Below are positions 1 through 64,000 of a stretch of 64,000 nucleotides of DNA, piece by piece. Source of the stretch: Litorivicinus sp. (GTDB lineage Bacteria; Pseudomonadota; Gammaproteobacteria; Pseudomonadales; Litorivicinaceae); the NCBI GenBank assembly GCA_028339155.1, contig JAOLBK010000001.1, positions 186,001 through 250,000 of the forward strand, read 5' to 3'. The notes beneath the pieces were generated by a model, which was given only the letters and a program-made list of their open reading frames with translations, did no database searches and was not told the DNA's origin. The stretch's first letter is position 1. Every line of letters begins with the position of its first letter. A program made the position numbers and the translations under genes.

Positions 1-798
1 TTTTTTAGTTTGCAGCCATCTGAAATTGTAAAATTTACGATGATGTTGTTTTTAGCCGCGTATTTGGTTCGGCGTCTTGAAGAGGTGCGTCAGAAATTCA
101 GCGGTTTTATGAAGCCTATGTCAGTCGTTTTTCTTATCGCTATTTTGTTGTTGAAGCAGCCCGATTTTGGAACCCTCTTGATTCTACTTTGTGCCGTTAT
201 GGGGGTCCTTTTTTTAGCAGGCGCTCCCTTTACTCAGTACGTCATGATCGGCGCTGCATTGCTTCTTGGCCTCAGCGCTGTTGCTATTCTAGAGCCCTAC
301 CGACTTGACAGAATTTTAACCATTTTTAATCCCTGGGCCTTCCGTTACGGCGAAGGTTATCAGCTTACGCAGGCCCTACTTGCATTTGGCCGTGGTGGAC
401 TCTTAGGACTTGGCCTTGGTAACTCAGTTCAGAAACTTTTCTACCTGCCCGAAGCGCATACAGATTTTATATTCGCAATCCTAGCTGAAGAGCTGGGTCT
501 TATGGGGGTCTTGAGCACAGTTGGTGTAATGATTTTATTAATATGGCGCGGTTTTCTGGCCGGCCGTAAAGCTGAGCTCAACGGACGTCCTTTTGCCGCC
601 TATTTTGCTTATGGTTTGGTCCTATTAATTACCCTGCAAGTCATTTTGAATCTCCTGGTGAACATTGGCCTCGCTCCTACGACAGGACTTACTCTCCCAC
701 TTTTGAGTTATGGCGGAAGTTCCCTCACTATGACGGGCATCGGTTTAGGTGTGATCGCCAGAGTTAGTGCAGACAATCTCTCGGGAGTAAAGTCATGA
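1..798 (+). CDS. ftsW: Lipid II polymerase FtsW, C-terminal part (5' end outside window)
   Basis: SEDS-family glycosyltransferase that polymerises lipid II into septal peptidoglycan with FtsI. The reading frame is open to the first base of the window, so the N-terminal third of the protein is missing. The visible part begins with the family motif QPSEIVKF and has about seven hydrophobic segments. It holds the conserved loop around YRLDRILTIFNPW and the terminal signature LPLLSYGGSS. Downstream murG overlaps the stop by 4 nt (ATGA). RodA is the main alternative, but the murG-murC-ddl-ftsQAZ context decides for FtsW. Confidence 0.95.
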   Translation, partial: FFSLQPSEIVKFTMMLFLAAYLVRRLEEVRQKFSGFMKPMSVVFLIAILLLKQPDFGTLLILLCAVMGVLFLAGAPFTQYVMIGAALLLGLSAVAILEPYRLDRILTIFNPWAFRYGEGYQLTQALLAFGRGGLLGLGLGNSVQKLFYLPEAHTDFIFAILAEELGLMGVLSTVGVMILLIWRGFLAGRKAELNGRPFAAYFAYGLVLLITLQVILNLLVNIGLAPTTGLTLPLLSYGGSSLTMTGIGLGVIARVSADNLSGVKS

Positions 799-1862
799 CG
801 GCTCCAGTTGTTATAATGGCGGGAGGAACTGGCGGCCATATTTTCCCCGGTCTAGCGGTTGCTCAAGAGTTAGTAAAAAGTGGGGAGCAGGTCCATTGGA
901 TTGGTGGCTCCCATGGTCTTGAGGGCACCCTGATCCCGGGGCTGGGAATCCCCTTGCACCTCATCGCCGTTCGTGGACTTCGCGGCAAGCGAGGAATCGC
1001 TAGATTCCTCGCCCCAATCCGTCTCGTATGGTCTGTGCTCCAGTCGATTTATATTTTAATGCGCTTGCGACCCAAGGTCTGTGTGGGTTTTGGTGGCTAT
1101 CCAGCAGGACCAGGGGGGTTGGCCGCGCGAATTCTTGGAATTCCATTAGTTATTCATGAGCAAAATGCAATCGCCGGATTAACCAATCGTTACCTTGCAA
1201 AGTTTGCAAACAAAGTCCTGACAGCTTTTCCTGGTGTTTTGCCAGGGGGTGAATGTGTCGGTAATCCCATTCGACCAGAAATCGATCAAGTGGGACTCCA
1301 GCGAATTAAAAATTTATACCAGCCAACAAATCAAACGCGGATTCTTATTCTTGGTGGTTCCCAAGGGGCGCATGCACTCAACCAAAATCTTCCAGCGAAG
1401 ATTCGAGAAATTGCTGATAAATATGGGATAACCATTACGCACCAAACTGGTGACGCTGGGCTTGAGAGTGTCACTGGGCAATATGCAGCGATGAATCTTG
1501 ATGCCACAGTGATCGCTTTCATCAACCCAATCGCCCGAGCTTATCAAAAAGCCGATATTGTAGTTTGTAGAGCCGGTGCCTTAACCGTATCAGAATTAGC
1601 CGCAGCAGCAATGCCCTCAGTACTGATTCCTTTTCCCAATGCAGTCGATGACCATCAAACTAAAAATGGAGAGCAACTTGTCGCGTTAGGTGCCGCTGTG
1701 ATCATCCAAGAAACGGAGCTCGATATTTTCGTCGCGAAACTTTCTGATATTTTGCGATCGCCCGCAAACTTGATTCAAATGGCTCAGTCCGCTAGGAACG
1801 CCTCTAGACCTGACGCCGCTGTTGCAGTGGCTCATCGTGTGCTGGAGGCCTCTCATGGTTAG
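795..1862 (+). CDS. murG: UDP-GlcNAc:lipid I N-acetylglucosaminyltransferase MurG
   Basis: Peripheral inner-membrane GT28 enzyme that adds GlcNAc to lipid I to make lipid II. The 355-residue length is normal. The N-terminal GGTGGHIFPGLAVA loop (about residues 10-23) is the acceptor and phosphate-binding G-loop. GGSQGAHALN near residue 188 and AGALTVSELAAAAMPSVLIP near 262 belong to the UDP-GlcNAc-binding C-terminal domain. The ATG overlaps the ftsW stop by 4 nt, and the gene's own stop overlaps murC by 8 nt, indicating translational coupling. Confidence 0.97.
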   Translation: MTAPVVIMAGGTGGHIFPGLAVAQELVKSGEQVHWIGGSHGLEGTLIPGLGIPLHLIAVRGLRGKRGIARFLAPIRLVWSVLQSIYILMRLRPKVCVGFGGYPAGPGGLAARILGIPLVIHEQNAIAGLTNRYLAKFANKVLTAFPGVLPGGECVGNPIRPEIDQVGLQRIKNLYQPTNQTRILILGGSQGAHALNQNLPAKIREIADKYGITITHQTGDAGLESVTGQYAAMNLDATVIAFINPIARAYQKADIVVCRAGALTVSELAAAAMPSVLIPFPNAVDDHQTKNGEQLVALGAAVIIQETELDIFVAKLSDILRSPANLIQMAQSARNASRPDAAVAVAHRVLEASHG

Positions 1863-3279
1863 TCGAATGGGTCGAATGGGTCGAATGGGTCGAATTCAAC
1901 GGATTCATTTCATCGGTATTGGAGGAGTCGGAATGAGTGGAATTGCGGAAGTCCTTCTCAATCAAGGTTATCAAGTCTCTGGCTCCGACATTAAAGCCAG
2001 TCCAAGTACCAATCGGTTGGCGGCTCTGGGTTCAAAAATTCATATTGGTCATGATCAGGCTCATATAAAAGATGCCGAGGTCGTCGTTGTCTCGAGTGCT
2101 ATTGATCGAGAGAATCCAGAGGTAGCTAAAGCACTGGAACAGCGAATTCCCGTCATACCTCGGGCGCAAATGCTAGCGGAGCTCATGCGCTTTAAACAAG
2201 GCATCGCGGTATCAGGGACGCATGGAAAGACAACGACAACCTCGTTGGCGGCGGCGGTTCTTGCTGAATCTGGGTTTGATCCTACCTACATCATTGGGGG
2301 GAAGCTTAATCAAGCAGATAACAATGCTCGCTTAGGTGATAGTGAGTACATGATTGCTGAAGCTGACGAGAGTGACGCGTCTTTTCTTGTATTAAAGCCA
2401 ATGATTGCGATAGTGACTAATATCGATACCGATCATATGTCGACTTACGATGGTGATTTTGAAAAGCTCAAACAAGCATTCGTACAGTTTCTCCAGAATT
2501 TACCGTTTTACGGTCTTGTCATTGCTAATAGCGATGATCTGGTAATTAACGAAATCCTGCCAACCGTTGGCCGAACCGTGATTACTTTTGGGCTTGATTC
2601 GCAGGCTGATTACCGAGCGCGTAATGTAGTCATGGATGGCCTTGAAACTCGTTTCCGGGTCGAGCGCCCGCGCAAGGATGATCTGGAAATAAGTTTGTCC
2701 CTGCCCGGCAAATTTAATGTATCAAATGCCCTTGCTATAGTGGCTCTTTCTGATCATCTAGGTGTGGATGAGGACGCTTTGAAAAAAGCTTTGTCGGAAT
2801 TTCAAGGCGTGGGGAGGCGTTTCGAGTTAGCCGGATCAATCCTAAGAGAAGGCGAACGCATTCCAGTTATTGATGATTATGGACACCACCCGAGAGAACT
2901 TGAAGTTACTTTTGACGCAGTGCGCCAGGCTTATCCGGGCAAGCGATTAATTAGTGTATTTCAGCCTCATCGCTACTCACGTACACGGGATTCGTTTGAT
3001 GATTTTGTTTCGGTGCTTATGACCGCTGATGAATTGGTATTGATGCCAGTTTTTCCTGCAGGAGAACAGCCAATTGTTGGCGCTGAATCTAAAGATCTTG
3101 CTCAAATGATAAGGCGCTTTGGTCGTTGTCAGCCGGTTGTGGAAAAGGACTTTGCACAAATCATTGAGCGGGTTGAATCTCTCCTGCAGCCAAATGATGT
3201 AATTTTAATCCAAGGTGCGGGTTCGATTGGTCAGTTGCCTAATGAACTGCTAAAAAAATTGAATGGTGTGCAAGCATGA
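1855..3279 (+). CDS. murC: UDP-N-acetylmuramate--L-alanine ligase MurC
   Basis: Cytoplasmic ATP-dependent ligase that adds L-Ala to UDP-MurNAc. The Rossmann motif GIGGVGMSG (about residues 19-27), the ATP loop SGTHGKTTTT (near 119) and the C-terminal ligase domain with HPRELEVT and QPHRYSRT are all visible. I place the start at ATG 1855 because GGAGG at 1844-1848 lies 6 nt upstream. The open frame itself runs back to 1822. From 1855 the product is 474 residues with a short N-terminal MGR-repeat extension before the conserved IQRIHFIGIGG. The same frame has further ATG codons at 1867, 1876 and 1885 inside that repeat. Confidence 0.95.
   Translation: MVSRMGRMGRMGRIQRIHFIGIGGVGMSGIAEVLLNQGYQVSGSDIKASPSTNRLAALGSKIHIGHDQAHIKDAEVVVVSSAIDRENPEVAKALEQRIPVIPRAQMLAELMRFKQGIAVSGTHGKTTTTSLAAAVLAESGFDPTYIIGGKLNQADNNARLGDSEYMIAEADESDASFLVLKPMIAIVTNIDTDHMSTYDGDFEKLKQAFVQFLQNLPFYGLVIANSDDLVINEILPTVGRTVITFGLDSQADYRARNVVMDGLETRFRVERPRKDDLEISLSLPGKFNVSNALAIVALSDHLGVDEDALKKALSEFQGVGRRFELAGSILREGERIPVIDDYGHHPRELEVTFDAVRQAYPGKRLISVFQPHRYSRTRDSFDDFVSVLMTADELVLMPVFPAGEQPIVGAESKDLAQMIRRFGRCQPVVEKDFAQIIERVESLLQPNDVILIQGAGSIGQLPNELLKKLNGVQA
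1862..1895 (+). repeat. 9-bp tandem repeat at the murC 5' end
   Basis: The unit GTCGAATGG occurs three times in a row (1862-1870, 1871-1879, 1880-1888), and a fourth partial copy GTCGAAT follows. Read in the murC frame it encodes repeated Met-Gly-Arg. Each unit carries an in-frame ATG, so gain or loss of a unit would keep the frame and only change the length of the MurC N-terminus. The repeat begins on the last base of the murG stop codon. Confidence 0.9.
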
Positions 3280-4193
3280 ACTGGCTTGATGAGCGAGTCG
3301 CATTACTCTACGGGGGTTTAGGTTCGGAAGCGGCAGTTTCTAGAGACGGACGGGCAGAGTTAGTAGCCGCAATGCGTACGCGAGGAATTCAGCCGATCGA
3401 GTTGGATGTTCAAGCGAACTGGGTGGAACAGTTGATTCAGTTAGCCCCAACGAGAGTTTTTAATTTAGTTCATGGGCGTCTCGGTGAGGATGGCGTATTG
3501 CAGGGAGTTCTTTGCGCGTTAAATATACCGTTTACAGGGTCCGGGCTCAGCGCTTCAGCGCTGTCTCTGGATAAGCCTCGCACAAAACAGATCTGGGAGT
3601 CTTTGGGATTGCCAACCGCACCCATGGTTGTTGTTACAGAGGTCGGGCAGGCTCAAATCTGTATAAAACGGCTGGGTGCCGACTTATTTGCGAAGCCCGC
3701 GCACGAAGGTTCATCGATCGGCGCACACCAGGTTTCAGGTCTTGAAGAATTGAAGATCGCTCTCAGCGAGTCCCTTCGTCACGACACCCGAGTACTCGTG
3801 GAGCCGCGTTTGCCTGGCCCGGAATACACAGTTGGAATTATTAAGGGCTTGGCGCTGCCTGTTATCTGTATCAAACCAAATTCAGATTTCTACGATTACA
3901 CGGCTAAATACCAATCCAATACAACTGAATATGAAATTCCTTCTGGGTTGCATCCGAAGTTTGAGGCAGAGGTCCAGAAAATGGCCCTTGAAGCGTTTGA
4001 TGCTTTGGGTTGTCGCACATGGGGTCGAATTGACTTTATGGCCGATGGTAATGGTCAAATGATGCTGATGGAATGCAATACGGTGCCGGGAATGACCCAT
4101 CATTCGCTGGTGCCAAAAGCGGCTAGAGCGGCTGGTATGGACCTTTCGATGCTTGTTGAACAGATTCTGTTGGATGCGGCAGTGTCGCCATGA
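3276..4193 (+). CDS. ddl: D-alanine--D-alanine ligase
   Basis: ATP-grasp enzyme that joins two D-Ala for the peptidoglycan stem peptide. It has 305 residues, the compact DdlB size. Visible motifs are LVHGRLGEDG (about residue 64), the ATP-grasp lysine region LFAKPAHEGSSIGA (about 136), EPRLPGPEYTVGI (about 176) and the C-terminal metal-binding MECNTVPGMTHHSLVP (about 269). The start overlaps the murC stop by 4 nt and the stop overlaps ftsQ by 4 nt, so the operon is tightly coupled. The position between murC and ftsQ is that of ddlB in enterobacteria and pseudomonads. Confidence 0.96.
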   Translation: MNWLDERVALLYGGLGSEAAVSRDGRAELVAAMRTRGIQPIELDVQANWVEQLIQLAPTRVFNLVHGRLGEDGVLQGVLCALNIPFTGSGLSASALSLDKPRTKQIWESLGLPTAPMVVVTEVGQAQICIKRLGADLFAKPAHEGSSIGAHQVSGLEELKIALSESLRHDTRVLVEPRLPGPEYTVGIIKGLALPVICIKPNSDFYDYTAKYQSNTTEYEIPSGLHPKFEAEVQKMALEAFDALGCRTWGRIDFMADGNGQMMLMECNTVPGMTHHSLVPKAARAAGMDLSMLVEQILLDAAVSP

Positions 4194-4903
4194 AGAGCCT
4201 AAAAATCGTGTCCTATATTATAAGCCGCTGGAAACTTGGATTGGTTGTCATCGGTCTTGGTTTGACAGGGTCCATAGCAGCTGGAGGTTTGACTCATTTA
4301 CTCGAGAAAATTCAAATTACACATGTCAAAATTCAGGGTGATTTCAGATATATAGACGCAATCACATTCGAGTCAGACTTAACAAGACGGTTTTCAGGAA
4401 ACTATCTTGATACAGGGCTGGCCTCCATTGTTTCTGAAGTGGAGACTCACCCTTGGGTCTCTAAAGCAACGGTCCGACGGATCTGGCCTGATACCCTATT
4501 AATTGATGTGCTCGAACAGCGCCCTGTCGCGATTTATAACGATAAGCTTTACCTCGGCCTGTCGGGCGATTTATTTGAGCCTCCTGAGACGGTCACAGAG
4601 TCACTTCCAAGATTATATGGATTGATATCTGAAACAATGGATGTCCACAGTCATTTTAGGGTTTTTTCTGACCGTTTAATTGACATTTCAAAAGTACTCT
4701 CCGTATCACGAGGAAGTGATCTCGGTTGGGCGGTCACTCTAGAAAGTGGTATTCAATTGCAAATGGGTCGATCCGACATTCTAGGTCGTTTAGGTCGTGC
4801 GCGCGCTGTGTTAACAAAGCTGCATGACGAACAATTAGCCGTTTTGGCAAAAGTTGATGCGCGTTACAGTAACGGCGTTGCGTTGAGCTGGAGGTCAGAT
4901 TAA
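4190..4903 (+). CDS. ftsQ: Cell division protein FtsQ
   Basis: Bitopic inner-membrane divisome protein that links FtsB/FtsL to the early division proteins. It has 237 residues. A short cytoplasmic tail is followed by one membrane segment (about residues 15-35). A POTRA domain begins at ITHVKIQGDF and contains the typical VETHPWVSKATVRRIWPDTL stretch, followed by LEQRPVAIYND. The C-terminal beta domain is present. It overlaps ddl by 4 nt and ftsA by 1 nt (TAATG). Sequence conservation in this family is low, so the POTRA pattern and the gene order carry the call. Confidence 0.93.
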   Translation: MKSLKIVSYIISRWKLGLVVIGLGLTGSIAAGGLTHLLEKIQITHVKIQGDFRYIDAITFESDLTRRFSGNYLDTGLASIVSEVETHPWVSKATVRRIWPDTLLIDVLEQRPVAIYNDKLYLGLSGDLFEPPETVTESLPRLYGLISETMDVHSHFRVFSDRLIDISKVLSVSRGSDLGWAVTLESGIQLQMGRSDILGRLGRARAVLTKLHDEQLAVLAKVDARYSNGVALSWRSD

Positions 4904-6111
4904 TGACCTATCTTCTCGTAGTCGATATTGGATCAAGTCAAATTTCTGCGGCAGTAGCGGAAATCACTAAAGAGCGTGGGATTATCGTACGGGGTCAAAG
5001 CTGTGCTCGGTCTGGTGGGTTGAAGCAAGGTGTTGTTATTCAGATTGATTCGGTAGTTGAGGCTGTCTCTCGCGCTGTTGCCGAAGCGAACCAAATGGCC
5101 GGTACTAAATTATCTAATCCGCTGGTCTCGATTGGTGGTGCACACCTTGTCGGCCAGGACGTAGTCGGTTTGGTTGATCTCAATAAGCGTGAGGTAACCG
5201 ACACCATGCTTACTCAGGCAATGGAGCAGGTTCAGGCGCAGGCCACGGTCGCGGATCGTGAAATTCTGAGTGTAATACCTCGTTCTTTTACACTCGACAA
5301 TCAAACAGGAATCCGGTCACCCCAGGGAATGACAGGAAACCGCTTAGAAGTAAACGTGCATGTGATTACTGGCGCCACTCATGTCGTTCGGAATCTTAAA
5401 AAATGTCTCAATTTAGCTTGCCTTGATACCAATATTCTAGTTCCTTCGGCGCTTGCGGTCAGTCAATTGGTTTCATCGGATGAGCGAGAGTTGGGAGTTT
5501 GTATAGCCGATATCGGCTCGGGTACGACCGACTTAATATTGCTTTCCGAAGGCGCGCCCGCTTGGATGCAGGTGGTGCCGATGGGTGGGGAATTATTAAC
5601 TCATGATCTCGCCGTCGCGCTAAAAACCCCGTTGGGTGATGCTGAAAAACTTAAAATTCAGCATGGGTACGCCCATACAAGTTTTGCACCTGTCGTTGAT
5701 GGAGTGCAGGTAAGAAAAATCGCTGATCGGCCGTCTGAGATGATTAGTTTGCAGCAACTGACTGCCTTTTTGCAGCCCAGGGTGGAGGAGATCGCAGAAA
5801 TTCTTGGCGAGCGATTGCGTCATTCAGGCTGGTTTGAGGAAATATCTACAGGACTAGTTCTAAGTGGTGGATCCGCGGGTCTTCCTGGAATCGCTGATGT
5901 GTTTGAAAGCATTCTACAGTGTCCTTGTAGAGTTCTAAAAGGAGACCATTTGGAAGGGCTCGACGCATTATTAAAGGATCCTGCGAATGCCGTATTAGCT
6001 GGTCTTTTGGTATACGGTCGTGATCAAGAACTACGGCCTGGCCAGAATTGGTTGCGCGCACAGAAAGGCATCCTGAAACGGATTCGTCGATGGGTTCAAA
6101 GAAATTTTTAA
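4903..6111 (+). CDS. ftsA: Cell division protein FtsA
   Basis: Actin-like ATPase that tethers FtsZ to the membrane and recruits later divisome proteins. It has 402 residues. The phosphate-1 loop VDIGSSQISAAV is at residues 7-18, the inserted 1C domain follows it, and the phosphate-2 motif CIADIGSGTTDLILL begins near 202. The adenosine motif LSGGSAGLPGI is near 324. The basic C-terminal end (KGILKRIRRWVQRNF) looks like the amphipathic membrane-targeting helix. The gene sits directly between ftsQ and ftsZ. Confidence 0.96.
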   Translation: MTYLLVVDIGSSQISAAVAEITKERGIIVRGQSCARSGGLKQGVVIQIDSVVEAVSRAVAEANQMAGTKLSNPLVSIGGAHLVGQDVVGLVDLNKREVTDTMLTQAMEQVQAQATVADREILSVIPRSFTLDNQTGIRSPQGMTGNRLEVNVHVITGATHVVRNLKKCLNLACLDTNILVPSALAVSQLVSSDERELGVCIADIGSGTTDLILLSEGAPAWMQVVPMGGELLTHDLAVALKTPLGDAEKLKIQHGYAHTSFAPVVDGVQVRKIADRPSEMISLQQLTAFLQPRVEEIAEILGERLRHSGWFEEISTGLVLSGGSAGLPGIADVFESILQCPCRVLKGDHLEGLDALLKDPANAVLAGLLVYGRDQELRPGQNWLRAQKGILKRIRRWVQRNF

Positions 6112-6127
6112 CTGAGAGGGTACGCAA

Positions 6128-7288
6128 GTGTTTGAGATCGTTGATCAAGTAGAGTCTAGCGCGGTCATTAAGGTGATTGGTGTTGGAGGTGGGGGTGGTA
6201 ACGCCGTAAATCACATGTTAAAAAATGCGGTCGCTGGTGTGGAATTTATCGTGGCTAATACTGATGCCCAGGCTATGCGATCGATTCCAGCGAATCGAAT
6301 TTTACAATTAGGCAGCGACATCACAAAAGGGTTAGGTGCCGGTGCAAACCCCGATGTAGGTCGAAACGCCGCTCTGGAGGATCGGGATGCGATTGCTGAT
6401 ATTCTGGCAGATGCTGATATGGTCTTTATAACAGCTGGAATGGGTGGTGGCACTGGGACTGGGGCAGCGCCAGTATTTGCAGAAATAGCCAGGGAAATGG
6501 GTGTCCTTACAGTCGCAATTGTAACTCGTCCTTTTGGTTTTGAGGGGCGTCGTCGAACGCACGTTGCGGATCAAGGAATCGGGGCTTTGGAAAATCACGT
6601 CGATTCACTCATTATTATTCCCAACGAGAGGCTGTTACCGGTTCTTGGTAAAAATGCCTCCCTGACCGCTGCTTTTGGCGAAGCGAATAATGTCCTTCAG
6701 GGAGCAGTGCGCGGTATTGCTGATCTGATTATTCGCCCTGGAATGATTAATGTTGATTTTGCAGACGTTCGTACTGTTATGAGTGAAATGGGAAAGGCAA
6801 TGATGGGAACAGGAATAGCGTCAGGAGAATCTCGGGCAGTCAAAGCGGCTGAAGCGGCGATCCGGTCTCCGCTTTTAGAAGATGTTGATTTGGCAGGTGC
6901 GCGGGGAATTCTTGTGAATATCACTTCGGGCCCTGACTTTACGATTGGGGAGTTTAATGAGGTTGGTCAAGTTATGGATGACATCAGTGACGATAATGCC
7001 AACGTGGTAGTCGGCACCGTCATTGACCCGGAAATGAGCGATGAAATTTCAGTCACAGTCGTAGCAACTGGATTGGGAGGACAAACTCGAAAGCCTCAAT
7101 CTGTAATAAATAATAGCGAATATTCTAAAACTAAGCGGACAAGTTATAGTTCAACGCATTCAGATTCGCCGCAGATATTACGAACGCAAGCAGCTGGAAA
7201 TACCGCCCTTGCGGCAACCGTTGAGGCTGAGGATTCGATGGAAAAAATTCTTAATATTCCAGCTTTCCTTCGTCGCCAGGCGGACTAA
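6128..7288 (+). CDS. ftsZ: Cell division GTPase FtsZ
   Basis: Tubulin-like GTPase that forms the Z ring. The start is GTG at 6128, preceded by a GAGAGG purine run, and gives 386 residues. Visible are GVGGGGGNAVNHM (about residues 18-30), the tubulin signature GGGTGTGAAPV (about 106-116) and the T7-loop region NVDFADVRTVM (about 208). A variable linker leads to the terminal peptide IPAFLRRQAD, which binds FtsA and ZipA. The rest of the ftsQAZ order upstream is intact. Confidence 0.98.
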   Translation: MFEIVDQVESSAVIKVIGVGGGGGNAVNHMLKNAVAGVEFIVANTDAQAMRSIPANRILQLGSDITKGLGAGANPDVGRNAALEDRDAIADILADADMVFITAGMGGGTGTGAAPVFAEIAREMGVLTVAIVTRPFGFEGRRRTHVADQGIGALENHVDSLIIIPNERLLPVLGKNASLTAAFGEANNVLQGAVRGIADLIIRPGMINVDFADVRTVMSEMGKAMMGTGIASGESRAVKAAEAAIRSPLLEDVDLAGARGILVNITSGPDFTIGEFNEVGQVMDDISDDNANVVVGTVIDPEMSDEISVTVVATGLGGQTRKPQSVINNSEYSKTKRTSYSSTHSDSPQILRTQAAGNTALAATVEAEDSMEKILNIPAFLRRQAD

Positions 7289-7330
7289 TGAAAAAAATAA
7301 GTCTACAGGGACTCTATTTTGGAGTAAGCC

Positions 7331-7363
7331 ATGCGTAAGCCCACTAAAACCAGCTTCTTATGA
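7331..7363 (+). CDS. Possible 10-residue leader peptide upstream of lpxC
   Basis: An ATG at 7331 preceded by GGAG at a workable distance opens a frame encoding MRKPTKTSFL. It ends with a TGA at 7361-7363, directly ahead of the lpxC Shine-Dalgarno. The frame lies wholly in the ftsZ-lpxC gap. It may be chance, since nothing but position and the ribosome site supports it. If translated, its terminating ribosome would sit on or next to the lpxC ribosome-binding site. Confidence 0.25.
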   Translation: MRKPTKTSFL

Positions 7364-7369
7364 AGGAGG
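7364..7369 (+). promoter_or_regulatory. lpxC ribosome-binding site that selects a TTG start
   Basis: AGGAGG at 7364-7369 lies 6 nt before the TTG at 7376 and only 1 nt before an ATG at 7371. The ATG opens a frame that ends after two codons (ATG AAT TGA). Spacing and the conserved protein start (M-I-x-QRTLK) both favour TTG as the lpxC start, leaving the upstream ATG as a decoy or minimal ORF. Confidence 0.8.
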
Positions 7370-7375
7370 CATGAA

Positions 7376-8293
7376 TTGATCGCTCAGCGCACGCTAAAAA
7401 ACGTGGTTCGTGCTTCAGGAGTGGGCCTGCACTCAGGGGACATGGTTTATCTGACGCTACGACCCGCTCCTGAAAATCATGGCATTCAGTTTAAGCGTGT
7501 CGATCTGGATCCCCCAGTATTGATTCGCGCAAATGCCGATAGAGTTTCTCAAACAACCCTATCAACCTGCTTGTCGTCAGATGCCGGTGTGCAAGTTTCT
7601 ACAGTAGAGCACCTGCTTTCTGCTTTATCCGGCATGGGTGTAGATAATGCATTGGTGGAATGCAATGCCCCGGAGCTTCCAATTATGGATGGGAGTGCAT
7701 CACCATTTGTATTTTTGATTCAATCGGCAGGTGTGCGAGAACAGACCATTGCACGAGAATATTTGAGAATTTCGCACATCATCGAGGTCGAGCATGAGGG
7801 TAAAGTTGCTCGCCTCGAACCGTTTAATGGATTTCGAATCAGTTTTTCTATTGATTTTAATCATCCGGTTGTTGACCAGGGAGCGTGCACGACTACAGTT
7901 GACATCGACGAGGCCTCGTTTATTCGAGAAGTTAGCCGTGCGCGGACGTTTGGTTTTATGCGTGATTTGGATTATCTGAAATCAAATAATCTTGCCCGTG
8001 GTGGTTCAATGGCTAACGCAATTGTGGTCGGTGATGATCGTGTTTTAAATGATGACGGGCTCCGCCAGAACGACGAGTTTGTTAAGCACAAAGTCCTTGA
8101 TGCTCTTGGCGATCTTTACTTGGCAGGCCGGCCGATAATCGGGCATTATCTTGGCCATCGCAGTGGCCATGCTCTCAATAATAAGTTATTAATCCGACTT
8201 CTTTCGGACCCATCTCACTACGAGGTGGTTACGTTTGATCGAGCCAAAGATTGCCCGATACCCGTGCAGCCAATTTCTGAAACTGACGTTTAA
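7376..8293 (+). CDS. lpxC: UDP-3-O-acyl-N-acetylglucosamine deacetylase LpxC
   Basis: Zinc deacetylase that catalyses the committed step of lipid A synthesis. It has 305 residues from a TTG start. The N-terminus MIAQRTLKNVVRASGVGLHSG aligns with the start of known LpxC proteins. Zinc-site histidines are visible in STVEHLLSAL (about residue 79) and in the HKVLDALGDL region (about 238). ELPIMDGSASPF is also present. The LpxC level is tightly controlled in E. coli, so the rare start codon and the strong Shine-Dalgarno may matter for dosage. The 3' end overlaps dciA on the other strand by 65 bp. Confidence 0.97.
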   Translation: MIAQRTLKNVVRASGVGLHSGDMVYLTLRPAPENHGIQFKRVDLDPPVLIRANADRVSQTTLSTCLSSDAGVQVSTVEHLLSALSGMGVDNALVECNAPELPIMDGSASPFVFLIQSAGVREQTIAREYLRISHIIEVEHEGKVARLEPFNGFRISFSIDFNHPVVDQGACTTTVDIDEASFIREVSRARTFGFMRDLDYLKSNNLARGGSMANAIVVGDDRVLNDDGLRQNDEFVKHKVLDALGDLYLAGRPIIGHYLGHRSGHALNNKLLIRLLSDPSHYEVVTFDRAKDCPIPVQPISETDV

Positions 8294-8702
8294 GTTCAGG
8301 ATCCGCTATTGTTGTTGAGAATTGCTGGAGGTTTTTACCTGCTTCGGGATTTGGCACTATTTTCGAGGCTAATTTTTTTGATGGGTTTTTGGTTTTTGGT
8401 CGGACTCTTAGTTGAATCCGACGAAGTCCTCTAAACAAGGACTCGGACTGCAATGAATGGATCAAAGAAGTTTCCATGAAGCGCAGTCGGCTTGACAGCC
8501 CACTGTCTGAAACGTAAAGCGTTAGTAAACCAGATTTAAGGTCGCCGGTTGTTACTTTCTCTTTCAACTCGGGCCCGAGGAGTTGGTCTATCATACTTCC
8601 CCGTTGTACCTGAATATTGGCCTCTAATTTGAGGGTCTCGAGATGAGTGCCTGAGCGATTCAGAAGACTTCTCAGGGTTTTTAGCTGTCCGGGATGACGC
8701 AT
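8229..8702 (-). CDS. dciA: DUF721 / DciA-like protein
   Basis: DUF721-family protein of 157 residues. DciA is the replicative-helicase (DnaB) loader or operator in bacteria lacking DnaC, and genes of this type commonly lie between lpxC and secA. The N-terminal part holds the family core with LLTLYVSDSGLSSRLRFME. The C-terminus is basic (RVRPKTKNPSKKLASK) and likely disordered. It is divergent from secA, with 47 bp between the starts, and convergent with lpxC with a 65-bp overlap. The family call rests on the domain pattern plus position. The helicase-loading role is known from other species. Confidence 0.8.
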   Translation of the reverse strand: MRHPGQLKTLRSLLNRSGTHLETLKLEANIQVQRGSMIDQLLGPELKEKVTTGDLKSGLLTLYVSDSGLSSRLRFMETSLIHSLQSESLFRGLRRIQLRVRPKTKNPSKKLASKIVPNPEAGKNLQQFSTTIADPELKRQFQKLAARVSGNLWLDQT

Positions 8703-8749
8703 TTCGCTACAATGCCACTTTTCAGAATTAGTAATTTTATAGGATACGC

Positions 8750-11479
8750 ATGTTAGGGACTTTTGTCCGAAAGATCTTCGGCTCTAAAAATGATCGTGAA
8801 GTAAAGCGGATGCTGAAATCTGTGGTTGAAATTAACAGGTTTGAAGAAATTCTTGAAACCGAAAGTGATGAGCAGTTGCGCGAGAAGCGTATTGTTTTTC
8901 TTGAGCGGCTGAATCAGGGCCAAACTTTAGATCAGATTTTGCCGGATGCGTTTGCGGTTTGCAGAGAAGTAAGCCGAAGAACCTTAGGACTCCGTCATTT
9001 TGACGTGCAAATGGTTGGGGGTATTACCCTATACGAGGGGCGTATCGCTGAAATGCGAACGGGCGAGGGAAAAACGCTGGTCGCCACTTTGCCGGCGTAC
9101 CTTAATGCTATCGAAGGTAAAGGTGTTCATGTCGTAACAGTTAATGAATATCTTGCAAATCGCGACGCTAATTGGATGCGCCCCCTTTATGAGGCGTTAG
9201 GGCTTAGTGTCGGAGTCATTGGGTCTGGTCAAAATGCTGAAGAAAAGCGCGCCGCCTACGGAGCAGACATTACGTATGGCACAAATAATGAATTTGGATT
9301 CGACTATCTCAGAGATAACATGGCCTTTTCTCCTGAAGGTCGGGTGCAACGGCCGTTGTCGTTCGCGATTGTGGATGAAGTGGATTCGATCCTGATTGAT
9401 GAGGCAAGAACACCGTTAATTATTTCGGGGCCAGCAGGAGATCATTCGGAGCGTTATCGTGTCATCAATGAGATCATTCCAAAATTATCTGAAGCAAAGA
9501 TGTCTGAGGACGGGGAGACATTTGAGATTGAAGGCCACTATCTTCTTGATGAGAAAAATCGTTCGGTCGAACTTACAGAACTTGGACACGAATCGATCGA
9601 GTCCGAATTGGCTGAGATGGGTCTGCTTGAAGTTGGTGGCAGCCTTTATAATCCAAATAATTTAGCATTGTTTCACCATGTGAATGCTGGGCTTAGGGCG
9701 CACACTCTTTTTCAGATCAACGTGCATTATATTCTTCAGGAAAATCAGGTTGTCATCGTTGATGAGCATACAGGACGGACGATGCCTGGACGGCGTTGGT
9801 CAGAGGGTCTTCATCAAGCCGTTGAGGCAAAGGAAGGGGTCGATATTCAGCCTGAAAGTCAAACCCTTGCCAGTACAACTTTTCAGAATTATTTTCGCTT
9901 GTATGAATGCCTTTCTGGCATGACGGGTACAGCCGATACAGAGGCTTATGAATTTCGGCAAATCTATGGGTTAGATGTCGTAATTATTCCTACTAATGTT
10001 CTGGTAAAGCGGAACGATTTTGAAGACCTGGTTTATATGACCATGGAAGAGAAATTTGACGCTATCGTTGCAGATGTGGTTACAGAAAGAGATCTTGGCC
10101 GGCCGGTTCTTGTGGGCACGGCCTCTGTAGAGGCCTCTGAATTATTATCAAGTTTCCTCGATGAGAAAGATGTTCCTCATAACGTTTTGAATGCTAAGCA
10201 GCATGCGCGTGAAGCAGATATTATCGCCGAGGCTGGTCGGCCCGGTGCTGTTACTATTGCGACCAACATGGCCGGTCGAGGAACTGATATTGTGCTTGGT
10301 GGTAACTGGCAGGCGGAATTAGCAGACCTTATTAATCCATCCGAGGAAGAGGTTGAGAACTTGAAAGGGAATTGGGCTTTGCGTCACGGAGCCGTTCTTG
10401 AGTCAGGAGGTTTGCATATTGTGGGTTCTGAACGTCATGAATCGCGTCGAATTGATAATCAACTGCGTGGTCGTTCGGGAAGGCAAGGTGATCCGGGATC
10501 ATCTCGATTTTTTCTTTCTTTGGAAGATGATTTGATGCGTATTTTTGCATCACCTCGCATGCGATCTGTGATGCAGGGCCTGGGTATGAAGCGTGGAGAA
10601 GCCATTGAGCACAAGATGGTGACTAATGCGATAGAGAAGGCCCAGAAAAAAGTCGAGGGCCGAAACTTCGATATGCGGAAGCAATTGCTCGAATACGATA
10701 ACGTGGCTAATGACCAGCGTACTCAGGTATATGCCCAGCGCAATGAATTAATGGATGCTAGTGATTTGTCAGACCTGGTTGAGGATATTCGTCGCGATGT
10801 AATTGCAAGCCTAATGACTACGTACGTTCCGGCTCAGAGTCTAATCGAGCAATGGGATGTGCCCGGACTGACCGAGGAATTGGCAACGGAGTTTGGTCTG
10901 ACCTTCCCGATTCAAAAGTGGCTTGACAAGGATGAATCACTTTACGAAGAAACCTTGCTTGAAAAGATCATCGGTGAGGCGGCCCTGCTCCACGATGGAA
11001 AGGCTGCAGTGGTTGGCGAAGACACCATGAGGCAGTTTGAGAAACAAGTGCTGTTGCAGGTATTGGATGAGCAATGGAAAGAGCACTTAGCTGCCATGGA
11101 TTACCTTCGTCAAGGTATTCACTTGCGTGGTTATGCACAAAAGAATCCAAAACAAGAATACAAGCGTGAAGCGTTTGAATTGTTTACCTCTATGCTATCC
11201 CAAATCAAGAGAGAATCCGTGAAGATTCTGACGGGAGTCCAAGTGCCCAGCCGAGAGGAGATTGAGGCCGTAGAAGAAGCGCGTCGTCGTCAAGCGGTGG
11301 AGAGTCTTGCTCTTGCGAAGATTTCTCATGATCAAGCCGATAGTGCCGAAGAGACATTGGCAGATATTTCTGCGCCGATACGGTCGATGCCTTCTATGAG
11401 TCATAAAATTGGTCGAAATGAGCCGTGTCCCTGTGGCAGCGAAAAGAAATATAAACAATGCCATGGTCGTTTAGGGTAG
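8750..11479 (+). CDS. secA: Preprotein translocase ATPase SecA
   Basis: Motor ATPase that drives unfolded proteins through SecYEG. It has 909 residues, the normal size. Walker [18 protein letters not shown] is near residue 102 and the [16 protein letters not shown] Walker B stretch is near 210. The preprotein cross-linking domain follows, and motif [17 protein letters not shown] is near 578. The C-terminal zinc ribbon [14 protein letters not shown], which binds SecB and phospholipid, is complete. argJ follows after about 50 bp on the same strand. Confidence 0.98.
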
Positions 11480-11528
11480 TTCGGAAGGAATAAAATCCCG
11501 GTTAGCCGGATTGAAATGTGAGGCTTGT

Positions 11529-12749
11529 ATGCGATCAGAACGTGGAGCAATTCCTATTCGTGGCGTTCGACTCGGATCTGTCCGGGCGCCAGTGTATGAA
11601 AGAAAAGACCGTGATGACCTAATGATTTGCGCGTTTGATTCAGGGACGGTAGGGTCAGCATTGACCACTAATAATCGTTTTTGCGCGGCACCAGTCAAGA
11701 TTTTGAAAGCCAACCGTGATCATACGGCAGCAGTATCTCATTGGCTTATTAATGCGGGTAATGCCAATGCCGGGACGGGTGAGTTGGGTATGAATGCGTG
11801 TAAGGCGACTATTCAAAAGTTGTCTAGAGAAGCGCAAGTTCCCCCTGAGACAATCTGGCCTTTTTCGACAGGTGTTATTGGTGAGCTGCTTCCTGTCGAT
11901 TTGATCAATTTAGCTATTCCCCGGGTACTCGACGATTTGTCAGAAACATCGAAGGCATGGGAGAGGGCCGCTGCTGCCATTATGACTACTGATACTTATT
12001 CTAAGCTGCGTCATCTAAAGTGTGATATCGGCGGGGTAACGGTGTCTTTAACGGGGATGGCGAAAGGTTCAGGAATGATTCATCCGGACATGGCCACTAT
12101 GTTCGGACTTATTATGACCGACGTTGCTATTTCATCTGATTGCCTCAACTCAGCACTAAAAAAAGCAGTTGGCCATAGTTTTAATTGCATTACTGTTGAT
12201 GGAGATACGTCCACCAATGATGTTTGTGCTGTGGCTGCCACAGGTAAGGCAGGTAACCCAATGATCACTGATATCAAGAGTCCCGATGCATTCTTGTTTC
12301 AGTCAGCATTGTCCGCGCTTTGCGATGATCTGGCAGAGATGCTCGCCCGCGACGGGGAGGGAGCAACCAAGTTTGTTCGGGTAATCGTGCGGGGTGCGAA
12401 AACTAATGAGGATGCCCATGTTGTTGCCAATACAATCGCTTTGTCGCCCTTGGTGAAAACAGCATTGGCGGCTTCAGACCCCAATTGGGGTCGGGTTTTA
12501 GCAGCTATTGGTAGGGCGCCAATAGACGATATTGAAATCTCGCATGTTCAGGTCTGGATCAATGGTGTCCAGATCGTGCGGGACGGCAGTCGTTTCCCCG
12601 AATATACTGAAAGCCAAGGGCAGGCAGCGATGGCAATTGCTGACATTGATATTGAAATCGAAATTGGTCGAAGTGATGGTTTCTGTCGTGTAATGACTTG
12701 CGATCTAACCAAGGAATATGTCCGGATTAATGCAGAATATCGGACCTGA
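11529..12749 (+). CDS. argJ: Glutamate N-acetyltransferase / amino-acid acetyltransferase ArgJ
   Basis: ArgJ transfers the acetyl group from N-acetylornithine to glutamate, and bifunctional forms also use acetyl-CoA. It has 406 residues. The self-cleavage site lies in KGSGMIHPDMATM, where the Ala-Thr bond is cut to give alpha and beta chains and the Thr becomes the nucleophile. NRFCAAPV near the N-terminus and DPNWGRVLAAIGRA near residue 320 are family signatures. I choose ATG 11529 because GAGG lies 5-6 nt upstream. An in-frame TTG at 11511 would add six residues. The 3' end overlaps mutT by about 30 nt. Confidence 0.95.
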   Translation: MRSERGAIPIRGVRLGSVRAPVYERKDRDDLMICAFDSGTVGSALTTNNRFCAAPVKILKANRDHTAAVSHWLINAGNANAGTGELGMNACKATIQKLSREAQVPPETIWPFSTGVIGELLPVDLINLAIPRVLDDLSETSKAWERAAAAIMTTDTYSKLRHLKCDIGGVTVSLTGMAKGSGMIHPDMATMFGLIMTDVAISSDCLNSALKKAVGHSFNCITVDGDTSTNDVCAVAATGKAGNPMITDIKSPDAFLFQSALSALCDDLAEMLARDGEGATKFVRVIVRGAKTNEDAHVVANTIALSPLVKTALAASDPNWGRVLAAIGRAPIDDIEISHVQVWINGVQIVRDGSRFPEYTESQGQAAMAIADIDIEIEIGRSDGFCRVMTCDLTKEYVRINAEYRT

Positions 12750-13653
12750 GATACAGGTTGCTTGCGCTATAATTTGGTGCAAAGACCACATCTTATTATC
12801 GTATCGTGATGTTGATGCGCATCAGGGTGGTCTGTGGGAGTTTCCTGGCGGAAAGTTTGAGCCCAATGAACTACCAGTTCAATGCCTGTCTCGTGAGTTG
12901 CATGAAGAGCTTGGAATTCAAATTGGCGATGCCTATTTTGTTTGTCAGATTCCATGGACCTATGGCGATAAAAAGATTCGATTATGGGTTTATGAGGTCT
13001 TTGACTTCGCGGGTGTGGCTGAAGGACGAGAGAGCCAAGAGATCGATTGGGTGCACCGCGATGCTCTTTATAAGAGGCGTTTCCCGGCTGCTAATATGTC
13101 TATTGTTCGTGTGGTTGGGTTGCCACGCTTCGCCCGATTTTTTGGTGTTGACAGAACAATAGCCCCGGCTTTCTGGGCCTCACAATTAAATAATCAAAGT
13201 CTGGTTTATTTCCGTGGCGTGCCTCCGTCGGATACATTGATTGGTGGTATTGATGCGGCTCTTGATCATGGCCATTCCGTTATTCTGACACTAGATCAAC
13301 TGCCTTGCTTTCGGATTGGCTGCGGTGTGCATTTTCGAAAATCGGATCATCCGGATGAAGTGTATAAAGCTTTGGATCGGGTTGAGAAACCTTGGCCAGT
13401 GACGGCTGGAATTCGAAATCGAAATGACTGGCTGCGGCAACGTGATTTCGGTGTCGATGCATTTTTTATTTCCCCAGTTGGCGATACTCCCTCTCATCCT
13501 GGAATGCCAGCGCTTGGGTGGAGTGGATTTCAGTTATTAGCCGAAGAAGTCGGTGTTCCATCGTATGCCTTGGGCGGCATGCAATTGGCAGATCTTGTGA
13601 CGGTTACGAAGTACAGTGGATATGGCGTGGCGGGGATAAGACAATTTCAGTGA
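12718..13653 (+). CDS. mutT: Nudix 8-oxo-dGTP diphosphatase fused to a thiamine-phosphate-synthase-like domain
   Basis: Residues 10-140 form a MutT-type Nudix domain with the box GGKFEPNE-x7-RELHEELGI, which sanitises oxidised dGTP. Residues about 165-311 resemble the TIM-barrel thiamine phosphate synthase/TenI domain, ending in PSYALGGM and GVAGIRQF. This MutT-TPS fusion is known in pseudomonads and relatives, and the second domain's activity is not established. The start is ATG 12718 or 12730. The former has AAGGA very close upstream and the latter has none, so the start is uncertain by four residues. It overlaps argJ and ends 7 bp into yacG on the opposite strand. Confidence 0.9.
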   Translation: MSGLMQNIGPEIQVACAIIWCKDHILLSYRDVDAHQGGLWEFPGGKFEPNELPVQCLSRELHEELGIQIGDAYFVCQIPWTYGDKKIRLWVYEVFDFAGVAEGRESQEIDWVHRDALYKRRFPAANMSIVRVVGLPRFARFFGVDRTIAPAFWASQLNNQSLVYFRGVPPSDTLIGGIDAALDHGHSVILTLDQLPCFRIGCGVHFRKSDHPDEVYKALDRVEKPWPVTAGIRNRNDWLRQRDFGVDAFFISPVGDTPSHPGMPALGWSGFQLLAEEVGVPSYALGGMQLADLVTVTKYSGYGVAGIRQFQ

Positions 13654-13844
13654 TCCCCTGAATCTTCGGAATCCTGGCGATGAACTGGCTCACCTGGAAT
13701 ACGATGAGTCCCATTCACCCATTCACCTAAATCGATCAGCCTGCATCGATCCGAACAAAATGGTCTTGAAATATTCTCTGGATGGTAATTTGTCTTTTTG
13801 CCGCAATTGGGGCAGGCGACCACAAGATTTTGAGGTTCAGTCAT
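13647..13844 (-). CDS. yacG: DNA gyrase inhibitor YacG
   Basis: Small zinc protein of 65 residues. The four zinc ligands sit in the pattern CPNCGKKT (about residues 11-18) and FCSDRCRLIDLGEW (about 29-42), typical of YacG, followed by an acidic tail. E. coli YacG binds GyrB and inhibits gyrase. It is transcribed with coaE, which overlaps it by 8 nt, and that adjacency is conserved in many gammaproteobacteria. Confidence 0.93.
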   Translation of the reverse strand: MTEPQNLVVACPNCGKKTNYHPENISRPFCSDRCRLIDLGEWVNGTHRIPGEPVHRQDSEDSGDH

Positions 13845-14436
13845 GAAGAAGCCTATGATGAAGTAGTTCGATTTGAGATTTTAGCGCGTCTTCATTCCCA
13901 TTGTTATTTATCAAATAAAGGGCTTGCTCCACCCGCTTTTTTTCTGGCATCTGCGCAGCCATTACGGCTTTGATTTGGTCTAACGATTTGTGGTCCCGAA
14001 GTTGCGCTCTCTTGAGTTGTTCCGCAGCATTTAGTGTTATCACGATGACACCATCTAAGTTCTGATCTTGTTTTTTTTCAAATAAAAGCGGCGAGCACAG
14101 TATGCGGTAGGGTGACGATATTTTCGCAGACAACCAGAGTTTGACTTCGGCAAAGACAAGTGGATGAATTACAGACTCAACTTGTGACCTGAGGTGTGGA
14201 TCGGCATACATTTTGTCTCTTAAGATGGAACGATCCAATTTTTCGTCTAAAAAAAATTCACCTCCGATTGCCGTTTGTAAAACCCGAACTCCTTCGGTCC
14301 CTGGCGCTATTACTGTGCGAGCGAGGTAATCAGTATCTAGCGTAGTAATGCCAAGTGTTTTAAAAACGTCGAGAGCGGAAGATTTGCCAGAAGCAATCCC
14401 GCCCGTAAGGCCAAAAGTTTTGATGCGTTCTGCCAA
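13837..14436 (-). CDS. coaE: Dephospho-CoA kinase CoaE
   Basis: Last enzyme of coenzyme A synthesis, phosphorylating the ribose 3'-OH of dephospho-CoA. The P-loop GLTGGIASGKS is near the N-terminus and TLDTDYLARTV carries the catalytic Asp region. I favour a TTG start at 14436 because AAGGA lies about 6 nt upstream and the resulting 199 residues match the family length. An in-frame ATG at 14493 would add 19 residues without a clear ribosome site. In many relatives pilD precedes coaE, but no pil gene is present here. Confidence 0.92.
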   Translation of the reverse strand: MAERIKTFGLTGGIASGKSSALDVFKTLGITTLDTDYLARTVIAPGTEGVRVLQTAIGGEFFLDEKLDRSILRDKMYADPHLRSQVESVIHPLVFAEVKLWLSAKISSPYRILCSPLLFEKKQDQNLDGVIVITLNAAEQLKRAQLRDHKSLDQIKAVMAAQMPEKKRVEQALYLINNNGNEDALKSQIELLHHRLLHD

Positions 14437-14761
14437 AGGGGATCCTTTTTGATGGAATGATGCGCAGAGATAGGTAGTTAAGTTTGCCTGCATTCTGAAA
14501 AAATACCTAGGATCTCTATATTAGTCGGTGAATTTGTGTGCGCTCCGTGATCAAAAAAGGTGACAGAGCCTCTTTTTGAAATGATTCATTTACAATATCG
14601 TTAAATAAATAATTGGAGTCCAATTTGGTGAATGGGCCCCAAATCGTCGATGGGAGATAACTTGAATCTCTATAAAGGATATTGGTCGCTGCGTATTTAC
14701 AAGTGTGACTCGATCGGCGCTTCTTTAAAGGGTTGCAATTGGACGTCGATTGTCTAACCTG
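14437..14761. other. Intergenic region between coaE and the DCC-family gene
   Basis: This gap separates two divergently transcribed genes and should contain both promoters. I could not assign clear -35/-10 pairs. The minus-strand frame across 14516-14830 runs into the next gene and has no recognisable protein pattern. Confidence 0.5.
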
Positions 14762-15133
14762 ATGCACATGAAAAAACTTACAGTTCTTTACAACGATAAA
14801 TGCCCCGTCTGCTCTTTTGAGATTGATCATTATCGAGACTTGTGCCTGAAACGTTCCCTCCTTCCTGAATTTGAGAAGATCTCTGAAAAGGGTGACATGC
14901 TTCGAACTTCTGGGCTAAGCGTAGATGACGCCAAGAAACGGCTTCATGTGATGCTGCCAACCGGCGAGCTTGAGGTTGGTATTGATGCCTTTTTGGCCTT
15001 GTGGGCTGAACTTCCAGGATACCGTCTACTCGGTAAAGTGCTCAGGATTCCCGGGCTCTATCACCTTTCCCAGGCCGCATATAATTTCGTGCTTGCCCCA
15101 TCACTTTATTGGTGGGATCGAAAGCGGTCCTGA
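14762..15133 (+). CDS. DUF393 (DCC family) thiol-disulfide-like protein
   Basis: Protein of about 123 residues with the family signature YNDKCPVCSFEIDHY at its start, where the CxxC resembles a thioredoxin-type redox site. LLGKVLRIPGLYHLSQAAYNF near the end is the usual C-terminal helix pair. No signal peptide is seen, so it is probably cytoplasmic. The function of the DCC family is not established. Starts at ATG 14762 or 14768 are equally plausible, as neither has a strong ribosome site. The gene appears to be monocistronic. Confidence 0.85.
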   Translation: MHMKKLTVLYNDKCPVCSFEIDHYRDLCLKRSLLPEFEKISEKGDMLRTSGLSVDDAKKRLHVMLPTGELEVGIDAFLALWAELPGYRLLGKVLRIPGLYHLSQAAYNFVLAPSLYWWDRKRS

Positions 15134-15326
15134 TTAGCTAAAGATCGGGCTGCTGGCTAAACTTTCGTTGTTACCATTTTATTTTTCCTTTTTGTGAAGG
15201 TCAAGTAAGGACCATTGATCAGCCAATACTTCAACAGCAGTTGAGATCTCTCACCGCGTGCAGTTGCAAGTCGAAGAATTGTTGGCACCTGTTGTATGCG
15301 GACATCGAGATAGCTTGGTTGGGTTG

Positions 15327-16337
15327 CTAGAGACCCGAGTTACTCACGTTGCATCGGCTCACTGACAGACGTCCGACGGAGGTTCCTCTTGCGGTAGTTA
15401 CTCGGTTAATCTGAAAATTTTCTGGTAATCTTGCCACTAGTTCGTCTTCTCCAATCGCTCGTAAAGTATCGATAATCAGAGCTTCTTGACCACGTAAGCT
15501 GCCGTCTTCGCATTTAAGGGCGAAGCCAATCTTCCGATCCGGGATTGCGCCACAATAAACTCCTTCCGCGCCCATCTTTACTTGCAGTCGACCTCGTCCG
15601 GCTTCTAAGAGAAGGGTATCTAGCCGTTCGGTTCCGGCAACCATAAAGGGAGCATTGGATTGAGCGACTCTTAGTCGGCGGCCTGCCTCATTTATTTTCT
15701 CTGAGAAGTGTTCGGCGCCTAAGCGGGCAAATCCTGTTGCGATAGTCTTGAGTGGCATGGCGTAAGTCGGCACTGAACAGCCGTCTGATGCGTGCGGAAG
15801 GGTATCAGCATCTACGTCAAAAATTGTCGATAAATGATTTCGAATACGGACTTGTAGGGGGTGGCTGTAATCAGTGTAGCCACAAGTTTCCCACCCATAA
15901 TGCTGGCACACTGCCAGCATACTAGTGTGTTTTCCTGAGCAGCAGTGGTGTAGTTGATTTGCAATTACGTGGTCATAACTTAATCGTAAGCGCACTGGTT
16001 CGCTAAATGGTAAGCTGATACCGCATTCGAGATCGTCGATTGATAGCTTTATCTCGCCAAGCCAGCGGTCCACCGTCTCGGTGTGTTCGGGTTCTCCATT
16101 GTGGGAGGCGCATGCGATAGCAAGCTCATTTTCAGAGAGCGATAATTTGTCTGCCGCACCACTAATGACGAGTTCTAAGGCCTGAATCCACTTGATCGCC
16201 GAACGAGGAAAGGTTACGCGATCAATGTTTCCAAATTGGAGTGCGATTTTTCCTGAGGCTTCGACAACGACACCATGACCCACGTGACGGCTTTCCACTA
16301 AATCTCCACGTACAACCTCGACTATCCAAGATTCCAT
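15327..16337 (-). CDS. Asparaginase II family protein (PF06089 type)
   Basis: Protein of 336 residues matching the thermolabile (rhizobial-type) asparaginase family, which is unrelated to E. coli AnsA/AnsB. Visible signatures are the N-terminal ESRHVGHGVVVE, HCCSGKHTSMLAVCQHYGW (about residue 131) and ASDGCSVPTYAMPL (about 184). The start is ATG 16337 with GGAGA 7 nt upstream. The gene lies 49 bp downstream of the HNH nuclease gene on the same strand. It likely hydrolyses L-asparagine in the cytoplasm, since no signal peptide is present. The family has few biochemically tested members. Confidence 0.88.
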   Translation of the reverse strand: MESWIVEVVRGDLVESRHVGHGVVVEASGKIALQFGNIDRVTFPRSAIKWIQALELVISGAADKLSLSENELAIACASHNGEPEHTETVDRWLGEIKLSIDDLECGISLPFSEPVRLRLSYDHVIANQLHHCCSGKHTSMLAVCQHYGWETCGYTDYSHPLQVRIRNHLSTIFDVDADTLPHASDGCSVPTYAMPLKTIATGFARLGAEHFSEKINEAGRRLRVAQSNAPFMVAGTERLDTLLLEAGRGRLQVKMGAEGVYCGAIPDRKIGFALKCEDGSLRGQEALIIDTLRAIGEDELVARLPENFQINRVTTARGTSVGRLSVSRCNVSNSGL

Positions 16338-16386
16338 CAAAATTTCTCCATAAATTCGATCAGTTGTTCTTAGAAAAAAATACCAG

Positions 16387-16944
16387 CTATCTTAATCGAC
16401 TTTGTTTACTAAAGTTTGGACGTAAAAAATCCATTTGATCCGACCTGATTCGATGTGAATTGATCAATGCGAGATATTCCGCATGATTGGGTGTGTATGG
16501 TAGAGCCAGAAGTTCCATACTGATTTCTTCGAGCATCTTATTTCCTTTGTATTGGTTGCAGCGGCGACATGCCGTAACGACATTCATCCAAGAGTCCGTA
16601 CCCCCTCTAGAAATAGGAACTAAATGATCACGGGTTAGTTCGTGATCCGAATGTTTTCCACAATAAAGACATAGATGCTGGTCACGTCGAAAGAGGGAGC
16701 TGTTAGTTAGGTTTGGAGTCCGATTTGAAAGACTAAAAACACGGCCTCCGCAAGCCATGATTGAATTAAGCACAAGCGTTGATTGTCTCCCGGTCAGTCT
16801 GGAAACGCCTCCGCGAACTGTCATGCAAGGAGATCCAAGTGACCAGGCCACCATTCCTCGGGCCTGGAGGGTCGCGGCTTCCTCCCAACTAAGCCATTCG
16901 ACTGGGGAACCTGCGATATTTAAACGTAATATTCGTGCTTGCAT
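16387..16944 (-). CDS. HNH endonuclease family protein
   Basis: Protein of 185 residues with a C-terminal HNH domain. CLYCGKHSDHELTRDHLVPI provides the first zinc CxxC and the catalytic His region, and NVVTACRRCNQYKGNKM supplies the second CxxC and the conserved Asn. The N-terminal 90 residues resemble the extension of stand-alone chromosomal HNH proteins common in proteobacteria. A GAGG lies 8 nt before the start. No methylase, transposon or phage gene is adjacent. The substrate is unknown, and a housekeeping or repair role is more likely than restriction. Confidence 0.85.
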   Translation of the reverse strand: MQARILRLNIAGSPVEWLSWEEAATLQARGMVAWSLGSPCMTVRGGVSRLTGRQSTLVLNSIMACGGRVFSLSNRTPNLTNSSLFRRDQHLCLYCGKHSDHELTRDHLVPISRGGTDSWMNVVTACRRCNQYKGNKMLEEISMELLALPYTPNHAEYLALINSHRIRSDQMDFLRPNFSKQSRLR

Positions 16945-17305
16945 GAAACGACCTCAAGTTGAAGCTACATGTTTTTTATCACAATTCAACCTTGATCATA
17001 ATAAGGGATGATTAATTACTGAGACCAACTTTTATTGCATCAGATCATAGACGGCCGACCGCAATATGCGAGACAAGCTTTTTCTGGATTAATTCCTATT
17101 CTGTAAAGTCTTTTGGGATATTTAGTTTCGCTTGTTTAAGCCAGTGGGCGTGTACACTACGTGCCGAGAAAGAGAGTCATTTTTTCGGGCTTACGTTTAT
17201 TTCTAAGCCTTGGTAAGCCAGTAAAAATGTTAATCAGGCGATAAGATTGCTTATCTAAAATGCTGGTAAACCTGTCCAATATAAAAAGCAGAGATATTTA
17301 GAATA
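16945..17305. other. Intergenic region between divergent HNH and argO-like genes
   Basis: About 360 bp without a convincing gene on either strand. It is AT-rich close to the HNH start. A TTGTTT and a TACACT hexamer near 17130-17160 are 15 bp apart on the plus strand, which is short for a sigma-70 promoter. No clear inverted-repeat operator was found. Confidence 0.4.
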
Positions 17306-17914
17306 ATGTTATTGAACCCTCTTGTTATTAGTTCTGGATTCATTGTTGCCCTTGGTTTAATAGCAGCGATAGGCGCTCAAAATGCGCATGTACTGCGCCA
17401 GGGGATTTCTGGTAAACGCGTCGGTGTGACTGTAGCCGTTTGCATTATATGTGACTCTGTCCTGATGAGTCTCGGCGTTTATGGAATGGGTGAGTTGATA
17501 AATTTCTGGCCACAACTGGACGTTGTTTCTCGTGTTGGCGGTGCAGTTTTTTTGATAATTTTTGGGGCGATATCTTTTCGTTCGGCCTTCAAAGCTGATG
17601 TTCTTGTGGGAGATGGGCCCGTAGTAACGGGATCTTGGTCTGCTTTTTGGGCAATTCTGGGTGTCACGCTCCTTAATCCGCACGTTTATTTGGATACGCT
17701 GGTTTTGCTTGGAGGCGTAGGTGCAAATTATGGACCGGCTGACCGGACGTCCTTTGCTCTTGGCGCCATCTCTGCTAGCTGGATTTGGTTCTTGTTACTT
17801 GGATATGGTGCTCGTGTTCTTCGACCTGTTTTTGAAAATCCAAAGGCCTGGCAGTTTTTAGATATAACTATTGGGTGCTCGATGTGGGCGATTGCTTTGA
17901 CGCTTCTGCTGTAG
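17306..17914 (+). CDS. argO: LysE/ArgO family amino-acid exporter
   Basis: Inner-membrane exporter of 202 residues with about six hydrophobic helices. The family motif GLIAAIGAQNAHVLRQG is at residues 17-33 and TLLNPHVYLDTLVLLG is near 120, both diagnostic of LysE/ArgO. These proteins export basic amino acids (arginine, lysine). No LysG/ArgP regulator is adjacent. The 3' end overlaps the DUF2069 gene on the opposite strand by 47 bp. The exact substrate cannot be read from the sequence. Confidence 0.87.
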   Translation: MLLNPLVISSGFIVALGLIAAIGAQNAHVLRQGISGKRVGVTVAVCIICDSVLMSLGVYGMGELINFWPQLDVVSRVGGAVFLIIFGAISFRSAFKADVLVGDGPVVTGSWSAFWAILGVTLLNPHVYLDTLVLLGGVGANYGPADRTSFALGAISASWIWFLLLGYGARVLRPVFENPKAWQFLDITIGCSMWAIALTLLL

Positions 17915-18278
17915 CTTCGAGTAGCTTGTATGCATTCCGCGCAAACAGCATTGCACTTACAAATATTGTCGCGGCGATAACTGATTCCAGTAACCCAAAA
18001 AGTTGACGTCCATCGGTCATAGCATTCAGCACACCTATTGTGAAGAATAAGCAAGATATAAAACTGAGCCATAAGCAGGATTTAATGTCTTGTTTGATTA
18101 CTGGCCAAATATATGCAAAGAGCAACAAAGTTAGCCCGCCGGTGCCCAACATGGATGGGGTGGGAATCAGTATCCAAATACCTATGAGCCTTGTCGTGAT
18201 CAGGCCTATGAGCGCAATCAAAAGACAGCGAAAGTAACGATTTTTGCGTTTTTCAAAAATTCTAACAAGGCTGGTCAT
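17868..18278 (-). CDS. DUF2069 membrane protein
   Basis: Protein of 136 residues with four predicted membrane helices. The segment IWILIPTPSMLGTGGLTLLLF and the following aromatic helices fit DUF2069. The start overlaps the wrbA stop by 4 nt (ATGA), so the two are translationally coupled. A DUF2069-wrbA pair is also found in Pseudomonas. No function is known. The last residues (polar, Ser-rich) are encoded within the overlap with the argO-like gene. Confidence 0.85.
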   Translation of the reverse strand: MTSLVRIFEKRKNRYFRCLLIALIGLITTRLIGIWILIPTPSMLGTGGLTLLLFAYIWPVIKQDIKSCLWLSFISCLFFTIGVLNAMTDGRQLFGLLESVIAATIFVSAMLFARNAYKLLEATAEASKQSPTSSTQ

Positions 18279-18850
18279 TTAAGGCACCAAGTTGCGAGAC
18301 GAGCACCAAGTCGCTCTGCCATGCCTTCTTCATGGGGTCGTAATTTCTCTGCATCAAGGTGGGTAGGGCCATAAGGAGTCCCGCCGCCTTCTGTCGCAGC
18401 CAGTCCGGGATCTGTATACGGGCAACCCATGATGACCATGCCATGATGTAAAAGCGGTGTCATCATTGACTGAAGTACTGCTTCATGACCTCCATGTAAT
18501 GAGGAAGCGCTGGCAAAAACAGCCGCTGGTTTGTCGATCAATGCGCCAGAAATCCAAAGGTCTGAGGTGGTTTCTAGAAAGCCTTTGAGTGGTGCTGCCA
18601 TGGTTCCAAATCGGGATGGGGAGCCAAGTGCTAAACCATCCATCTCGCGAAGATCATCCTTAGTTGCATAAAGGTAGCCCTCGGGGGACTCGAAATTATT
18701 GCCGTTAGGGCTCGAATATTCAGGGCTCATGGGGGGTACTGTTCTCAAAATGGCATCCACTCCTTTTGATTCGATTCCGCACGCAATGGCTTCTGCTAAT
18801 TTCGCGACATGGCCAGATCGGCTATAAAAAAGGATTAGAATTTGAGGCAT
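18275..18850 (-). CDS. wrbA: NAD(P)H:quinone oxidoreductase WrbA
   Basis: Flavodoxin-fold enzyme of 191 residues that reduces quinones by two electrons using FMN. The FMN phosphate loop [20 protein letters not shown] is at the N-terminus, and [17 protein letters not shown] (about residue 77) and [20 protein letters not shown] (about 118) are WrbA signatures. It overlaps the end of proS by 16 nt upstream and DUF2069 by 4 nt downstream, so the three form an operon. Confidence 0.93.
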
Positions 18851-20556
18851 TCGAGTGTCATCACCTTATCAACAATTTCCTTAAGTAATATACGGACCGG
18901 AATCTCTTCGGTCCGCTGCTTTAATTCTACTTCGTTGTTTTCGAGTGTTTTATGACTGACCACAATGCGAACAGGTATTCCAATCAGGTCCATGTCCGCA
19001 AAGCGTCCTCCAGCACTTAAGATGCGATCGTCTAGCAATACTTCGAGGCCTTTCGATTCGATGTCTTGTTTTATGCGAGCTGCTTCGATATCTACTTCAG
19101 GATTTTTGTTACTGCCAATCGTGATAATGCAGACCTGAAATGGAGCTATACTGGCAGGCCAACATATCCCTCGGTCGTCATGGCACTGCTCGATTGCAGC
19201 GGCCACGATGCGAGTGATCCCAATTCCATAGCACCCCATATAAAGAGAAGATTGTTTCCCATTATCATCCAGAACATTAGCGGTCATAGCATCTGAATAT
19301 TTGCGGCCAAGTTGAAAAATATGACCGACTTCGATGCCGCGACGGATTTGGTAGGTGCCAGACCCATCAGGGGCCAGGTCCCCTTCTATTGCGTTGCGTA
19401 AATCTGCAATTATTGGTGCATTACAGTCGCGGCCCCAGTTAACACCAAAATAATGCCATCCATCTTCATTGGCGCCAACAATAAAATCTGAGCACATTGC
19501 TACTTGCCGATCAGCAATTACTGGAATAGGACAGTGGACCGGACCAAGAGAGCCTGGTCCGGCATTCATGATTTCTCGAATCTGAGCTTCAGTCGCAAAT
19601 GTCAGTGGGGCGCAGACCATGGCATGATTTTCTGCTTTGACTTCATTTAGGGTGTGATCACCCCGAATAATCAATGCAATAAATCCTGATTCACAGTTGT
19701 TTGCTGCTTTTACGATAAGAGTTTTGATTGTTTTATCGATCGACAGCCCAAAATCTTGAACAAGGGCGTTGATGGTTTTTTGAGAAGGAGTTTCTATGCG
19801 TCGCATCACTTCGTTCGGTGATCCACGTTCGCCCACTGCGATGCATTCTGCCTTTTCAATATTAGCGGCTAGATCGGATCCAGTTGAGAATACAATGTCA
19901 TCTTCACCTGAATCCGCCAATACATGGAATTCTTGTGAACCAGTCCCGCCGATAGCTCCTGAGTCCGCAATCACCGCTCTATAATTTAGTCCAATACGGT
20001 TAAAGATTCGGCAGTATGCTTCGGACATGTTTTGATAGCTTCGTTCCATCCCGTCAGGGCTTAGATCAAATGAGTAGGCATCTTTCATGATGAACTCGCG
20101 CGATCGCATCACGCCAAATCGAGGCCTGACCTCATCTCTAAACTTGGTTTGAATTTGGTACAGGTTTAATGGGAGCTGTTTGTATGAATTAACTTCTCGA
20201 CGGACAAGGTCTGTAACCACCTCTTCATGAGTTGGCCCTAGGCAAAAATTTCGGTTATGTCGGTCCTGTAGGCGGAGAAGTTCCGGGCCAAATTGATTCC
20301 ACCGACCAGATTCTTCCCACAACTCTGATGGTTGCACGCTGGTCATTAAAATTTCCTGGGCACCTGTGCGGTTCATTTCTTCTCGTACAATATTTTCAAC
20401 CTTTCTGAGTACTCGTACTCCAAGCGGCAGCCATGTATACAAGCCAGACGCAATCTGACGAATCATGCCCGCCCTCAGCATTAGCTTATGGCTGACAACG
20501 ACAGTATCAATGGGATCTTCTCTGAGCGTTGGAAGTAAGAGTTGTGAGGTCCGCAT
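18835..20556 (-). CDS. proS: Prolyl-tRNA synthetase
   Basis: Class II aminoacyl-tRNA synthetase of 573 residues, the bacterial-type length with an editing insertion. Motif 1 lies in the [20 protein letters not shown] stretch, motif 2 in [21 protein letters not shown] and motif 3 in [18 protein letters not shown]. The INS editing domain occupies about residues 225-400, and the C-terminal anticodon-binding domain starts near 470. The start is ATG 20556 with GTGGA upstream. It leads the proS-wrbA-DUF2069 operon. Confidence 0.97.
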
Positions 20557-20727
20557 CGGGTGTCCACTTAATAGTCTGATAAATAGAAATAGTATAGCGG
20601 GCTTCGGCCAATAGACGTGAGGCCGATCTTATTATCTTCTCGAATTATGGGCCTTGGTTTGATCTTATCTCTGAATTTTAGGTGGGAATTGGCGTCGTCA
20701 TTAAAAAAAGGGTAATGAACTCTTTCT

Positions 20728-21885
20728 CTACTTTAATACGATTGGGGCTTCAAGTTGTTTGAATGGAGTATGCTCATCGCAGTCTTGAAAATAAAGTTGA
20801 ATATGTTGGCGTTCGCGCGCTACGAAGTCGCTGATAGCATTGTAGAATTCTGGGTTTGCGATCCAGTGTAAACTTTTTGTTTTAACAGGATGAAACCCTC
20901 GCGCAATTTTGTGCTCGCCTTGCGCGCCTGGATCAAAGCGCTCAATGCCTTCTGCAATTGCATACTCAATCCATTGATGAAAACAGGTCTCAAAGTGGAG
21001 GCAGTCAGCATTAACTAATGCACCCCAATATCTACCATAAAGGGTAGTGCGATCGACTAAGCAAAGTGACATAGCAATTCTCTGGCCATGTTGCTTGGCA
21101 AATGCCACCCGAATGGAATTAGGGATCCTATCCCGAGCTAGCTCGAAAAATGATTGCGTAAGATAACCGCGGCGCCCTCGCAACGTATATGTCCTCTGGT
21201 AGCACTGAAAGACTGTTTCGATTGCAGTGTTATCGAGCTCTGATCCTTTTAAAAGCTCAAAAGTAATCCCTTGCTCTTTAACGCGCCGTCTTTCGCGCTT
21301 GGCTTCTTTTCGTCTTTTCGAGTTAAACAGTGCCAAGTGATCTTCAAAATTCCGAAAGTCTTTATTAAGCCAATGGAACTGCACGCCGTGTCGCTCAACC
21401 CATTGGCCATTTTTTAGGATGAGTGATTCGGTTTTTGAATCCGGAAACAAGATATGCCAACTTGAGATTTTTTCTGAAAGTTCATCAAAAACACATTCGA
21501 ACAATGATCTAGTCATTACTTCAGGGTTAACCTCGGGGCGGTACAGTACCCTTGGCCCCGTCGCTGGCGTGAATGGGATAGCTGTTATACATTTTGGATA
21601 ATATGAGAGCCCGTGTTTTTGGTAGGCATCCGCCCAAGCCCAGTCAAATACATACTCACCGTAGGAATCGGATTTGATAAAGCAAGCCATGGCCGCTGCT
21701 AACCCATTCGAATCGTTGACTGTGACATAGAGTGGATTCCAGCCAGTTCCTTCCCCCACGCTGTTTGAATCTTCGAGCGCTGATAAAAATCCATGCAATA
21801 ATCCAGGGTAAGCATTTGGATTTAAACTATCCCAAGTCTTTTGGTCAATTTCATGAATTGACGTGTGTAACCTTGTCGAGTTCAT
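20728..21885 (-). CDS. FemAB-like / GNAT-fold protein (former DUF482)
   Basis: Protein of 385 residues matching PF04339 (peptidoglycan biosynthesis/recognition, FemAB-like). Markers are the N-terminal NPNAYPGLLHGFLSALEDSNSV, YPKCITAIPFTPATGPRVL (about residue 96), FNSKRRKEAKRERR (about 188) and the C-terminal FDPGAQGEHKIARGFHP. Two GNAT-type folds are expected. The biochemical role is untested, and aminoacyl or acetyl transfer is inferred from the fold. AAGGG lies 4 nt before ATG 21885. The gene follows DUF3108 by 12 bp on the same strand. Confidence 0.85.
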   Translation of the reverse strand: MNSTRLHTSIHEIDQKTWDSLNPNAYPGLLHGFLSALEDSNSVGEGTGWNPLYVTVNDSNGLAAAMACFIKSDSYGEYVFDWAWADAYQKHGLSYYPKCITAIPFTPATGPRVLYRPEVNPEVMTRSLFECVFDELSEKISSWHILFPDSKTESLILKNGQWVERHGVQFHWLNKDFRNFEDHLALFNSKRRKEAKRERRRVKEQGITFELLKGSELDNTAIETVFQCYQRTYTLRGRRGYLTQSFFELARDRIPNSIRVAFAKQHGQRIAMSLCLVDRTTLYGRYWGALVNADCLHFETCFHQWIEYAIAEGIERFDPGAQGEHKIARGFHPVKTKSLHWIANPEFYNAISDFVARERQHIQLYFQDCDEHTPFKQLEAPIVLK

Positions 21886-21897
21886 AAGGCCCTTGTG

Positions 21898-22590
21898 TCA
21901 GGGATTATTTGATGGCTGAAAAGCGGTAAGTGTTAGGGTTAACAGTCGCTTGTTATCTTTTTTCTCAAGTCTGACAAGTTGGTAATCCAGTGAGGGAGCT
22001 AGCCAGAAGTAAAGAGAGCGATAAGAGTCAAAATTGCTGTCGATTAGGCTATATTTTTTTGTTTTTAGGGCGCCCATGGGAGTTTCCAATAGATCACTCC
22101 CGCGAACCGCGATTTCCCAGGTTTTGAAATCATCTCCATCAATTATTATGATTTTTTGAGGAAGGGGCTGGCCGCTTTTTAACAAGTGGGCAAGCTGTAA
22201 GCGAAATCCAAGTGGGTCAAAAGTTCCGTCTAAAATAGGCGAGTGGGTCTGTTCTGACTCATGCATACGGCTAACGATATCTTTGTTCCAATTGAAACGA
22301 AAATGGCGACCAGTTGTCCGGCCGAGTAAGTTCTGCGTGTAGCTGTAGTCCAGTGGCTTCCAACCCATCTTTGGGCTGTAAAGTAAGTTACTGGCCTCAG
22401 TGACCGATCCGATACTAGCATCTGCATGCAACACTATCTCATAGAGATCGCCGGTTTTTTTGAGTGTTTCAGTTGCTTTCGCCTCGAGACGGACGCCAAT
22501 ATTCCAGGTCATGTCATATTGTGCTTCATATGTTTGTCCTAGGGCCATTGCACTAAATATTGTGAGTGCGAGTGGGATCAATTGGTGCAT
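21898..22590 (-). CDS. DUF3108 periplasmic protein
   Basis: Protein of 230 residues with an N-terminal hydrophobic signal (about residues 1-18), followed by a beta-rich domain. DGTFDPLGFRLQLAHLLKSG in the middle and SLYFWLAPSLDYQLVRLE near the end are typical DUF3108 elements. It overlaps purN by 13 nt. A DUF3108 gene downstream of purN also occurs in pseudomonads. Its function is unknown and an envelope location is inferred from the signal peptide. Confidence 0.82.
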   Translation of the reverse strand: MHQLIPLALTIFSAMALGQTYEAQYDMTWNIGVRLEAKATETLKKTGDLYEIVLHADASIGSVTEASNLLYSPKMGWKPLDYSYTQNLLGRTTGRHFRFNWNKDIVSRMHESEQTHSPILDGTFDPLGFRLQLAHLLKSGQPLPQKIIIIDGDDFKTWEIAVRGSDLLETPMGALKTKKYSLIDSNFDSYRSLYFWLAPSLDYQLVRLEKKDNKRLLTLTLTAFQPSNNP

Positions 22591-23165
22591 TGTTTTACCT
22601 CGCCTAGAGATAAGTCGCGAATGACCGAAGGATACAGCGAGTGTTCTGCTTTCAATACTCTGGCCTTGAGTGTTTTTTCTGTATCGCCGGCTATGATAGG
22701 GACCTTGCTTTGCCGAATGATCTCCCCGCCGTCAAGTTCTTCGGTGACCCAGTGTACTGTAGCGCCGGCTTCGCTGTCTCCGGCCTCTAACGCCCTGGCA
22801 TGCGTATTGAGCCCTTTATATTTGGGCAGCAAGGATGGATGAATATTGATGAGTCGTCCCGAATAAGCGCTAATAAAATCAGGTGATAAAATCCGCATAA
22901 ATCCGGCCAGAGCTAATAAATCGGGTTCATAGATATCAATGGCATTGGCTAGCATGAGGCCAAAGGACTTGCGGTCGGGGTAATTATTATGCGATTGAAC
23001 TACCGATGGTATTCCGGCTTTTTTTGCCCGTCTGAGCCCTTTGGCATCGGCAACATTTGAGGCTACAGCGACAAGTTTAGCGTTACCAAGAAGGCCTTTT
23101 TTTTGCCAATCAATTAATGCTTGAAGGTTCGATCCGCCGCCTGAAATCAGACAAACTATACGCAT
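22578..23165 (-). CDS. purN: Phosphoribosylglycinamide formyltransferase PurN
   Basis: Third step of purine synthesis, transferring formyl from 10-formyl-THF to GAR. It has 195 residues. The start [19 protein letters not shown] contains the phosphate loop. LAGFMRILSPDFI, INIHPSLLPKYKG (with catalytic Asn and His) and HWVTEELDGGEII are the classic motifs. ATG 23165 shares one base with the purM stop (TGATG), so translation is coupled. Confidence 0.96.
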   Translation of the reverse strand: MRIVCLISGGGSNLQALIDWQKKGLLGNAKLVAVASNVADAKGLRRAKKAGIPSVVQSHNNYPDRKSFGLMLANAIDIYEPDLLALAGFMRILSPDFISAYSGRLINIHPSLLPKYKGLNTHARALEAGDSEAGATVHWVTEELDGGEIIRQSKVPIIAGDTEKTLKARVLKAEHSLYPSVIRDLSLGEVKQCTN

Positions 23166-24220
23166 CAAGAAAATGCTCCAGAAAAGGTTACTGATGCATT
23201 TTTATTCTCGATTATTTGACCAATAATAATTGGGCTTTCTCCGAAATCTGAAAGGGTTTGCATTACTAAATTTGCGTCGGCCTTAGGGCAGATCAGGATA
23301 AATCCAAGCCCGCAGTTAAAGGTCCTGAGCATTTCTTCGGCCCCTACGTCGCCGTGGTGTTCGAGCCATTTGAAGATCTCTGGACGCTCCCACGTATCTA
23401 GATCAATGTGCGCTGCTAAGTTCCTGTCGAAAGAGCGGGGGAGGTTTTCTTGAAAGCCGCCCCCGGTGAGGTGAACGGCGCCAGATACTAGTCCAGTTGC
23501 CATTGCGTGGCGTACTGAATTTACATAAATTCGAGTCGGCTCCATAACAGTGTCGATTAGGGAGGTGTTATCGGACAAAAGTGCTATTTCAGGATTCACT
23601 CCTGCGTGTTCAAAAATCTTTCGAATTAGCGAGTATCCGTTGCTGTGTGGCCCCGAAGACGGCAGTGCTAGTAGTACATCGTTTTCTGCTACTTTAGAAC
23701 CATCAATGATTAGGTTTTCTTCAGCTATGCCTACACAGAAACCAGCTAAGTCATAGTCGCCGGCCTGATACATGCCAGGCATTTCTGCGGTCTCACCGCC
23801 GGCCAATGCACATTTGGCTATTAAGCAACCATCAGCAATGGACTTAATGACGGTGGCTGCTACATCGACATCGAGTACGCCTGTAGCGTAGTAGTCTAGA
23901 AAAAATAAAGGTTCAGCATTCGCAACAATTAAGTCATTAACGCACATCGCGACCAAATCCTGTCCAATGTGCTGATGTCGGTTGTAATCGATGGCAAGCT
24001 TTAGTTTGGTGCCGACGCCATCAGTGCCTGACACCAGGATAGGGTTTTTGTACCCCTCTGGAATTTTAAAGAGCGCCCCGAAACCGCCAAGCCCCCCCAA
24101 AGATTCTTTGCGGGCAGTTCGCCTAGCGTGAGGTTTGATGCGTTCTACAAGGCTGTTTCCTGCGTCGATATCGACACCAGCATCGCGGTATGAAAGACCT
24201 TTTTGATGTTCTCGTGTCAT
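23165..24220 (-). CDS. purM: Phosphoribosylformylglycinamidine cyclo-ligase PurM
   Basis: AIR synthetase, the fifth step of purine synthesis, 351 residues. Visible features are [20 protein letters not shown] at the start, [15 protein letters not shown] (about residue 63), [21 protein letters not shown] (about 90), [14 protein letters not shown] and [13 protein letters not shown]. It heads the purM-purN-DUF3108 operon and is divergent from the DUF2066 gene with a 77-bp gap. Confidence 0.97.
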
Positions 24221-24297
24221 TGACTCGATAGCTTCCTGTGTTAATTACTAGAGGAGTGTATCATTTGAGTTCTTTATAGAACCAATAGAGGACCTTT

Positions 24298-25356
24298 ATG
24301 GCTTTGCGATTTATTGCAACCTCGGTGTTTTTAATAGCCTTCCAGTGCGGTGCGGCGGAATATCGTATTCTGGTAGATAATCCGGAGTCATTTGCTGTTG
24401 AAACGACTTTAGAGGAAGTTGTTGTGGGCGCGGCGGAGCAGCTTACTGGGATGCCCGCAGCTGATTTAACGGCAAATACTACGGATTTATTTAGTCTTCC
24501 TGAAGCTTTGGTCAATTCATATGGGTTTGATGGCGGTTTTTTTTTGGTGGATGTCGATATTGACGGACTGAAGAGTCGATTGGAAACAGCGGGTATTGAT
24601 ATTTGGAGTGGCAAGCGGCCACAATTTCTTGTGTGGGCCACTGAAGAGCGTGGTCTCGATCGTGTGATGGTCGGTAATGAACTGAATTCGCTTATCGATG
24701 CACTTTTTTCAGGCGCAGCGAGGTACGCTTTACCTTTGAATCGTCCATTAATGGATCTCGACGATACGCTCGCGCTTTCTCCAGCGGAAATTTGGGGTGA
24801 ATTTTCTGGTGCGGTGTTGCAGGCTTCAGCCCGCTATAAAGTTGATCATGTCTTAGTTCTCGGTGATCGACCGGATCAGCAGTCTTTGCGTTTTTGGATA
24901 TACGGAGTGGGCCAGGATTTCACCTCGGGCGAAGTGTCTGGTGCGGACGCTAAGACTCGAGCTGAAGGTTTAATGTCTATTTTGCTTCAGTATGCGAAAT
25001 CGTTGTCTTTGGAGTCAGTGCCGGAGTCAGTGCCGGAGTCAGTGCCGGAGTCAGTGCCGGAGTCAGTGCCGGAGTCGGAGCTTCTTGTTGAATCCTTTTT
25101 GGAGCAAACCGCCAAGGTAACTTTGCCGGAGACCAAACTCCTCTCGATCGATTACGATGAGGTATTGGTTTTGATGGCCTTCTTGGATTATCTCGAAATA
25201 GACCCGGCTCAGGTTAAAATTTCTGAAATCTCGATGTATCCGGAATTAGCAAACATTGTGTTGGAAACAGAACTGTCCATGAAGGAACTTGACGGCCTAG
25301 TCTCAGGATTTGGTGCTGTCCAATTTGTTTCACCTTTGGTCTATGCACTGCGTTGA
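24298..25356 (+). CDS. DUF2066 protein with a tandem-repeat linker
   Basis: Exported protein of 352 residues. A signal peptide (about 1-19) ends before AEYRILVDNP. The DUF2066 core follows, with SYGFDGGFFLVDVD, LVWATEERGLDR, GRDP-like VLGDRPDQQSLRFWIYG and a region up to about residue 235. Residues about 239-258 are five perfect copies of a Glu-Ser-Val-Pro unit, and a C-terminal domain of about 90 residues comes after. GAGGA lies 6 nt before the start. The purM // DUF2066-hda arrangement is the same in Pseudomonas. Function is unknown. Confidence 0.85.
   Translation: MALRFIATSVFLIAFQCGAAEYRILVDNPESFAVETTLEEVVVGAAEQLTGMPAADLTANTTDLFSLPEALVNSYGFDGGFFLVDVDIDGLKSRLETAGIDIWSGKRPQFLVWATEERGLDRVMVGNELNSLIDALFSGAARYALPLNRPLMDLDDTLALSPAEIWGEFSGAVLQASARYKVDHVLVLGDRPDQQSLRFWIYGVGQDFTSGEVSGADAKTRAEGLMSILLQYAKSLSLESVPESVPESVPESVPESVPESELLVESFLEQTAKVTLPETKLLSIDYDEVLVLMAFLDYLEIDPAQVKISEISMYPELANIVLETELSMKELDGLVSGFGAVQFVSPLVYALR
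25012..25071 (+). repeat. Five-copy 12-bp in-frame minisatellite
   Basis: The unit GAGTCAGTGCCG is repeated five times without a mismatch, followed by a partial sixth copy (GAGTC). It encodes Glu-Ser-Val-Pro repeats in the DUF2066 protein. Identity at the DNA level, including third positions, points to recent expansion by slippage. Copy-number change would stay in frame. Confidence 0.95.
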
Positions 25357-26045
25357 CAAAGGATCGCCCTATTCAGGAAATACTGCGTCTCGCGACGAGG
25401 TCAGCTCATGCGAATCGTTGCTGGATAGAAACAGAAGAGCATCGTTTGATTCGATCGGAATGTGCTCGTGCTATCGACGGATCCGGTGAAACAGTCTGGG
25501 TGCATGGGGCTAAGGGCGTTGGAAAAACACATTTGGCCACGCGGATTAGCGCCGAATTTGGAATGAGTTATTATAATTGTCGAGAAATCCCGAAAAGTAG
25601 GGTCAATTCGTTTTTAGAGAGCGTTGGAGTCAATCAAGCTGTCGTACTCGATGGCTTTGACGCGTGGCTTGGAGACCCCGTAATCGAAGAATTTTTATTC
25701 TCTTGGTGGAAACAAAAAGAAGCTTGCTCCTTAATTATCGCTTGCGCATCACCGCGACTGGACGGGTTGTTTGCATTGCCCGATTTAGCGAGTCGCGCAG
25801 TTTCTGGGATGGTGTTGTCCATGATCGGTTTGAATGACTTCTTGTTGATTGAGCTTTTTAACTGCCAGGTCCAAGAGCATGAGTTGGATTTAAGCCCTGA
25901 GGTACTGAAGTTTTTGATTCCAAGACTGCCGCGTAATCCTGCGTTAATCACAGATCTTGTTGATTCCATGGATCGAGAAAGTTTGAGAGATCAACGAAAA
26001 ATCACTATTCCATGGGTCAATCAGCGACTGATGCCACATCCCTAA
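25353..26045 (+). CDS. hda: DnaA-regulatory inactivator Hda
   Basis: AAA+ protein of 230 residues that, with the loaded sliding clamp, stimulates ATP hydrolysis on DnaA. Walker A HGAKGVGKTHLA is near residue 51, Walker B VVLDGFDAW near 97 and the sensor-1 stretch LPDLASRAV near 140. The Arg-finger region is LIPRLPRN and the C-terminal pattern RKITIPWVNQRL matches RKLTIPFV of E. coli Hda. The start is TTG 25353, overlapping the DUF2066 stop (TTGA). The N-terminal clamp-binding hexapeptide is degenerate: QEILRL at residues 8-13 instead of QLSLPL. Confidence 0.88.
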   Translation: MTKDRPIQEILRLATRSAHANRCWIETEEHRLIRSECARAIDGSGETVWVHGAKGVGKTHLATRISAEFGMSYYNCREIPKSRVNSFLESVGVNQAVVLDGFDAWLGDPVIEEFLFSWWKQKEACSLIIACASPRLDGLFALPDLASRAVSGMVLSMIGLNDFLLIELFNCQVQEHELDLSPEVLKFLIPRLPRNPALITDLVDSMDRESLRDQRKITIPWVNQRLMPHP

Positions 26046-26049
26046 AAGA

Positions 26050-26065
26050 CTGACAATATTTTCAG
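26050..26065 (+). promoter_or_regulatory. LexA (SOS) box upstream of recA
   Basis: CTGACAATATTTTCAG has the exact CTG-N10-CAG core of the gammaproteobacterial LexA operator, with an AT-rich centre and TA after the right half-site. It lies 77 bp before the recA start and is the only such site I noticed in this leader. Confidence 0.9.
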
Positions 26066-26075
26066 TATTTTTCTA

Positions 26076-26104
26076 CTGACAGTGTTATCGATCCTCGTTA
26101 CTCT
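26076..26104 (+). promoter_or_regulatory. Probable recA sigma-70 promoter
   Basis: CTGACA at 26076-26081 and TACTCT at 26099-26104 are separated by 17 bp, which fits a sigma-70 promoter. The LexA box ends about 10 bp upstream of this -35. A repressor there would act at the edge of polymerase binding, or a second promoter may overlap the box itself. Confidence 0.5.
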
Positions 26105-26141
26105 ATGGACTGTATTTCACTTCCGAGAAAAGGGTAGATAG

Positions 26142-27185
26142 ATGGACAACAACCGCCGTAAAGCGCTCGATGCCGCCTTAAGTCAGATTGAACGCCAGTT
26201 TGGTAAAGGCGCAGTCATGCGAATGGGAGATACGCCACGCGAAGCGATCCCAGCGATTTCCACGGGTTCATTGGGTCTCGATATTGCGCTTGGAATTGGC
26301 GGTCTACCTAAAGGACGCATCGTCGAAGTTTATGGTCCTGAGTCATCAGGCAAAACGACCCTGACATTGCAAACGATTGCCGAATGTCAAAAGGCCGGCG
26401 GCACAGCTGCCTTTATTGATGCAGAGCATGCATTGGATCCGATTTACGCTGGAAAACTTGGTGTAAATGTTGACGATTTACTTGTCTCGCAGCCGGATAC
26501 AGGGGAGCAGGCTCTTGAAATTGCCGATATGTTGGTCCGGTCGGGCAGTGTTGATATTCTCGTAATCGATTCCGTGGCTGCGTTAACGCCACGAGCAGAA
26601 ATTGAAGGAGATATGGGCGATACACACGTTGGCCTCCAAGCTCGACTGATGAGTCAGGCTTTGCGAAAAATCACGGGAAATATCAAGCGTTCTAATTGTC
26701 TTGTGATTTTTATTAACCAAATTAGGATGAAAATAGGCGTGATGTTCGGTAATCCCGAGACTACTTCTGGGGGAAATGCTCTCAAGTTCTATGCGTCTGT
26801 GCGTCTTGATATCCGGAGAATCGGTGCGGTGAAGCAAGGCGACGAAGTTATAGGTAATGAGACGCGCGTGAAGGTAGTAAAAAATAAGGTTGCGCCACCG
26901 TTTCGACAAGCTGAATTTCAGGTGATTTATGGCAAAGGAATATATCACATGGGTGAGATTATTGATCTCGGGGTTCAGGAAGGATTGGTTGAAAAGTCAG
27001 GGGCTTGGTATTCGTACAACGGGCAACGAGTTGGTCAAGGAAAAGCCAATGCTGCGCAGTTCTTGGATGAAAATCGTGCAATCTCTGATGAGATTGAGAA
27101 GATTTTGCGCGAACGACTTTTAGCTAGTCCGGTCGTTAATGCTGACGAGCCAGGCGAAGCTTCGGAGTCGGCACCTAAAGAATGA
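26142..27185 (+). CDS. recA: Recombinase RecA
   Basis: Strand-exchange protein and co-protease for LexA, 347 residues. The Walker A loop [10 protein letters not shown] is at about 66-75. The signature [19 protein letters not shown], the DNA-binding loop region with [20 protein letters not shown], and an acidic C-terminal tail are visible. An SOS box and promoter sit upstream. recX does not follow it here: the next gene on the strand is glcD after a 630-bp gap, and the recX gene is about 20 kb away, next to alaS. Confidence 0.99.
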
Positions 27186-27334
27186 GAGTTTTCAATTAAT
27201 TTAAGCCGTTTTGGCTAGAAGAGTATAGAGCCTTTTCGGCTAGCTGATTTCTCAATGCAAGATCTGATTTCTTGCGTTGATGTGGCTAGAAAGGTCACCA
27301 AAATTTCTGTCAGTTGGAACGGAATTTTGCCACG

Positions 27335-27368
27335 CCACACTTGCAGGGTGAAATATGTGGTTTTTTTT
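27335..27368 (+). terminator. Possible rho-independent terminator of recA
   Basis: CCACA at 27335-27339 pairs with TGTGG at 27356-27360 and is followed at once by eight T residues. The loop is long (16 nt) and could fold further through CAC/GTG. The stem is short, so the call is moderate at best. Confidence 0.4.
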
Positions 27369-27565
27369 GATGGCGGCGGTCGGTAACTCTTGAGAGTAGC
27401 GTTTTAGATTACACTTAAATCGTCTTTCCAAGTTTCGGCATGCGCGCGGGCACCATTGTTTATTGCAGATTACATTTTCTTCATTTTCCTCAGATCTGAA
27501 GGGTTCTGCTACAACGAGAGTAATCTTTTTTGTCTTTATGCGTATCTGAAAAAAATTATCTTCTT

Positions 27566-27580
27566 ATTGGTTTGACCAAT
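27566..27580 (+). promoter_or_regulatory. GntR-type (FadR subfamily) operator, distal copy
   Basis: ATTGGT-TTG-ACCAAT is a perfect 6-bp inverted repeat with a 3-bp spacer. It matches the TTGGT-N3-ACCAA pattern bound by PdhR, LldR and GlcC. It lies about 240 bp before glcD, 154 bp from the second copy (centre to centre). Confidence 0.75.
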
Positions 27581-27717
27581 TTAATCTACTGATGATTTAA
27601 ATGGCATTGATGTTTATTGCTATTTACTCCTTCGTAGGGCCTGAGATTTTGCTTAAATTAGAAGATTTATGATTTTTTTGTATCAATGGAGTTCTATTGC
27701 GATAGTCATTGTTTAGC

Positions 27718-27736
27718 TAATTGGTCTGACCAATTA
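27718..27736 (+). promoter_or_regulatory. GntR-type (FadR subfamily) operator, proximal copy
   Basis: TAATTGGT-CTG-ACCAATTA is a perfect 8-bp inverted repeat around a 3-bp spacer, 19 bp in all and about 90 bp upstream of the glcD start. It is a stronger palindrome than the distal site. A GlcC-like glycolate-sensing regulator is the natural candidate, but no such gene is in the window. Confidence 0.82.
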
Positions 27737-27822
27737 TTTAATGATTACGAAGTTCTGTATGATATTATTTATCTCGTTTTTTTAAATATTTATTTGTCAA
27801 ATTTCAATTAATCGGATTAGTG

Positions 27823-29277
27823 ATGAAAACAGAGATTCTCGTCGCGGCGCTTGCCGGCGGCATGTCGTCGAATAGAGTGCTGCATAGTTCTCATGAGACT
27901 GCGCCTTACGAGTGTGACGGGCTTACAATGTTTAAAGCACGGCCCAAAGTGGTGGTGTTGCCAGAGACTCGTGAAGAAGTTTGCTATGTTTTGAAGGTTT
28001 GTCAGGAAAATGGTGTTCCTGTGGTGGCGCGAGGTGCTGGAACAGGTCTTTCTGGTGGTGCGTTGCCGCATGCCGAGGGCGTGTTAATGGTGATGGCTAA
28101 ATTCAATCGGATTTTAGCAGTCGACGGCGATGCTCGCACTGCACGTGTAGAACCTGGTGTGCGTAACCTTGCGATTTCTGAGGCGGTCAGTGAACTTGGT
28201 TTGTATTACGCGCCAGACCCGTCGTCCCAGATTGCCTGTTCGATTGGGGGGAATATTGCGGAAAACTCAGGTGGCGTCCATTGTTTGAAGTATGGATTGA
28301 CAGTGCACAATGTCCTTTCTGTGACCCTGGCGCTAGCTGATGGTTCAATCGTCACCGTAGGGTCGGACGCACTAGATTCGCCGGGTTACGATTTATTGGC
28401 AGTCACCATTGGAAGCGAAGGTCTTTTAGGTATCGTGTTGGAAGCTACCGTAAAATTATTGCCTAAGCCTGAAGAAATGCGGGTCGTAATGGCGGCTTTT
28501 GATGACGTGACTAAAGCTGGTGATTCAGTCGGTCGAATTATTGCTGAAGGAATTATACCCGCGGGTTTAGAAATGATGGACGGACCGGCAGTTGCTGCCG
28601 TCGAGGATTTTGTTAAAGCTGGGTATCCGTTGGATGCTGAAGCGATGCTTTTGTGCGAAGTTGATGGCACCCGAGATGAGGTGGCCGAAGAGTTGCTGAA
28701 GGTCGAGCGGATTTTAAAAGATTCCGGCGCCACTATGCTGCGTGTGGCAAAGGATGAGGCTGAGCGGATACTATTTTGGAAGGGCCGCAAAAGTGCTTTT
28801 CCAGCCGTCGGGCGAATTTCTCCAGATTACTATTGTATGGATGGGACTATTCCAAGAAAGCATCTTTCATTGGTATTGACTCGTATGCGAGAGATGTCCA
28901 AGCGTTATGCTCTCCGTTGTGCCAATGTGTTTCATGCTGGTGACGGTAATTTACATCCGTTGATCCTGTTTGATGCTAATGATCCAGAGGAATTGACTCG
29001 TGCCGAAGCTTTCGGCGCCGAAATTCTAGAGTTATGTGTGGAGGTTGGCGGCACCATTACTGGGGAGCACGGTGTTGGAATTGAAAAAATTAATGAGATG
29101 TGTGTTCAATTTTCTTCTGATGAACTGACGCAATTTCATGAGCTGAAAGCGGCATTCGATCCAACCGGAATTCTGAATCCGGGAAAGGCGGTACCAACGC
29201 TTAACCGATGTGCTGAATTTGGGAAGATGCATATCCATAAGGGCCAAATGCCGCATCCGGAATTGGAGCGTTTCTGA
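27823..29277 (+). CDS. glcD: Glycolate oxidase subunit GlcD (FAD-linked)
   Basis: Large FAD subunit of the membrane-associated glycolate oxidase, which converts glycolate to glyoxylate. It has 484 residues from ATG 27823; a GTG directly before it is a less likely start. The PCMH-type FAD domain shows PVVARGAGTGLSGGALP (about residue 66) and PDPSSQIACSIGGNIAENSG (about 131). The C-terminal domain has NVFHAGDGNLHPLILFD (about 367) and GTITGEHGVGIEK. Gene order D-E-F with one-base overlaps matches the E. coli glc operon. D-lactate dehydrogenases are close relatives, but glcE and glcF favour glycolate. Confidence 0.94.
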   Translation: MKTEILVAALAGGMSSNRVLHSSHETAPYECDGLTMFKARPKVVVLPETREEVCYVLKVCQENGVPVVARGAGTGLSGGALPHAEGVLMVMAKFNRILAVDGDARTARVEPGVRNLAISEAVSELGLYYAPDPSSQIACSIGGNIAENSGGVHCLKYGLTVHNVLSVTLALADGSIVTVGSDALDSPGYDLLAVTIGSEGLLGIVLEATVKLLPKPEEMRVVMAAFDDVTKAGDSVGRIIAEGIIPAGLEMMDGPAVAAVEDFVKAGYPLDAEAMLLCEVDGTRDEVAEELLKVERILKDSGATMLRVAKDEAERILFWKGRKSAFPAVGRISPDYYCMDGTIPRKHLSLVLTRMREMSKRYALRCANVFHAGDGNLHPLILFDANDPEELTRAEAFGAEILELCVEVGGTITGEHGVGIEKINEMCVQFSSDELTQFHELKAAFDPTGILNPGKAVPTLNRCAEFGKMHIHKGQMPHPELERF

Positions 29278-30326
29278 TGAGTGATCTAATTGACATGCTA
29301 GCAGCTCGCTTAAAAAATAAGCAGCCAATATCTGTAATTGGCAGCAACACCAAGGGGTTCCTTGGTGGAGCTTTAACAGATGAGCCGCTTTCGATGAGAG
29401 AGCACGCGGGCATAGTGAATTACGAGCCTACAGAGCTTGTATTAACCGCTAAGGCAGGGACGGCTTTGTCTGAGATCAATACATTGCTTGCCAAATCGGG
29501 TCAGATGCTACCCTTTGAACCACCTATGTTTGGTGAAGATTCGACATTGGGAGGTGCTATGGCGTCAGGACTATCTGGCCCACGACGAATTCACCTTGGC
29601 AGTGCTCGTGACGCTATTCTTGGTTTGCGATTGATCAATGGATTGGGGCAGCACCTTAGGTTCGGAGGCGAGGTCATGAAGAATGTTGCTGGATACGATC
29701 TTTCCCGGCTGTCGGTAGGCGCTTTTGGAACACTGGGAATACTGACTGAGATTTCGGTCAAGGTTTTGCCATTGCCCGAGCAAGAGCGAACCCAAATGCT
29801 CACTTATTCAAATGCCAGGGCGCTATCCGAGATGATTCGTATTGGACGGCATCCATACCCGGTATCAGCAATGACCTGGGTCAATGATATGTTGTATGTT
29901 CGTCTGTCAGGAACTGGTCGAGGCGTTGATGCCGCTGCAAAAGCGCTTGGAGGCGAGACTTTGGCCAACCAAAAAAGATACTGGAACAGTATTTGCCACC
30001 ATATGCACCCCTCTTTCAAGCAAGATCAAGAATGGTTGTGGCGTTTATCTGTACCCCCAACTACGCCAATTAATTCGATTCCGTTTGAAATTCTTGATTG
30101 GGCCGGCGCGCAGCGCTGGGTGCATGCAGCGCCCTTTGATTATTCGCTCTTTGAGCTAGCAGAATCTCTCGGTGGACATGCAACTTGTTTTTCTAGTGAG
30201 CGGGTTGAAGGGACAGGAATGCAACCACTTAAACCGCTGGTAATGCAGCTTAGTCACCGTGTGAAAAAGGCTCTCGACCCTTTTGGTTTAATAAATCGTG
30301 GCCGATTTTTAGAGGAGGCGTCCTGA
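29277..30326 (+). CDS. glcE: Glycolate oxidase subunit GlcE (FAD-binding)
   Basis: Second FAD-binding subunit of glycolate oxidase, 349 residues. The FAD-domain motifs PPMFGEDSTLGGAMASGLSG (about residue 82), GGEVMKNVAGYDLSRLSVGAFGTLG and ILTEISVKVLP are present. The start shares one base with the glcD stop (TGATG) and the stop does the same with glcF, so the subunits are translated in step. No glcG or malate synthase gene follows. Confidence 0.94.
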   Translation: MSDLIDMLAARLKNKQPISVIGSNTKGFLGGALTDEPLSMREHAGIVNYEPTELVLTAKAGTALSEINTLLAKSGQMLPFEPPMFGEDSTLGGAMASGLSGPRRIHLGSARDAILGLRLINGLGQHLRFGGEVMKNVAGYDLSRLSVGAFGTLGILTEISVKVLPLPEQERTQMLTYSNARALSEMIRIGRHPYPVSAMTWVNDMLYVRLSGTGRGVDAAAKALGGETLANQKRYWNSICHHMHPSFKQDQEWLWRLSVPPTTPINSIPFEILDWAGAQRWVHAAPFDYSLFELAESLGGHATCFSSERVEGTGMQPLKPLVMQLSHRVKKALDPFGLINRGRFLEEAS

Positions 30327-31543
30327 TGCAAACTAATATTGTTGAACGATATGCGAATACGGATGTTGGACGGGAAGCCGAGGCGATTTTGCGAAAGTGT
30401 GTGCATTGTGGATTTTGCAATGCCACATGTCCGACGTATCAATTGCTAGGTGATGAACTGGATGGCCCTCGGGGGCGTATTTACCAAATCAAAGGAGTCT
30501 TGGAGGGCAATGCGCCGACCCGAAAAGTACAAACTCACATTGATCGCTGTTTGACTTGTCGATCATGTGAGACCACATGTCCGTCAGGCGTTGATTATGG
30601 GAGATTGGCAGATATTGGCCGCAAACTGATCGAAGATGAGATTGGAAGGAGTCCTTCGCAGATCTTGATTAGGAAGCTCTTAATCCATGTCATTCCTAAT
30701 CGTCGTTTGTTTAGTTTACTTTTGGCGATTGGTCAGATATTACGGCCAATTTTGCCAGCATTTATTAGTCGTAAAGTGCCTCCACGGGCTCGCCGCAGTC
30801 ATTGGCCGAAGAATGCTCATGCCCGCATGATGATTGTTTTAGAGGCCTGCGCACAACCTTCGGCAACGCCGAACGTTAATGCTGCTGCGGCTCGAGTATT
30901 GGATCGACTGGGTATACGACTGGAGAGTTCTAAGAAAGGTGGATGTTGTGGTGCGGTTGCTCATCACTTGAGTGATCACGAGCGTGGTCTCCAGGCCATG
31001 AAGCACAATATCGACAGTTGGTGGCCATTAATCGAGGCTGGAGCCGAGGCGATTGTTATCACAGCATCTGGTTGCGGTGTTATGGTCAAAGAATACGGGA
31101 ATTTGCTTGTATCTGATCTAGATTATAGGGACAAAGCAAAAAAGGTTTCCAGTCTTTGTAAGGATATTTCAGAGGTCCTTGCCGAGGAAAATTTGAACCA
31201 ACTTAAGTGTCGTACCACGGAAACTTTAGCATTTCATTCTCCCTGTACTCTGCAGCACGGGCAAAAGCTCAGTGGCACACCTGAAAAGCTCTTGAGAGAG
31301 CTTGGGTTTGAGCTTAAGCCAATTGTTGATTCTCATCTGTGTTGCGGCTCAGCAGGAACGTATTCTATCTTGCAGCCGGGGCTGAGTAAGCAGCTATTAA
31401 AAAATAAAATAGCCGCTTTGGAGGCGACTGGTGCTGACGTGATCGTCAGTGGAAATGTGGGCTGCCAGTTACACTTATCGACAGGGGTTCACACCCCTGT
31501 TCGGCATTGGATCGAATTAGTCGATCACGCGATTAGCGGGTGA
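30326..31543 (+). CDS. glcF: Glycolate oxidase iron-sulfur subunit GlcF
   Basis: Electron-transfer subunit of 405 residues. Two [4Fe-4S] ferredoxin motifs, CVHCGFCNATCP (from about residue 25) and CLTCRSCETTCP (from about 75), are complete. Two CCG-domain motifs, KGGCCGAVAHH (about 205) and LCCGSAGTYS (about 338), follow and mark the DUF224/heterodisulfide-reductase-like half. It probably passes electrons to quinone. The last 11 bp overlap the oxidoreductase gene on the other strand. Confidence 0.95.
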   Translation: MQTNIVERYANTDVGREAEAILRKCVHCGFCNATCPTYQLLGDELDGPRGRIYQIKGVLEGNAPTRKVQTHIDRCLTCRSCETTCPSGVDYGRLADIGRKLIEDEIGRSPSQILIRKLLIHVIPNRRLFSLLLAIGQILRPILPAFISRKVPPRARRSHWPKNAHARMMIVLEACAQPSATPNVNAAAARVLDRLGIRLESSKKGGCCGAVAHHLSDHERGLQAMKHNIDSWWPLIEAGAEAIVITASGCGVMVKEYGNLLVSDLDYRDKAKKVSSLCKDISEVLAEENLNQLKCRTTETLAFHSPCTLQHGQKLSGTPEKLLRELGFELKPIVDSHLCCGSAGTYSILQPGLSKQLLKNKIAALEATGADVIVSGNVGCQLHLSTGVHTPVRHWIELVDHAISG

Positions 31544-32525
31544 TGACGACTTTTCCGATAGCTTTCCCTGATTCTAAGTAAGCATGGGCATCTGCAACCT
31601 TTTCAAACTGATAAGACTGTTCATCGATAAGAGGCTTAAGCTCTCCGTTTTCAACGAGTTCGCAAAGTTTTTCGAGGCGAGGCCGGATGGTGTAACGATT
31701 GGCGGGATTAGCCAGCTGAGCAACTAAAAAGACTACGTGAAGGGTTAGTGTTCGCGCATGCATAGGGCTTAAATCATGAGTTGAGCGGGCGGCGATGTTA
31801 ACTACTGTGCCTCCTGGGCGTGCTGCCAAAAAGCTGGCGTCAAGATTTGTACCGCCGACAGTGTCGAACACTACATCGAAACCCCTTCCGTCGGCATATT
31901 TATTCACATAGTCCTCAACCGAGTGTTTCTGGTAATTAATTGTTTGATTAGCACCCATATTTTTGGCGTGATGGGCTTTTTCGTCGCTACTGATGGTTGT
32001 GTACACGTCAGCACCAAGGTGTTTAGCTATTTGAATAGCCACGTGGCCAACGCCACCAGCGCCGGCATGTATGAGCACTTTTTGACCCGCAGTTACCTGG
32101 GCGCGGTCGGCTAAAGCAAACCAGCTAGTCAATGACACTAGGGGTAATGCTGCAGCCTCAGCAAAACTTAGATTCTTAGGCTTCAACGTGATTAGTTGTG
32201 CATCGGTGAGCATTTTTTCGGCCAAGGCTCCAGAGGGGAGTCCACGAAAGCCGCCAGCGCATCCCCAAACCTCGTCGCCTACTTTTAAGTGATCAACACC
32301 TGGCCCAATCTCGCTCACAATTCCAGACACATCACCATGTAATACAGCCGGGAATTCTTGAGTGGCTAATGGAACCATTCCCGCTCTGATTTTTAAATCG
32401 ATCGGGTTAACGCTTGAGGCTTTGACTTCTATAACAACTTGGCCTTTTGCGGCTATTGGTTCAGGCATGTTTTGGGCAAAAAATACTTCGGGACCACCAA
32501 AGGTAGAGATTGTCATTACTTTCAT
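31533..32525 (-). CDS. Zinc-type alcohol dehydrogenase / quinone oxidoreductase family (MDR) protein
   Basis: Medium-chain dehydrogenase/reductase of 330 residues. The N-terminal GroES-like domain has VKASSVNPIDLKIRAG and HGDVSGIV. The NAD(P) loop HAGAGGVGHVAIQIAKHLGA is near residue 142 and GKAIGKVVI ends the protein. The catalytic zinc cysteines of true alcohol dehydrogenases are absent, so a quinone-oxidoreductase-like enzyme is more likely. I chose ATG 32525, with GGAT upstream, over ATG 32549. It is divergent from the transpeptidase gene with a 47-bp gap. The substrate is unknown. Confidence 0.85.
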   Translation of the reverse strand: MKVMTISTFGGPEVFFAQNMPEPIAAKGQVVIEVKASSVNPIDLKIRAGMVPLATQEFPAVLHGDVSGIVSEIGPGVDHLKVGDEVWGCAGGFRGLPSGALAEKMLTDAQLITLKPKNLSFAEAAALPLVSLTSWFALADRAQVTAGQKVLIHAGAGGVGHVAIQIAKHLGADVYTTISSDEKAHHAKNMGANQTINYQKHSVEDYVNKYADGRGFDVVFDTVGGTNLDASFLAARPGGTVVNIAARSTHDLSPMHARTLTLHVVFLVAQLANPANRYTIRPRLEKLCELVENGELKPLIDEQSYQFEKVADAHAYLESGKAIGKVVITR

Positions 32526-32572
32526 CGGTATTTCATCCAGTTTTAGCATTATGGGGTGTTAGAATCTGAACT

Positions 32573-33058
32573 ATGGTGATCGATGCAATTGAGATCAATC
32601 TCAAAAAACAAATATGTCGGGTAAGTGCGGGTCGAGAAAGTATTGATTATCCCTGTTCAACTGGGCTAAAGGGAGCTGGTGAGCGCGAAGGAAGTGGATG
32701 TACGCCACGGGGTTTGCATCGAGTTCGGGCGGTAATTGGGCGAGGTATGAGCGCCAAGACGGTTTTTGTTGGTCGGCGTCCCACAGGTGAATTATGGAAC
32801 TCCAGCCTGCACTTGGCCTCACCAGAACGCGATTGGATTTTGGGACGAATTTTGTGGTTGTGTGGAAATGAGTTGGGCTTTAACCGCGGAGGTTCGGTAG
32901 ATTCGCAGCGACGGTTTATATACATTCATGGAACGCCACGGACGGAACCGATGAATGTGCCAAAATCCCATGGCTGTATTCGCATGCGTCCTGACGATTT
33001 GATTGAGTTCGCAGACTATGTTTGCCACGGTTGCCCCGTTTTGATTTTGGAATCTTGA
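32573..33058 (+). CDS. L,D-transpeptidase (YkuD) family protein without signal peptide
   Basis: YkuD-fold protein of 161 residues. The catalytic motif SHGCIRM (Cys about residue 136) is preceded by YIHGTPRTEP, and CTPRGLHRVRAVIG is the usual first strand pair. The family cross-links or modifies peptidoglycan in the periplasm. Here the protein begins MVIDAIEINLKKQ with no hydrophobic leader, so export is unclear. mscS starts 1 bp after its stop. The enzyme class is well supported and the physiological role is not. Confidence 0.9.
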   Translation: MVIDAIEINLKKQICRVSAGRESIDYPCSTGLKGAGEREGSGCTPRGLHRVRAVIGRGMSAKTVFVGRRPTGELWNSSLHLASPERDWILGRILWLCGNELGFNRGGSVDSQRRFIYIHGTPRTEPMNVPKSHGCIRMRPDDLIEFADYVCHGCPVLILES

Positions 33059-33059
33059 A

Positions 33060-34184
33060 ATGCTTGAACTATTAATTGAGACAGTATTGTCTTTGTTGGA
33101 ATCCCCATTGACGGGATTGGGTGTATCTCCATTGGCCGTTCTTCGTGGTGTGGAGCTTTTTGTTATTGTGTTGCTTACTGTTTTTGGCGCTTACTTCGTC
33201 AGGCGGTTTGTAATGACACTAAAAGCGCGTGCGGAGAAGACTAGTTCTAAATGGGATGACACCTTTTTTGCTTCGTTGCAGGGTCCTGCACGTGCCCTAG
33301 TATGGGTAGTAGGACTCAGCTTTGCCCTCGAGCGGGCCTCGGTTGGATTGGATATTGAGGCCTTGTTTTCACCACTAAGATCAGCCTTCGTGGTGGCGAC
33401 CCTGACATGGGGATTTATTCGTTTTATAGACCGCGTTCAACGTCGTATGATGCGGGACACGGGACCAGATGATCTTGATAAAACGACCATTGAAGCGATT
33501 GGTCGTTTGATTCGAATTACAGTGCTCATAACCAGTAGTTTGATTGTTCTGCAAACGCTCGGGTTCTCCGTTTCCGGTGTGCTAGCTTTTGGTGGTTTAG
33601 GCGGTATTGCGGTTGGTTTTGCAGCTAAGGATTTGCTGTCCAACTTTTTTGGTGGGTTAATGATTTTTCTTGATCGACCTTTTGGTGTGGGTGACTGGAT
33701 TCGATCGCCAGATCGAAATATTGAAGGAACTGTTGAGTCGTTGGGTTGGCGGCTAACCACAATCCGGACTTTCGATAAACGGCCACTCTACGTGCCTAAT
33801 GCCACCTTTCTATCTGTCGCTGTTGAGAACCCATCACGTATGTCGCATCGGCGTATTTATGAGACGATTGGCGTTCGATATGATGATGCATCGCATGTGA
33901 GAGCGATTGTAAGTCAAGTGGAGTCGATGCTTAGACAGCATCCAGATATTGATTGCGAGCAGACTTTGATGGTGAATTTTAATTTATTTGGACCGAGTTC
34001 TCTCGATTTTTTCGTTTATTGCTTCACGAAGACTACTGTTTGGACCGAATACCATCAGGTTAAGCAGGATGTGCTGTTAAAAATTTATGAGCTCATTACT
34101 GATTTAGGGGCTGAGGTGGCGTTTCCAACGCAGACTCTGCATCTTGAATCTGATCAGTTAATACAATCGGCTCAGCGGCGATAA
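33060..34184 (+). CDS. MscS-family mechanosensitive channel
   Basis: Protein of 374 residues with an N-terminal hydrophobic region of about four helices. The pore helix is GVLAFGGLGGIAVGFAAKDLLSNFFGG (about residues 177-203), and the beta domain starts at RPFGVGDWIRS. KRPLYVPNATFLSVAVENPSR and a cytoplasmic alpha-beta cage follow. The call is to the MscS superfamily (medium-size YbdG/YnaI-like), not to MscS itself. The gene is directly downstream of the L,D-transpeptidase. Its last 89 bp overlap csiV on the opposite strand. Confidence 0.92.
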   Translation: MLELLIETVLSLLESPLTGLGVSPLAVLRGVELFVIVLLTVFGAYFVRRFVMTLKARAEKTSSKWDDTFFASLQGPARALVWVVGLSFALERASVGLDIEALFSPLRSAFVVATLTWGFIRFIDRVQRRMMRDTGPDDLDKTTIEAIGRLIRITVLITSSLIVLQTLGFSVSGVLAFGGLGGIAVGFAAKDLLSNFFGGLMIFLDRPFGVGDWIRSPDRNIEGTVESLGWRLTTIRTFDKRPLYVPNATFLSVAVENPSRMSHRRIYETIGVRYDDASHVRAIVSQVESMLRQHPDIDCEQTLMVNFNLFGPSSLDFFVYCFTKTTVWTEYHQVKQDVLLKIYELITDLGAEVAFPTQTLHLESDQLIQSAQRR

Positions 34185-34746
34185 GCACTCCAAATGCTGG
34201 ATGGTCGAGATAATGAATGTCTTTTGAAGACATTTTTCGAAATTCTCGTATTTGATAGACTTCCGGTAAAAGCTCTCCGCTCTCGCTCATACGCACGTCA
34301 CGTTTGGTCAGTCTAAGATCCACATCGAGCTCAATGTATCGATCGATTGACCATCTAAGATAGCCACGGAGAGTTTCGCCTAACCGCCCAGTTCCGTTGA
34401 TTTGAAACCAGGGGTTGTTATTCTGATTCTTTGTTAATGGGTGAATCCAGCGTTTGTGAAATAGGACTCGACTTCCCGTCTGGGTAAGAATCTGGGTAGC
34501 CGCGTTGTTAAGAGCGTGGCTATAGACCGGCACTGGCCTCAAGTTTTTATAACCTGAATCCAGCGCAAATAGCAGATCAAAGCTTTCGGGAGCAACGGGT
34601 TCTTCTGGAGGAAAAGCTTCGGTAATAGTATGCACCGGCTCCGCCCGTGAAAAGACCAGCACTTCTAGCGCGTAGGGTCGGGTGTCCGCTTGGGTGATTG
34701 CCGCGGAAAGCATTAATATGCTGATCCAAAGAGACCGTGTCATCAT
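34096..34746 (-). CDS. csiV: CsiV-like peptidoglycan-binding protein
   Basis: Protein of 216 residues with a signal peptide (about residues 1-20, MMTRSLWISILMLSAAITQA). The family start RPYALEVLVFSRAEP and the middle GTGRLGETLRGYLRWSIDRYIELDVDL are typical of CsiV (PF10972). YQIREFRKMSSKDIHYLDHPAFGVLI near the end is the most conserved stretch. Vibrio CsiV activates LpoA/PBP1A under D-amino-acid stress. The start overlaps the mfd stop by 4 nt (ATGA), and linkage to mfd is common in pseudomonads. The 89-bp overlap with mscS is unusually long. Confidence 0.82.
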   Translation of the reverse strand: MMTRSLWISILMLSAAITQADTRPYALEVLVFSRAEPVHTITEAFPPEEPVAPESFDLLFALDSGYKNLRPVPVYSHALNNAATQILTQTGSRVLFHKRWIHPLTKNQNNNPWFQINGTGRLGETLRGYLRWSIDRYIELDVDLRLTKRDVRMSESGELLPEVYQIREFRKMSSKDIHYLDHPAFGVLIAAEPIVLTDQIQDAESALETPPQPLNQ

Positions 34747-37700
34747 GCGGCGGATTCTCCTCCTAGTAAATGTAAAATGTCCCCAATCAAGCTAAGTCTC
34801 TGAGCCGTGCTGACAGAAGACCGAATTACCTTAATGGCGGTTGCACCGTCGAGTTTATATTCATTTGGCTTCGACTGTACCAGACGGATGAGCTTCATAG
34901 GATCAACTTTAGTTTTTTCGCGGAACTCAATTCGGCCTGACTGAGGGCCCATAGTGATTTGTTTGATGCCAAGAGATTCAGCTTGTATTCGGACCAGGGC
35001 CTGATGAAAGAGATTTTTTGCTTGGGGCGGCAATAAGCCGAATCGATCAATCATTTCTATTTCGATCTCAGATAAGGATTCTGAATCTTCCGCAGTGCTA
35101 ATCCGCTTATAAAGCTCGAGGCGGATAGGTACATCATTTAAATAATTTGGCGGGATCAAGGCTTGGATTTTGAGGTCTACTTCAGCATGTATGGATTCCG
35201 TTTGGTCAAAATCGGGTATTCGCCCCTCTCGAATTGCTGTGACTGCTTCATTAAGCATTTCTGTATATAGTGAAAAGCCAATCGTTTGCATGTTTCCGGA
35301 TTGATCTTCACCGAGCAGTTCACCAGCACCACGGATTTCGAGGTCATGTGTTGCGAGTTGAAATCCAGCACCCAAATCGCTTGCGGCTTCAATCGCTTCT
35401 AAACGTTTCAGTGCGTCCGAAGTCATCGCGCGAGGATCTGGCGTTAAGAGGTAAGCATAGGCCTGATGATGGGATCTGCCAACGCGTCCTCTTAATTGAT
35501 GTAACTGCGCTAAGCCAAACTGATCGGCTCGTTCAATGAGAATTGTGTTGGCAGATGGAATATCTATCCCCGTCTCGATGATGGTGGAGCATACCAAGAC
35601 ATTATGGCGCTTGTGATAGAAGTCACTCATGACATCTTCGAGTTCTCGCTCCCGCATTTGTCCATGTGCAACCGTGACACGGGCCTCAGGCACCAGTCTT
35701 CGCACATCGTCTGCCGTACGTTCGATTGATCTGACTTCATTATGCAAATAATAGACTTGCCCACCACGGAGTAGTTCACGCAACATGGCTTCTTTAAGAA
35801 GAGCATCATCCTTTTGCTTGATGAAAGTTTTTACCGGAAGTCTTCGGGCTGGTGGGGTCGCGATTATCGATAAATCACGAATACCTGCCATGGATAAATT
35901 TAGAGTCCGTGGGATAGGAGTAGCTGTTAACGTGAGAATATCAATATTTGCCCGATATTTTTTCAGCTTTTCCTTTTGAGCAACACCAAATCGGTGTTCT
36001 TCATCAATAATTAAGAGTCCAAGGTTAGGTAGTTTGAGGTCACTTGAAAGAAGTTTGTGGGTGCCGACAATAATATCTATTCCACCTTTGTTGCTTCTTT
36101 CAACGATCTCTTTGGTCTCGATTCTCGATTTGAAGCGGCTTAGTACTTCAATGGTCACAGGCCAGTCCGCGAAGCGGTCGCGGAAGCTCTCAAAGTGTTG
36201 CTGTGCTAGGAGCGTTGTCGGTACCAATACACATACTTGTTTGCCACTACTGACTGCCGCAAAGGCTGCACGCATCGCCACCTCGGTTTTACCAAAGCCA
36301 ACATCACCGCAAATCAGTCGATCCATTGGGCGTGGCGCCCGCAAATCTGTGATCGCAGCATCAATTGACGTTTCTTGATCTGGCGTTAGTTCAAATGGAA
36401 ATCCCTCGGCAAAGCGCTCACATTGATCATCATCAATTTGATGAGCATGCCCCTCTTTGGCTGCTCTTTTCGCATAAATATCCAACAGTTCAGCCGCTTT
36501 ATCACGAATTTCTTCTGCAGCTTTTTGCTTGGCTTTACTCCATCGATCGGTCCCCAGTTTATGAACTCTTACTGCCTCTAAATCACCACCCGCGTAACGA
36601 CTTAAAACTCCTAGATTTGTAACTGGAATAAATAGCTTGGCTCCACCTTGATATTCAACCGCTACGAACTCGTTAATGTCATTACCCATATTGATGGTTT
36701 CGAGGCCTCGGTAATGACCGACGCCATGATCGATGTGTACGATGGGATCATTGATTTTGAGTTCGGACAAATCTCGAACAATCAGATCAGTAGCAATTTC
36801 ATGCTGACGCCGCCTTCGTCTTTTGTGCACACGACGACCAAATATACTGCTTTCAGGGATGATTGCGATTTGATCAATTAAGATTCCATGGTCGAGAAGC
36901 CCGAGCGTGATCACCACCCCTTCAGAGGCCGGATTAAAGTCGCCAAGCTGATCGATAGATTTGGGACGCAGGCCGTGTTTTGCGAGCAACTCTAGAAGTG
37001 CTTCGCGACGGCCAGCCGATTCGGCTACAAAGAGAAGGCTTAAGCCTTGCTCGATTAGTGCTCGAATATTTTTTGCTGGATCTGTTGCTCTAATGTCAAA
37101 GAAAACCTCGGGCAAGACCCTAAGTCTTGGGTGTGAAATGAGGGTTGGTTGAATTTCCAAACTAGCCAACGGCTTTAATAATTTGAAGAGCTCTTCGGTC
37201 CGCAAAAATAGCAGCTCTGGTGCCAAGATTGGTTTTCTCAAGTCGTGTCTTAGGCTTTCATATCTTGCCGAGACATCAGTCCAAAATTGCTCTAAGGCCG
37301 CATGAACTTTGCCGACACTCACGGTGATTATTTCTTCGGGCAGGTAATCAAACAGTGTTGACATGCTGCGAAAAAATAAAGGTGCATAGTATTCAATGCC
37401 TGGCGGGGCGAGTCCTGAGGACACGTCTTGATATATGGAACAATCTCTGGGATTGCCCTCAAATGTTTCGTGCCAGTGCTGTCTGAATATTGTAATTCCT
37501 GTCTCGGTTAACGGGATTTCACGGGCGGGCAAAAGTGTTACTGAGTCAACTTTGATTAAGGTGCGTTGTGTGTCGGGATCAAAAGATCGCAAACTTTCAA
37601 TTTCATTATCAAAGAGTTCTACTCGCAATGGATGGTGGGACCCCATTGGAAAGACATCTAGAATTGATCCACGGACGGTGAATTCGCCGTGTCCCCTAAC

Positions 37701-38222
37701 TGATTCGACTGCGTGGTAGCCTGAGGCTTCGAGTCGGCGCCGCTCGGTAATTAAATCAAATCGATCTCCAGTTTTGAGCGAGAAGCTCTGTCCATCCAAA
37801 TGTGTTTTAGGGGGTAGTCTGTGCGCAAGTGTTTGTATTGGAAGAATCAGGATCCCGCGCGTCAATGTGTTTAATTGACTGAGTGCTTTGAGCCGTTCTG
37901 AGATAATGTCCTCATGGGGTGAAAAGCTGTCATACGGCAGAGTTTCCCAGTCAGGAAGGTGCAAAATAGGTAGTTCAGACTGGCCCACGGGCTCGCCATT
38001 ACCATCGCTAATATGCTGTTGGCCGAGATAACAATGAAGGGAATCCACCAAGCTTTGTGCATCGTGCGAACTTTCTACCAGCACGAGGACAAGCGCGTCG
38101 GCTTGTGCTGCAAGATCACTGATTAATAGGGGCGTTGCCGCCTCCGGCGCTTCGGTGATACGTTGTGCAGCGCGACCTGGTTTAGGCAACACTGAAATTA
38201 AGTGTGGATCGAATGTCAGCAT
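34743..38222 (-). CDS. mfd: Transcription-repair coupling factor Mfd
   Basis: DNA translocase of 1159 residues that removes stalled RNA polymerase and recruits UvrA. The UvrB-like N-terminal module has LPDWETLPYDSFSPHEDIIS. The RNA-polymerase-interacting domain begins near VHIDHGVGHYRGLE (about residue 500). Walker A GDVGFGKTEVAMR is near 640 and DEEHRFGV near 737. The RecG-like TRG region and the C-terminal domain are present. Length and motif order are normal. It is divergent from pdxB. Confidence 0.98.
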   Translation of the reverse strand: MLTFDPHLISVLPKPGRAAQRITEAPEAATPLLISDLAAQADALVLVLVESSHDAQSLVDSLHCYLGQQHISDGNGEPVGQSELPILHLPDWETLPYDSFSPHEDIISERLKALSQLNTLTRGILILPIQTLAHRLPPKTHLDGQSFSLKTGDRFDLITERRRLEASGYHAVESVRGHGEFTVRGSILDVFPMGSHHPLRVELFDNEIESLRSFDPDTQRTLIKVDSVTLLPAREIPLTETGITIFRQHWHETFEGNPRDCSIYQDVSSGLAPPGIEYYAPLFFRSMSTLFDYLPEEIITVSVGKVHAALEQFWTDVSARYESLRHDLRKPILAPELLFLRTEELFKLLKPLASLEIQPTLISHPRLRVLPEVFFDIRATDPAKNIRALIEQGLSLLFVAESAGRREALLELLAKHGLRPKSIDQLGDFNPASEGVVITLGLLDHGILIDQIAIIPESSIFGRRVHKRRRRRQHEIATDLIVRDLSELKINDPIVHIDHGVGHYRGLETINMGNDINEFVAVEYQGGAKLFIPVTNLGVLSRYAGGDLEAVRVHKLGTDRWSKAKQKAAEEIRDKAAELLDIYAKRAAKEGHAHQIDDDQCERFAEGFPFELTPDQETSIDAAITDLRAPRPMDRLICGDVGFGKTEVAMRAAFAAVSSGKQVCVLVPTTLLAQQHFESFRDRFADWPVTIEVLSRFKSRIETKEIVERSNKGGIDIIVGTHKLLSSDLKLPNLGLLIIDEEHRFGVAQKEKLKKYRANIDILTLTATPIPRTLNLSMAGIRDLSIIATPPARRLPVKTFIKQKDDALLKEAMLRELLRGGQVYYLHNEVRSIERTADDVRRLVPEARVTVAHGQMRERELEDVMSDFYHKRHNVLVCSTIIETGIDIPSANTILIERADQFGLAQLHQLRGRVGRSHHQAYAYLLTPDPRAMTSDALKRLEAIEAASDLGAGFQLATHDLEIRGAGELLGEDQSGNMQTIGFSLYTEMLNEAVTAIREGRIPDFDQTESIHAEVDLKIQALIPPNYLNDVPIRLELYKRISTAEDSESLSEIEIEMIDRFGLLPPQAKNLFHQALVRIQAESLGIKQITMGPQSGRIEFREKTKVDPMKLIRLVQSKPNEYKLDGATAIKVIRSSVSTAQRLSLIGDILHLLGGESAA

Positions 38223-38291
38223 AAGAATCGTTGTTTGTTCGTCCTTCGTAGTATAAGCGACAATGGTGCAATTCGATGAGAGGAAACTTCA

Positions 38292-39359
38292 ATGTCTGTA
38301 ATTGTTGCTGACGCAAGCTTACTTGGTTTAGCCGAATTGGCGCCGAATGATTACGAGATTCGCTCGTATTGCGGGCGCACTATTCCCGAAGAAATACTTG
38401 ATCAGGCAGTTGGAATTTTTATCCGGTCCACAACTCGATTGGATGCGGCTGCTCTGCCAGAGACGGTACGTTTCGTAGGCACCGCAACTGTAGGAGTGGA
38501 TCATTTGCCAATTGAAACACTCAATGAGCGGGGCATCAGGATTGCTTCTGCACCTGGGTGCAACGCACGGGCTGTCACCGATTATGTATTGGCTACACTC
38601 TTTGACTGGGTCGATTGGCGCCAAAAAGATATTGAGACACTTACGTTAGGTGTTTTGGGTGTAGGTCAGGTTGGGAGCCGTTTAATAAGTCGAGCTAAAA
38701 AATTAGGTATCACGGTTCTCGGCTCTGACCTACCGAGGGCAGATCGCGGTGAATTTTCTGACCATGTCCCATTGGATGTATTGCTTAGACAGGCAGACGT
38801 ATTGTCTGTCCACGTGCCTTTGACCAAAGTGATGCCATATCAAACTGAATATTTTTTAACTCATGAGTTACTTGCAATCTTGAGACCAGGCAGCTTATTA
38901 ATCAATGCCGCGCGTGGCCCTCTCGTTTTGGTCGATGACCTTCTGCAGTCGTTACATTTTGATGTAGTCTTGGATGTTTTTCCCAATGAGCCATTCATTG
39001 AAGATGTTTTGTTAGACCGCTCATGGCGAGTGACCCCTCATATTGCAGGGCACTCGGTGGAAGGTAAGTTGAGAGGTACGGAATTGATTTTAAGACAGTT
39101 CTGCGAATTGATGGGGGAAAGCTTGCCATCTATGAATCGTCCTGATTTTTTGGACTCTATCGCACGTCAAGTTAGCTCTGGGGGATCTGAGATCGAAAGG
39201 GTTCGTTCTAATTGTTCATTGGCTGCTGTCTGCGAAGATTTACGTACTAGTCTGCTTGGATCTGCTGCCAATAAGCGCTCGGAAATATTTGATCGTGTGC
39301 GCGCAAATTATCCGCTTCGGCGCGAATCAATCGTCCTGCCTAACTCAAATTTTTATTAA
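38292..39359 (+). CDS. pdxB: Erythronate-4-phosphate dehydrogenase PdxB
   Basis: Second step of the DXP-dependent pyridoxal phosphate route, oxidising 4-phosphoerythronate. It has 355 residues. VGTATVGVDHLPIETLNERGI (about 62), the Rossmann loop LGVLGVGQVGSRL (about 117), NAARGPLVLVDDL (about 213) and VTPHIAGHSVEGKLRG (about 253) identify PdxB rather than other 2-hydroxyacid dehydrogenases. AGGAAA lies ahead of the start. A TTGTTT / TATAAG pair at 38231-38257 with a short 15-bp spacer is a weak promoter candidate. Confidence 0.94.
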   Translation: MSVIVADASLLGLAELAPNDYEIRSYCGRTIPEEILDQAVGIFIRSTTRLDAAALPETVRFVGTATVGVDHLPIETLNERGIRIASAPGCNARAVTDYVLATLFDWVDWRQKDIETLTLGVLGVGQVGSRLISRAKKLGITVLGSDLPRADRGEFSDHVPLDVLLRQADVLSVHVPLTKVMPYQTEYFLTHELLAILRPGSLLINAARGPLVLVDDLLQSLHFDVVLDVFPNEPFIEDVLLDRSWRVTPHIAGHSVEGKLRGTELILRQFCELMGESLPSMNRPDFLDSIARQVSSGGSEIERVRSNCSLAAVCEDLRTSLLGSAANKRSEIFDRVRANYPLRRESIVLPNSNFY

Positions 39360-39485
39360 TCGATTTTGCTAGGAAAAAGTGATCGAATAACTTTTAGAAT
39401 GAGCATGGTAAAAAAATGTTCGGCCAAAGATTGGCGTTTCATAGACCTGGCCAGCTCTACCAGTCTCTTGGAAGCAATGTTTCAC

Positions 39486-42400
39486 CTAGCTAAGGATGGG
39501 TGATAACCAGCGTGCATTCTCCTCAGTGGTCTCTCTTCTTAATTGACTGTAGCTTGTGAGCTGGTCTTGGCCAATGGTCCCAAGTGTGAAATAGCGAGCA
39601 TCAGGATGTGCAAAATAGAATCCGCTAACGGATGCGGTAGGCCACATCGCTAAACTTTCTGTCAGTGAGATTCCTGTCGTTGCCTCTACATCCAAGAGTT
39701 CCCAAAGTGTTCGTTTTTCGCGGTGATCTGGGCAGGCTGGATATCCTGGCGCTGGTCGAATCCCTCGATATTTTTCACGAATTAAATCATCGTTTGACAG
39801 GGTTTCATCTTGAGCATAGCCCCAAAATTCGGTGCGGACGCGTTGATGTAGATGCTCCGCAAAACTTTCAGCAAATCGGTCGGCCAGTGCTTTTAATAAA
39901 ATTGCCTGATAGTCGTCATGAGCGTCTTCAAAGGCTTTAATATGGGAGTCAATGCCGTGGCCGGTAGTGACCGCGAAGGCTCCAATGTAGTCGATTTGCC
40001 CCGACTCCTTGGGCGCCACGAAATCAGAGAGACATAGTTGAGGCTTGCCATCGGGCATGGGTCGTTGTTGCCTGAGCCAATGAGTTTTCGCGAGAATTTG
40101 GTTGGGGTCGTTGGGGTTCAGAATGACGATGGTGTTGCCCTCAGAGTACGCTGGGAAGCAACCGATCACTGCATTTGCACGAAGCCATTTTTCTTCAATA
40201 AGCGTCTTCAGCATAGCCTGAGCATCATTAAATAGATTGCGGGCTTCTGACCCTTTTCTAGGGTCATTTAATATGTCCGGAAACTTCCCTGAAAATTCCC
40301 AGGCATTAAAAAATGGCATCCAGTCGATAGCTGGCACTAAGGCATCTAATGGATAATCCACTAATGCATGCCGGCCAAGAAGCTTTGGAGTTAAAATGGT
40401 ATTTGAATCAAACCTAAGCTTTGCTTGTCTTTGGTTTGCATTAGTAATTGATAGTAATTTTTTCGGTGCGCGGCCCGCGTAGGCTTTGCGCTTAGCATGA
40501 TTGTCTCGATCAATTTCAGCATAAAAGTCAACTCTGGAGTCGCCCAAGAGTTTTGATGCCACGCCAACAGCTCTACTAGCATCTTTGACGTAAAGCACAG
40601 GTCCTGAGTATGCCGGATCAATTTTTACTGATGTATGGGCTGGTGAAGTCGTGGCCCCTCCGATTAATAGTGGACATGTAAAGCCTTGGCGCTCCATTTC
40701 TGAAGCCACGTTGACCATTTCATCCAATGACGGCGTGATTAGTCCGGATAGGCCAATAATGTCCGCATTATGCTCTTTAGCGGCATCCAGAATCGTTTGT
40801 GCTGGCACCATTACCCCGAGGTCAATGACCTTGAAGTTATTGCATTGCAAAACCACACCAACAATATTTTTACCGATGTCGTGAACGTCACCTTTGACGG
40901 TAGCCATGATAATCACACCATGTTCTTGACTGGTATCGCCTGAGGCTGCTTTTTCGGCTTCTATGTAAGGAGTCAAATGGGCAACCGCTTTTTTCATGAC
41001 CCGCGCTGATTTTACTACTTGCGGCAGGAACATTTTGCCCGCACCGAAAAGATCTCCGACTGTATTCATTCCATCCATGAGTGGCCCCTCAATAACTCGT
41101 AAGGGCCTGTCTGCCTGCAGCCGAGCTTCTTCAGTATCTTCCACAACGTAGCTGTCGATGCCTTTAACCAAAGCATAGGAAAGTCGTTCCTGGCAGGACC
41201 CGTTTCTCCATTCTGCAACAGTATCTTCAACAACTTCTTTGCCGAGATTGAATCTTGGAGCTGCGTCCACAAGGTTTTCAGTTGCATCGCCGTTGCGATT
41301 CAGTATCACATCTTCAACAAGAATTTTGAGTTCTGGATCAATGTCTTCGTAGATAGCTAACTGTCCAGCGTTGACAATACCCATGGAGAGGCCGGCTCGA
41401 ATCGCATGGAATAAAAAGGCCGAATGCATCGCTTCTCTGACCGTATCATTGCCTCGAAAAGAAAAAGAAACATTGGAGATACCTCCTGAGATATAGCTAT
41501 GAACACATTGTGCAGTGATATCGCTACAAGCACCTATAAAATCTTGAGCATAATTGTTGTGCTCCTCGATTCCTGTGGCGACTGCAAAGACGTTGGGATC
41601 AAAGATAATGTCTTCGGGGGGGAAACTGACTACTTCGGTCAGTAACTTATATGATTTTTTACAGATTTCAAGTTTGCGAGCACGAGTATCAGCTTGGCCA
41701 GCCTCATCAAAAGCCATGACGACTACTGCAAATCCATATTGACGGATTTTACGAGCTTGTTCTAAAAAGTTTGCTTCACCTTCTTTTAAGGAAATCGAGT
41801 TAATAATTCCCTTACCCTGGACGCATTGCATGCCCGCTTCGAGAATGTCCCATTTTGATGAGTCGATCATCACAGGCACTCGAGAAATGTCTGGTTCTGA
41901 GGCAATTAAGTTCAACATCGTTACCATGGCGCCTTTGGAGTCCAGCATGCCTTCGTCCATATTGATGTCGATGATTTGCGCCCCATTTTCGACTTGTTGG
42001 CGCGCAACAGTTAGAGCTTCATCAAATTGAGAATTCAAAATCAAACGTTTGAACATAGCGGAGCCGGTAACATTTGTTCGTTCACCAATATTCACAAACC
42101 CAGTAGTTTCGTCTGCCACAAAAGGTTCAAGCCCACTTAGTCTCATGCGTGGTACGAGCGTTGGGATCGCCCGTGGTGTTAATTCAGCCACTTTGTTTGC
42201 GATTAGGCGAATGTGCTCGGGTGTTGTCCCACAGCAGCCACCTATAATGTTGACCAGACCACTTTCTGCATATTCAGCAACGATCAATGCCATCTCCTCG
42301 GCCTCTAAATCGTATTCACCAAATTGATTGGGAAGTCCAGCGTTGGGATGCGCTGATACATAAGTATCAGCTGCCTTTGATAAATCCGATAAAAAAGGCC

Positions 42401-43154
42401 GCAATTCTTTGGGCCCTAGCGCACAGTTTAGGCCAACGGTGAGAGGTTTTGCATGACGAACTGAATGCCAAAATGCCTCCGTCGTTTGACCCGAAAGAGT
42501 TCGGCCTGACGCATCTGTAATGGTTCCTGAAATCATTATTCGAATTTGAATGCCCGTTTCACGGGCAATATCATCGATGGCAAAAAGCGCTGCTTTTGCA
42601 TTTAAAGTGTCAAAAATTGTTTCTACTAAAATGAGATCTGCGCCACCTTCCAACAAGGCTCGCGTAGCATCGGCATATGTCTCAACTAGTTGAGCGTAAG
42701 TAATATTTCGGGCGCCAGGATCATTTACCTCGGGACTGATCGAACAAGTTCGGGTGGTCGGGCCAAGGACGCCGGCGACAAGGATTGGGCGTTCAAAAGT
42801 ATCAGCTACATTTCGTGCTAGTTTTGCGGCTTCTCGGTTGAGCTCGGCTACCAGGTTCCCCATTGAGTAGTCGCCCATAGACGGTGAGTTTGAATTAAAT
42901 GTATTGGTTTCAATAATGGTGGCACCGGCTTCGATATAGTCTCGGTGAATTGATGCAATGAATTTTGGTTGGGTGAGAGTTAGGAGGTCGTTGTTCCCTT
43001 TGAGATCTTGGTTAAAATCTTTGAAACGCTCACCGCGATAGTCGCTTTCCCCAAGACCTGCGCCTTGGATCATTGTGCCCATTCCACCGTCGAGAATGAG
43101 AATTTGGCTCTTTAGGCTGGCTTCGAGCCATTTAATTCTCTTTTCTCTAGTCAT
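39486..43154 (-). CDS. metH: Cobalamin-dependent methionine synthase MetH
   Basis: Four-module enzyme of 1222 residues. The homocysteine domain has Zn ligands in GLNCALG (about residue 241) and [10 protein letters not shown] (about 306). The pterin domain starts at [19 protein letters not shown], and the B12 domain has [12 protein letters not shown] (about 756), with His as the lower ligand of cobalamin. The C-terminal AdoMet-binding activation domain has [12 protein letters not shown]. It transfers methyl from methyl-THF to homocysteine. ATG 43154 overlaps the metF stop by 4 nt. Confidence 0.98.
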
Positions 43155-44005
43155 TGGGAACCTCTAACACCGAGTGCGTGACAGACGGCGAATGATAAGT
43201 CCGCACGGTTTAGGGTATAAAAATGAAAATCTTCCACGCCTTCACGTCCCAGCGCCTCTGCTTGATCTACAGAAACGTGTGCTGCGATTAATTGGCGGGT
43301 AACCGGATCCTCGTCGAGCCCTTCAAATAAGCGAGCAAGTGAGCTGGGGATGTTTGTGCCGCAAGCGCTTGCAAATCTGAGTAAGGATTTGTAATTGGTG
43401 ACAGGTAGGACTCCCGGGATTATATCCACTTCGATCCCAGCTTTCGCAACTTGATCGCGAAAGCGAAGAAAAATATCGTTATCGAAAAAGAACTGGGTAA
43501 TGGCGCGTCGACTTCCTTTATCGATCTTGCGCCGTAAATTATCAAGATCGGCGTCAGAAGATAATGCCTGTGGATGGGTTTCAGGATATGCGGCTACAAA
43601 AAGTTCAAATGGGTGGAGTTTCATTAGGCCCTCGACTAGGTCAGATGCATACGCATAACCATCGGGATGGGGGCTGTAACCGGCGTCGGAACCACCTTCG
43701 GGATCGCCGCGGAGTGCGACGATTTGACGTACCCCCATGTTCCAATAACTATCGGCGATGGCATCAATTTCATCGCGCGGAGCTCCGACGCAAGTCAAGT
43801 GAGGGACCGGAAGAAGAGCTGTTTTGTTCAATAATTTTTGGATAACTTGATGAGTCCGTTCCCTTGTTGATCCGTCGGCACCGTAGGTAACGGACACGAA
43901 TTCAGGTTGTAAAGGTGCGAGCCGATCCACGGTGTTCCATAGGCTTCGTTCCGCCTCCAGGGACTTAGGCGGGAAAAATTCAAACGAGACACGCGGTGGA
44001 CTCAT
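43151..44005 (-). CDS. metF: Methylenetetrahydrofolate reductase MetF
   Basis: FAD enzyme of 284 residues that makes the methyl-THF used by Met[18 protein letters not shown] at the start contains the catalytic Glu region. [26 protein letters not shown] (about 98) and [21 protein letters not shown] (about 170) are typical. It is coupled by 4-nt overlaps to the regulator upstream and metH downstream, so one mRNA makes regulator, methyl-THF producer and consumer. Confidence 0.96.
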
Positions 44006-44946
44006 GTTGCATCCTTAGCTTTTTCTGAGACTAACAGGCTGATATCGAGCGAATCGCCCGGCAGTATGTTGGTATTTGTGATTTTGAGTCCGGCACTCTC
44101 AATCCATTGTTGAATATCTGATAGCTCGATACCCACTGATGGCGGCGTTTTAGCCGTTTTAGAGGCCGTGAATGCGACTACTAATAAACGACCCCCATAT
44201 TTTAATACGCGAGCAGTTTCTTTGATTAAGGCATCAGGATTAGTCGCGAAATAGAGTACCTGATCAATGGTGATGGTGTCGAAATACCTGGCAGCGAAGC
44301 GCATTTGATACATATCTTCCTGTCTTACCGTTAGGTGGGCTAAGCCAGATTCTGCGAGAACACTTCGCGCAACCGTTACCATTTTTTTTGAGAGATCAAT
44401 GCCTACTCCACTGGTGGCCAATGGGCCTACGATTTTTAGCATCCGTCCTGTTCCTGTTGCAACATCTAAAAAATGCCCAACCGTTTTTTCAGCGAGAGCG
44501 TCTTGGACGGCACTTTCAAAACGCGCTGTGTCTCCATGGTATTCGTGTAGACGCAACCAATCAGGAAGCTCGGTTTCGATAAATGTCTCAGATAGCGTGG
44601 CGCGCGCAGCTTGGAGCTCGATAAGCCGACTTTGATCTAATTGTATTATGGTCTCGTTTTTTTCGATTTGGTTTATCAGCCCTGAGACTAACAACTGATA
44701 GTGTTCCTCTTGCACAACGCGATAAAAAACCCAATGCTGTTCTCTGAATCGCTCTAAAATGCCGGCATCTTGTAGTAGTTTAAGATGACGCGAAACACGA
44801 GGCTGAGACTGCCCCACAATGCGCATTAATTCAGAGACGGTGAGCTCGCCTTGGGCGCAAAGACGAACCAAACGAAATCGTGTGGGCTCGGAAATTGCTT
44901 TTAAAGCGTCTATGTAATTGTCGTATGATGTCCACATTCCGAACAT
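44002..44946 (-). CDS. ArsR-family regulator fused to a SAM-dependent methyltransferase domain (SahR-like)
   Basis: Protein of 314 residues. An ArsR winged helix spans about residues 8-95 (ISEPTRFRLVRLCAQGELTV, SQPRVSRHLKLLQDAGIL). A class I methyltransferase domain has FLDVATGTGRMLKIVGPLA (about 158) and DTITIDQVLYFATNPD (about 222). ArsR regulators linked to methionine-cycle genes are known as SahR and sense S-adenosylhomocysteine, and the fused domain would be a natural SAM/SAH pocket. The regulator leads metF-metH with ATGA coupling, and a palindrome abuts its start. The start codon (44946 or 44937) is uncertain. Confidence 0.85.
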   Translation of the reverse strand: MFGMWTSYDNYIDALKAISEPTRFRLVRLCAQGELTVSELMRIVGQSQPRVSRHLKLLQDAGILERFREQHWVFYRVVQEEHYQLLVSGLINQIEKNETIIQLDQSRLIELQAARATLSETFIETELPDWLRLHEYHGDTARFESAVQDALAEKTVGHFLDVATGTGRMLKIVGPLATSGVGIDLSKKMVTVARSVLAESGLAHLTVRQEDMYQMRFAARYFDTITIDQVLYFATNPDALIKETARVLKYGGRLLVVAFTASKTAKTPPSVGIELSDIQQWIESAGLKITNTNILPGDSLDISLLVSEKAKDAT

Positions 44947-44949
44947 AAT

Positions 44950-44971
44950 AATATAAAGATATCCTTATATT
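44950..44971. promoter_or_regulatory. 22-bp palindromic operator between the ArsR-methyltransferase gene and the acyl-CoA hydrolase gene
   Basis: The half-sites AATATAA and TTATATT are perfect inverted repeats around AGATATCC, with only one mismatched pair over the full 22 bp (centre GATATC). It lies in the 38-bp gap between two divergent starts, so a dimeric ArsR protein bound here could block both. I infer that the adjacent SahR-like protein is the ligand. The sequence itself shows only the symmetry. Confidence 0.75.
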
Positions 44972-44984
44972 CAATGGAGAAAGC

Positions 44985-46112
44985 ATGACAGAGCCTTCTA
45001 TTCAATTTTCGACTCGTCCTCTTCGGGGTATCGATGGCCTTTTAGCCGTCGCCACTTTAAATCGTCCTGAAGCACTTAATGCTCTTGATCATAGGATGAT
45101 ATTTGAATTGCTCGAGATTATTAAAAGAGTGGAATCAGATCATTCGATCTTTGGTTTATGGATCGAATCATCGATTGAAAAAGCATTTTGTGCGGGCGGT
45201 GATGTTCGAGATGTCACTAATTTTGGACAAAAAGGTGGTGTAACCGATCTGAGCCATGCGTCAGATTACCTTGCTGATGAATATTTGTTGGATCTCTGGC
45301 TTCGGAAAATGCAAAAGCCAGTATTTGCTTGGGGTGATGGTTATCTCATGGGCGGTGGCATGGGTATTTTTCAGGGCGTAGATGTCCGATTTGTGACAGA
45401 ACATTCGAAGCTCGCGATGCCAGAGGTACGGATCGGATTTGTGCCAGATTGCGGTGGTAGTTGGTTTTTGAACCGTGCAACTAACGGCTTGGGGATATGT
45501 TTATCTATGACTGGGGCGACGGTATCAGCGAGTGATGCATGCTGGTTGCAGTTGGCAGATTGGTTATTGCCTCGGCAAGAGAAGGATGCGGTCCTTGACA
45601 CTATTTGTGGGCTTAATTTTTCAAGTAAATACGCGGCTCTATCAGATCTTGGTTCTAAGCTTTCGGAGGTTACAAGTCGGTCGCCTAGTCAAGGTCCATG
45701 GGAGGCAGTTGGGTCTCAATTGGTCAACCGCATACGTCATCAGACCCCAGAAGGAGTGTGGAGAGCTATAGAATTCTGGTATCAAGCCATTCCCGAACTG
45801 TTCGTTGGCCTCGAGCAGGCTAGTCCGGGCGCCTCATTGGTGTCGGGCCATCAGTTTCAGCGCAGCCGATTTCTGAGTCTTTACGAGTGCGTTATTCAAG
45901 AGCATGATCTAGCGATGCATATGCTCGGCGATGGTGAATGGTGCGAGGGTGTTCGAGCACTCCTCGTCGACAAAGATAAAAATCCTGATTGGCGATTCGA
46001 TAGCGTCGAGCAGGTCGAGTCTGACTGGATTCATGCCATGCTTGCCCCCATGAATTGGGAGGGTGTTCATCCTTTGAGAAAAAAGCTGGCTGAGCATGGT
46101 ATTTATTCTTAG
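44985..46112 (+). CDS. Enoyl-CoA hydratase/isomerase family protein, probably 3-hydroxyisobutyryl-CoA hydrolase
   Basis: Crotonase-fold protein of 375 residues, which is long for a hydratase but normal for HIBYL-CoA hydrolase. LNRPEALNALDHRM, KAFCAGGDVRDV (about residue 65), GYLMGGGMGIFQG (about 119) and MPEVRIGFVPDCGGSWFL (about 146) are the active-site segments. The C-terminal EGVRALLVDKDKNPDW is characteristic of the hydrolase. GGAGA precedes the start. The next gene encodes a 3-hydroxyisobutyrate-dehydrogenase-type enzyme, so a valine degradation pair is likely. Confidence 0.85.
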   Translation: MTEPSIQFSTRPLRGIDGLLAVATLNRPEALNALDHRMIFELLEIIKRVESDHSIFGLWIESSIEKAFCAGGDVRDVTNFGQKGGVTDLSHASDYLADEYLLDLWLRKMQKPVFAWGDGYLMGGGMGIFQGVDVRFVTEHSKLAMPEVRIGFVPDCGGSWFLNRATNGLGICLSMTGATVSASDACWLQLADWLLPRQEKDAVLDTICGLNFSSKYAALSDLGSKLSEVTSRSPSQGPWEAVGSQLVNRIRHQTPEGVWRAIEFWYQAIPELFVGLEQASPGASLVSGHQFQRSRFLSLYECVIQEHDLAMHMLGDGEWCEGVRALLVDKDKNPDWRFDSVEQVESDWIHAMLAPMNWEGVHPLRKKLAEHGIYS

Positions 46113-46140
46113 TTTATTTAAATTAAAGGCGGGGTTTTAG

Positions 46141-47025
46141 ATGAAGGTTGCATTTTTAGGTTTGGGTGTCATGGGATACCCAATGGCGGGGCATTTAGCC
46201 AAGGCCGGTTATAATGTTACTGTTTATAACAGAAGCGAAGCCAAGGCGAAAAAGTGGGTAAATGAATTTGGTGGGAATTCTGCTGCAACGCCTCGTGAGG
46301 CCTCTGTTGGACAAGATATCGTCTTTGCCTGTGTCGGCAATGACGATGACTTGAGGAGTATTGTATTGGGCTCCGATGGTGCTTTCAGCGGCATGAGCGA
46401 AGGCTCGCTATTTATTGACCACACCACGGCGAGTGCCGAAGTGGCCCGCGAACTTGATCAAAAAGCCAAGACTTTGTTATTGGGCTTTATGGATGCCCCG
46501 GTTTCAGGTGGACAGCAGGGAGCGGAAAACGGAGCTCTTACGGTTATGGTTGGGGGCGATCAAGCTCACTTCGCTTTGGCGGCCCCGGTAATAGATGTAT
46601 TTGCTCGCGCTTGTTCATTAATGGGCCCAGTTGGATCTGGCCAGCTTACAAAAATGGTGAACCAAATTTGCATTGCTGGTTTGGTTGAGGGCTTGTCCGA
46701 AGGTTTGTCCTTTGCGAGGGCTGCTGGACTGGACGCACACAAAGTTGTTGATGTCATTAGTAAAGGTGCTGCGCAATCGTGGCAGATGGAAAATCGTTAC
46801 AAGACTATGCTGGCTGACGAGTTTGAGCATGGGTTTGCAGTCGATTGGATGCGTAAAGATCTATCGATCTGTCTGGCTGAGGCGCGCAAAAATGGTGCTG
46901 CATTGCCCGTAACAGCAATGGTTGATCAACTGTATAGCGAAGTGCAATCCATGGGCGGTGCTCGCTGGGATACTTCTGGCTTGTTTGCTCGACTGGAAAT
47001 TATGCGTAAGAGTAGTGGCGGCTGA
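46141..47025 (+). CDS. mmsB: 3-hydroxyisobutyrate dehydrogenase family oxidoreductase
   Basis: NAD(P)-dependent beta-hydroxyacid dehydrogenase of 294 residues. The dinucleotide loop FLGLGVMGYPMAGHLAKAGY is at residues 5-24, DAPVSGGQQGA near 119, and the catalytic Lys in GQLTKMVNQI near 172. The family also includes tartronate semialdehyde reductase and GLYR1-type enzymes. Pairing with the acyl-CoA hydrolase argues for 3-hydroxyisobutyrate. AAGGCGGGG lies upstream of the start. The 3' end overlaps recX by 11 bp. Confidence 0.8.
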   Translation: MKVAFLGLGVMGYPMAGHLAKAGYNVTVYNRSEAKAKKWVNEFGGNSAATPREASVGQDIVFACVGNDDDLRSIVLGSDGAFSGMSEGSLFIDHTTASAEVARELDQKAKTLLLGFMDAPVSGGQQGAENGALTVMVGGDQAHFALAAPVIDVFARACSLMGPVGSGQLTKMVNQICIAGLVEGLSEGLSFARAAGLDAHKVVDVISKGAAQSWQMENRYKTMLADEFEHGFAVDWMRKDLSICLAEARKNGAALPVTAMVDQLYSEVQSMGGARWDTSGLFARLEIMRKSSGG

Positions 47026-47455
47026 TCCTAAAAATACATTGATTGAGTCACTGGTTCGCAGAGAACATTCTCGGGCCGAACTCGATCGAAAGCTTCGTAA
47101 CAAACATCCGGAGCTTTCGCTCATCGAGCGTTTATCTCTCTTGAATTGGCTCATTACTGAGCGTTTGCAATCCGATGAGCGATTTTCAGAAGCACTGGTT
47201 CGATCGCGACTCAATCGAGGGTGGGGTCTTAGGCGAATTGAGCTGGAATTGCAGACACACGGCATTGATAGTTCTAGGATCGATGACTGGTTGGGTTGTG
47301 ATGTTGCTTCTGAGCAGGACCGGGCGACCGAAGTGCTCAGGAAGTGGCTTCGAAGTAAAAAAGATCCAACTCGGGACAAGGCGCTGCGGTTTTTGGCGTC
47401 TAGGGGTTTTAGCTTTTCTGATGCAACTGAAGCAGTCGACTCAATTATGGGCTAG
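47015..47455 (+). CDS. recX: Regulatory protein RecX
   Basis: Modulator that caps RecA filaments. About 146 residues of three-helix repeats: LIESLVRREHSRAELDRKLRNK, then ERFSEALVRSRLNRGWGLRRIELELQTHGI, then KALRFLASRGFSFSDATEAVD. GTG 47015 is the likely start, overlapping mmsB. The frame stays open further upstream to 46922, but that stretch reads as out-of-frame mmsB sequence. TTG 47039 is another candidate. recX next to alaS is the E. coli order, but recA itself is about 20 kb upstream here. Confidence 0.85.
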   Translation: MAADPKNTLIESLVRREHSRAELDRKLRNKHPELSLIERLSLLNWLITERLQSDERFSEALVRSRLNRGWGLRRIELELQTHGIDSSRIDDWLGCDVASEQDRATEVLRKWLRSKKDPTRDKALRFLASRGFSFSDATEAVDSIMG

Positions 47456-47493
47456 GATTGTTTTTTTATAGAATGCTAGACACTTGACAGACC

Positions 47494-50091
47494 ATGAAAA
47501 GCGCTGAAATACGTTCACAATTTCTTGACCATTTCCGGGAGCATGGGCATACCATTGTTAGCTCCAGTTCATTGATTCCGGGAAATGACCCGACGCTTCT
47601 TTTTACCAACGCAGGGATGGTCCAGTTTAAGGATGTGTTTACGGGCGAAGAAAGCAGGCCATACAATCGCGCTACGACAGCACAGCGCTGCGTTCGTGCG
47701 GGAGGAAAGCACAACGATCTCGAAAATGTGGGTTATACGGCTAGGCACCATACATTTTTTGAAATGCTTGGAAATTTTAGTTTTGGTGACTATTTTAAAG
47801 AAATGGCTATCCGATTGGCCTGGGAGTTCTTAACGATACGTTTAGGGTTGCCGCCCGAGAAACTTTGGGTGACCGTCCATGATAGCGATCAAGAAGCAGA
47901 GGATATTTGGCTTCAGAAAATTGGCGTTGATCCTGCTCGACTCTCTCGGCTTGGTGATAAAGATAATTTTTGGTCTATGGGGGATACGGGTCCCTGCGGC
48001 CCTTGTAGTGAAATTTTTTACGATCATGGGCCTCACGTGCCCGGTGGTCCTCCAGGCTCAGATGGAGATGATTTAGATCGTTATATTGAAATATGGAATT
48101 TAGTATTTATGCAGTTTGAGCAGGCTGCAGATGGCACGCGGACACCTCTACCAAAGCCATCAGTAGATACTGGAATGGGTCTTGAACGAGTTGCTGCTGT
48201 AATGCAGGGTGCGCATTCAAACTATGAAATTGATTTGTTTCAGACCCTTCTCAAGGCCGCTGCAGAAGTTACTAAAACTGAAGATCTTGAGGCTAAGAGC
48301 CTAAGAGTGATTGCTGATCACATTCGAAGCTGTTCATTTCTGATTTGCGACGGTGTGCTTCCTGCCAATGAGGGCCGTGGGTATGTATTGCGAAGGATTA
48401 TTAGGCGTGCCATTCGGCATGGACATAAACTTGGATGTGACCACGTATTTTTTCACAAGTTAGTTCATGTGCTTGTTGCCGAGATGGGTGAGGCGTATCC
48501 GGAGCTCCGTGATGCGGAAGATAGAATTGTGGTTGCGTTAAAGCAAGAGGAGCTGCAGTTTGCAAAAACCCTCGATGCTGGCATCAAAGTGCTAGACGTA
48601 GCGATCGCTTCATTGGAAGGAAATACTCTTTCTGGTGGTTTGATTTTCAAGTTATATGACACGCATGGATTTCCGGTTGACTTGACTAACGATATCGCCC
48701 GAGAACGTGGTTTAAACCTTGATATCGAAGGGTTTGATCGAGCGATGTCGGAGCAGAAAGATAACTCACGGCAAGGCTCGAGTTTTGTAGTCGAGGGGCG
48801 AGTCCGGCTGGATTTAGATTGTGGTACTGAGTTTTTGGGTTACACGCATCTTGAGGCGAGTGCGGCAGTGGTTGCTCTTGTGAGAGATGGTAAGTCGGTG
48901 GATTTTTTGGCGGCTGGTGATCGAGGCATGATCGTGTTGAATCAGACCCCATTTTATGCAGAAAGTGGAGGCCAGCAGGGAGACTCTGGGGACTTAGTTT
49001 CTATTAGTGCTGCATTTAAAGTGGAGACGACTCAGAAGTCGGGACCGCATTTCTGTCATGAGGGTAGCCTTGAAACGGGCAATCTAAAGATTGGTGATAC
49101 GGTGTCAGCTCGAGTCGACGGGTTGCGACGAAATGCAATAGCGTTGAATCATTCGGCAACTCATTTGATGCATGCGGCATTGCGTGAAGTGCTGGGTGAG
49201 CACGTTATGCAAAAAGGGTCGCTAGTAACGCATGATCGAACTCGCTTTGATTTTTCGCACCCCGGGCCGGTTACGGATCTTGAGTTGAGTCGAATCGAGG
49301 ATGTAGTGAACGAAGAAATTCGTAAAAATTCACAAGTTTCCACTCAAATAATGGCAATAGATGAGGCCAAGAAAATTGGTGCTATAGCACTTTTTGGCGA
49401 AAAATATGATGCCGAGGTCCGCGTTCTTTCAATGGGTGATTTTTCAATAGAACTTTGCGGCGGAACTCATGTCGCTCAAACTGGCGATATTGGTCTTTTT
49501 AAAATCATCGGTGAGAGCGGCGTCGCTTCTGGCATTCGTCGGCTGGAAGCCGTCACTGGCCATCGAGCGATTACGCAGATTCGTGACCTTGAGCAAATAC
49601 TGCAACAAGCCTCCAGATTATTGAAAACTGGCACTGATTCAGTGAATGGGAAGATAGAGCAATTAAATGATCGCTTGAAGTTTGCTGAACGTGAAGTAGA
49701 TAGCTTGAAAATGAAATTGGCCACTCAGGCCGGTGGTGATTTACTCGATAATTTGATTGAAGTAGCCGGTGTGCAGTGTCTGGTGGCGACACTCGAAGGG
49801 CAGGATCCTAAAGTTTTAAGGGATACCATGGACCGCATCAAGGATCGCTTGGATCGGGGGGTGATTGTTTTGGCAACTGTTCGAGAAGATAAGGTTAATT
49901 TAGTCGCTGGGGTGACAGATAACTTGACTGGGCGCATGAGAGCAGGCGACCTTGTCGGCTTTGTAGCTCGCCAGGTCGGTGGCAAAGGTGGTGGTCGGGC
50001 AGATATGGCCCAGGCAGGTGGATCTGAGCCTGCATCATTGCCAGGAGCCCTGAAGTCAGTGCCAGGCTGGCTCGAAGAACAACTGAGTTAA
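47494..50091 (+). CDS. alaS: Alanyl-tRNA synthetase
   Basis: Class II synthetase of 865 residues. The aminoacylation core shows [19 protein letters not shown] and [15 protein letters not shown]. The editing domain has the zinc motif [16 protein letters not shown] (about residue 550) and [13 protein letters not shown] (about 655). The C-terminal DHHA1 domain ends with [14 protein letters not shown]. The start at 47494 lies 38 bp after recX, and lysC follows after 8 bp. The alaS-lysC order is also that of Pseudomonas. Confidence 0.98.
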
Positions 50092-50099
50092 GGAATTCA

Positions 50100-51338
50100 A
50101 TGGCGTTAATCGTTCAAAAGTTCGGCGGAACCAGCGTGGGAACCGTGGAGCGGATTTTAGGAGTAGCTCAGAAGGTTAAAGGTTTCGTGGATCAAGGGCA
50201 CGAAATTGTCGTCGTGCCCTCAGCGATGAGTGGTGAGACCAATCGATTAATTGGGTTGGCGCGCGACATCAGCGAACGGCCCTTACCCAGAGAGATGGAT
50301 GTCCTACTCTCAACTGGAGAACAAGTCACTATAGCGCTCTTGGCAATGGCTTTAAACGAGCTAGGTTGCCCGGCAAAAAGCTATACTGGTGCACAGGTAT
50401 GCATTCGCACGGACAGTGCGCATACGAAGGCGCGAATTCAGGCGATTGATGATGCGAGTATGCGCATTGATTTAGATCTTGGATATGTGGTTATTGTGGC
50501 GGGCTTTCAAGGTATGGATGACGCTGGCAATATTACGACTCTTGGTCGAGGCGGTTCAGATACGACGGCAGTTGCACTTGCTGCGGCACTCAAGGCTGAT
50601 GAATGCCAGATTTATACAGACGTTGATGGCGTCTATACGACTGATCCTCGGGTAGTTAGCTCGGCCAGGCGATTGGATAAGGTCACCTTTGAGGAGATGC
50701 TCGAAATGGCCTCGCTTGGTTCAAAGGTATTACAAATTCGCGCGGTAGAATTTGCAGGAAAATACAATGTGCCGTTGAGGGTGCTTTCCACTTTCGAGGA
50801 TGGTCCTGGGACATTGATTACCACTGAGGAGTTAGATGCGATGGAACAACCGATTATTTCAGGGATCGCTTTTAGTCGAGACGAGGCTAAACTCACTTTA
50901 GTAGGTGTGCCAGATGTGCCGGGTGTGGCGGCGAAGATATTGGCGCCTGTGGGCCATAAAAACATCGAAGTGGATATGATTGTCCAGAATGTTGGAGTGG
51001 ATCAAACTACTGATTTTACGTTTACAGTTGATCGTAATGATTTAGATATTGCCTTTGAAGTCTTAGAAGGCGTGTCTACAGCGTTAGGGGCTCGTGAGGT
51101 GAGGCAGGACGCTAAGATTTGTAAAGTTTCAGTGGTTGGCGTAGGAATGCGTTCGCATGCGGGCGTTGCTACTCAAATGTTTGAAACACTCGCTGCTGAG
51201 GGCATTAATATTCAGATGATTTCTACTTCGGAGATCAAAATCTCAGTCGTCGTTGATGAGAAGTATTTAGAGTTAGCGGTCCGTTCGCTGCACACAGCCT
51301 TTGAATTATCGGAAAAGGATGTCCAGAAAACCGCCTGA
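50100..51338 (+). CDS. lysC: Aspartate kinase LysC
   Basis: First enzyme of the aspartate family pathway (Lys, Thr, Met, DAP), 412 residues. VQKFGGTSVGTVERI at the start, STGEQVTIALLAMAL (about 71) and GRGGSDTTAVALAAALKADECQIYTDVDGV (about 150-180, catalytic) are present. Two ACT domains from about 265 should bind the feedback inhibitor. In Pseudomonas and E. coli csrA lies next, but here tcdA overlaps the 3' end by 20 nt. It may also supply homoserine for the methionine genes nearby. Confidence 0.97.
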   Translation: MALIVQKFGGTSVGTVERILGVAQKVKGFVDQGHEIVVVPSAMSGETNRLIGLARDISERPLPREMDVLLSTGEQVTIALLAMALNELGCPAKSYTGAQVCIRTDSAHTKARIQAIDDASMRIDLDLGYVVIVAGFQGMDDAGNITTLGRGGSDTTAVALAAALKADECQIYTDVDGVYTTDPRVVSSARRLDKVTFEEMLEMASLGSKVLQIRAVEFAGKYNVPLRVLSTFEDGPGTLITTEELDAMEQPIISGIAFSRDEAKLTLVGVPDVPGVAAKILAPVGHKNIEVDMIVQNVGVDQTTDFTFTVDRNDLDIAFEVLEGVSTALGAREVRQDAKICKVSVVGVGMRSHAGVATQMFETLAAEGINIQMISTSEIKISVVVDEKYLELAVRSLHTAFELSEKDVQKTA

Positions 51339-52092
51339 TGCCTTTGCTGGCATCGACAGATTATATGGCGACGGGGCTTATGCCCGCCTGAATGAGTCAT
51401 GCGTCTATGTGGTTGGCATAGGTGGGGTTGGTTCGTGGGTTGTTGAAAGCTTAGCAAGAAGTGGTGTAGGTGAGATCCGAATGGCGGATCTTGATGATAT
51501 TTGTGTTACCAATACCAACCGCCAAGTTCATACTTTATCCAAGACGATCGGGTGCTCTAAAATTGCGGTAATGGCTGAGAGATGTCGTCAAATATCTGAA
51601 AATATTCGGATTCGGATGGATCATGTTTTTATCACCGAAAAGACATTAGATTCCTATGTGGATAGTGCGCTTAGTGTGATCATCGATTGTGGCGACAGCC
51701 AATCGGCGAAGGCATCACTAATAGCTCACGCGAAGCGCATAAATGTTCCTATTATTACCGTTGGCGCAGCTGGTGGTCGGATTGATCCGGCGAATATTAA
51801 GGTTCGTGATTTATCTAAAACTAATGGAGATGCGCTGTTAGCTGCTGTGCGCCAAACGTTACGAAATAGGCATGGGTTTTCGCGAACGCTGGGTAAGCGT
51901 TTTTCGGTGACTGCCGTTTACTCTGATGAGCAAACTCGTTATTTTCAACCAGATGGCTCAATTGGTCAAAAAAAGCCCAGTGCTGGTGGTAATCGACTTG
52001 ATTGCGCAGGCAGTCTTGGCGCCGTCACTCATGTTACAGCGAGCTTTGCTTTCCGTGCTTCAGCAAAAGCTATTGACTTGATGCTTAATTAA
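51319..52092 (+). CDS. tcdA: tRNA threonylcarbamoyladenosine dehydratase TcdA (CsdL/YgdL)
   Basis: E1-like ATP-dependent enzyme that cyclises t6A37 of tRNA to ct6A, 257 residues from ATG 51319. The adenylation loop VVGIGGVGSWVVESLARSGVG is at about residues 32-52, followed by DLDDICVTNTNRQ and IDCGDSQSAKASLIAHAKR. TVGAAGGRIDP is the second family landmark. The open frame extends back to a TTG at 51301, but the ATG has a GGA-rich site ahead. The 3' end overlaps the DUF4198 gene by 4 bp. Confidence 0.92.
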   Translation: MSRKPPDAFAGIDRLYGDGAYARLNESCVYVVGIGGVGSWVVESLARSGVGEIRMADLDDICVTNTNRQVHTLSKTIGCSKIAVMAERCRQISENIRIRMDHVFITEKTLDSYVDSALSVIIDCGDSQSAKASLIAHAKRINVPIITVGAAGGRIDPANIKVRDLSKTNGDALLAAVRQTLRNRHGFSRTLGKRFSVTAVYSDEQTRYFQPDGSIGQKKPSAGGNRLDCAGSLGAVTHVTASFAFRASAKAIDLMLN

Positions 52093-52883
52093 TCGGCAAC
52101 TTCTAATGTGAGTGATGGCCAGTGACTGATCCAGTTATTATCTGATTCGTAATCAGGTCGGATGACTACACCGCTGATCATGTATCGATCAGATGAAGGT
52201 AAAGTTAGATTGATTTGTCCAGCGGCGTTCGTGACGTTTTCATCCACGACCATCCGATCTTCTTGGCGGAATGCTTTTACTAAAATGCCAGGCATAGGTC
52301 TATCCTTGTCATACAAAATAAAAGTATGTGAGCCAGGAAGGAGTCGAGTGAAGGGGCCCGCGCGCACGAATTCAAAGGGAATTCGGCCGGTTAGCTTATC
52401 TTGGAATGGTCCGGCGCCCACTGTAATTAATGTTTTGACTGAGCGAACATAGCGCTCGCTGACGGGCGTCTCTTTTGGTAGGTCTGGAAATTTATTTAAT
52501 TGATTGGCCAAGCCATCGAGTGCAACGTAATCTGCCCAGCGCTGATCACCAGTGTCAAATGCAATCGAGTATGGCGTGGTGTGATGGATCACCCTGTTAA
52601 GACCGGCTTCTGGGGTAATTTTTGCCGCTGGTCTGGAGTCTCCCATGAGCCCCTTGATTGCAATCGTTTTCCGCTCAGTAATCAATTCAAAACGCGCAAT
52701 GTCTGTGGGAAGATATGGTTGAGCGTTACCTCTGAAGTTTTGCCCCACCTTTAATAAAATATCAACACTGTTAGGCGTATCAGCGTGATGAAGTGAGGGT
52801 TCAATCCAGAACTCGTGAGCACTGGATTGAGCGGAAAAGAGAAAGACAGCAATGCATGTCCAAACACTTCGGTGTATCTTCAT
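52089..52883 (-). CDS. DUF4198 periplasmic protein
   Basis: Protein of 264 residues with a signal peptide (about 1-22, cut near SSA-HEFWIEP). HEFWIEPSL at the mature N-terminus, the VGQNFRGN region and the C-terminal NAAGQINLTLPSSDRYMISGV are typical of DUF4198, a family often found beside nickel, cobalt or copper transport genes (NikK-like). The mature N-terminal His is a likely metal ligand. It is divergent from a HupE/UreJ-type gene with only 39 bp between, which supports a metal-related pair. The metal cannot be assigned. Confidence 0.82.
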   Translation of the reverse strand: MKIHRSVWTCIAVFLFSAQSSAHEFWIEPSLHHADTPNSVDILLKVGQNFRGNAQPYLPTDIARFELITERKTIAIKGLMGDSRPAAKITPEAGLNRVIHHTTPYSIAFDTGDQRWADYVALDGLANQLNKFPDLPKETPVSERYVRSVKTLITVGAGPFQDKLTGRIPFEFVRAGPFTRLLPGSHTFILYDKDRPMPGILVKAFRQEDRMVVDENVTNAAGQINLTLPSSDRYMISGVVIRPDYESDNNWISHWPSLTLEVAD

Positions 52884-52922
52884 AAAATGTCCTGTTGTTG
52901 ATTTTTCATGAGTGTATAGCTA

Positions 52923-54032
52923 ATGCATCGATTTCTCGCTGTGTTTTTCTTTTGGGTACTGAGTCTTTCGGTATGTGCTCACGAAATGCGCCCGGCCATT
53001 GCGACCTTTCAGTTCGGAGAAGATATTTTGAGTCTCCAGTTGGAGGTGAACTTGGAGGCTTGGATGGCAGGGATAGATCCAGGGCTGACCGATACCGATG
53101 ACTCACTTAATGCACCGATGTATGACCAATTGCGTGCGCTTTCATCTGAAGAATTGGGTCAAGCATTTGCAGTACGATATTCAGATTTTGTCAAAGTAAT
53201 AAAAGTCTCTGCTATGGAGCAGTCTCTGCAAATCACCATTGATGATCTTGAGGTATTACCAGCTGATGATGATAAGTTGTCGCGAATATCATTGGTAAAT
53301 CTGTCCGTTGACTTACCTGTTGGAGCAACCAATTTTGTTTACGAAGTCGACCTATCTATGCCAAATACTGCGGTACGTCTTTTTCTGGCTGATGCCGATC
53401 CTCGCGTCGAATTTGTTAAGACAGGTGAGGCTACCGGCCCGATCTCACTCGATAGTGCTGTATCTCGGTCATTTCTGACTATTGTGCTTGAGTACATGGA
53501 GCTTGGATTCGCCCATATCTTGCCTAAGGGATTGGATCACATTGTCTTTATTCTTGGGTTGACGCTGATCTCTAAGCGAGCAGTCGATCTTTTAGTTCAG
53601 GTAACAGCATTTACGATAGCGCATTCAGTAACTTTGGCGCTTGGTCTATACGGCGTGATCAATTTGCCGGCTAGTATTGTTGAGCCGTTAATAGCGGCCT
53701 CTATTATCTACGTTGCTGTTGAAAATTGCTGGCATGAACGAGTAGCGGCGCAACGTACGCTGGTTATATTTTTGTTTGGGTTGCTACATGGCCTAGGTTT
53801 TGCTGGCGTCTTGATCGAGCTTGGGCTACCTCAGCGAGATTTTTTGGTGGGGTTACTGTCATTTAATATCGGGGTTGAGTTCGGGCAACTGGTAGTGATT
53901 GCTGTGGCTTATTTAGTGGTTGGTATTTGGGTTCTGAATAAATCCTGGTATCGAACCCGAGTTGCGATACCGGCGTCTATCCTAATTGGGTTAATAGGAA
54001 CTTTTTGGTTCGTGGAGCGTGTAGCTTGGTAA
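52923..54032 (+). CDS. HupE/UreJ-2 family membrane protein
   Basis: Protein of 369 residues. A signal-like leader is followed by a periplasmic domain starting AHEMRPAIATFQF (about residues 19-175), then about seven helices. Helix motifs GFAHILPKGLDHIVFILGL, FTIAHSVTLALGLYG, LLHGLGFAGVLIELGLP and FNIGVEFGQLVVI contain the conserved His and Glu/Asp residues of HupE/UreJ proteins, which transport or bind nickel or related metals. No urease or hydrogenase gene is in the window, so the substrate remains open. It likely acts with the divergent DUF4198 protein. Confidence 0.85.
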   Translation: MHRFLAVFFFWVLSLSVCAHEMRPAIATFQFGEDILSLQLEVNLEAWMAGIDPGLTDTDDSLNAPMYDQLRALSSEELGQAFAVRYSDFVKVIKVSAMEQSLQITIDDLEVLPADDDKLSRISLVNLSVDLPVGATNFVYEVDLSMPNTAVRLFLADADPRVEFVKTGEATGPISLDSAVSRSFLTIVLEYMELGFAHILPKGLDHIVFILGLTLISKRAVDLLVQVTAFTIAHSVTLALGLYGVINLPASIVEPLIAASIIYVAVENCWHERVAAQRTLVIFLFGLLHGLGFAGVLIELGLPQRDFLVGLLSFNIGVEFGQLVVIAVAYLVVGIWVLNKSWYRTRVAIPASILIGLIGTFWFVERVAW

Positions 54033-54298
54033 ATGGCGTAAATTTTCAAGAAGTAAGGCTTAAATTAAGGTTCGTGTGTAATTAATAAGTTTTACTCCGA
54101 ATTTTTAATTTTTGCTTGGAATGATGGTATTTACTGATCATTGAAGTAAGTTTGTTCGGACGTTCCGACCTGAATAATAGAGGGGCTCAGTTGAGCTTTA
54201 AGTGACGTTAGGCCATTTGTTTTGAAGCTTAATGATGCTAGCTTTTAGCTGATCTCTTTAGAATTGAAACAGGCGCTGTTATAAAGAGGAGCAAGGGT
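54033..54298. other. Non-coding region upstream of the cox cluster
   Basis: AT-rich gap after the HupE-type gene. It contains a short GC-rich inverted repeat (TTCGGACGTTCCGA near 54151-54164) and ends in an AGAGGAG ribosome-binding site used by the small ORF that follows. No clear gene is present in it, and promoter elements for the cox cluster probably lie here. Confidence 0.5.
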
Positions 54299-54346
54299 AT
54301 GAAAGTTGTAGGCCATTATAGTTTATTTAAAAGTAGTTCTCAGTGA
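54299..54346 (+). CDS. Possible 15-residue small ORF ahead of the DUF2970 gene
   Basis: ATG 54299 is preceded by AGAGGAG at good spacing and encodes MKVVGHYSLFKSSSQ before TGA at 54344-54346. The DUF2970 gene begins 13 bp later and itself lacks a strong ribosome site. It may be a leader peptide or an unrelated chance frame. No homologue is recognised. Confidence 0.3.
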   Translation: MKVVGHYSLFKSSSQ

Positions 54347-54359
54347 GCGAACTGTTTAC

Positions 54360-54551
54360 ATGAAATTGTGGTTGAGAGCTTTGCTGAGCACTATGTCAGC
54401 CTTCTTAGGCGTTCAATCTAATGAAAGGCGCGAACGCGATTTTATAGATGGAAAGTTCCCGGTATTTGTAGCAGCCGGGATCACTTTTACGTTGTTGTTC
54501 TTGTTGGCTGTTTACGGGCTTGTGCAATTTGTACTATGGTCTGTAGACTAA
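54360..54551 (+). CDS. DUF2970 small membrane protein
   Basis: Protein of 63 residues. LLSTMSAFLGVQSNERRERDF is the usual polar N-terminal half, and one membrane helix follows (about residues 35-58, FVAAGITFTLLFLLAVYGLV). DUF2970 proteins are widespread in beta- and gammaproteobacteria next to cytochrome oxidase genes and have no proven role. coxB begins 116 bp downstream. Confidence 0.8.
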   Translation: MKLWLRALLSTMSAFLGVQSNERRERDFIDGKFPVFVAAGITFTLLFLLAVYGLVQFVLWSVD

Positions 54552-54667
54552 GGTCTTGCAATCAAGAGTAATACGCCCAAATTAAAGTTATTAATAACGC
54601 AATTAGGTCTCTTTAACGAGATGACAAAACCGCCACAATACACAATCAAAATTCAGGAGGTGTGCGG

Positions 54668-55762
54668 ATGACCAAAGCTATGGTTTTGGCCCTCTCGCTA
54701 TTTGTTTTGCCCGCAAAGGCAGACTGGCAAGTGAATATGACTCAAGGCGTGACCGAATTGTCGCGTGAAATTTTCGATCTGCACATGCTGATTTTTTGGA
54801 TTTGTGTAGTAATCGGTGTCGCTGTTTTTGGAGTGATGTTTTACTCGATTTTCAAGCATCGGAAGTCTAAGGGTGCAGTTGCTGAACATTGGCATGAAAA
54901 TACAACCGTTGAAGTTATTTGGACTGTTGTTCCATTTGTAATTCTGATTTCGATGGCGGTACCAGCGACTGCGACATTGATAAATATGTACGACACATCT
55001 GAAGCAGATGTCGACATACAGGTGACTGGCTATCAATGGAAATGGCGTTATCAATACCTTAATGAAGATATTGATTTTTTCTCGAATCTTTCGACGCCGC
55101 GCGACGAGATTAACAATGTCCAGGTTAAAAATTCGAATTACCTCCTCGAAGTTGATAAGCCGTTGGTCATCCCTGTGAACAAAAAGGTACGTTTCTTGAT
55201 TACTTCAAATGATGTAATTCATTCTTGGTGGGTACCTAATTTTGCTGTGAAGAAAGATGCCATTCCAGGCTTTGTAAATGAGTCTTGGGTCCGTGTTGAA
55301 GAGCCAGGAATTTACCGTGGCCAATGCACGGAGTTGTGCGGTAAAGAGCACGGTTTTATGCCGATTGTGGTCGAAGTCAAAGCTGAAGCGGATTACGCCC
55401 GATGGGTCGCCGATCAAAAAGCCATGAAGCTTATAAGTGCTGGGGCGGCGTCTCAAAACTATGCTGTGGCTGATTTGATTGCAAAGGGTGAAGGCGTTTA
55501 TAACGCGGCCTGCGCCGGATGTCACCAGGTCAATGGGCAGGGAATGCCGGGTGCATTTCCAGCTATTACAGCGTCCGCAATCGCGACAGGTCCTATCCAG
55601 AAGCATTTAGATATTGTGCTGAATGGTAAAGCAGGAACCGCAATGCAGGCATTTAAACAGCAATTGTCAGCCGTTGATCTAGCGGCTGTTGTTACATTCC
55701 AGCGAAATGGCTTGGGCAACTCCGTGGGAGATTCCATTCAGCCAAGCGCAGTTCAGCAATAG
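54668..55762 (+). CDS. coxB: Cytochrome c oxidase subunit II with fused cytochrome c domain
   Basis: Subunit II of an aa3/caa3-type oxidase, 364 residues. A signal peptide (about 1-18) and two membrane helices are followed by the CuA domain: SNDVIHSWWVPNFAVK supplies one His, and CTELCGKEHGFM (about 219-230) has the two Cys, His and Met ligands. A C-terminal class I cytochrome c domain carries the heme motif CAGCH (about 281) and a distal Met. ATG 54668 has AGGAGG 7 nt upstream, which rules out the GTG at 54662. Confidence 0.96.
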   Translation: MTKAMVLALSLFVLPAKADWQVNMTQGVTELSREIFDLHMLIFWICVVIGVAVFGVMFYSIFKHRKSKGAVAEHWHENTTVEVIWTVVPFVILISMAVPATATLINMYDTSEADVDIQVTGYQWKWRYQYLNEDIDFFSNLSTPRDEINNVQVKNSNYLLEVDKPLVIPVNKKVRFLITSNDVIHSWWVPNFAVKKDAIPGFVNESWVRVEEPGIYRGQCTELCGKEHGFMPIVVEVKAEADYARWVADQKAMKLISAGAASQNYAVADLIAKGEGVYNAACAGCHQVNGQGMPGAFPAITASAIATGPIQKHLDIVLNGKAGTAMQAFKQQLSAVDLAAVVTFQRNGLGNSVGDSIQPSAVQQ

Positions 55763-55774
55763 GAGAAAAGCATT

Positions 55775-57373
55775 ATGGCTACAGTGGACATTGATCTGCC
55801 GCATGTGAAAGATGACGATTCGCATCATCACGGCCCAGCCAAAGGGCTGGGGCGTTGGTTGTACACCACTAATCATAAAGACATCGGATCGATGTATCTC
55901 ATATTTAGTCTGTGCATGTTCATGATCGGTGGGATGATGGCATTGGTGATCCGTGCTGAATTGTTTCAGCCTGGACTCCAATTAGTGGAGCCAGGTTTCT
56001 TTAATCAAATGACGACTATGCATGGACTAATCATGGTTTTTGGAGCCGTGATGCCGGCTTTTGTTGGTCTTGCGAATTGGATGGTGCCTCTACAAATTGG
56101 CGCACCTGATATGGCTTTGCCGCGGATGAATAATTGGAGTTTTTGGATTCTTCCTTTTGCATTCTTAATTCTTCTTTCCTCGCTCTTTATGCCGGGTGGT
56201 GGTCCGAACTTTGGATGGACTTTCTACGCGCCATTGTCGACCACATACGCCCCTGATTCGGTCACCTTTTTTATTTTCGGTGTACATATTATGGGTGCGT
56301 CATCGATCATGGGCGCGATAAATATTATTGCCACTATTTTGAATATGCGGGCTCCTGGCATGACGATGATGAAGTTGCCGCTTTTTGTATGGACGTGGTT
56401 AATCACCGCATTTCTTCTAATTGCTGTTATGCCGGTTCTCGCTGGTGTGGTCACCATGATGTTGATGGATATTCATTTTGGGACGTCGTTTTTTAATGCG
56501 GCCGGCGGCGGCGATCCTGTTCTGTTCCAGCACATATTTTGGTTTTTCGGACATCCCGAAGTTTACATTATGATTTTGCCGGCTTTTGGCATTATTAGTG
56601 AGATTATTCCAACGTTTGCGCGTAAAAGACTATTTGGCTACTCGTCGATGGTATATGCGGTCGCATCAATTGCATTGCTATCATTCGTGGTGTGGGCTCA
56701 TCATATGTTTACGGTCGGAATGCCTCTTGTTGGCGAAGTATTCTTCATGTTTGCGACAATGTTAATTGCAGTCCCGACTGGTGTGAAAGTATTTAATTGG
56801 ATCGCTACAATGTTCCGCGGGTCTATGACTTTTGAAACACCGATGCTGTTTGCGCTTGCTTTTGTTGTGCTCTTCACCCTGGGTGGATTCTCTGGACTCA
56901 TGCTTGCGATTGCCCCAGCTGATTTCCAGTATCACGACACGTATTTTGTGGTGGCTCACTTTCATTACGTATTAGTTCCGGGAGCAATTTTTTCTATTAT
57001 GGCCGCTGCGTACTATTGGCTGCCCAAGTGGACAGGGCACGTACTTAACGAAACTATGGGTAAGACTCATTTTTGGTTGTCCTTTGTAGGTGTGAATCTT
57101 ACTTTTTTCCCCATGCACTTTGTCGGTTTAGCAGGTATGCCGAGGCGTATTCCTGATTACGCGTTGCAGTTTGCTGACTTTAATAGCATGGCGTCTGTCG
57201 GAGCATTTATTTTTGGCTTCTCACAATTAGTTTTTATTTACAACGTTGTGCAAAACGTGCGGGCAGGGCAGAAGGCAACCGACAGAGTATGGGAAGGTGC
57301 GCATGGACTCGAGTGGACCGTGCCGTCACCCGCGCCGTACCATACCTTTTCAACGCCCCCGAAGATTGACTAA
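55775..57373 (+). CDS. coxA: Cytochrome c oxidase subunit I
   Basis: Heme-copper catalytic subunit of 532 residues and about twelve helices. The low-spin heme ligand region [11 protein letters not shown] (about 78), the CuB/cross-linked region [15 protein letters not shown] (about 256), AHHMFTVGM (about 306) and the heme a3/a ligands in [14 protein letters not shown] (about 385) are intact. The Glu of PEVY identifies an A1-type proton path. It follows coxB by 12 bp and overlaps ctaG by one base. Confidence 0.98.
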
Positions 57374-57948
57374 TGCAGGCAAAGCCAACAACTAATCGTC
57401 TCGTAATACGGCTTTTGGCGGGAGCCGTATTTATGTTTGGTTTTTGTTTCGCACTCGTCCCTCTCTACGATGTTTTCTGTGATATCACAGGCCTCAATGG
57501 AAAGAATTTCAATCGAGGGCCTGCTGCCGATACTCGTGTGGACAGTTCTCGCACAGTCAAAATCCAATTTGTGACAGTCAACCCGTCCGACATGCCCTGG
57601 GAATTTCGGCCGACGGTGCGTGATCTTCGCGTATTTCCAGGTGAAGACAAGGTGACTTCTTTTTATGCGGCTAATCCCACCGGCAATTGGATGGTAGCGC
57701 AGGCCGTGCCCTCCGTTACGCCGTTTGAAGCCGCACCATACCTTAATAAAATAAATTGTTTTTGTTTCGATCGGCAACCTCTCGAGGCGGGTTCTGATGT
57801 GGAAATGCCGCTCGTTTTTGTAGTGGACCCTGACCTTCCAGAGCATATATCAACGATTACACTGTCGTACGCGTTATACGATATAACGGGCAGCGCGGAA
57901 GTCTCCAAAAACTCTACAAGTGATGACAAAGGACCAGCATCGTTATGA
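57373..57948 (+). CDS. ctaG: Cytochrome c oxidase assembly protein CtaG (Cox11)
   Basis: Copper chaperone that delivers CuB to subunit I. It has 191 residues: one N-terminal membrane helix (about 10-32), the conserved LVPLYDVFCDITGLNGK, then an immunoglobulin-like periplasmic domain. INCFCFDRQPLEAG (about 127) holds the copper-binding CFCF motif, and MPLVFVVDPDLPEH is the following strand. It starts on the last base of the coxA stop (TAATG) and overlaps coxC by 4 nt. Confidence 0.96.
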   Translation: MQAKPTTNRLVIRLLAGAVFMFGFCFALVPLYDVFCDITGLNGKNFNRGPAADTRVDSSRTVKIQFVTVNPSDMPWEFRPTVRDLRVFPGEDKVTSFYAANPTGNWMVAQAVPSVTPFEAAPYLNKINCFCFDRQPLEAGSDVEMPLVFVVDPDLPEHISTITLSYALYDITGSAEVSKNSTSDDKGPASL

Positions 57949-58826
57949 GTAATTCAACCTATTACGTTCCAGAGCAGAGCAAATGGCCAATTCTTGCATC
58001 GATCGCGCTGGGGCTCATGGCATATGGGGCAGCGATGACCTTCAATGCAATGACGGCGGATCGTGAGTCGACCGGACCATTTGTCCTGGGGGGCGGATTT
58101 CTGATCCTTTTTTATGTGATATTCGGTTGGTTTGGCCAGCAAATTGAGGAGGAGGCGCAGGGTCTTCATAATGCCCAATTGGATGGTTCGTATCGTCAAG
58201 GAATGTTGTGGTTCATTTTTTCAGAAGTGATGTTTTTTGCGGCGTTTTTTGGTGCACTTTTTTATGTGAGAGTACTGTCAGTGCCATGGATTGGTGGTGA
58301 GGGAGCAAAAGGCGTTACGAATATGCTTTGGGACGGCTTCGAAGCAACTTGGCCGCTTCTGGTGACACCAGACATGAAACAATTTCCAGGAGCCAAAGGC
58401 GTTATCGATCCATGGCACCTCCCTTTGCTGAATACAGCTCTATTGATCACCTCCAGCGTCACGGTCACGTTCGCGCATCATGCATTGAAAGATAACAAGC
58501 GGAAAGCCCTTGAATTCTGGATGGCACTGACCATCATTTTAGCCGCAGTATTCTTGTATTTTCAGGCAACTGAGTATCATGAGGCATACGCGGAGCTTGG
58601 CCTAACATTGGAGTCAGGTATTTATGGCGCTACATTTTTCATGCTGACTGGTTTTCATGGGTTTCATGTATTGTTGGGTACGGTCATGCTATTTACTATG
58701 CTGATTCGTTGTTTTGATGGTCATTTTACTCCAGGGAATCATTTTGCATTTGAGGCTGTGTGTTGGTATTGGCACTTCGTTGATGTAGTTTGGGTTGGGC
58801 TCTTTTTGTTCGTTTATATTCTCTAG
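57945..58826 (+). CDS. coxC: Cytochrome c oxidase subunit III
   Basis: Third core subunit of 293 residues and seven helices. YYVPEQSKWPILASIALGLM at the start, RQGMLWFIFSEVMFFAAFFGALFY (about 85), LLITSSVTVTFAHHALK, and the C-terminal FHGFHVLLGTVML and FEAVCWYWHFVDVVWVGLF are classic. It overlaps ctaG by 4 nt. Its end overlaps the DUF2909 gene on the other strand by 4 bp. Confidence 0.97.
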   Translation: MSNSTYYVPEQSKWPILASIALGLMAYGAAMTFNAMTADRESTGPFVLGGGFLILFYVIFGWFGQQIEEEAQGLHNAQLDGSYRQGMLWFIFSEVMFFAAFFGALFYVRVLSVPWIGGEGAKGVTNMLWDGFEATWPLLVTPDMKQFPGAKGVIDPWHLPLLNTALLITSSVTVTFAHHALKDNKRKALEFWMALTIILAAVFLYFQATEYHEAYAELGLTLESGIYGATFFMLTGFHGFHVLLGTVMLFTMLIRCFDGHFTPGNHFAFEAVCWYWHFVDVVWVGLFLFVYIL

Positions 58827-59029
58827 CCACTTATCCCATGAGGTTCTAAGAGTCCGGTTGCGACGCCAATCACAATTAAAGCCACAAGAGTGGCTGCTAA
58901 TCCTACGCGCCATGACAGTGCGGTAACAATGCGCTTAGAGCCGTCTCGATCCTTCATTAGAAAGTAAAGCCCGGAAAACAGTGCGACGACCACAGCGAGA
59001 AATAATAAAACAATTAATATTTTGAACAT
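58823..59029 (-). CDS. DUF2909 twin-transmembrane protein
   Basis: Protein of 68 residues with two hydrophobic helices around the basic loop MKDRDGSKRIVTALSWRVG. The pattern FSGLYFLMKDRDGS is typical of DUF2909. I choose ATG 59029 (MFKILIVLL). The longer frame begins with a TTG at 59071, inside the surf1 start region. Genes of this family regularly sit, inverted, between coxC and surf1 in pseudomonads. No function is known. Confidence 0.85.
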   Translation of the reverse strand: MFKILIVLLFLAVVVALFSGLYFLMKDRDGSKRIVTALSWRVGLAATLVALIVIGVATGLLEPHGISG

Positions 59030-59070
59030 AACTATGTATTTCTTTAAAGGATGAGGCATAGGAGACCACA

Positions 59071-59751
59071 ATGCGTGTCACAAATAAATGGTGGTTTTTA
59101 ATTGTAGTGATACCAGTCATCGCTTTGTGTGTGCAGGCTGGTCTTTGGCAGCTTGATAGAGCGAATCAGAAAAAAATATTAATTTCGACATTAGACGTGA
59201 GCGGTCGGATCTTAACACGTGCATCTGATCTAATTATTGAGCGTAGCGACATGAAAGCGCATCGAGTAACTTTCCCTGTTAGGCGAACGGATGAACCTCT
59301 TCTGTTTTTAGATAACCGAGTGAGTGATCGAGTGGTTGGGTACGACGTAGTCGGTTCGGTTAAGACCATCGAGGGTTCTATGAAGCTTTGGATAAATTTT
59401 GGTTGGGTACCCGGCCTTTCTTCCAGGGCGGAGCTTCCGTCGATTGACTTACCGATGGACTTTGTTCTGAGGGGTCAGTGGGTACCGTTGACTGATGGGT
59501 ATCAAATGGGAGAGCCTGGCAAAGAATCAATCGGTGCTCATGTCCGGGTGCAATCACTTAAGGGGCTATTGGAGCAGAACGCAGTTGAAGGATTTTTTTT
59601 AGCGGAGGGTGTTTTAGCGCGCGATGCAACAGGGCCAATGCCTAGAAGTGGTCCAGAGATGCATTATGGGTATGCGTTGCAATGGTTTTTGATGGCCGTG
59701 GTATTAAGCGGACTTACAGGATGGATGGTTCGAAGAGGATTTGAAGCATGA
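59071..59751 (+). CDS. SURF1 family cytochrome oxidase assembly protein
   Basis: Protein of 226 residues with one helix at each end (about 6-24 and about 205-222) and a periplasmic domain between. The landmarks are AGLWQLDRANQKK, LFLDNRVSDRVVGYDV, WINFGWVPGLSSR and GYALQWFLMAVVL. SURF1 proteins help insert heme a into subunit I. It overlaps the next gene by 4 nt. Confidence 0.93.
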   Translation: MRVTNKWWFLIVVIPVIALCVQAGLWQLDRANQKKILISTLDVSGRILTRASDLIIERSDMKAHRVTFPVRRTDEPLLFLDNRVSDRVVGYDVVGSVKTIEGSMKLWINFGWVPGLSSRAELPSIDLPMDFVLRGQWVPLTDGYQMGEPGKESIGAHVRVQSLKGLLEQNAVEGFFLAEGVLARDATGPMPRSGPEMHYGYALQWFLMAVVLSGLTGWMVRRGFEA

Positions 59752-60200
59752 GTAACCGAATGACATTTTGGGCTATTTGGTTGATGGCACTCATACCTAT
59801 TGTTGGAGCATTTATCATGTATTTCGGTGATGTTGGTATTCCTGAGGGGCGCACACATCATGGGGAATTGGTGGTGCGAGGCACTCAGGCGTCTGATCTG
59901 GGATTTCCTGATAGGCTGGTTGAGAAACCTGTGTGGCAGGTCATACTTGTAAGCAGTTCTGATTGCTCGTCTTGTGAATTATTTGACTCAGGGCTTGATA
60001 GTTTTCACACAGCAGTGGGCCGCGAGCGGGACAGGGTGGCTGTGTTGCAAGTTGACTTAGCTACGACCACCACCCTGGAATCAGCAATCTGGATTATTGA
60101 TCCACTCGGTAATGTGGTGTTGAAGTTTGAGCCTTCAATTAATCCCACGTTAATCTTAAGAGACTTAAAAAAATTACTAAAACTTTCGAAGGTTGGATAA
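59748..60200 (+). CDS. Membrane-anchored CxxC protein of the cox cluster
   Basis: Unassigned protein of 150 residues between surf1 and ctaA. It has one N-terminal membrane helix (about 7-26) followed by an extracytoplasmic domain that appears thioredoxin-like. A VILVSSSDCSSCELFDSGL stretch contains a CxxC (about residues 73-76), and IIDPLGNVVLKFEP resembles the strand before the cis-Pro region of SCO/thioredoxin folds. A small protein at this place occurs in Pseudomonas cox clusters. A redox or copper-handling role is inferred from the context and the CxxC. Confidence 0.75.
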   Translation: MSNRMTFWAIWLMALIPIVGAFIMYFGDVGIPEGRTHHGELVVRGTQASDLGFPDRLVEKPVWQVILVSSSDCSSCELFDSGLDSFHTAVGRERDRVAVLQVDLATTTTLESAIWIIDPLGNVVLKFEPSINPTLILRDLKKLLKLSKVG

Positions 60201-61222
60201 TGGTAAATCAATTTCCTTTAAAGCTTGTCACGTTTACTTGTATCTTGGTCGTTGCTGTGATCTGGATGGGCGGATTTACCCGAATCACTGATTCGGGTCT
60301 TGGTTGTCCTGATTGGCCAGGATGTTTCGGTGAAATGGTCATGCCGACCGATGCGGGGCGACTTGCTTACCTTCAAGAAAGATATCCGGACATCCATGTG
60401 GCTGCACATAAAGGATGGATCGAAATGATTCATCGATATATTGCGACCTTTCTTGGTTTCTTGATTTTAATTGTGGCTGCGATTGGGGTGCAACGTCGGT
60501 CGCTGCCCGGATACCCGACATTACTGTCGGTCATGTTGCTTGGTCTTGTCTCACTGCAAGGAGCCTTTGGGATGTGGACGGTAACGTTGAAGCTATTGCC
60601 GAAAATCGTGACTGCACACTTGCTTGGCGGGTTAATCATTTTCTCAGTGCTTTTATTTCTCCGTAATAGACTTCAGCGCTTTTTTGATGGTGATCTGGCC
60701 CAGCGAAAGATGCGGCCGGTGGTGCTTGTTGGAGTGGCCCTGTTGTTCATCCAAATTGTGTTAGGCGGCTGGGTCAGTTCTAACTATGCTGGATGGGCTT
60801 GTCCTGGGGTTTGGAGTTGTGCCCCTGGTGCTGAAATTCAGTACGACTTTCGAGAGGGTTTTGATATTTTCATGGCAGTAGGGCCTAATTATGAGGGTGG
60901 ATCTCTCCATTTAGAAGCGCGGGCAGCAATTCAAATGGTGCATCGAGTTGCGGCACTGATTTTAGTGCTTTATTGGGTATGGATGTTGTTGCAATTGGCG
61001 CGGGATAGCTTGGTTAGACGTGGTCAGGTTATTCATTTTACAGGGCTTTTGGTCGTGCAAGTTCTGTTCGGATTCGCAAATGTCGTATACGCTGTGCCGG
61101 ATAGTCTCGCTTTTATCCACCATGTTCTTGCAGTTCTACTCTTGTATTCTGCTTGGTCGATTGCATTTTCGACATCTTCTTTGGTAAATGAGGTCGTTTA
61201 TGGCGGTATTGAGCGCAAATAA
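60200..61222 (+). CDS. ctaA: Heme A synthase CtaA (Cox15)
   Basis: Integral membrane enzyme of 340 residues and eight helices that oxidises heme O to heme A. ITDSGLGCPDWPGCFGEMVMP (about 30) contains the first cysteine pair, HKGWIEMIHRYIATFLG (about 71) has heme-ligand His, and the second-half equivalents are NYAGWACPGVWSCAPG (about 195) and QMVHRVAALILVL, with a last His in FIHHVLAVLLLY. It starts on the last base of the previous stop and overlaps ctaB. Confidence 0.95.
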   Translation: MVNQFPLKLVTFTCILVVAVIWMGGFTRITDSGLGCPDWPGCFGEMVMPTDAGRLAYLQERYPDIHVAAHKGWIEMIHRYIATFLGFLILIVAAIGVQRRSLPGYPTLLSVMLLGLVSLQGAFGMWTVTLKLLPKIVTAHLLGGLIIFSVLLFLRNRLQRFFDGDLAQRKMRPVVLVGVALLFIQIVLGGWVSSNYAGWACPGVWSCAPGAEIQYDFREGFDIFMAVGPNYEGGSLHLEARAAIQMVHRVAALILVLYWVWMLLQLARDSLVRRGQVIHFTGLLVVQVLFGFANVVYAVPDSLAFIHHVLAVLLLYSAWSIAFSTSSLVNEVVYGGIERK

Positions 61223-62099
61223 GTCTCGGATACCGACGTCGGCTTGGCGTGATTATCTGATATTAACTAAGCCGAAAGTTGTTGCGGTTATGATTCTGAC
61301 CTCAATTGTCGGAATGCTACTTGCTCGACCTGTGTTACCAAGTCTTGATCTTTTTATTTTGGCTAACTTGGGTATTGGATTGGCTGCTTCAGCTGCTGCG
61401 GTTATTAATCATGTTGTCGACCGAAGGATTGATGCTGTTATGAACCGGACAAAACACCGTCCGGTATCGGTTGGCACGGTGTCACCTGCCAGCGCACTGG
61501 TCTTCGCTTTTTTGCTGGGCAGCAGCGGACTGTCTCTTTTGGTGATTATTGCGAACCCACTTACGGCCTGGCTTACATTTGCGTCAATTATTGGCTATGC
61601 AGTTATTTATACTCTTTATTTAAAACGAGCCACTCCCCAGAACATTGTTATCGGTGGGATTGCTGGAGCGGCCCCTCCGTTACTTGGTTGGGTGTCTGTG
61701 ACCGGGTCCGTTGATCCGGGTGCGCTATTACTTGTGGCTATTATTTTTGCTTGGACGCCACCTCATTTCTGGGCGCTTTGTATTGCTAAGAAAGAGGAGT
61801 ACGCCAAAGCCGAAATTCCTATGCTGCCGGTAACGCACGGGGAGGAATACACTCGACTTCAGATGTTCCTCTATTCCATCTTGATGGTATTGGTAACGAT
61901 TTTGCCTTACTTAGGTGGGATGAGTGGACTGTTTTACCTTGTCGGAGTGACGTTGATTAACATACGTTTTTTGATGCTATTAAAGCGACACTGGGACACA
62001 GAGTCAGCGGCAGATGCAATGACGCTTTTTTGGTATTCTATTCGTTATATAATGTGGTTGTTTTTGATTTTGTTGGTGGATCATTTCGCTGTAGTGTGA
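61200..62099 (+). CDS. ctaB: Protoheme IX farnesyltransferase CtaB (CyoE, heme O synthase)
   Basis: UbiA-family prenyltransferase of 299 residues that makes heme O from heme B. The first catalytic motif NHVVDRRIDAVMNRTKHRPV, the second region YTLYLKRATPQNIVIGGIAGAAPPLLGW, and FAWTPPHFWALCIAKKEEYAKAEIPMLP are all diagnostic. I choose ATG 61200 because GAGG lies 6 nt upstream. ATG 61188 would add four residues. It ends the cox transcription unit, and no sco gene follows. Confidence 0.95.
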   Translation: MAVLSANKSRIPTSAWRDYLILTKPKVVAVMILTSIVGMLLARPVLPSLDLFILANLGIGLAASAAAVINHVVDRRIDAVMNRTKHRPVSVGTVSPASALVFAFLLGSSGLSLLVIIANPLTAWLTFASIIGYAVIYTLYLKRATPQNIVIGGIAGAAPPLLGWVSVTGSVDPGALLLVAIIFAWTPPHFWALCIAKKEEYAKAEIPMLPVTHGEEYTRLQMFLYSILMVLVTILPYLGGMSGLFYLVGVTLINIRFLMLLKRHWDTESAADAMTLFWYSIRYIMWLFLILLVDHFAVV

Positions 62100-62125
62100 T
62101 CGGTTGATTCGGTTTCATTACTTAT

Positions 62126-62470
62126 TTATTGGGTCGCCAACTGACCCCAGTAGCTTGCATGTAGAACAACCATTCCAAGTGCCAAAGTGTCAATGGTCCG
62201 CTTGTATTTCAAAAATAGTGAGATGGCCACTACGGCAGCTATCCAGCGCGGATCAATGGCTACCATGCCAAATTCTTTAATCAAGCCAATTTCACCTTTG
62301 AAAATCCCCGGTACTACCAGTGCGCAGAGTACGGCCGGTGGTGCAAATTCAAGTGCATCCCTGAACCATTGAGGCAGTTGAATATACTTAGACCCTTCGA
62401 TAAACGATCCTTTCAAAATAAGAGTTACGAATGCAGCGCTTATAATCGTTAAGAAGAAAGTTTCATTCAT
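62126..62470 (-). CDS. azlD: AzlD family branched-chain amino acid export subunit
   Basis: Small membrane protein of 114 residues with about four helices (MNETFFLTIISAAFVTLILKG, APPAVLCALVVPGIF, DPRWIAAVVAISLFLKYK). It pairs with AzlC as a LIV-E-type exporter. ATG 62470 overlaps the azlC stop by 4 nt, so the longer frame to 62563 is not the start. The gene is convergent with ctaB, 26 bp apart. Confidence 0.9.
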   Translation of the reverse strand: MNETFFLTIISAAFVTLILKGSFIEGSKYIQLPQWFRDALEFAPPAVLCALVVPGIFKGEIGLIKEFGMVAIDPRWIAAVVAISLFLKYKRTIDTLALGMVVLHASYWGQLATQ

Positions 62471-63171
62471 GAATGAAACCGTTTGACTAAAATTCCCGAG
62501 ATGATTCCGGCTATACCACCACCAATGAGACCCAAGTTCATCGGAGCATCGAGAGCCAACCATGAGACGGTTGTGCCGACAACAGCGGCAACGCGGTGAG
62601 CTCCGGACTTCAGAGTTCCCAGTGCTAGAGCTAAAAATGTTAGGGGGATCATGAAGTCAAGGGACCAGTAAATGGGTACGATTTGGCCCATTAAGGCTCC
62701 GGTAAGAGTGCAAGCCTGCCACAAAATCCATAGTAAAATGGTCCCGCCTGCATAATAGGCGATTCGTTCTGATAACTGCCAACTGTGTAGGGGATAGTCT
62801 CGCTGACACACTGCATAGATTTGGTCAGTAAGTCCGTAGCTGGCCAATAGTCTAGTGGCTCTTGGTGCGGCTGAGAGATAAGGCGCCATAGATGCGCTAT
62901 AAAGTACATAGCGTAGATTGATGGCCATCACAGTCACGAGAATTACCCAAATGGACGATTCTTGCCCGAGTAGCTGGTATGCGGCAAGTTGTGAGGCGCC
63001 TGCGAACATGAATAATGATCCAAGAGATGCATCGATCCAGCTGTATCCTAGGGTTATTGGTGTTAAGCCGGCAATCAATCCGAACGGAATTATACCGGGA
63101 AGAAACGGTGTTATCGCGTGCATACCGAGAAGTAAGCATCTACGGAGGTTAACTGGTGGGTGATCATGCAT
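62467..63171 (-). CDS. azlC: AzlC family branched-chain amino acid export permease
   Basis: Large subunit of 234 residues. FLPGIIPFGLIAGL near the N-terminus, SLFMFAGASQLAAYQLLGQ (about 53), INLRYVLYSASMAPYLS (about 84) and TDQIYAVC (about 115) are the AzlC motifs. ATG 63171 is the probable start. A TTG at 63177 would add two residues. Export of leucine, isoleucine and valine analogues is known for the family, and the valine-type catabolic genes at 45-47 kb are not linked to it. Confidence 0.92.
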   Translation of the reverse strand: MHDHPPVNLRRCLLLGMHAITPFLPGIIPFGLIAGLTPITLGYSWIDASLGSLFMFAGASQLAAYQLLGQESSIWVILVTVMAINLRYVLYSASMAPYLSAAPRATRLLASYGLTDQIYAVCQRDYPLHSWQLSERIAYYAGGTILLWILWQACTLTGALMGQIVPIYWSLDFMIPLTFLALALGTLKSGAHRVAAVVGTTVSWLALDAPMNLGLIGGGIAGIISGILVKRFHS

Positions 63172-63545
63172 TTTCAAAATCTTACAGTAGCTGTTACTGA
63201 ATGCGCCAACATTTGATTATAGCCGACGTATTAGAAATTCATGGCTCGTGCGGATAATCGTGAGCACTTTTTTATAAATTTCTTTTCAAGAATTTTTTAA
63301 TGCTAGACATATTTTTTCGTCGTTTGGCCAACTTTATTTAACCTATGCAAATCGTTTATTTACGATTTTATCGGCTTAATTGTTTAGCGAGTTCATAATT
63401 TCTATCTACTTGAGACATTCTGTTTCGAAAGGCAGTGTTGATATGCAGATAGTCTGGATCGCAGTGAATACATGGAACAATGCCTGTGACTCTTATTTTA
63501 TAGGGGCCACAATGGATTATCAGAGCCAAGAGAGCTCTCATTCTT
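63172..63545. other. Intergenic region upstream of azlC
   Basis: AT-rich gap of about 370 bp. An AAATCGT / ACGATTT inverted repeat lies near 63348-63366, and a perfect GAGAGCTCTC palindrome near 63532-63541 could be part of the end of the following minus-strand gene. A plus-strand frame at 63380-63595 has no recognisable composition of a protein. Confidence 0.5.
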
Positions 63546-63746
63546 TTAGGGGCTGGCTATCAGGTCGAACAATGCTTTCAGGACAAAAATGGTGAAAACT
63601 AGAATTAGTATGCCAACCAATAAGCGGAGCTCAAATTTTATATTTCCGGATCGTCTTGTTACGTCGAAAACTATAAAAAATATATAAGCGAATGAGCTCA
63701 GCACGCATAGTAGTGCGATGATTGCCTCAAATTCGATATTGGTCAT
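63546..63746 (-). CDS. Small two-helix membrane protein of unknown function
   Basis: A 66-residue frame with two hydrophobic stretches (IEFEAIIALLCVLSSFAYIF and LRLLVGILILVFTIFVLKAL) separated by a charged loop (DVTRRSGNIKFE). ATG 63746 has GGAGG 8 nt upstream, a good sign of real translation. I do not recognise the family. Confidence 0.6.
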   Translation of the reverse strand: MTNIEFEAIIALLCVLSSFAYIFFIVFDVTRRSGNIKFELRLLVGILILVFTIFVLKALFDLIASP

Positions 63747-63809
63747 AATGGATGCCTCCACGACCATTTGGCATATTTGACTGTAGTGATTGTGAATCCT
63801 TGAATCACA

Positions 63810-64000
63810 TTATTTGGAATTCTTCTTCAAAAGACCTCGGTTTGGACGTTCGGGACCGAGCAATATAGCCAGCCAGTAATAGCGAGGAGACTCTTCAAAC
63901 GCCAATTTTGCTGTCATAGTTAATGGAATGGCTAACAGAATACCCACAATTCCGAGAAGCCAGCCCCAGAAAATTAACGACAAAAAAACCACCATTGGAG
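63810..64000 (-). CDS. AI-2E family transporter, C-terminal end (cut by window)
   Basis: The frame is open to the last base of the window, so only about 63 residues are visible. PMVVFLSLIFWGWLLGIVGI followed by LLAIPLTMTAKLAFE is the conserved last helix pair of AI-2E/PerM permeases, and a polar tail follows. The substrate of these proteins is generally unknown despite the name. Confidence 0.85.
   Translation of the reverse strand, partial: PMVVFLSLIFWGWLLGIVGILLAIPLTMTAKLAFEESPRYYWLAILLGPERPNRGLLKKNSK

Follow-up and report, generated by a model that had tools for sequence, protein, structure and literature searches.

SahR is a regulator in which an ArsR-type helix-turn-helix is fused to a domain with a methyltransferase fold. 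SAH and SAM-SAH riboswitches sense metabolites of the methionine and methyl-donor cycle that SahR regulates. The methyltransferase-fold domain of the SahR studied here is expected to bind S-adenosylhomocysteine (SAH); SAH binding by SahR is attributed to Novichkov et al. According to the accessible text of Leyn et al. 2014 (PMC4239095), SahR belongs to the ArsR family and has sahR, ahcY, metK, metH and metF as its core targets. The same text describes different SahR motifs for Alpha- and Gammaproteobacteria, and an ATC-10nt-GAT core that is common to gammaproteobacterial SahR and SamR. SahR of Alphaproteobacteria, for example that of Sinorhizobium, is covered by Leyn et al. 2014, and Ensifer aridi sahR by PMC8877191.

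We analysed a window of 64,000 nucleotides, i.e. the whole stretch of DNA under study, from an assembly of 1.88 Mb (features in Table 1). Its genus is called Litoricola here, after record titles; it belongs to the gammaproteobacterial OM252 clade and its relatives include HIMB30 and LSUCC0096. The OM252 clade, 'Ca. Halomarinus', is described in the accessible part of its report as cosmopolitan in marine waters, with these two as its cultured strains (PMC8269220). Drawn genomes are called alphaproteobacterial on the basis of their kinship ('same phylum') together with named alphaproteobacterial records, and the label SamR-like was assigned from a metH neighbour and kinship. 'Halieaceae' denotes one protein group, with record titles that read mostly Halieaceae or Luminiphilus and in some cases only Alteromonadaceae, Gammaproteobacteria or Proteobacteria.

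Table 1. Features of the sahR locus, in window coordinates
Feature	Position	Strand	Basis
sahR, ArsR winged-helix and class I methyltransferase fusion	44002..44946	-	ORF list, Pfam
ArsR-type helix-turn-helix of SahR, residues 21-65	44752..44886	-	Pfam, alignment
SahR class I methyltransferase domain, residues 160-255	44182..44469	-	Pfam, alignment
Operator palindrome AATATAAAGATATCCTTATATT, alpha-type SahR site	44950..44971	.	recurrence, conservation
Putative sahR promoter, operator inside spacer	44945..44974	-	promoter scan
metF, methylenetetrahydrofolate reductase, alphaproteobacterial/enterobacterial type	43151..44005	-	Pfam, tree
metH, cobalamin-dependent methionine synthase, outside the alphaproteobacterial metH clade	39486..43154	-	Pfam, tree
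Divergent ECH_2 / 3-hydroxyisobutyryl-CoA hydrolase-like gene, operator region in common with sahR	44985..46112	+	
3-hydroxyisobutyrate dehydrogenase-like gene, next after the hydrolase-like gene	46141..47025	+	

Judged by its protein, recognition helix and operator, the SahR of the window appears to be of the alphaproteobacterial type and not of the type that its own order has. Like alphaproteobacterial SahR, it combines ArsR and methyltransferase domains, its operon and operators cover the core targets sahR, metF, metH, metK and ahcY, and a 20-bp palindromic operator stands at its own gene, a likeness in site presence only. The operator ATAAAGATATCTTTAT was present upstream of sahR with at most one mismatch in all five named alphaproteobacterial records read, and metF followed sahR in the three of them with gene tables. 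Unlike in those systems, the regulator is found in a gammaproteobacterium, the metK and ahcY genes are gamma-type and share an operon next to tkt, metH is not alpha-type, and a hydrolase gene is the divergent partner. S. meliloti and R. leguminosarum also differed in that metH was not behind metF; in Sphingomonas, metH was behind metF, in two parts.

The gamma-type SahR of Pseudomonadales shares the domain architecture and the SAM-cycle targets, but differs in sequence (about 27% identity), in its recognition helix (around Q[PS]xxSHHLKVL), in its operator (ATATCAAAA-TTTTGATAT) and in its position as the gene before metK. SamR of Xanthomonadales is likewise an ArsR-methyltransferase fusion and adjoins metH. 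The SamR-like proteins differed from the window protein in sequence (30–34% identity) and in the helix (AQPRVSTHLAKL), and their loci contained the alpha-type operator in 0/5 and ATC-N10-GAT in 4/5 cases. The locus also differs from SAH and SAM-SAH riboswitches: an Rfam scan of the window and of the metK-ahcY locus (L003) returned no family at gathering score, and a riboswitch in place of the operator was rejected.

Gene arrangement and promoter geometry

An earlier note on this DNA had proposed a SahR-like fusion regulator heading metF and metH. The fusion was borne out by Pfam matches to HTH_5 (2e-13) and Methyltransf_11 (6.8e-18), both over the curated cut-offs, and the SahR reading was supported by a second operator at metK-ahcY; the ends of the open reading frames confirmed a 4-nt overlap at both the sahR/metF and the metF/metH junction. 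The methyltransferase domain contained a glycine-rich motif (LDVATGTGR) and an acidic motif (GIDLS), which we take to be the SAM/SAH-contacting motifs. MTHFR was detected in the metF product and a full-length set of MetH domains in the metH product. On the plus strand, the hydrolase-like gene (262.9 bits vs a curated cut-off of 274) is followed by the 3-hydroxyisobutyrate dehydrogenase-like gene, recX, alaS and lysC.

The near-perfect palindrome that the note had placed between the regulator and the divergent hydrolase gene was present, with 10 of 11 pairs matching. The gap of 38 bp given for it is probably too short. Among aligned relatives an ATG-TGG at 44937 was conserved and the first ATG (44946) was not, and the true sahR start is probably the ATG at 44937. 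Given the divergent ATG at 44985, the gap is then probably 47 bp.

The putative sahR promoter consists of a −35 box TTGAAT (44974–44969), an 18-nt spacer and a −10 box TATTAT (44950–44945), and the scan at sahR returned two promoter-like sites vs 0.5 expected. Since the start codon lies 7 nt past the −10 box, the sahR transcript may be leaderless. In Litoricola, the operator filled the 18-nt spacer in 19/19 distinct stretches, obtained from 21 loci (L005 was cut at a contig end and L022 had no separate line); the boxes were TTGAA[C/T] (once TTGGAC) and TATTAT (once TATGAT, once TATGCT). At Litoricola metK, the operator filled a 16-nt spacer with its edge touching the −10 box (TTGACA...TA[C/T]AAT, 12/12 stretches), and at Halieaceae metK it likewise filled the 16-nt spacer, here between TTGACA and TATGAT or TATAGT (7/7 stretches). 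Because an AT-rich operator can mimic a −10 box, the stronger part of this evidence is the −35 box of metK, a perfect TTGACA in every stretch (12 Litoricola, 7 Halieaceae). With an operator between −35 and −10, an occupied site should block the polymerase, from which we infer repression. As a general rule, the spacer geometry was contradicted at Halieaceae sahR, where the operator overlapped or abutted the start codon (11 loci) and no sigma-70-like promoter spanning it was found in 11/11 loci (best 6–8 of 12 matches).

Relationships of the SahR protein

The SahR protein was searched against 398 genomes drawn from the phylum, one per species. The best matches outside its own genome were all 'same phylum', the full-length ones at 134–235 bits; no match within the same class scored above 103.6 bits and none within the same order above 71.6 bits, and other Pseudomonadales SahR were distant. 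Proteins of Sinorhizobium, Rhizobium, Methylobacterium, Shinella, Sphingomonas and Novosphingobium matched at 31–37% identity, with 34% across 292 aa for S. meliloti. These alphaproteobacterial genera made up 11 of the 13 matching records in a plasmid collection; the other two were Leptospira (27%). Those two records, Leptospira interrogans NZ_CP043881.1 and NZ_CP020413.2, encode a relative that covers 89% of SahR.

In a 69-row tree (69/70 rows; L165 was dropped as too gappy), Litoricola, a sister genus and Halieaceae formed one group (100/100) that was joined to alphaproteobacterial SahR (99/96), with gamma-type SahR and the SamR-like proteins elsewhere in the tree. Clustering of the window SahR with SamR-like proteins was seen neither in the tree nor in the recognition helix. 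The helix of the window protein, GQSQPRVSRHLKLL, was also found in many alphaproteobacterial SahR; Halieaceae SahR carried G[YH]SQPRTSRHLKIL. In a 53-row quick tree (48 of the 70 rows plus five named proteins, with 22 long-branch or near-duplicate rows removed), the five named alphaproteobacterial proteins fell among the rows called alphaproteobacterial (clade support 96), and four formed small groups with individual rows (support 97–99). Of 200 bootstrap trees of the 69-row set, 0% united alphaproteobacterial SahR in a single clade, and the AU test on 48 of the 70 rows did not reject such a clade (p 0.53). Nesting of Litoricola SahR inside alphaproteobacterial SahR was thus not upheld in the reduced set, and Litoricola SahR may instead be its sister. 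Nesting of Halieaceae SahR in Litoricola, seen in the 69-row tree (95/90), was not upheld either (AU test, p 0.32). These p values would be compatible with several candidate donors and with one or several transfers.

The fused domain could be an active methyltransferase, which would make SahR a sensor-enzyme and not only a ligand-binding protein. Motif I and other core residues were invariant in nine aligned proteins, and in Pfam and NCBIfam the domain was near UbiE and arsenite methyltransferases, at scores short of the curated cut-offs set for the NCBIfam enzyme models among the matches listed. Equal conservation is expected of an SAH-binding pocket, and the operator and regulon are those of SahR; we consider enzymatic activity very improbable. 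An AlphaFold model of SahR (mean pLDDT 47.8) was too poor for pocket inspection, and each of 25 matches among solved structures covered one domain only.

Recurrence and distribution of the operator

The palindromicity of the operator is by itself insignificant: the window contained two near-perfect 22-mer palindromes, where 50 dinucleotide-shuffled versions averaged 0.54. It is recurrence that gives significance. A 20-mer search with at most three mismatches matched one other place genome-wide, 35 nt upstream of metK; ahcY and an rsmE-family gene come after metK, and tkt is the divergent gene. The genome scan suggested in the earlier note near metK and ahcY thereby yielded one further operator. 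The reversed-pattern control gave no matches in this genome at the same settings. A looser 16-mer search (at most one mismatch) gave three places in this genome, the third outside the window. The other near-perfect 22-bp palindrome of the window is at 62459–62480 (AGTTTCATTCATGAATGAAACC).

Across the genus, a degenerate 20-mer (at most two mismatches) detected the site in 20/22 genomes, and the reversed-pattern control gave no matches in all 22. Of the two genomes lacking it, G006 ends at a contig edge (L005) and G017 had no sahR match at 78% completeness. In 32 same-order genomes, real matches occurred in 7 and control matches in 12, both at background level. Over 20 aligned genus loci, the 22 bp of the palindrome were 98% conserved vs 76–88% in the flanks. 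A chance palindrome was rejected: the shuffles alone were unremarkable, but the site recurs before metK-ahcY and across the genus. Two genus genomes had a third site, the perfect palindrome ACATAAAGATATCTTTATGT (L189:4716-4735 in G004 and L190:4184-4203 in G005); these were rejected as further operator targets, being beside small ORFs that have no Pfam match and whose neighbours differ.

The type of operator followed the type of recognition helix (alpha, gamma-type, SamR-like). With at most two mismatches of 16, the alpha-type operator, a motif measured from these loci and not taken from Leyn et al. 2014, was present upstream of sahR in 27/29 alphaproteobacterial loci (drawn by protein alone, with motif-drawn loci excluded), 7/7 Litoricola and 7/7 Halieaceae loci; it was missing at 2/29 alphaproteobacterial loci and was found before sahR in 0/9 gamma-type, 0/5 SamR-like and 0/3 sister-genus loci. 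The gamma operator ATATCAAAA-TTTTGATAT (ATC-N10-GAT) was present with at most one mismatch in 6/9 and with at most four in 9/9 gamma-type loci, vs 0/29 and 6/29 alphaproteobacterial loci; at Litoricola sahR it was not found with up to four mismatches (0/7). This split agrees with the alpha and gamma motifs in the accessible text of Leyn et al. 2014 (PMC4239095). Halieaceae carriers had the operator at their own sahR in 11/11 genomes and at metK-ahcY in 7/11, with none found there in 4/11; two of these genomes had additional matching places (G450:C21 and G454:C89). The gene divergent to sahR in one Halieaceae locus (L082) is a glutathione S-transferase by Pfam, and most other loci have similar proteins at this place.

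Sister-genus sahR had no intact operator in front (0/3), and elsewhere there were mostly degenerate versions. In these loci (L195, L196, L197), alaS is divergent to sahR and metH lies behind it, with metF too in L196 and L197. The palindrome or a degenerate version stands between sahR and metH instead of before sahR (e.g. L195:489-508).

All 20 genus loci with upstream sequence kept the hydrolase gene beside the operator, with its ATG 13 nt from the palindrome in 19 and 14 nt in one (L011); L023 had a second hydrolase ATG at 10 nt. This constancy could suggest that the palindrome chiefly controls the divergent hydrolase and dehydrogenase genes, in acyl-CoA or valine-type catabolism, with the methionine link secondary. 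That reading is extremely unlikely: metK-ahcY carries the same operator without these genes, and the pair was not beside sahR in the sister genus, Halieaceae or alphaproteobacterial loci read, the hydrolase/sahR arrangement being confined to this genus in the sample. It is plausible that the operator also controls the hydrolase gene. Given the 13 nt between hydrolase ATG and palindrome, a promoter placed within the 47-bp gap would necessarily overlap the operator, which makes joint control mechanically likely. A weak promoter-like match was found on the hydrolase strand at 44900–44929, outside the gap, and for transcription starting at that point the operator would be an obstacle further downstream. 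The earlier note had also suggested that read-through might extend this control to recX-alaS-lysC. The gene order from the hydrolase gene to lysC was kept in loci long enough to show it, and a scan of 46900–47620 gave no promoter-like sites and two terminator-like stems (0.7 expected).

Methionine-cycle genes and the proposed origin of the regulon

The three best outside matches of metF were alphaproteobacterial (365–391 bits), and many of the top alphaproteobacterial matches directly adjoin an alphaproteobacterial sahR. The gene scored 339 bits against metF of a group labelled here, presumptively, as Enterobacteria-type, vs 207 bits against same-order metF. In the metF tree, Litoricolaceae (98/92) stood in a clade (90/90) with alphaproteobacterial and Enterobacteria-type metF, far from same-order metF. 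That the type is common to Enterobacteria-type metF, in score and in clade, counts against the origin proposed below. In six alphaproteobacterial loci, picked among the top sahR or metF matches, the gene order was sahR-metF-metH, with a metH match of only 31–33% in two. Both metK and ahcY were gamma-type by score and tree, and Halieaceae metK grouped apart from Litoricola metK in the tree. The highest scores of metH were with the same order, and it fell outside the alphaproteobacterial metH clade (100). Its nearest neighbours in a quick tree were two same-phylum rows (94), which leaves more doubt about its origin than about the origins of metK and ahcY.

In 13 same-order loci, selected for having gamma-type SahR, the native sahR was directly before metK (13/13). 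Beyond it, tkt was adjacent or within about 2.3 kb in 8/13 loci; the other five showed no tkt in the 4–6 kb viewed. In 4/4 Litoricolaceae loci and in 12 Litoricola metK loci, tkt and metK were neighbours and sahR was absent between them. A gamma-type SahR query of 12 Litoricolaceae (of 25) and 11 Halieaceae genomes found no second SahR: it returned only the alpha-type protein (61–75 bits) and short UbiE-like matches, with positive controls at 247–310 bits (n=3).

Vertical descent would offer another explanation for these patterns, with alpha-type SahR and its operator ancestral in Proteobacteria, kept in Litoricolaceae and lost or replaced in other gammaproteobacteria. It is compatible with the AU test, which did not reject an alphaproteobacterial SahR clade with Litoricola outside, and the sampling of one genome per species was a draw only. 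We regard it as quite unlikely, since no other same-order or same-class match among the 398 genomes exceeded 103.6 bits, another regulator stood before metK in all 13 same-order loci fetched, and the alphaproteobacterial affinity is shared by metF and not by metK and ahcY. The reading that we consider very likely, based on sequence comparison, is that SahR acts as a repressor on an alpha-type operator, that an ancestor of Litoricolaceae gained the sahR-metF pair, that the native sahR and metF were lost, and that metK-ahcY and metH were rewired.

Under this proposal, a SahR dimer would sit on ATATAAAGATATCTTTATAT, which separates −35 from −10 at both sahR-metF-metH and metK-ahcY, and the bound protein would block RNA polymerase. 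A build-up of SAH would release SahR, upon which SAH hydrolysis, homocysteine remethylation and SAM synthesis would rise together. SAM, the suggested effector of SamR, could also be the effector here: the targets include metK, and the fold might bind either ligand. SAM is an unlikely effector, as ahcY lies behind the second operator, the protein tree sets the window SahR apart from SamR-like proteins, and SamR, unlike SahR, is described in the accessible text of Leyn et al. 2014 (PMC4239095) without SAM-cycle genes except metK. For the SahR of the window, we infer DNA binding, SAH as the ligand, and the transfer and its direction. The alpha-type sahR-metF pair would have entered the ancestor of Litoricolaceae, where the native Pseudomonadales sahR before metK and the native metF would have disappeared; the new regulator would have taken over the metK-ahcY promoter and the metH gene already resident there.

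Two genus genomes retained an intact sahR and operator with remnants behind them (tblastn). In AG-905-C17, these are followed by a metF head, a metH tail and pdxB (L071:6936-7387 / L007), and in the other genome by only a metF head and pdxB (L076:6933-7244 / L019). In both, metF and metH look deleted, which may leave the cells reliant on methionine from outside or on a different synthase.

Among the titles listed in searches of open-licence literature, none was of a paper on cross-class transfer of SahR. The 2014 survey uses the word 'horizontal' once, for the lack of horizontal transfers of MetJ and its sites (PMC4239095), and the word is absent from the accessible part of a 2016 survey (PMC5343134). 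The regulator itself is of a known kind; SahR here is ordinary in mechanism and unusual in origin. It is likely that regulator and DNA code were replaced jointly in Litoricolaceae (OM252), with a foreign operator in the resident metK-ahcY promoter, a repeat of the metK wiring in Halieaceae and an OM252 operator that also serves the divergent hydrolase gene. The system would then be a well-marked natural swap of a regulator and its binding code across classes, in which the former and present protein types, their respective operators and the slot left empty by the native gene can all be seen in the sequence, and it may let one ask how a new operator code gets installed in a resident promoter.
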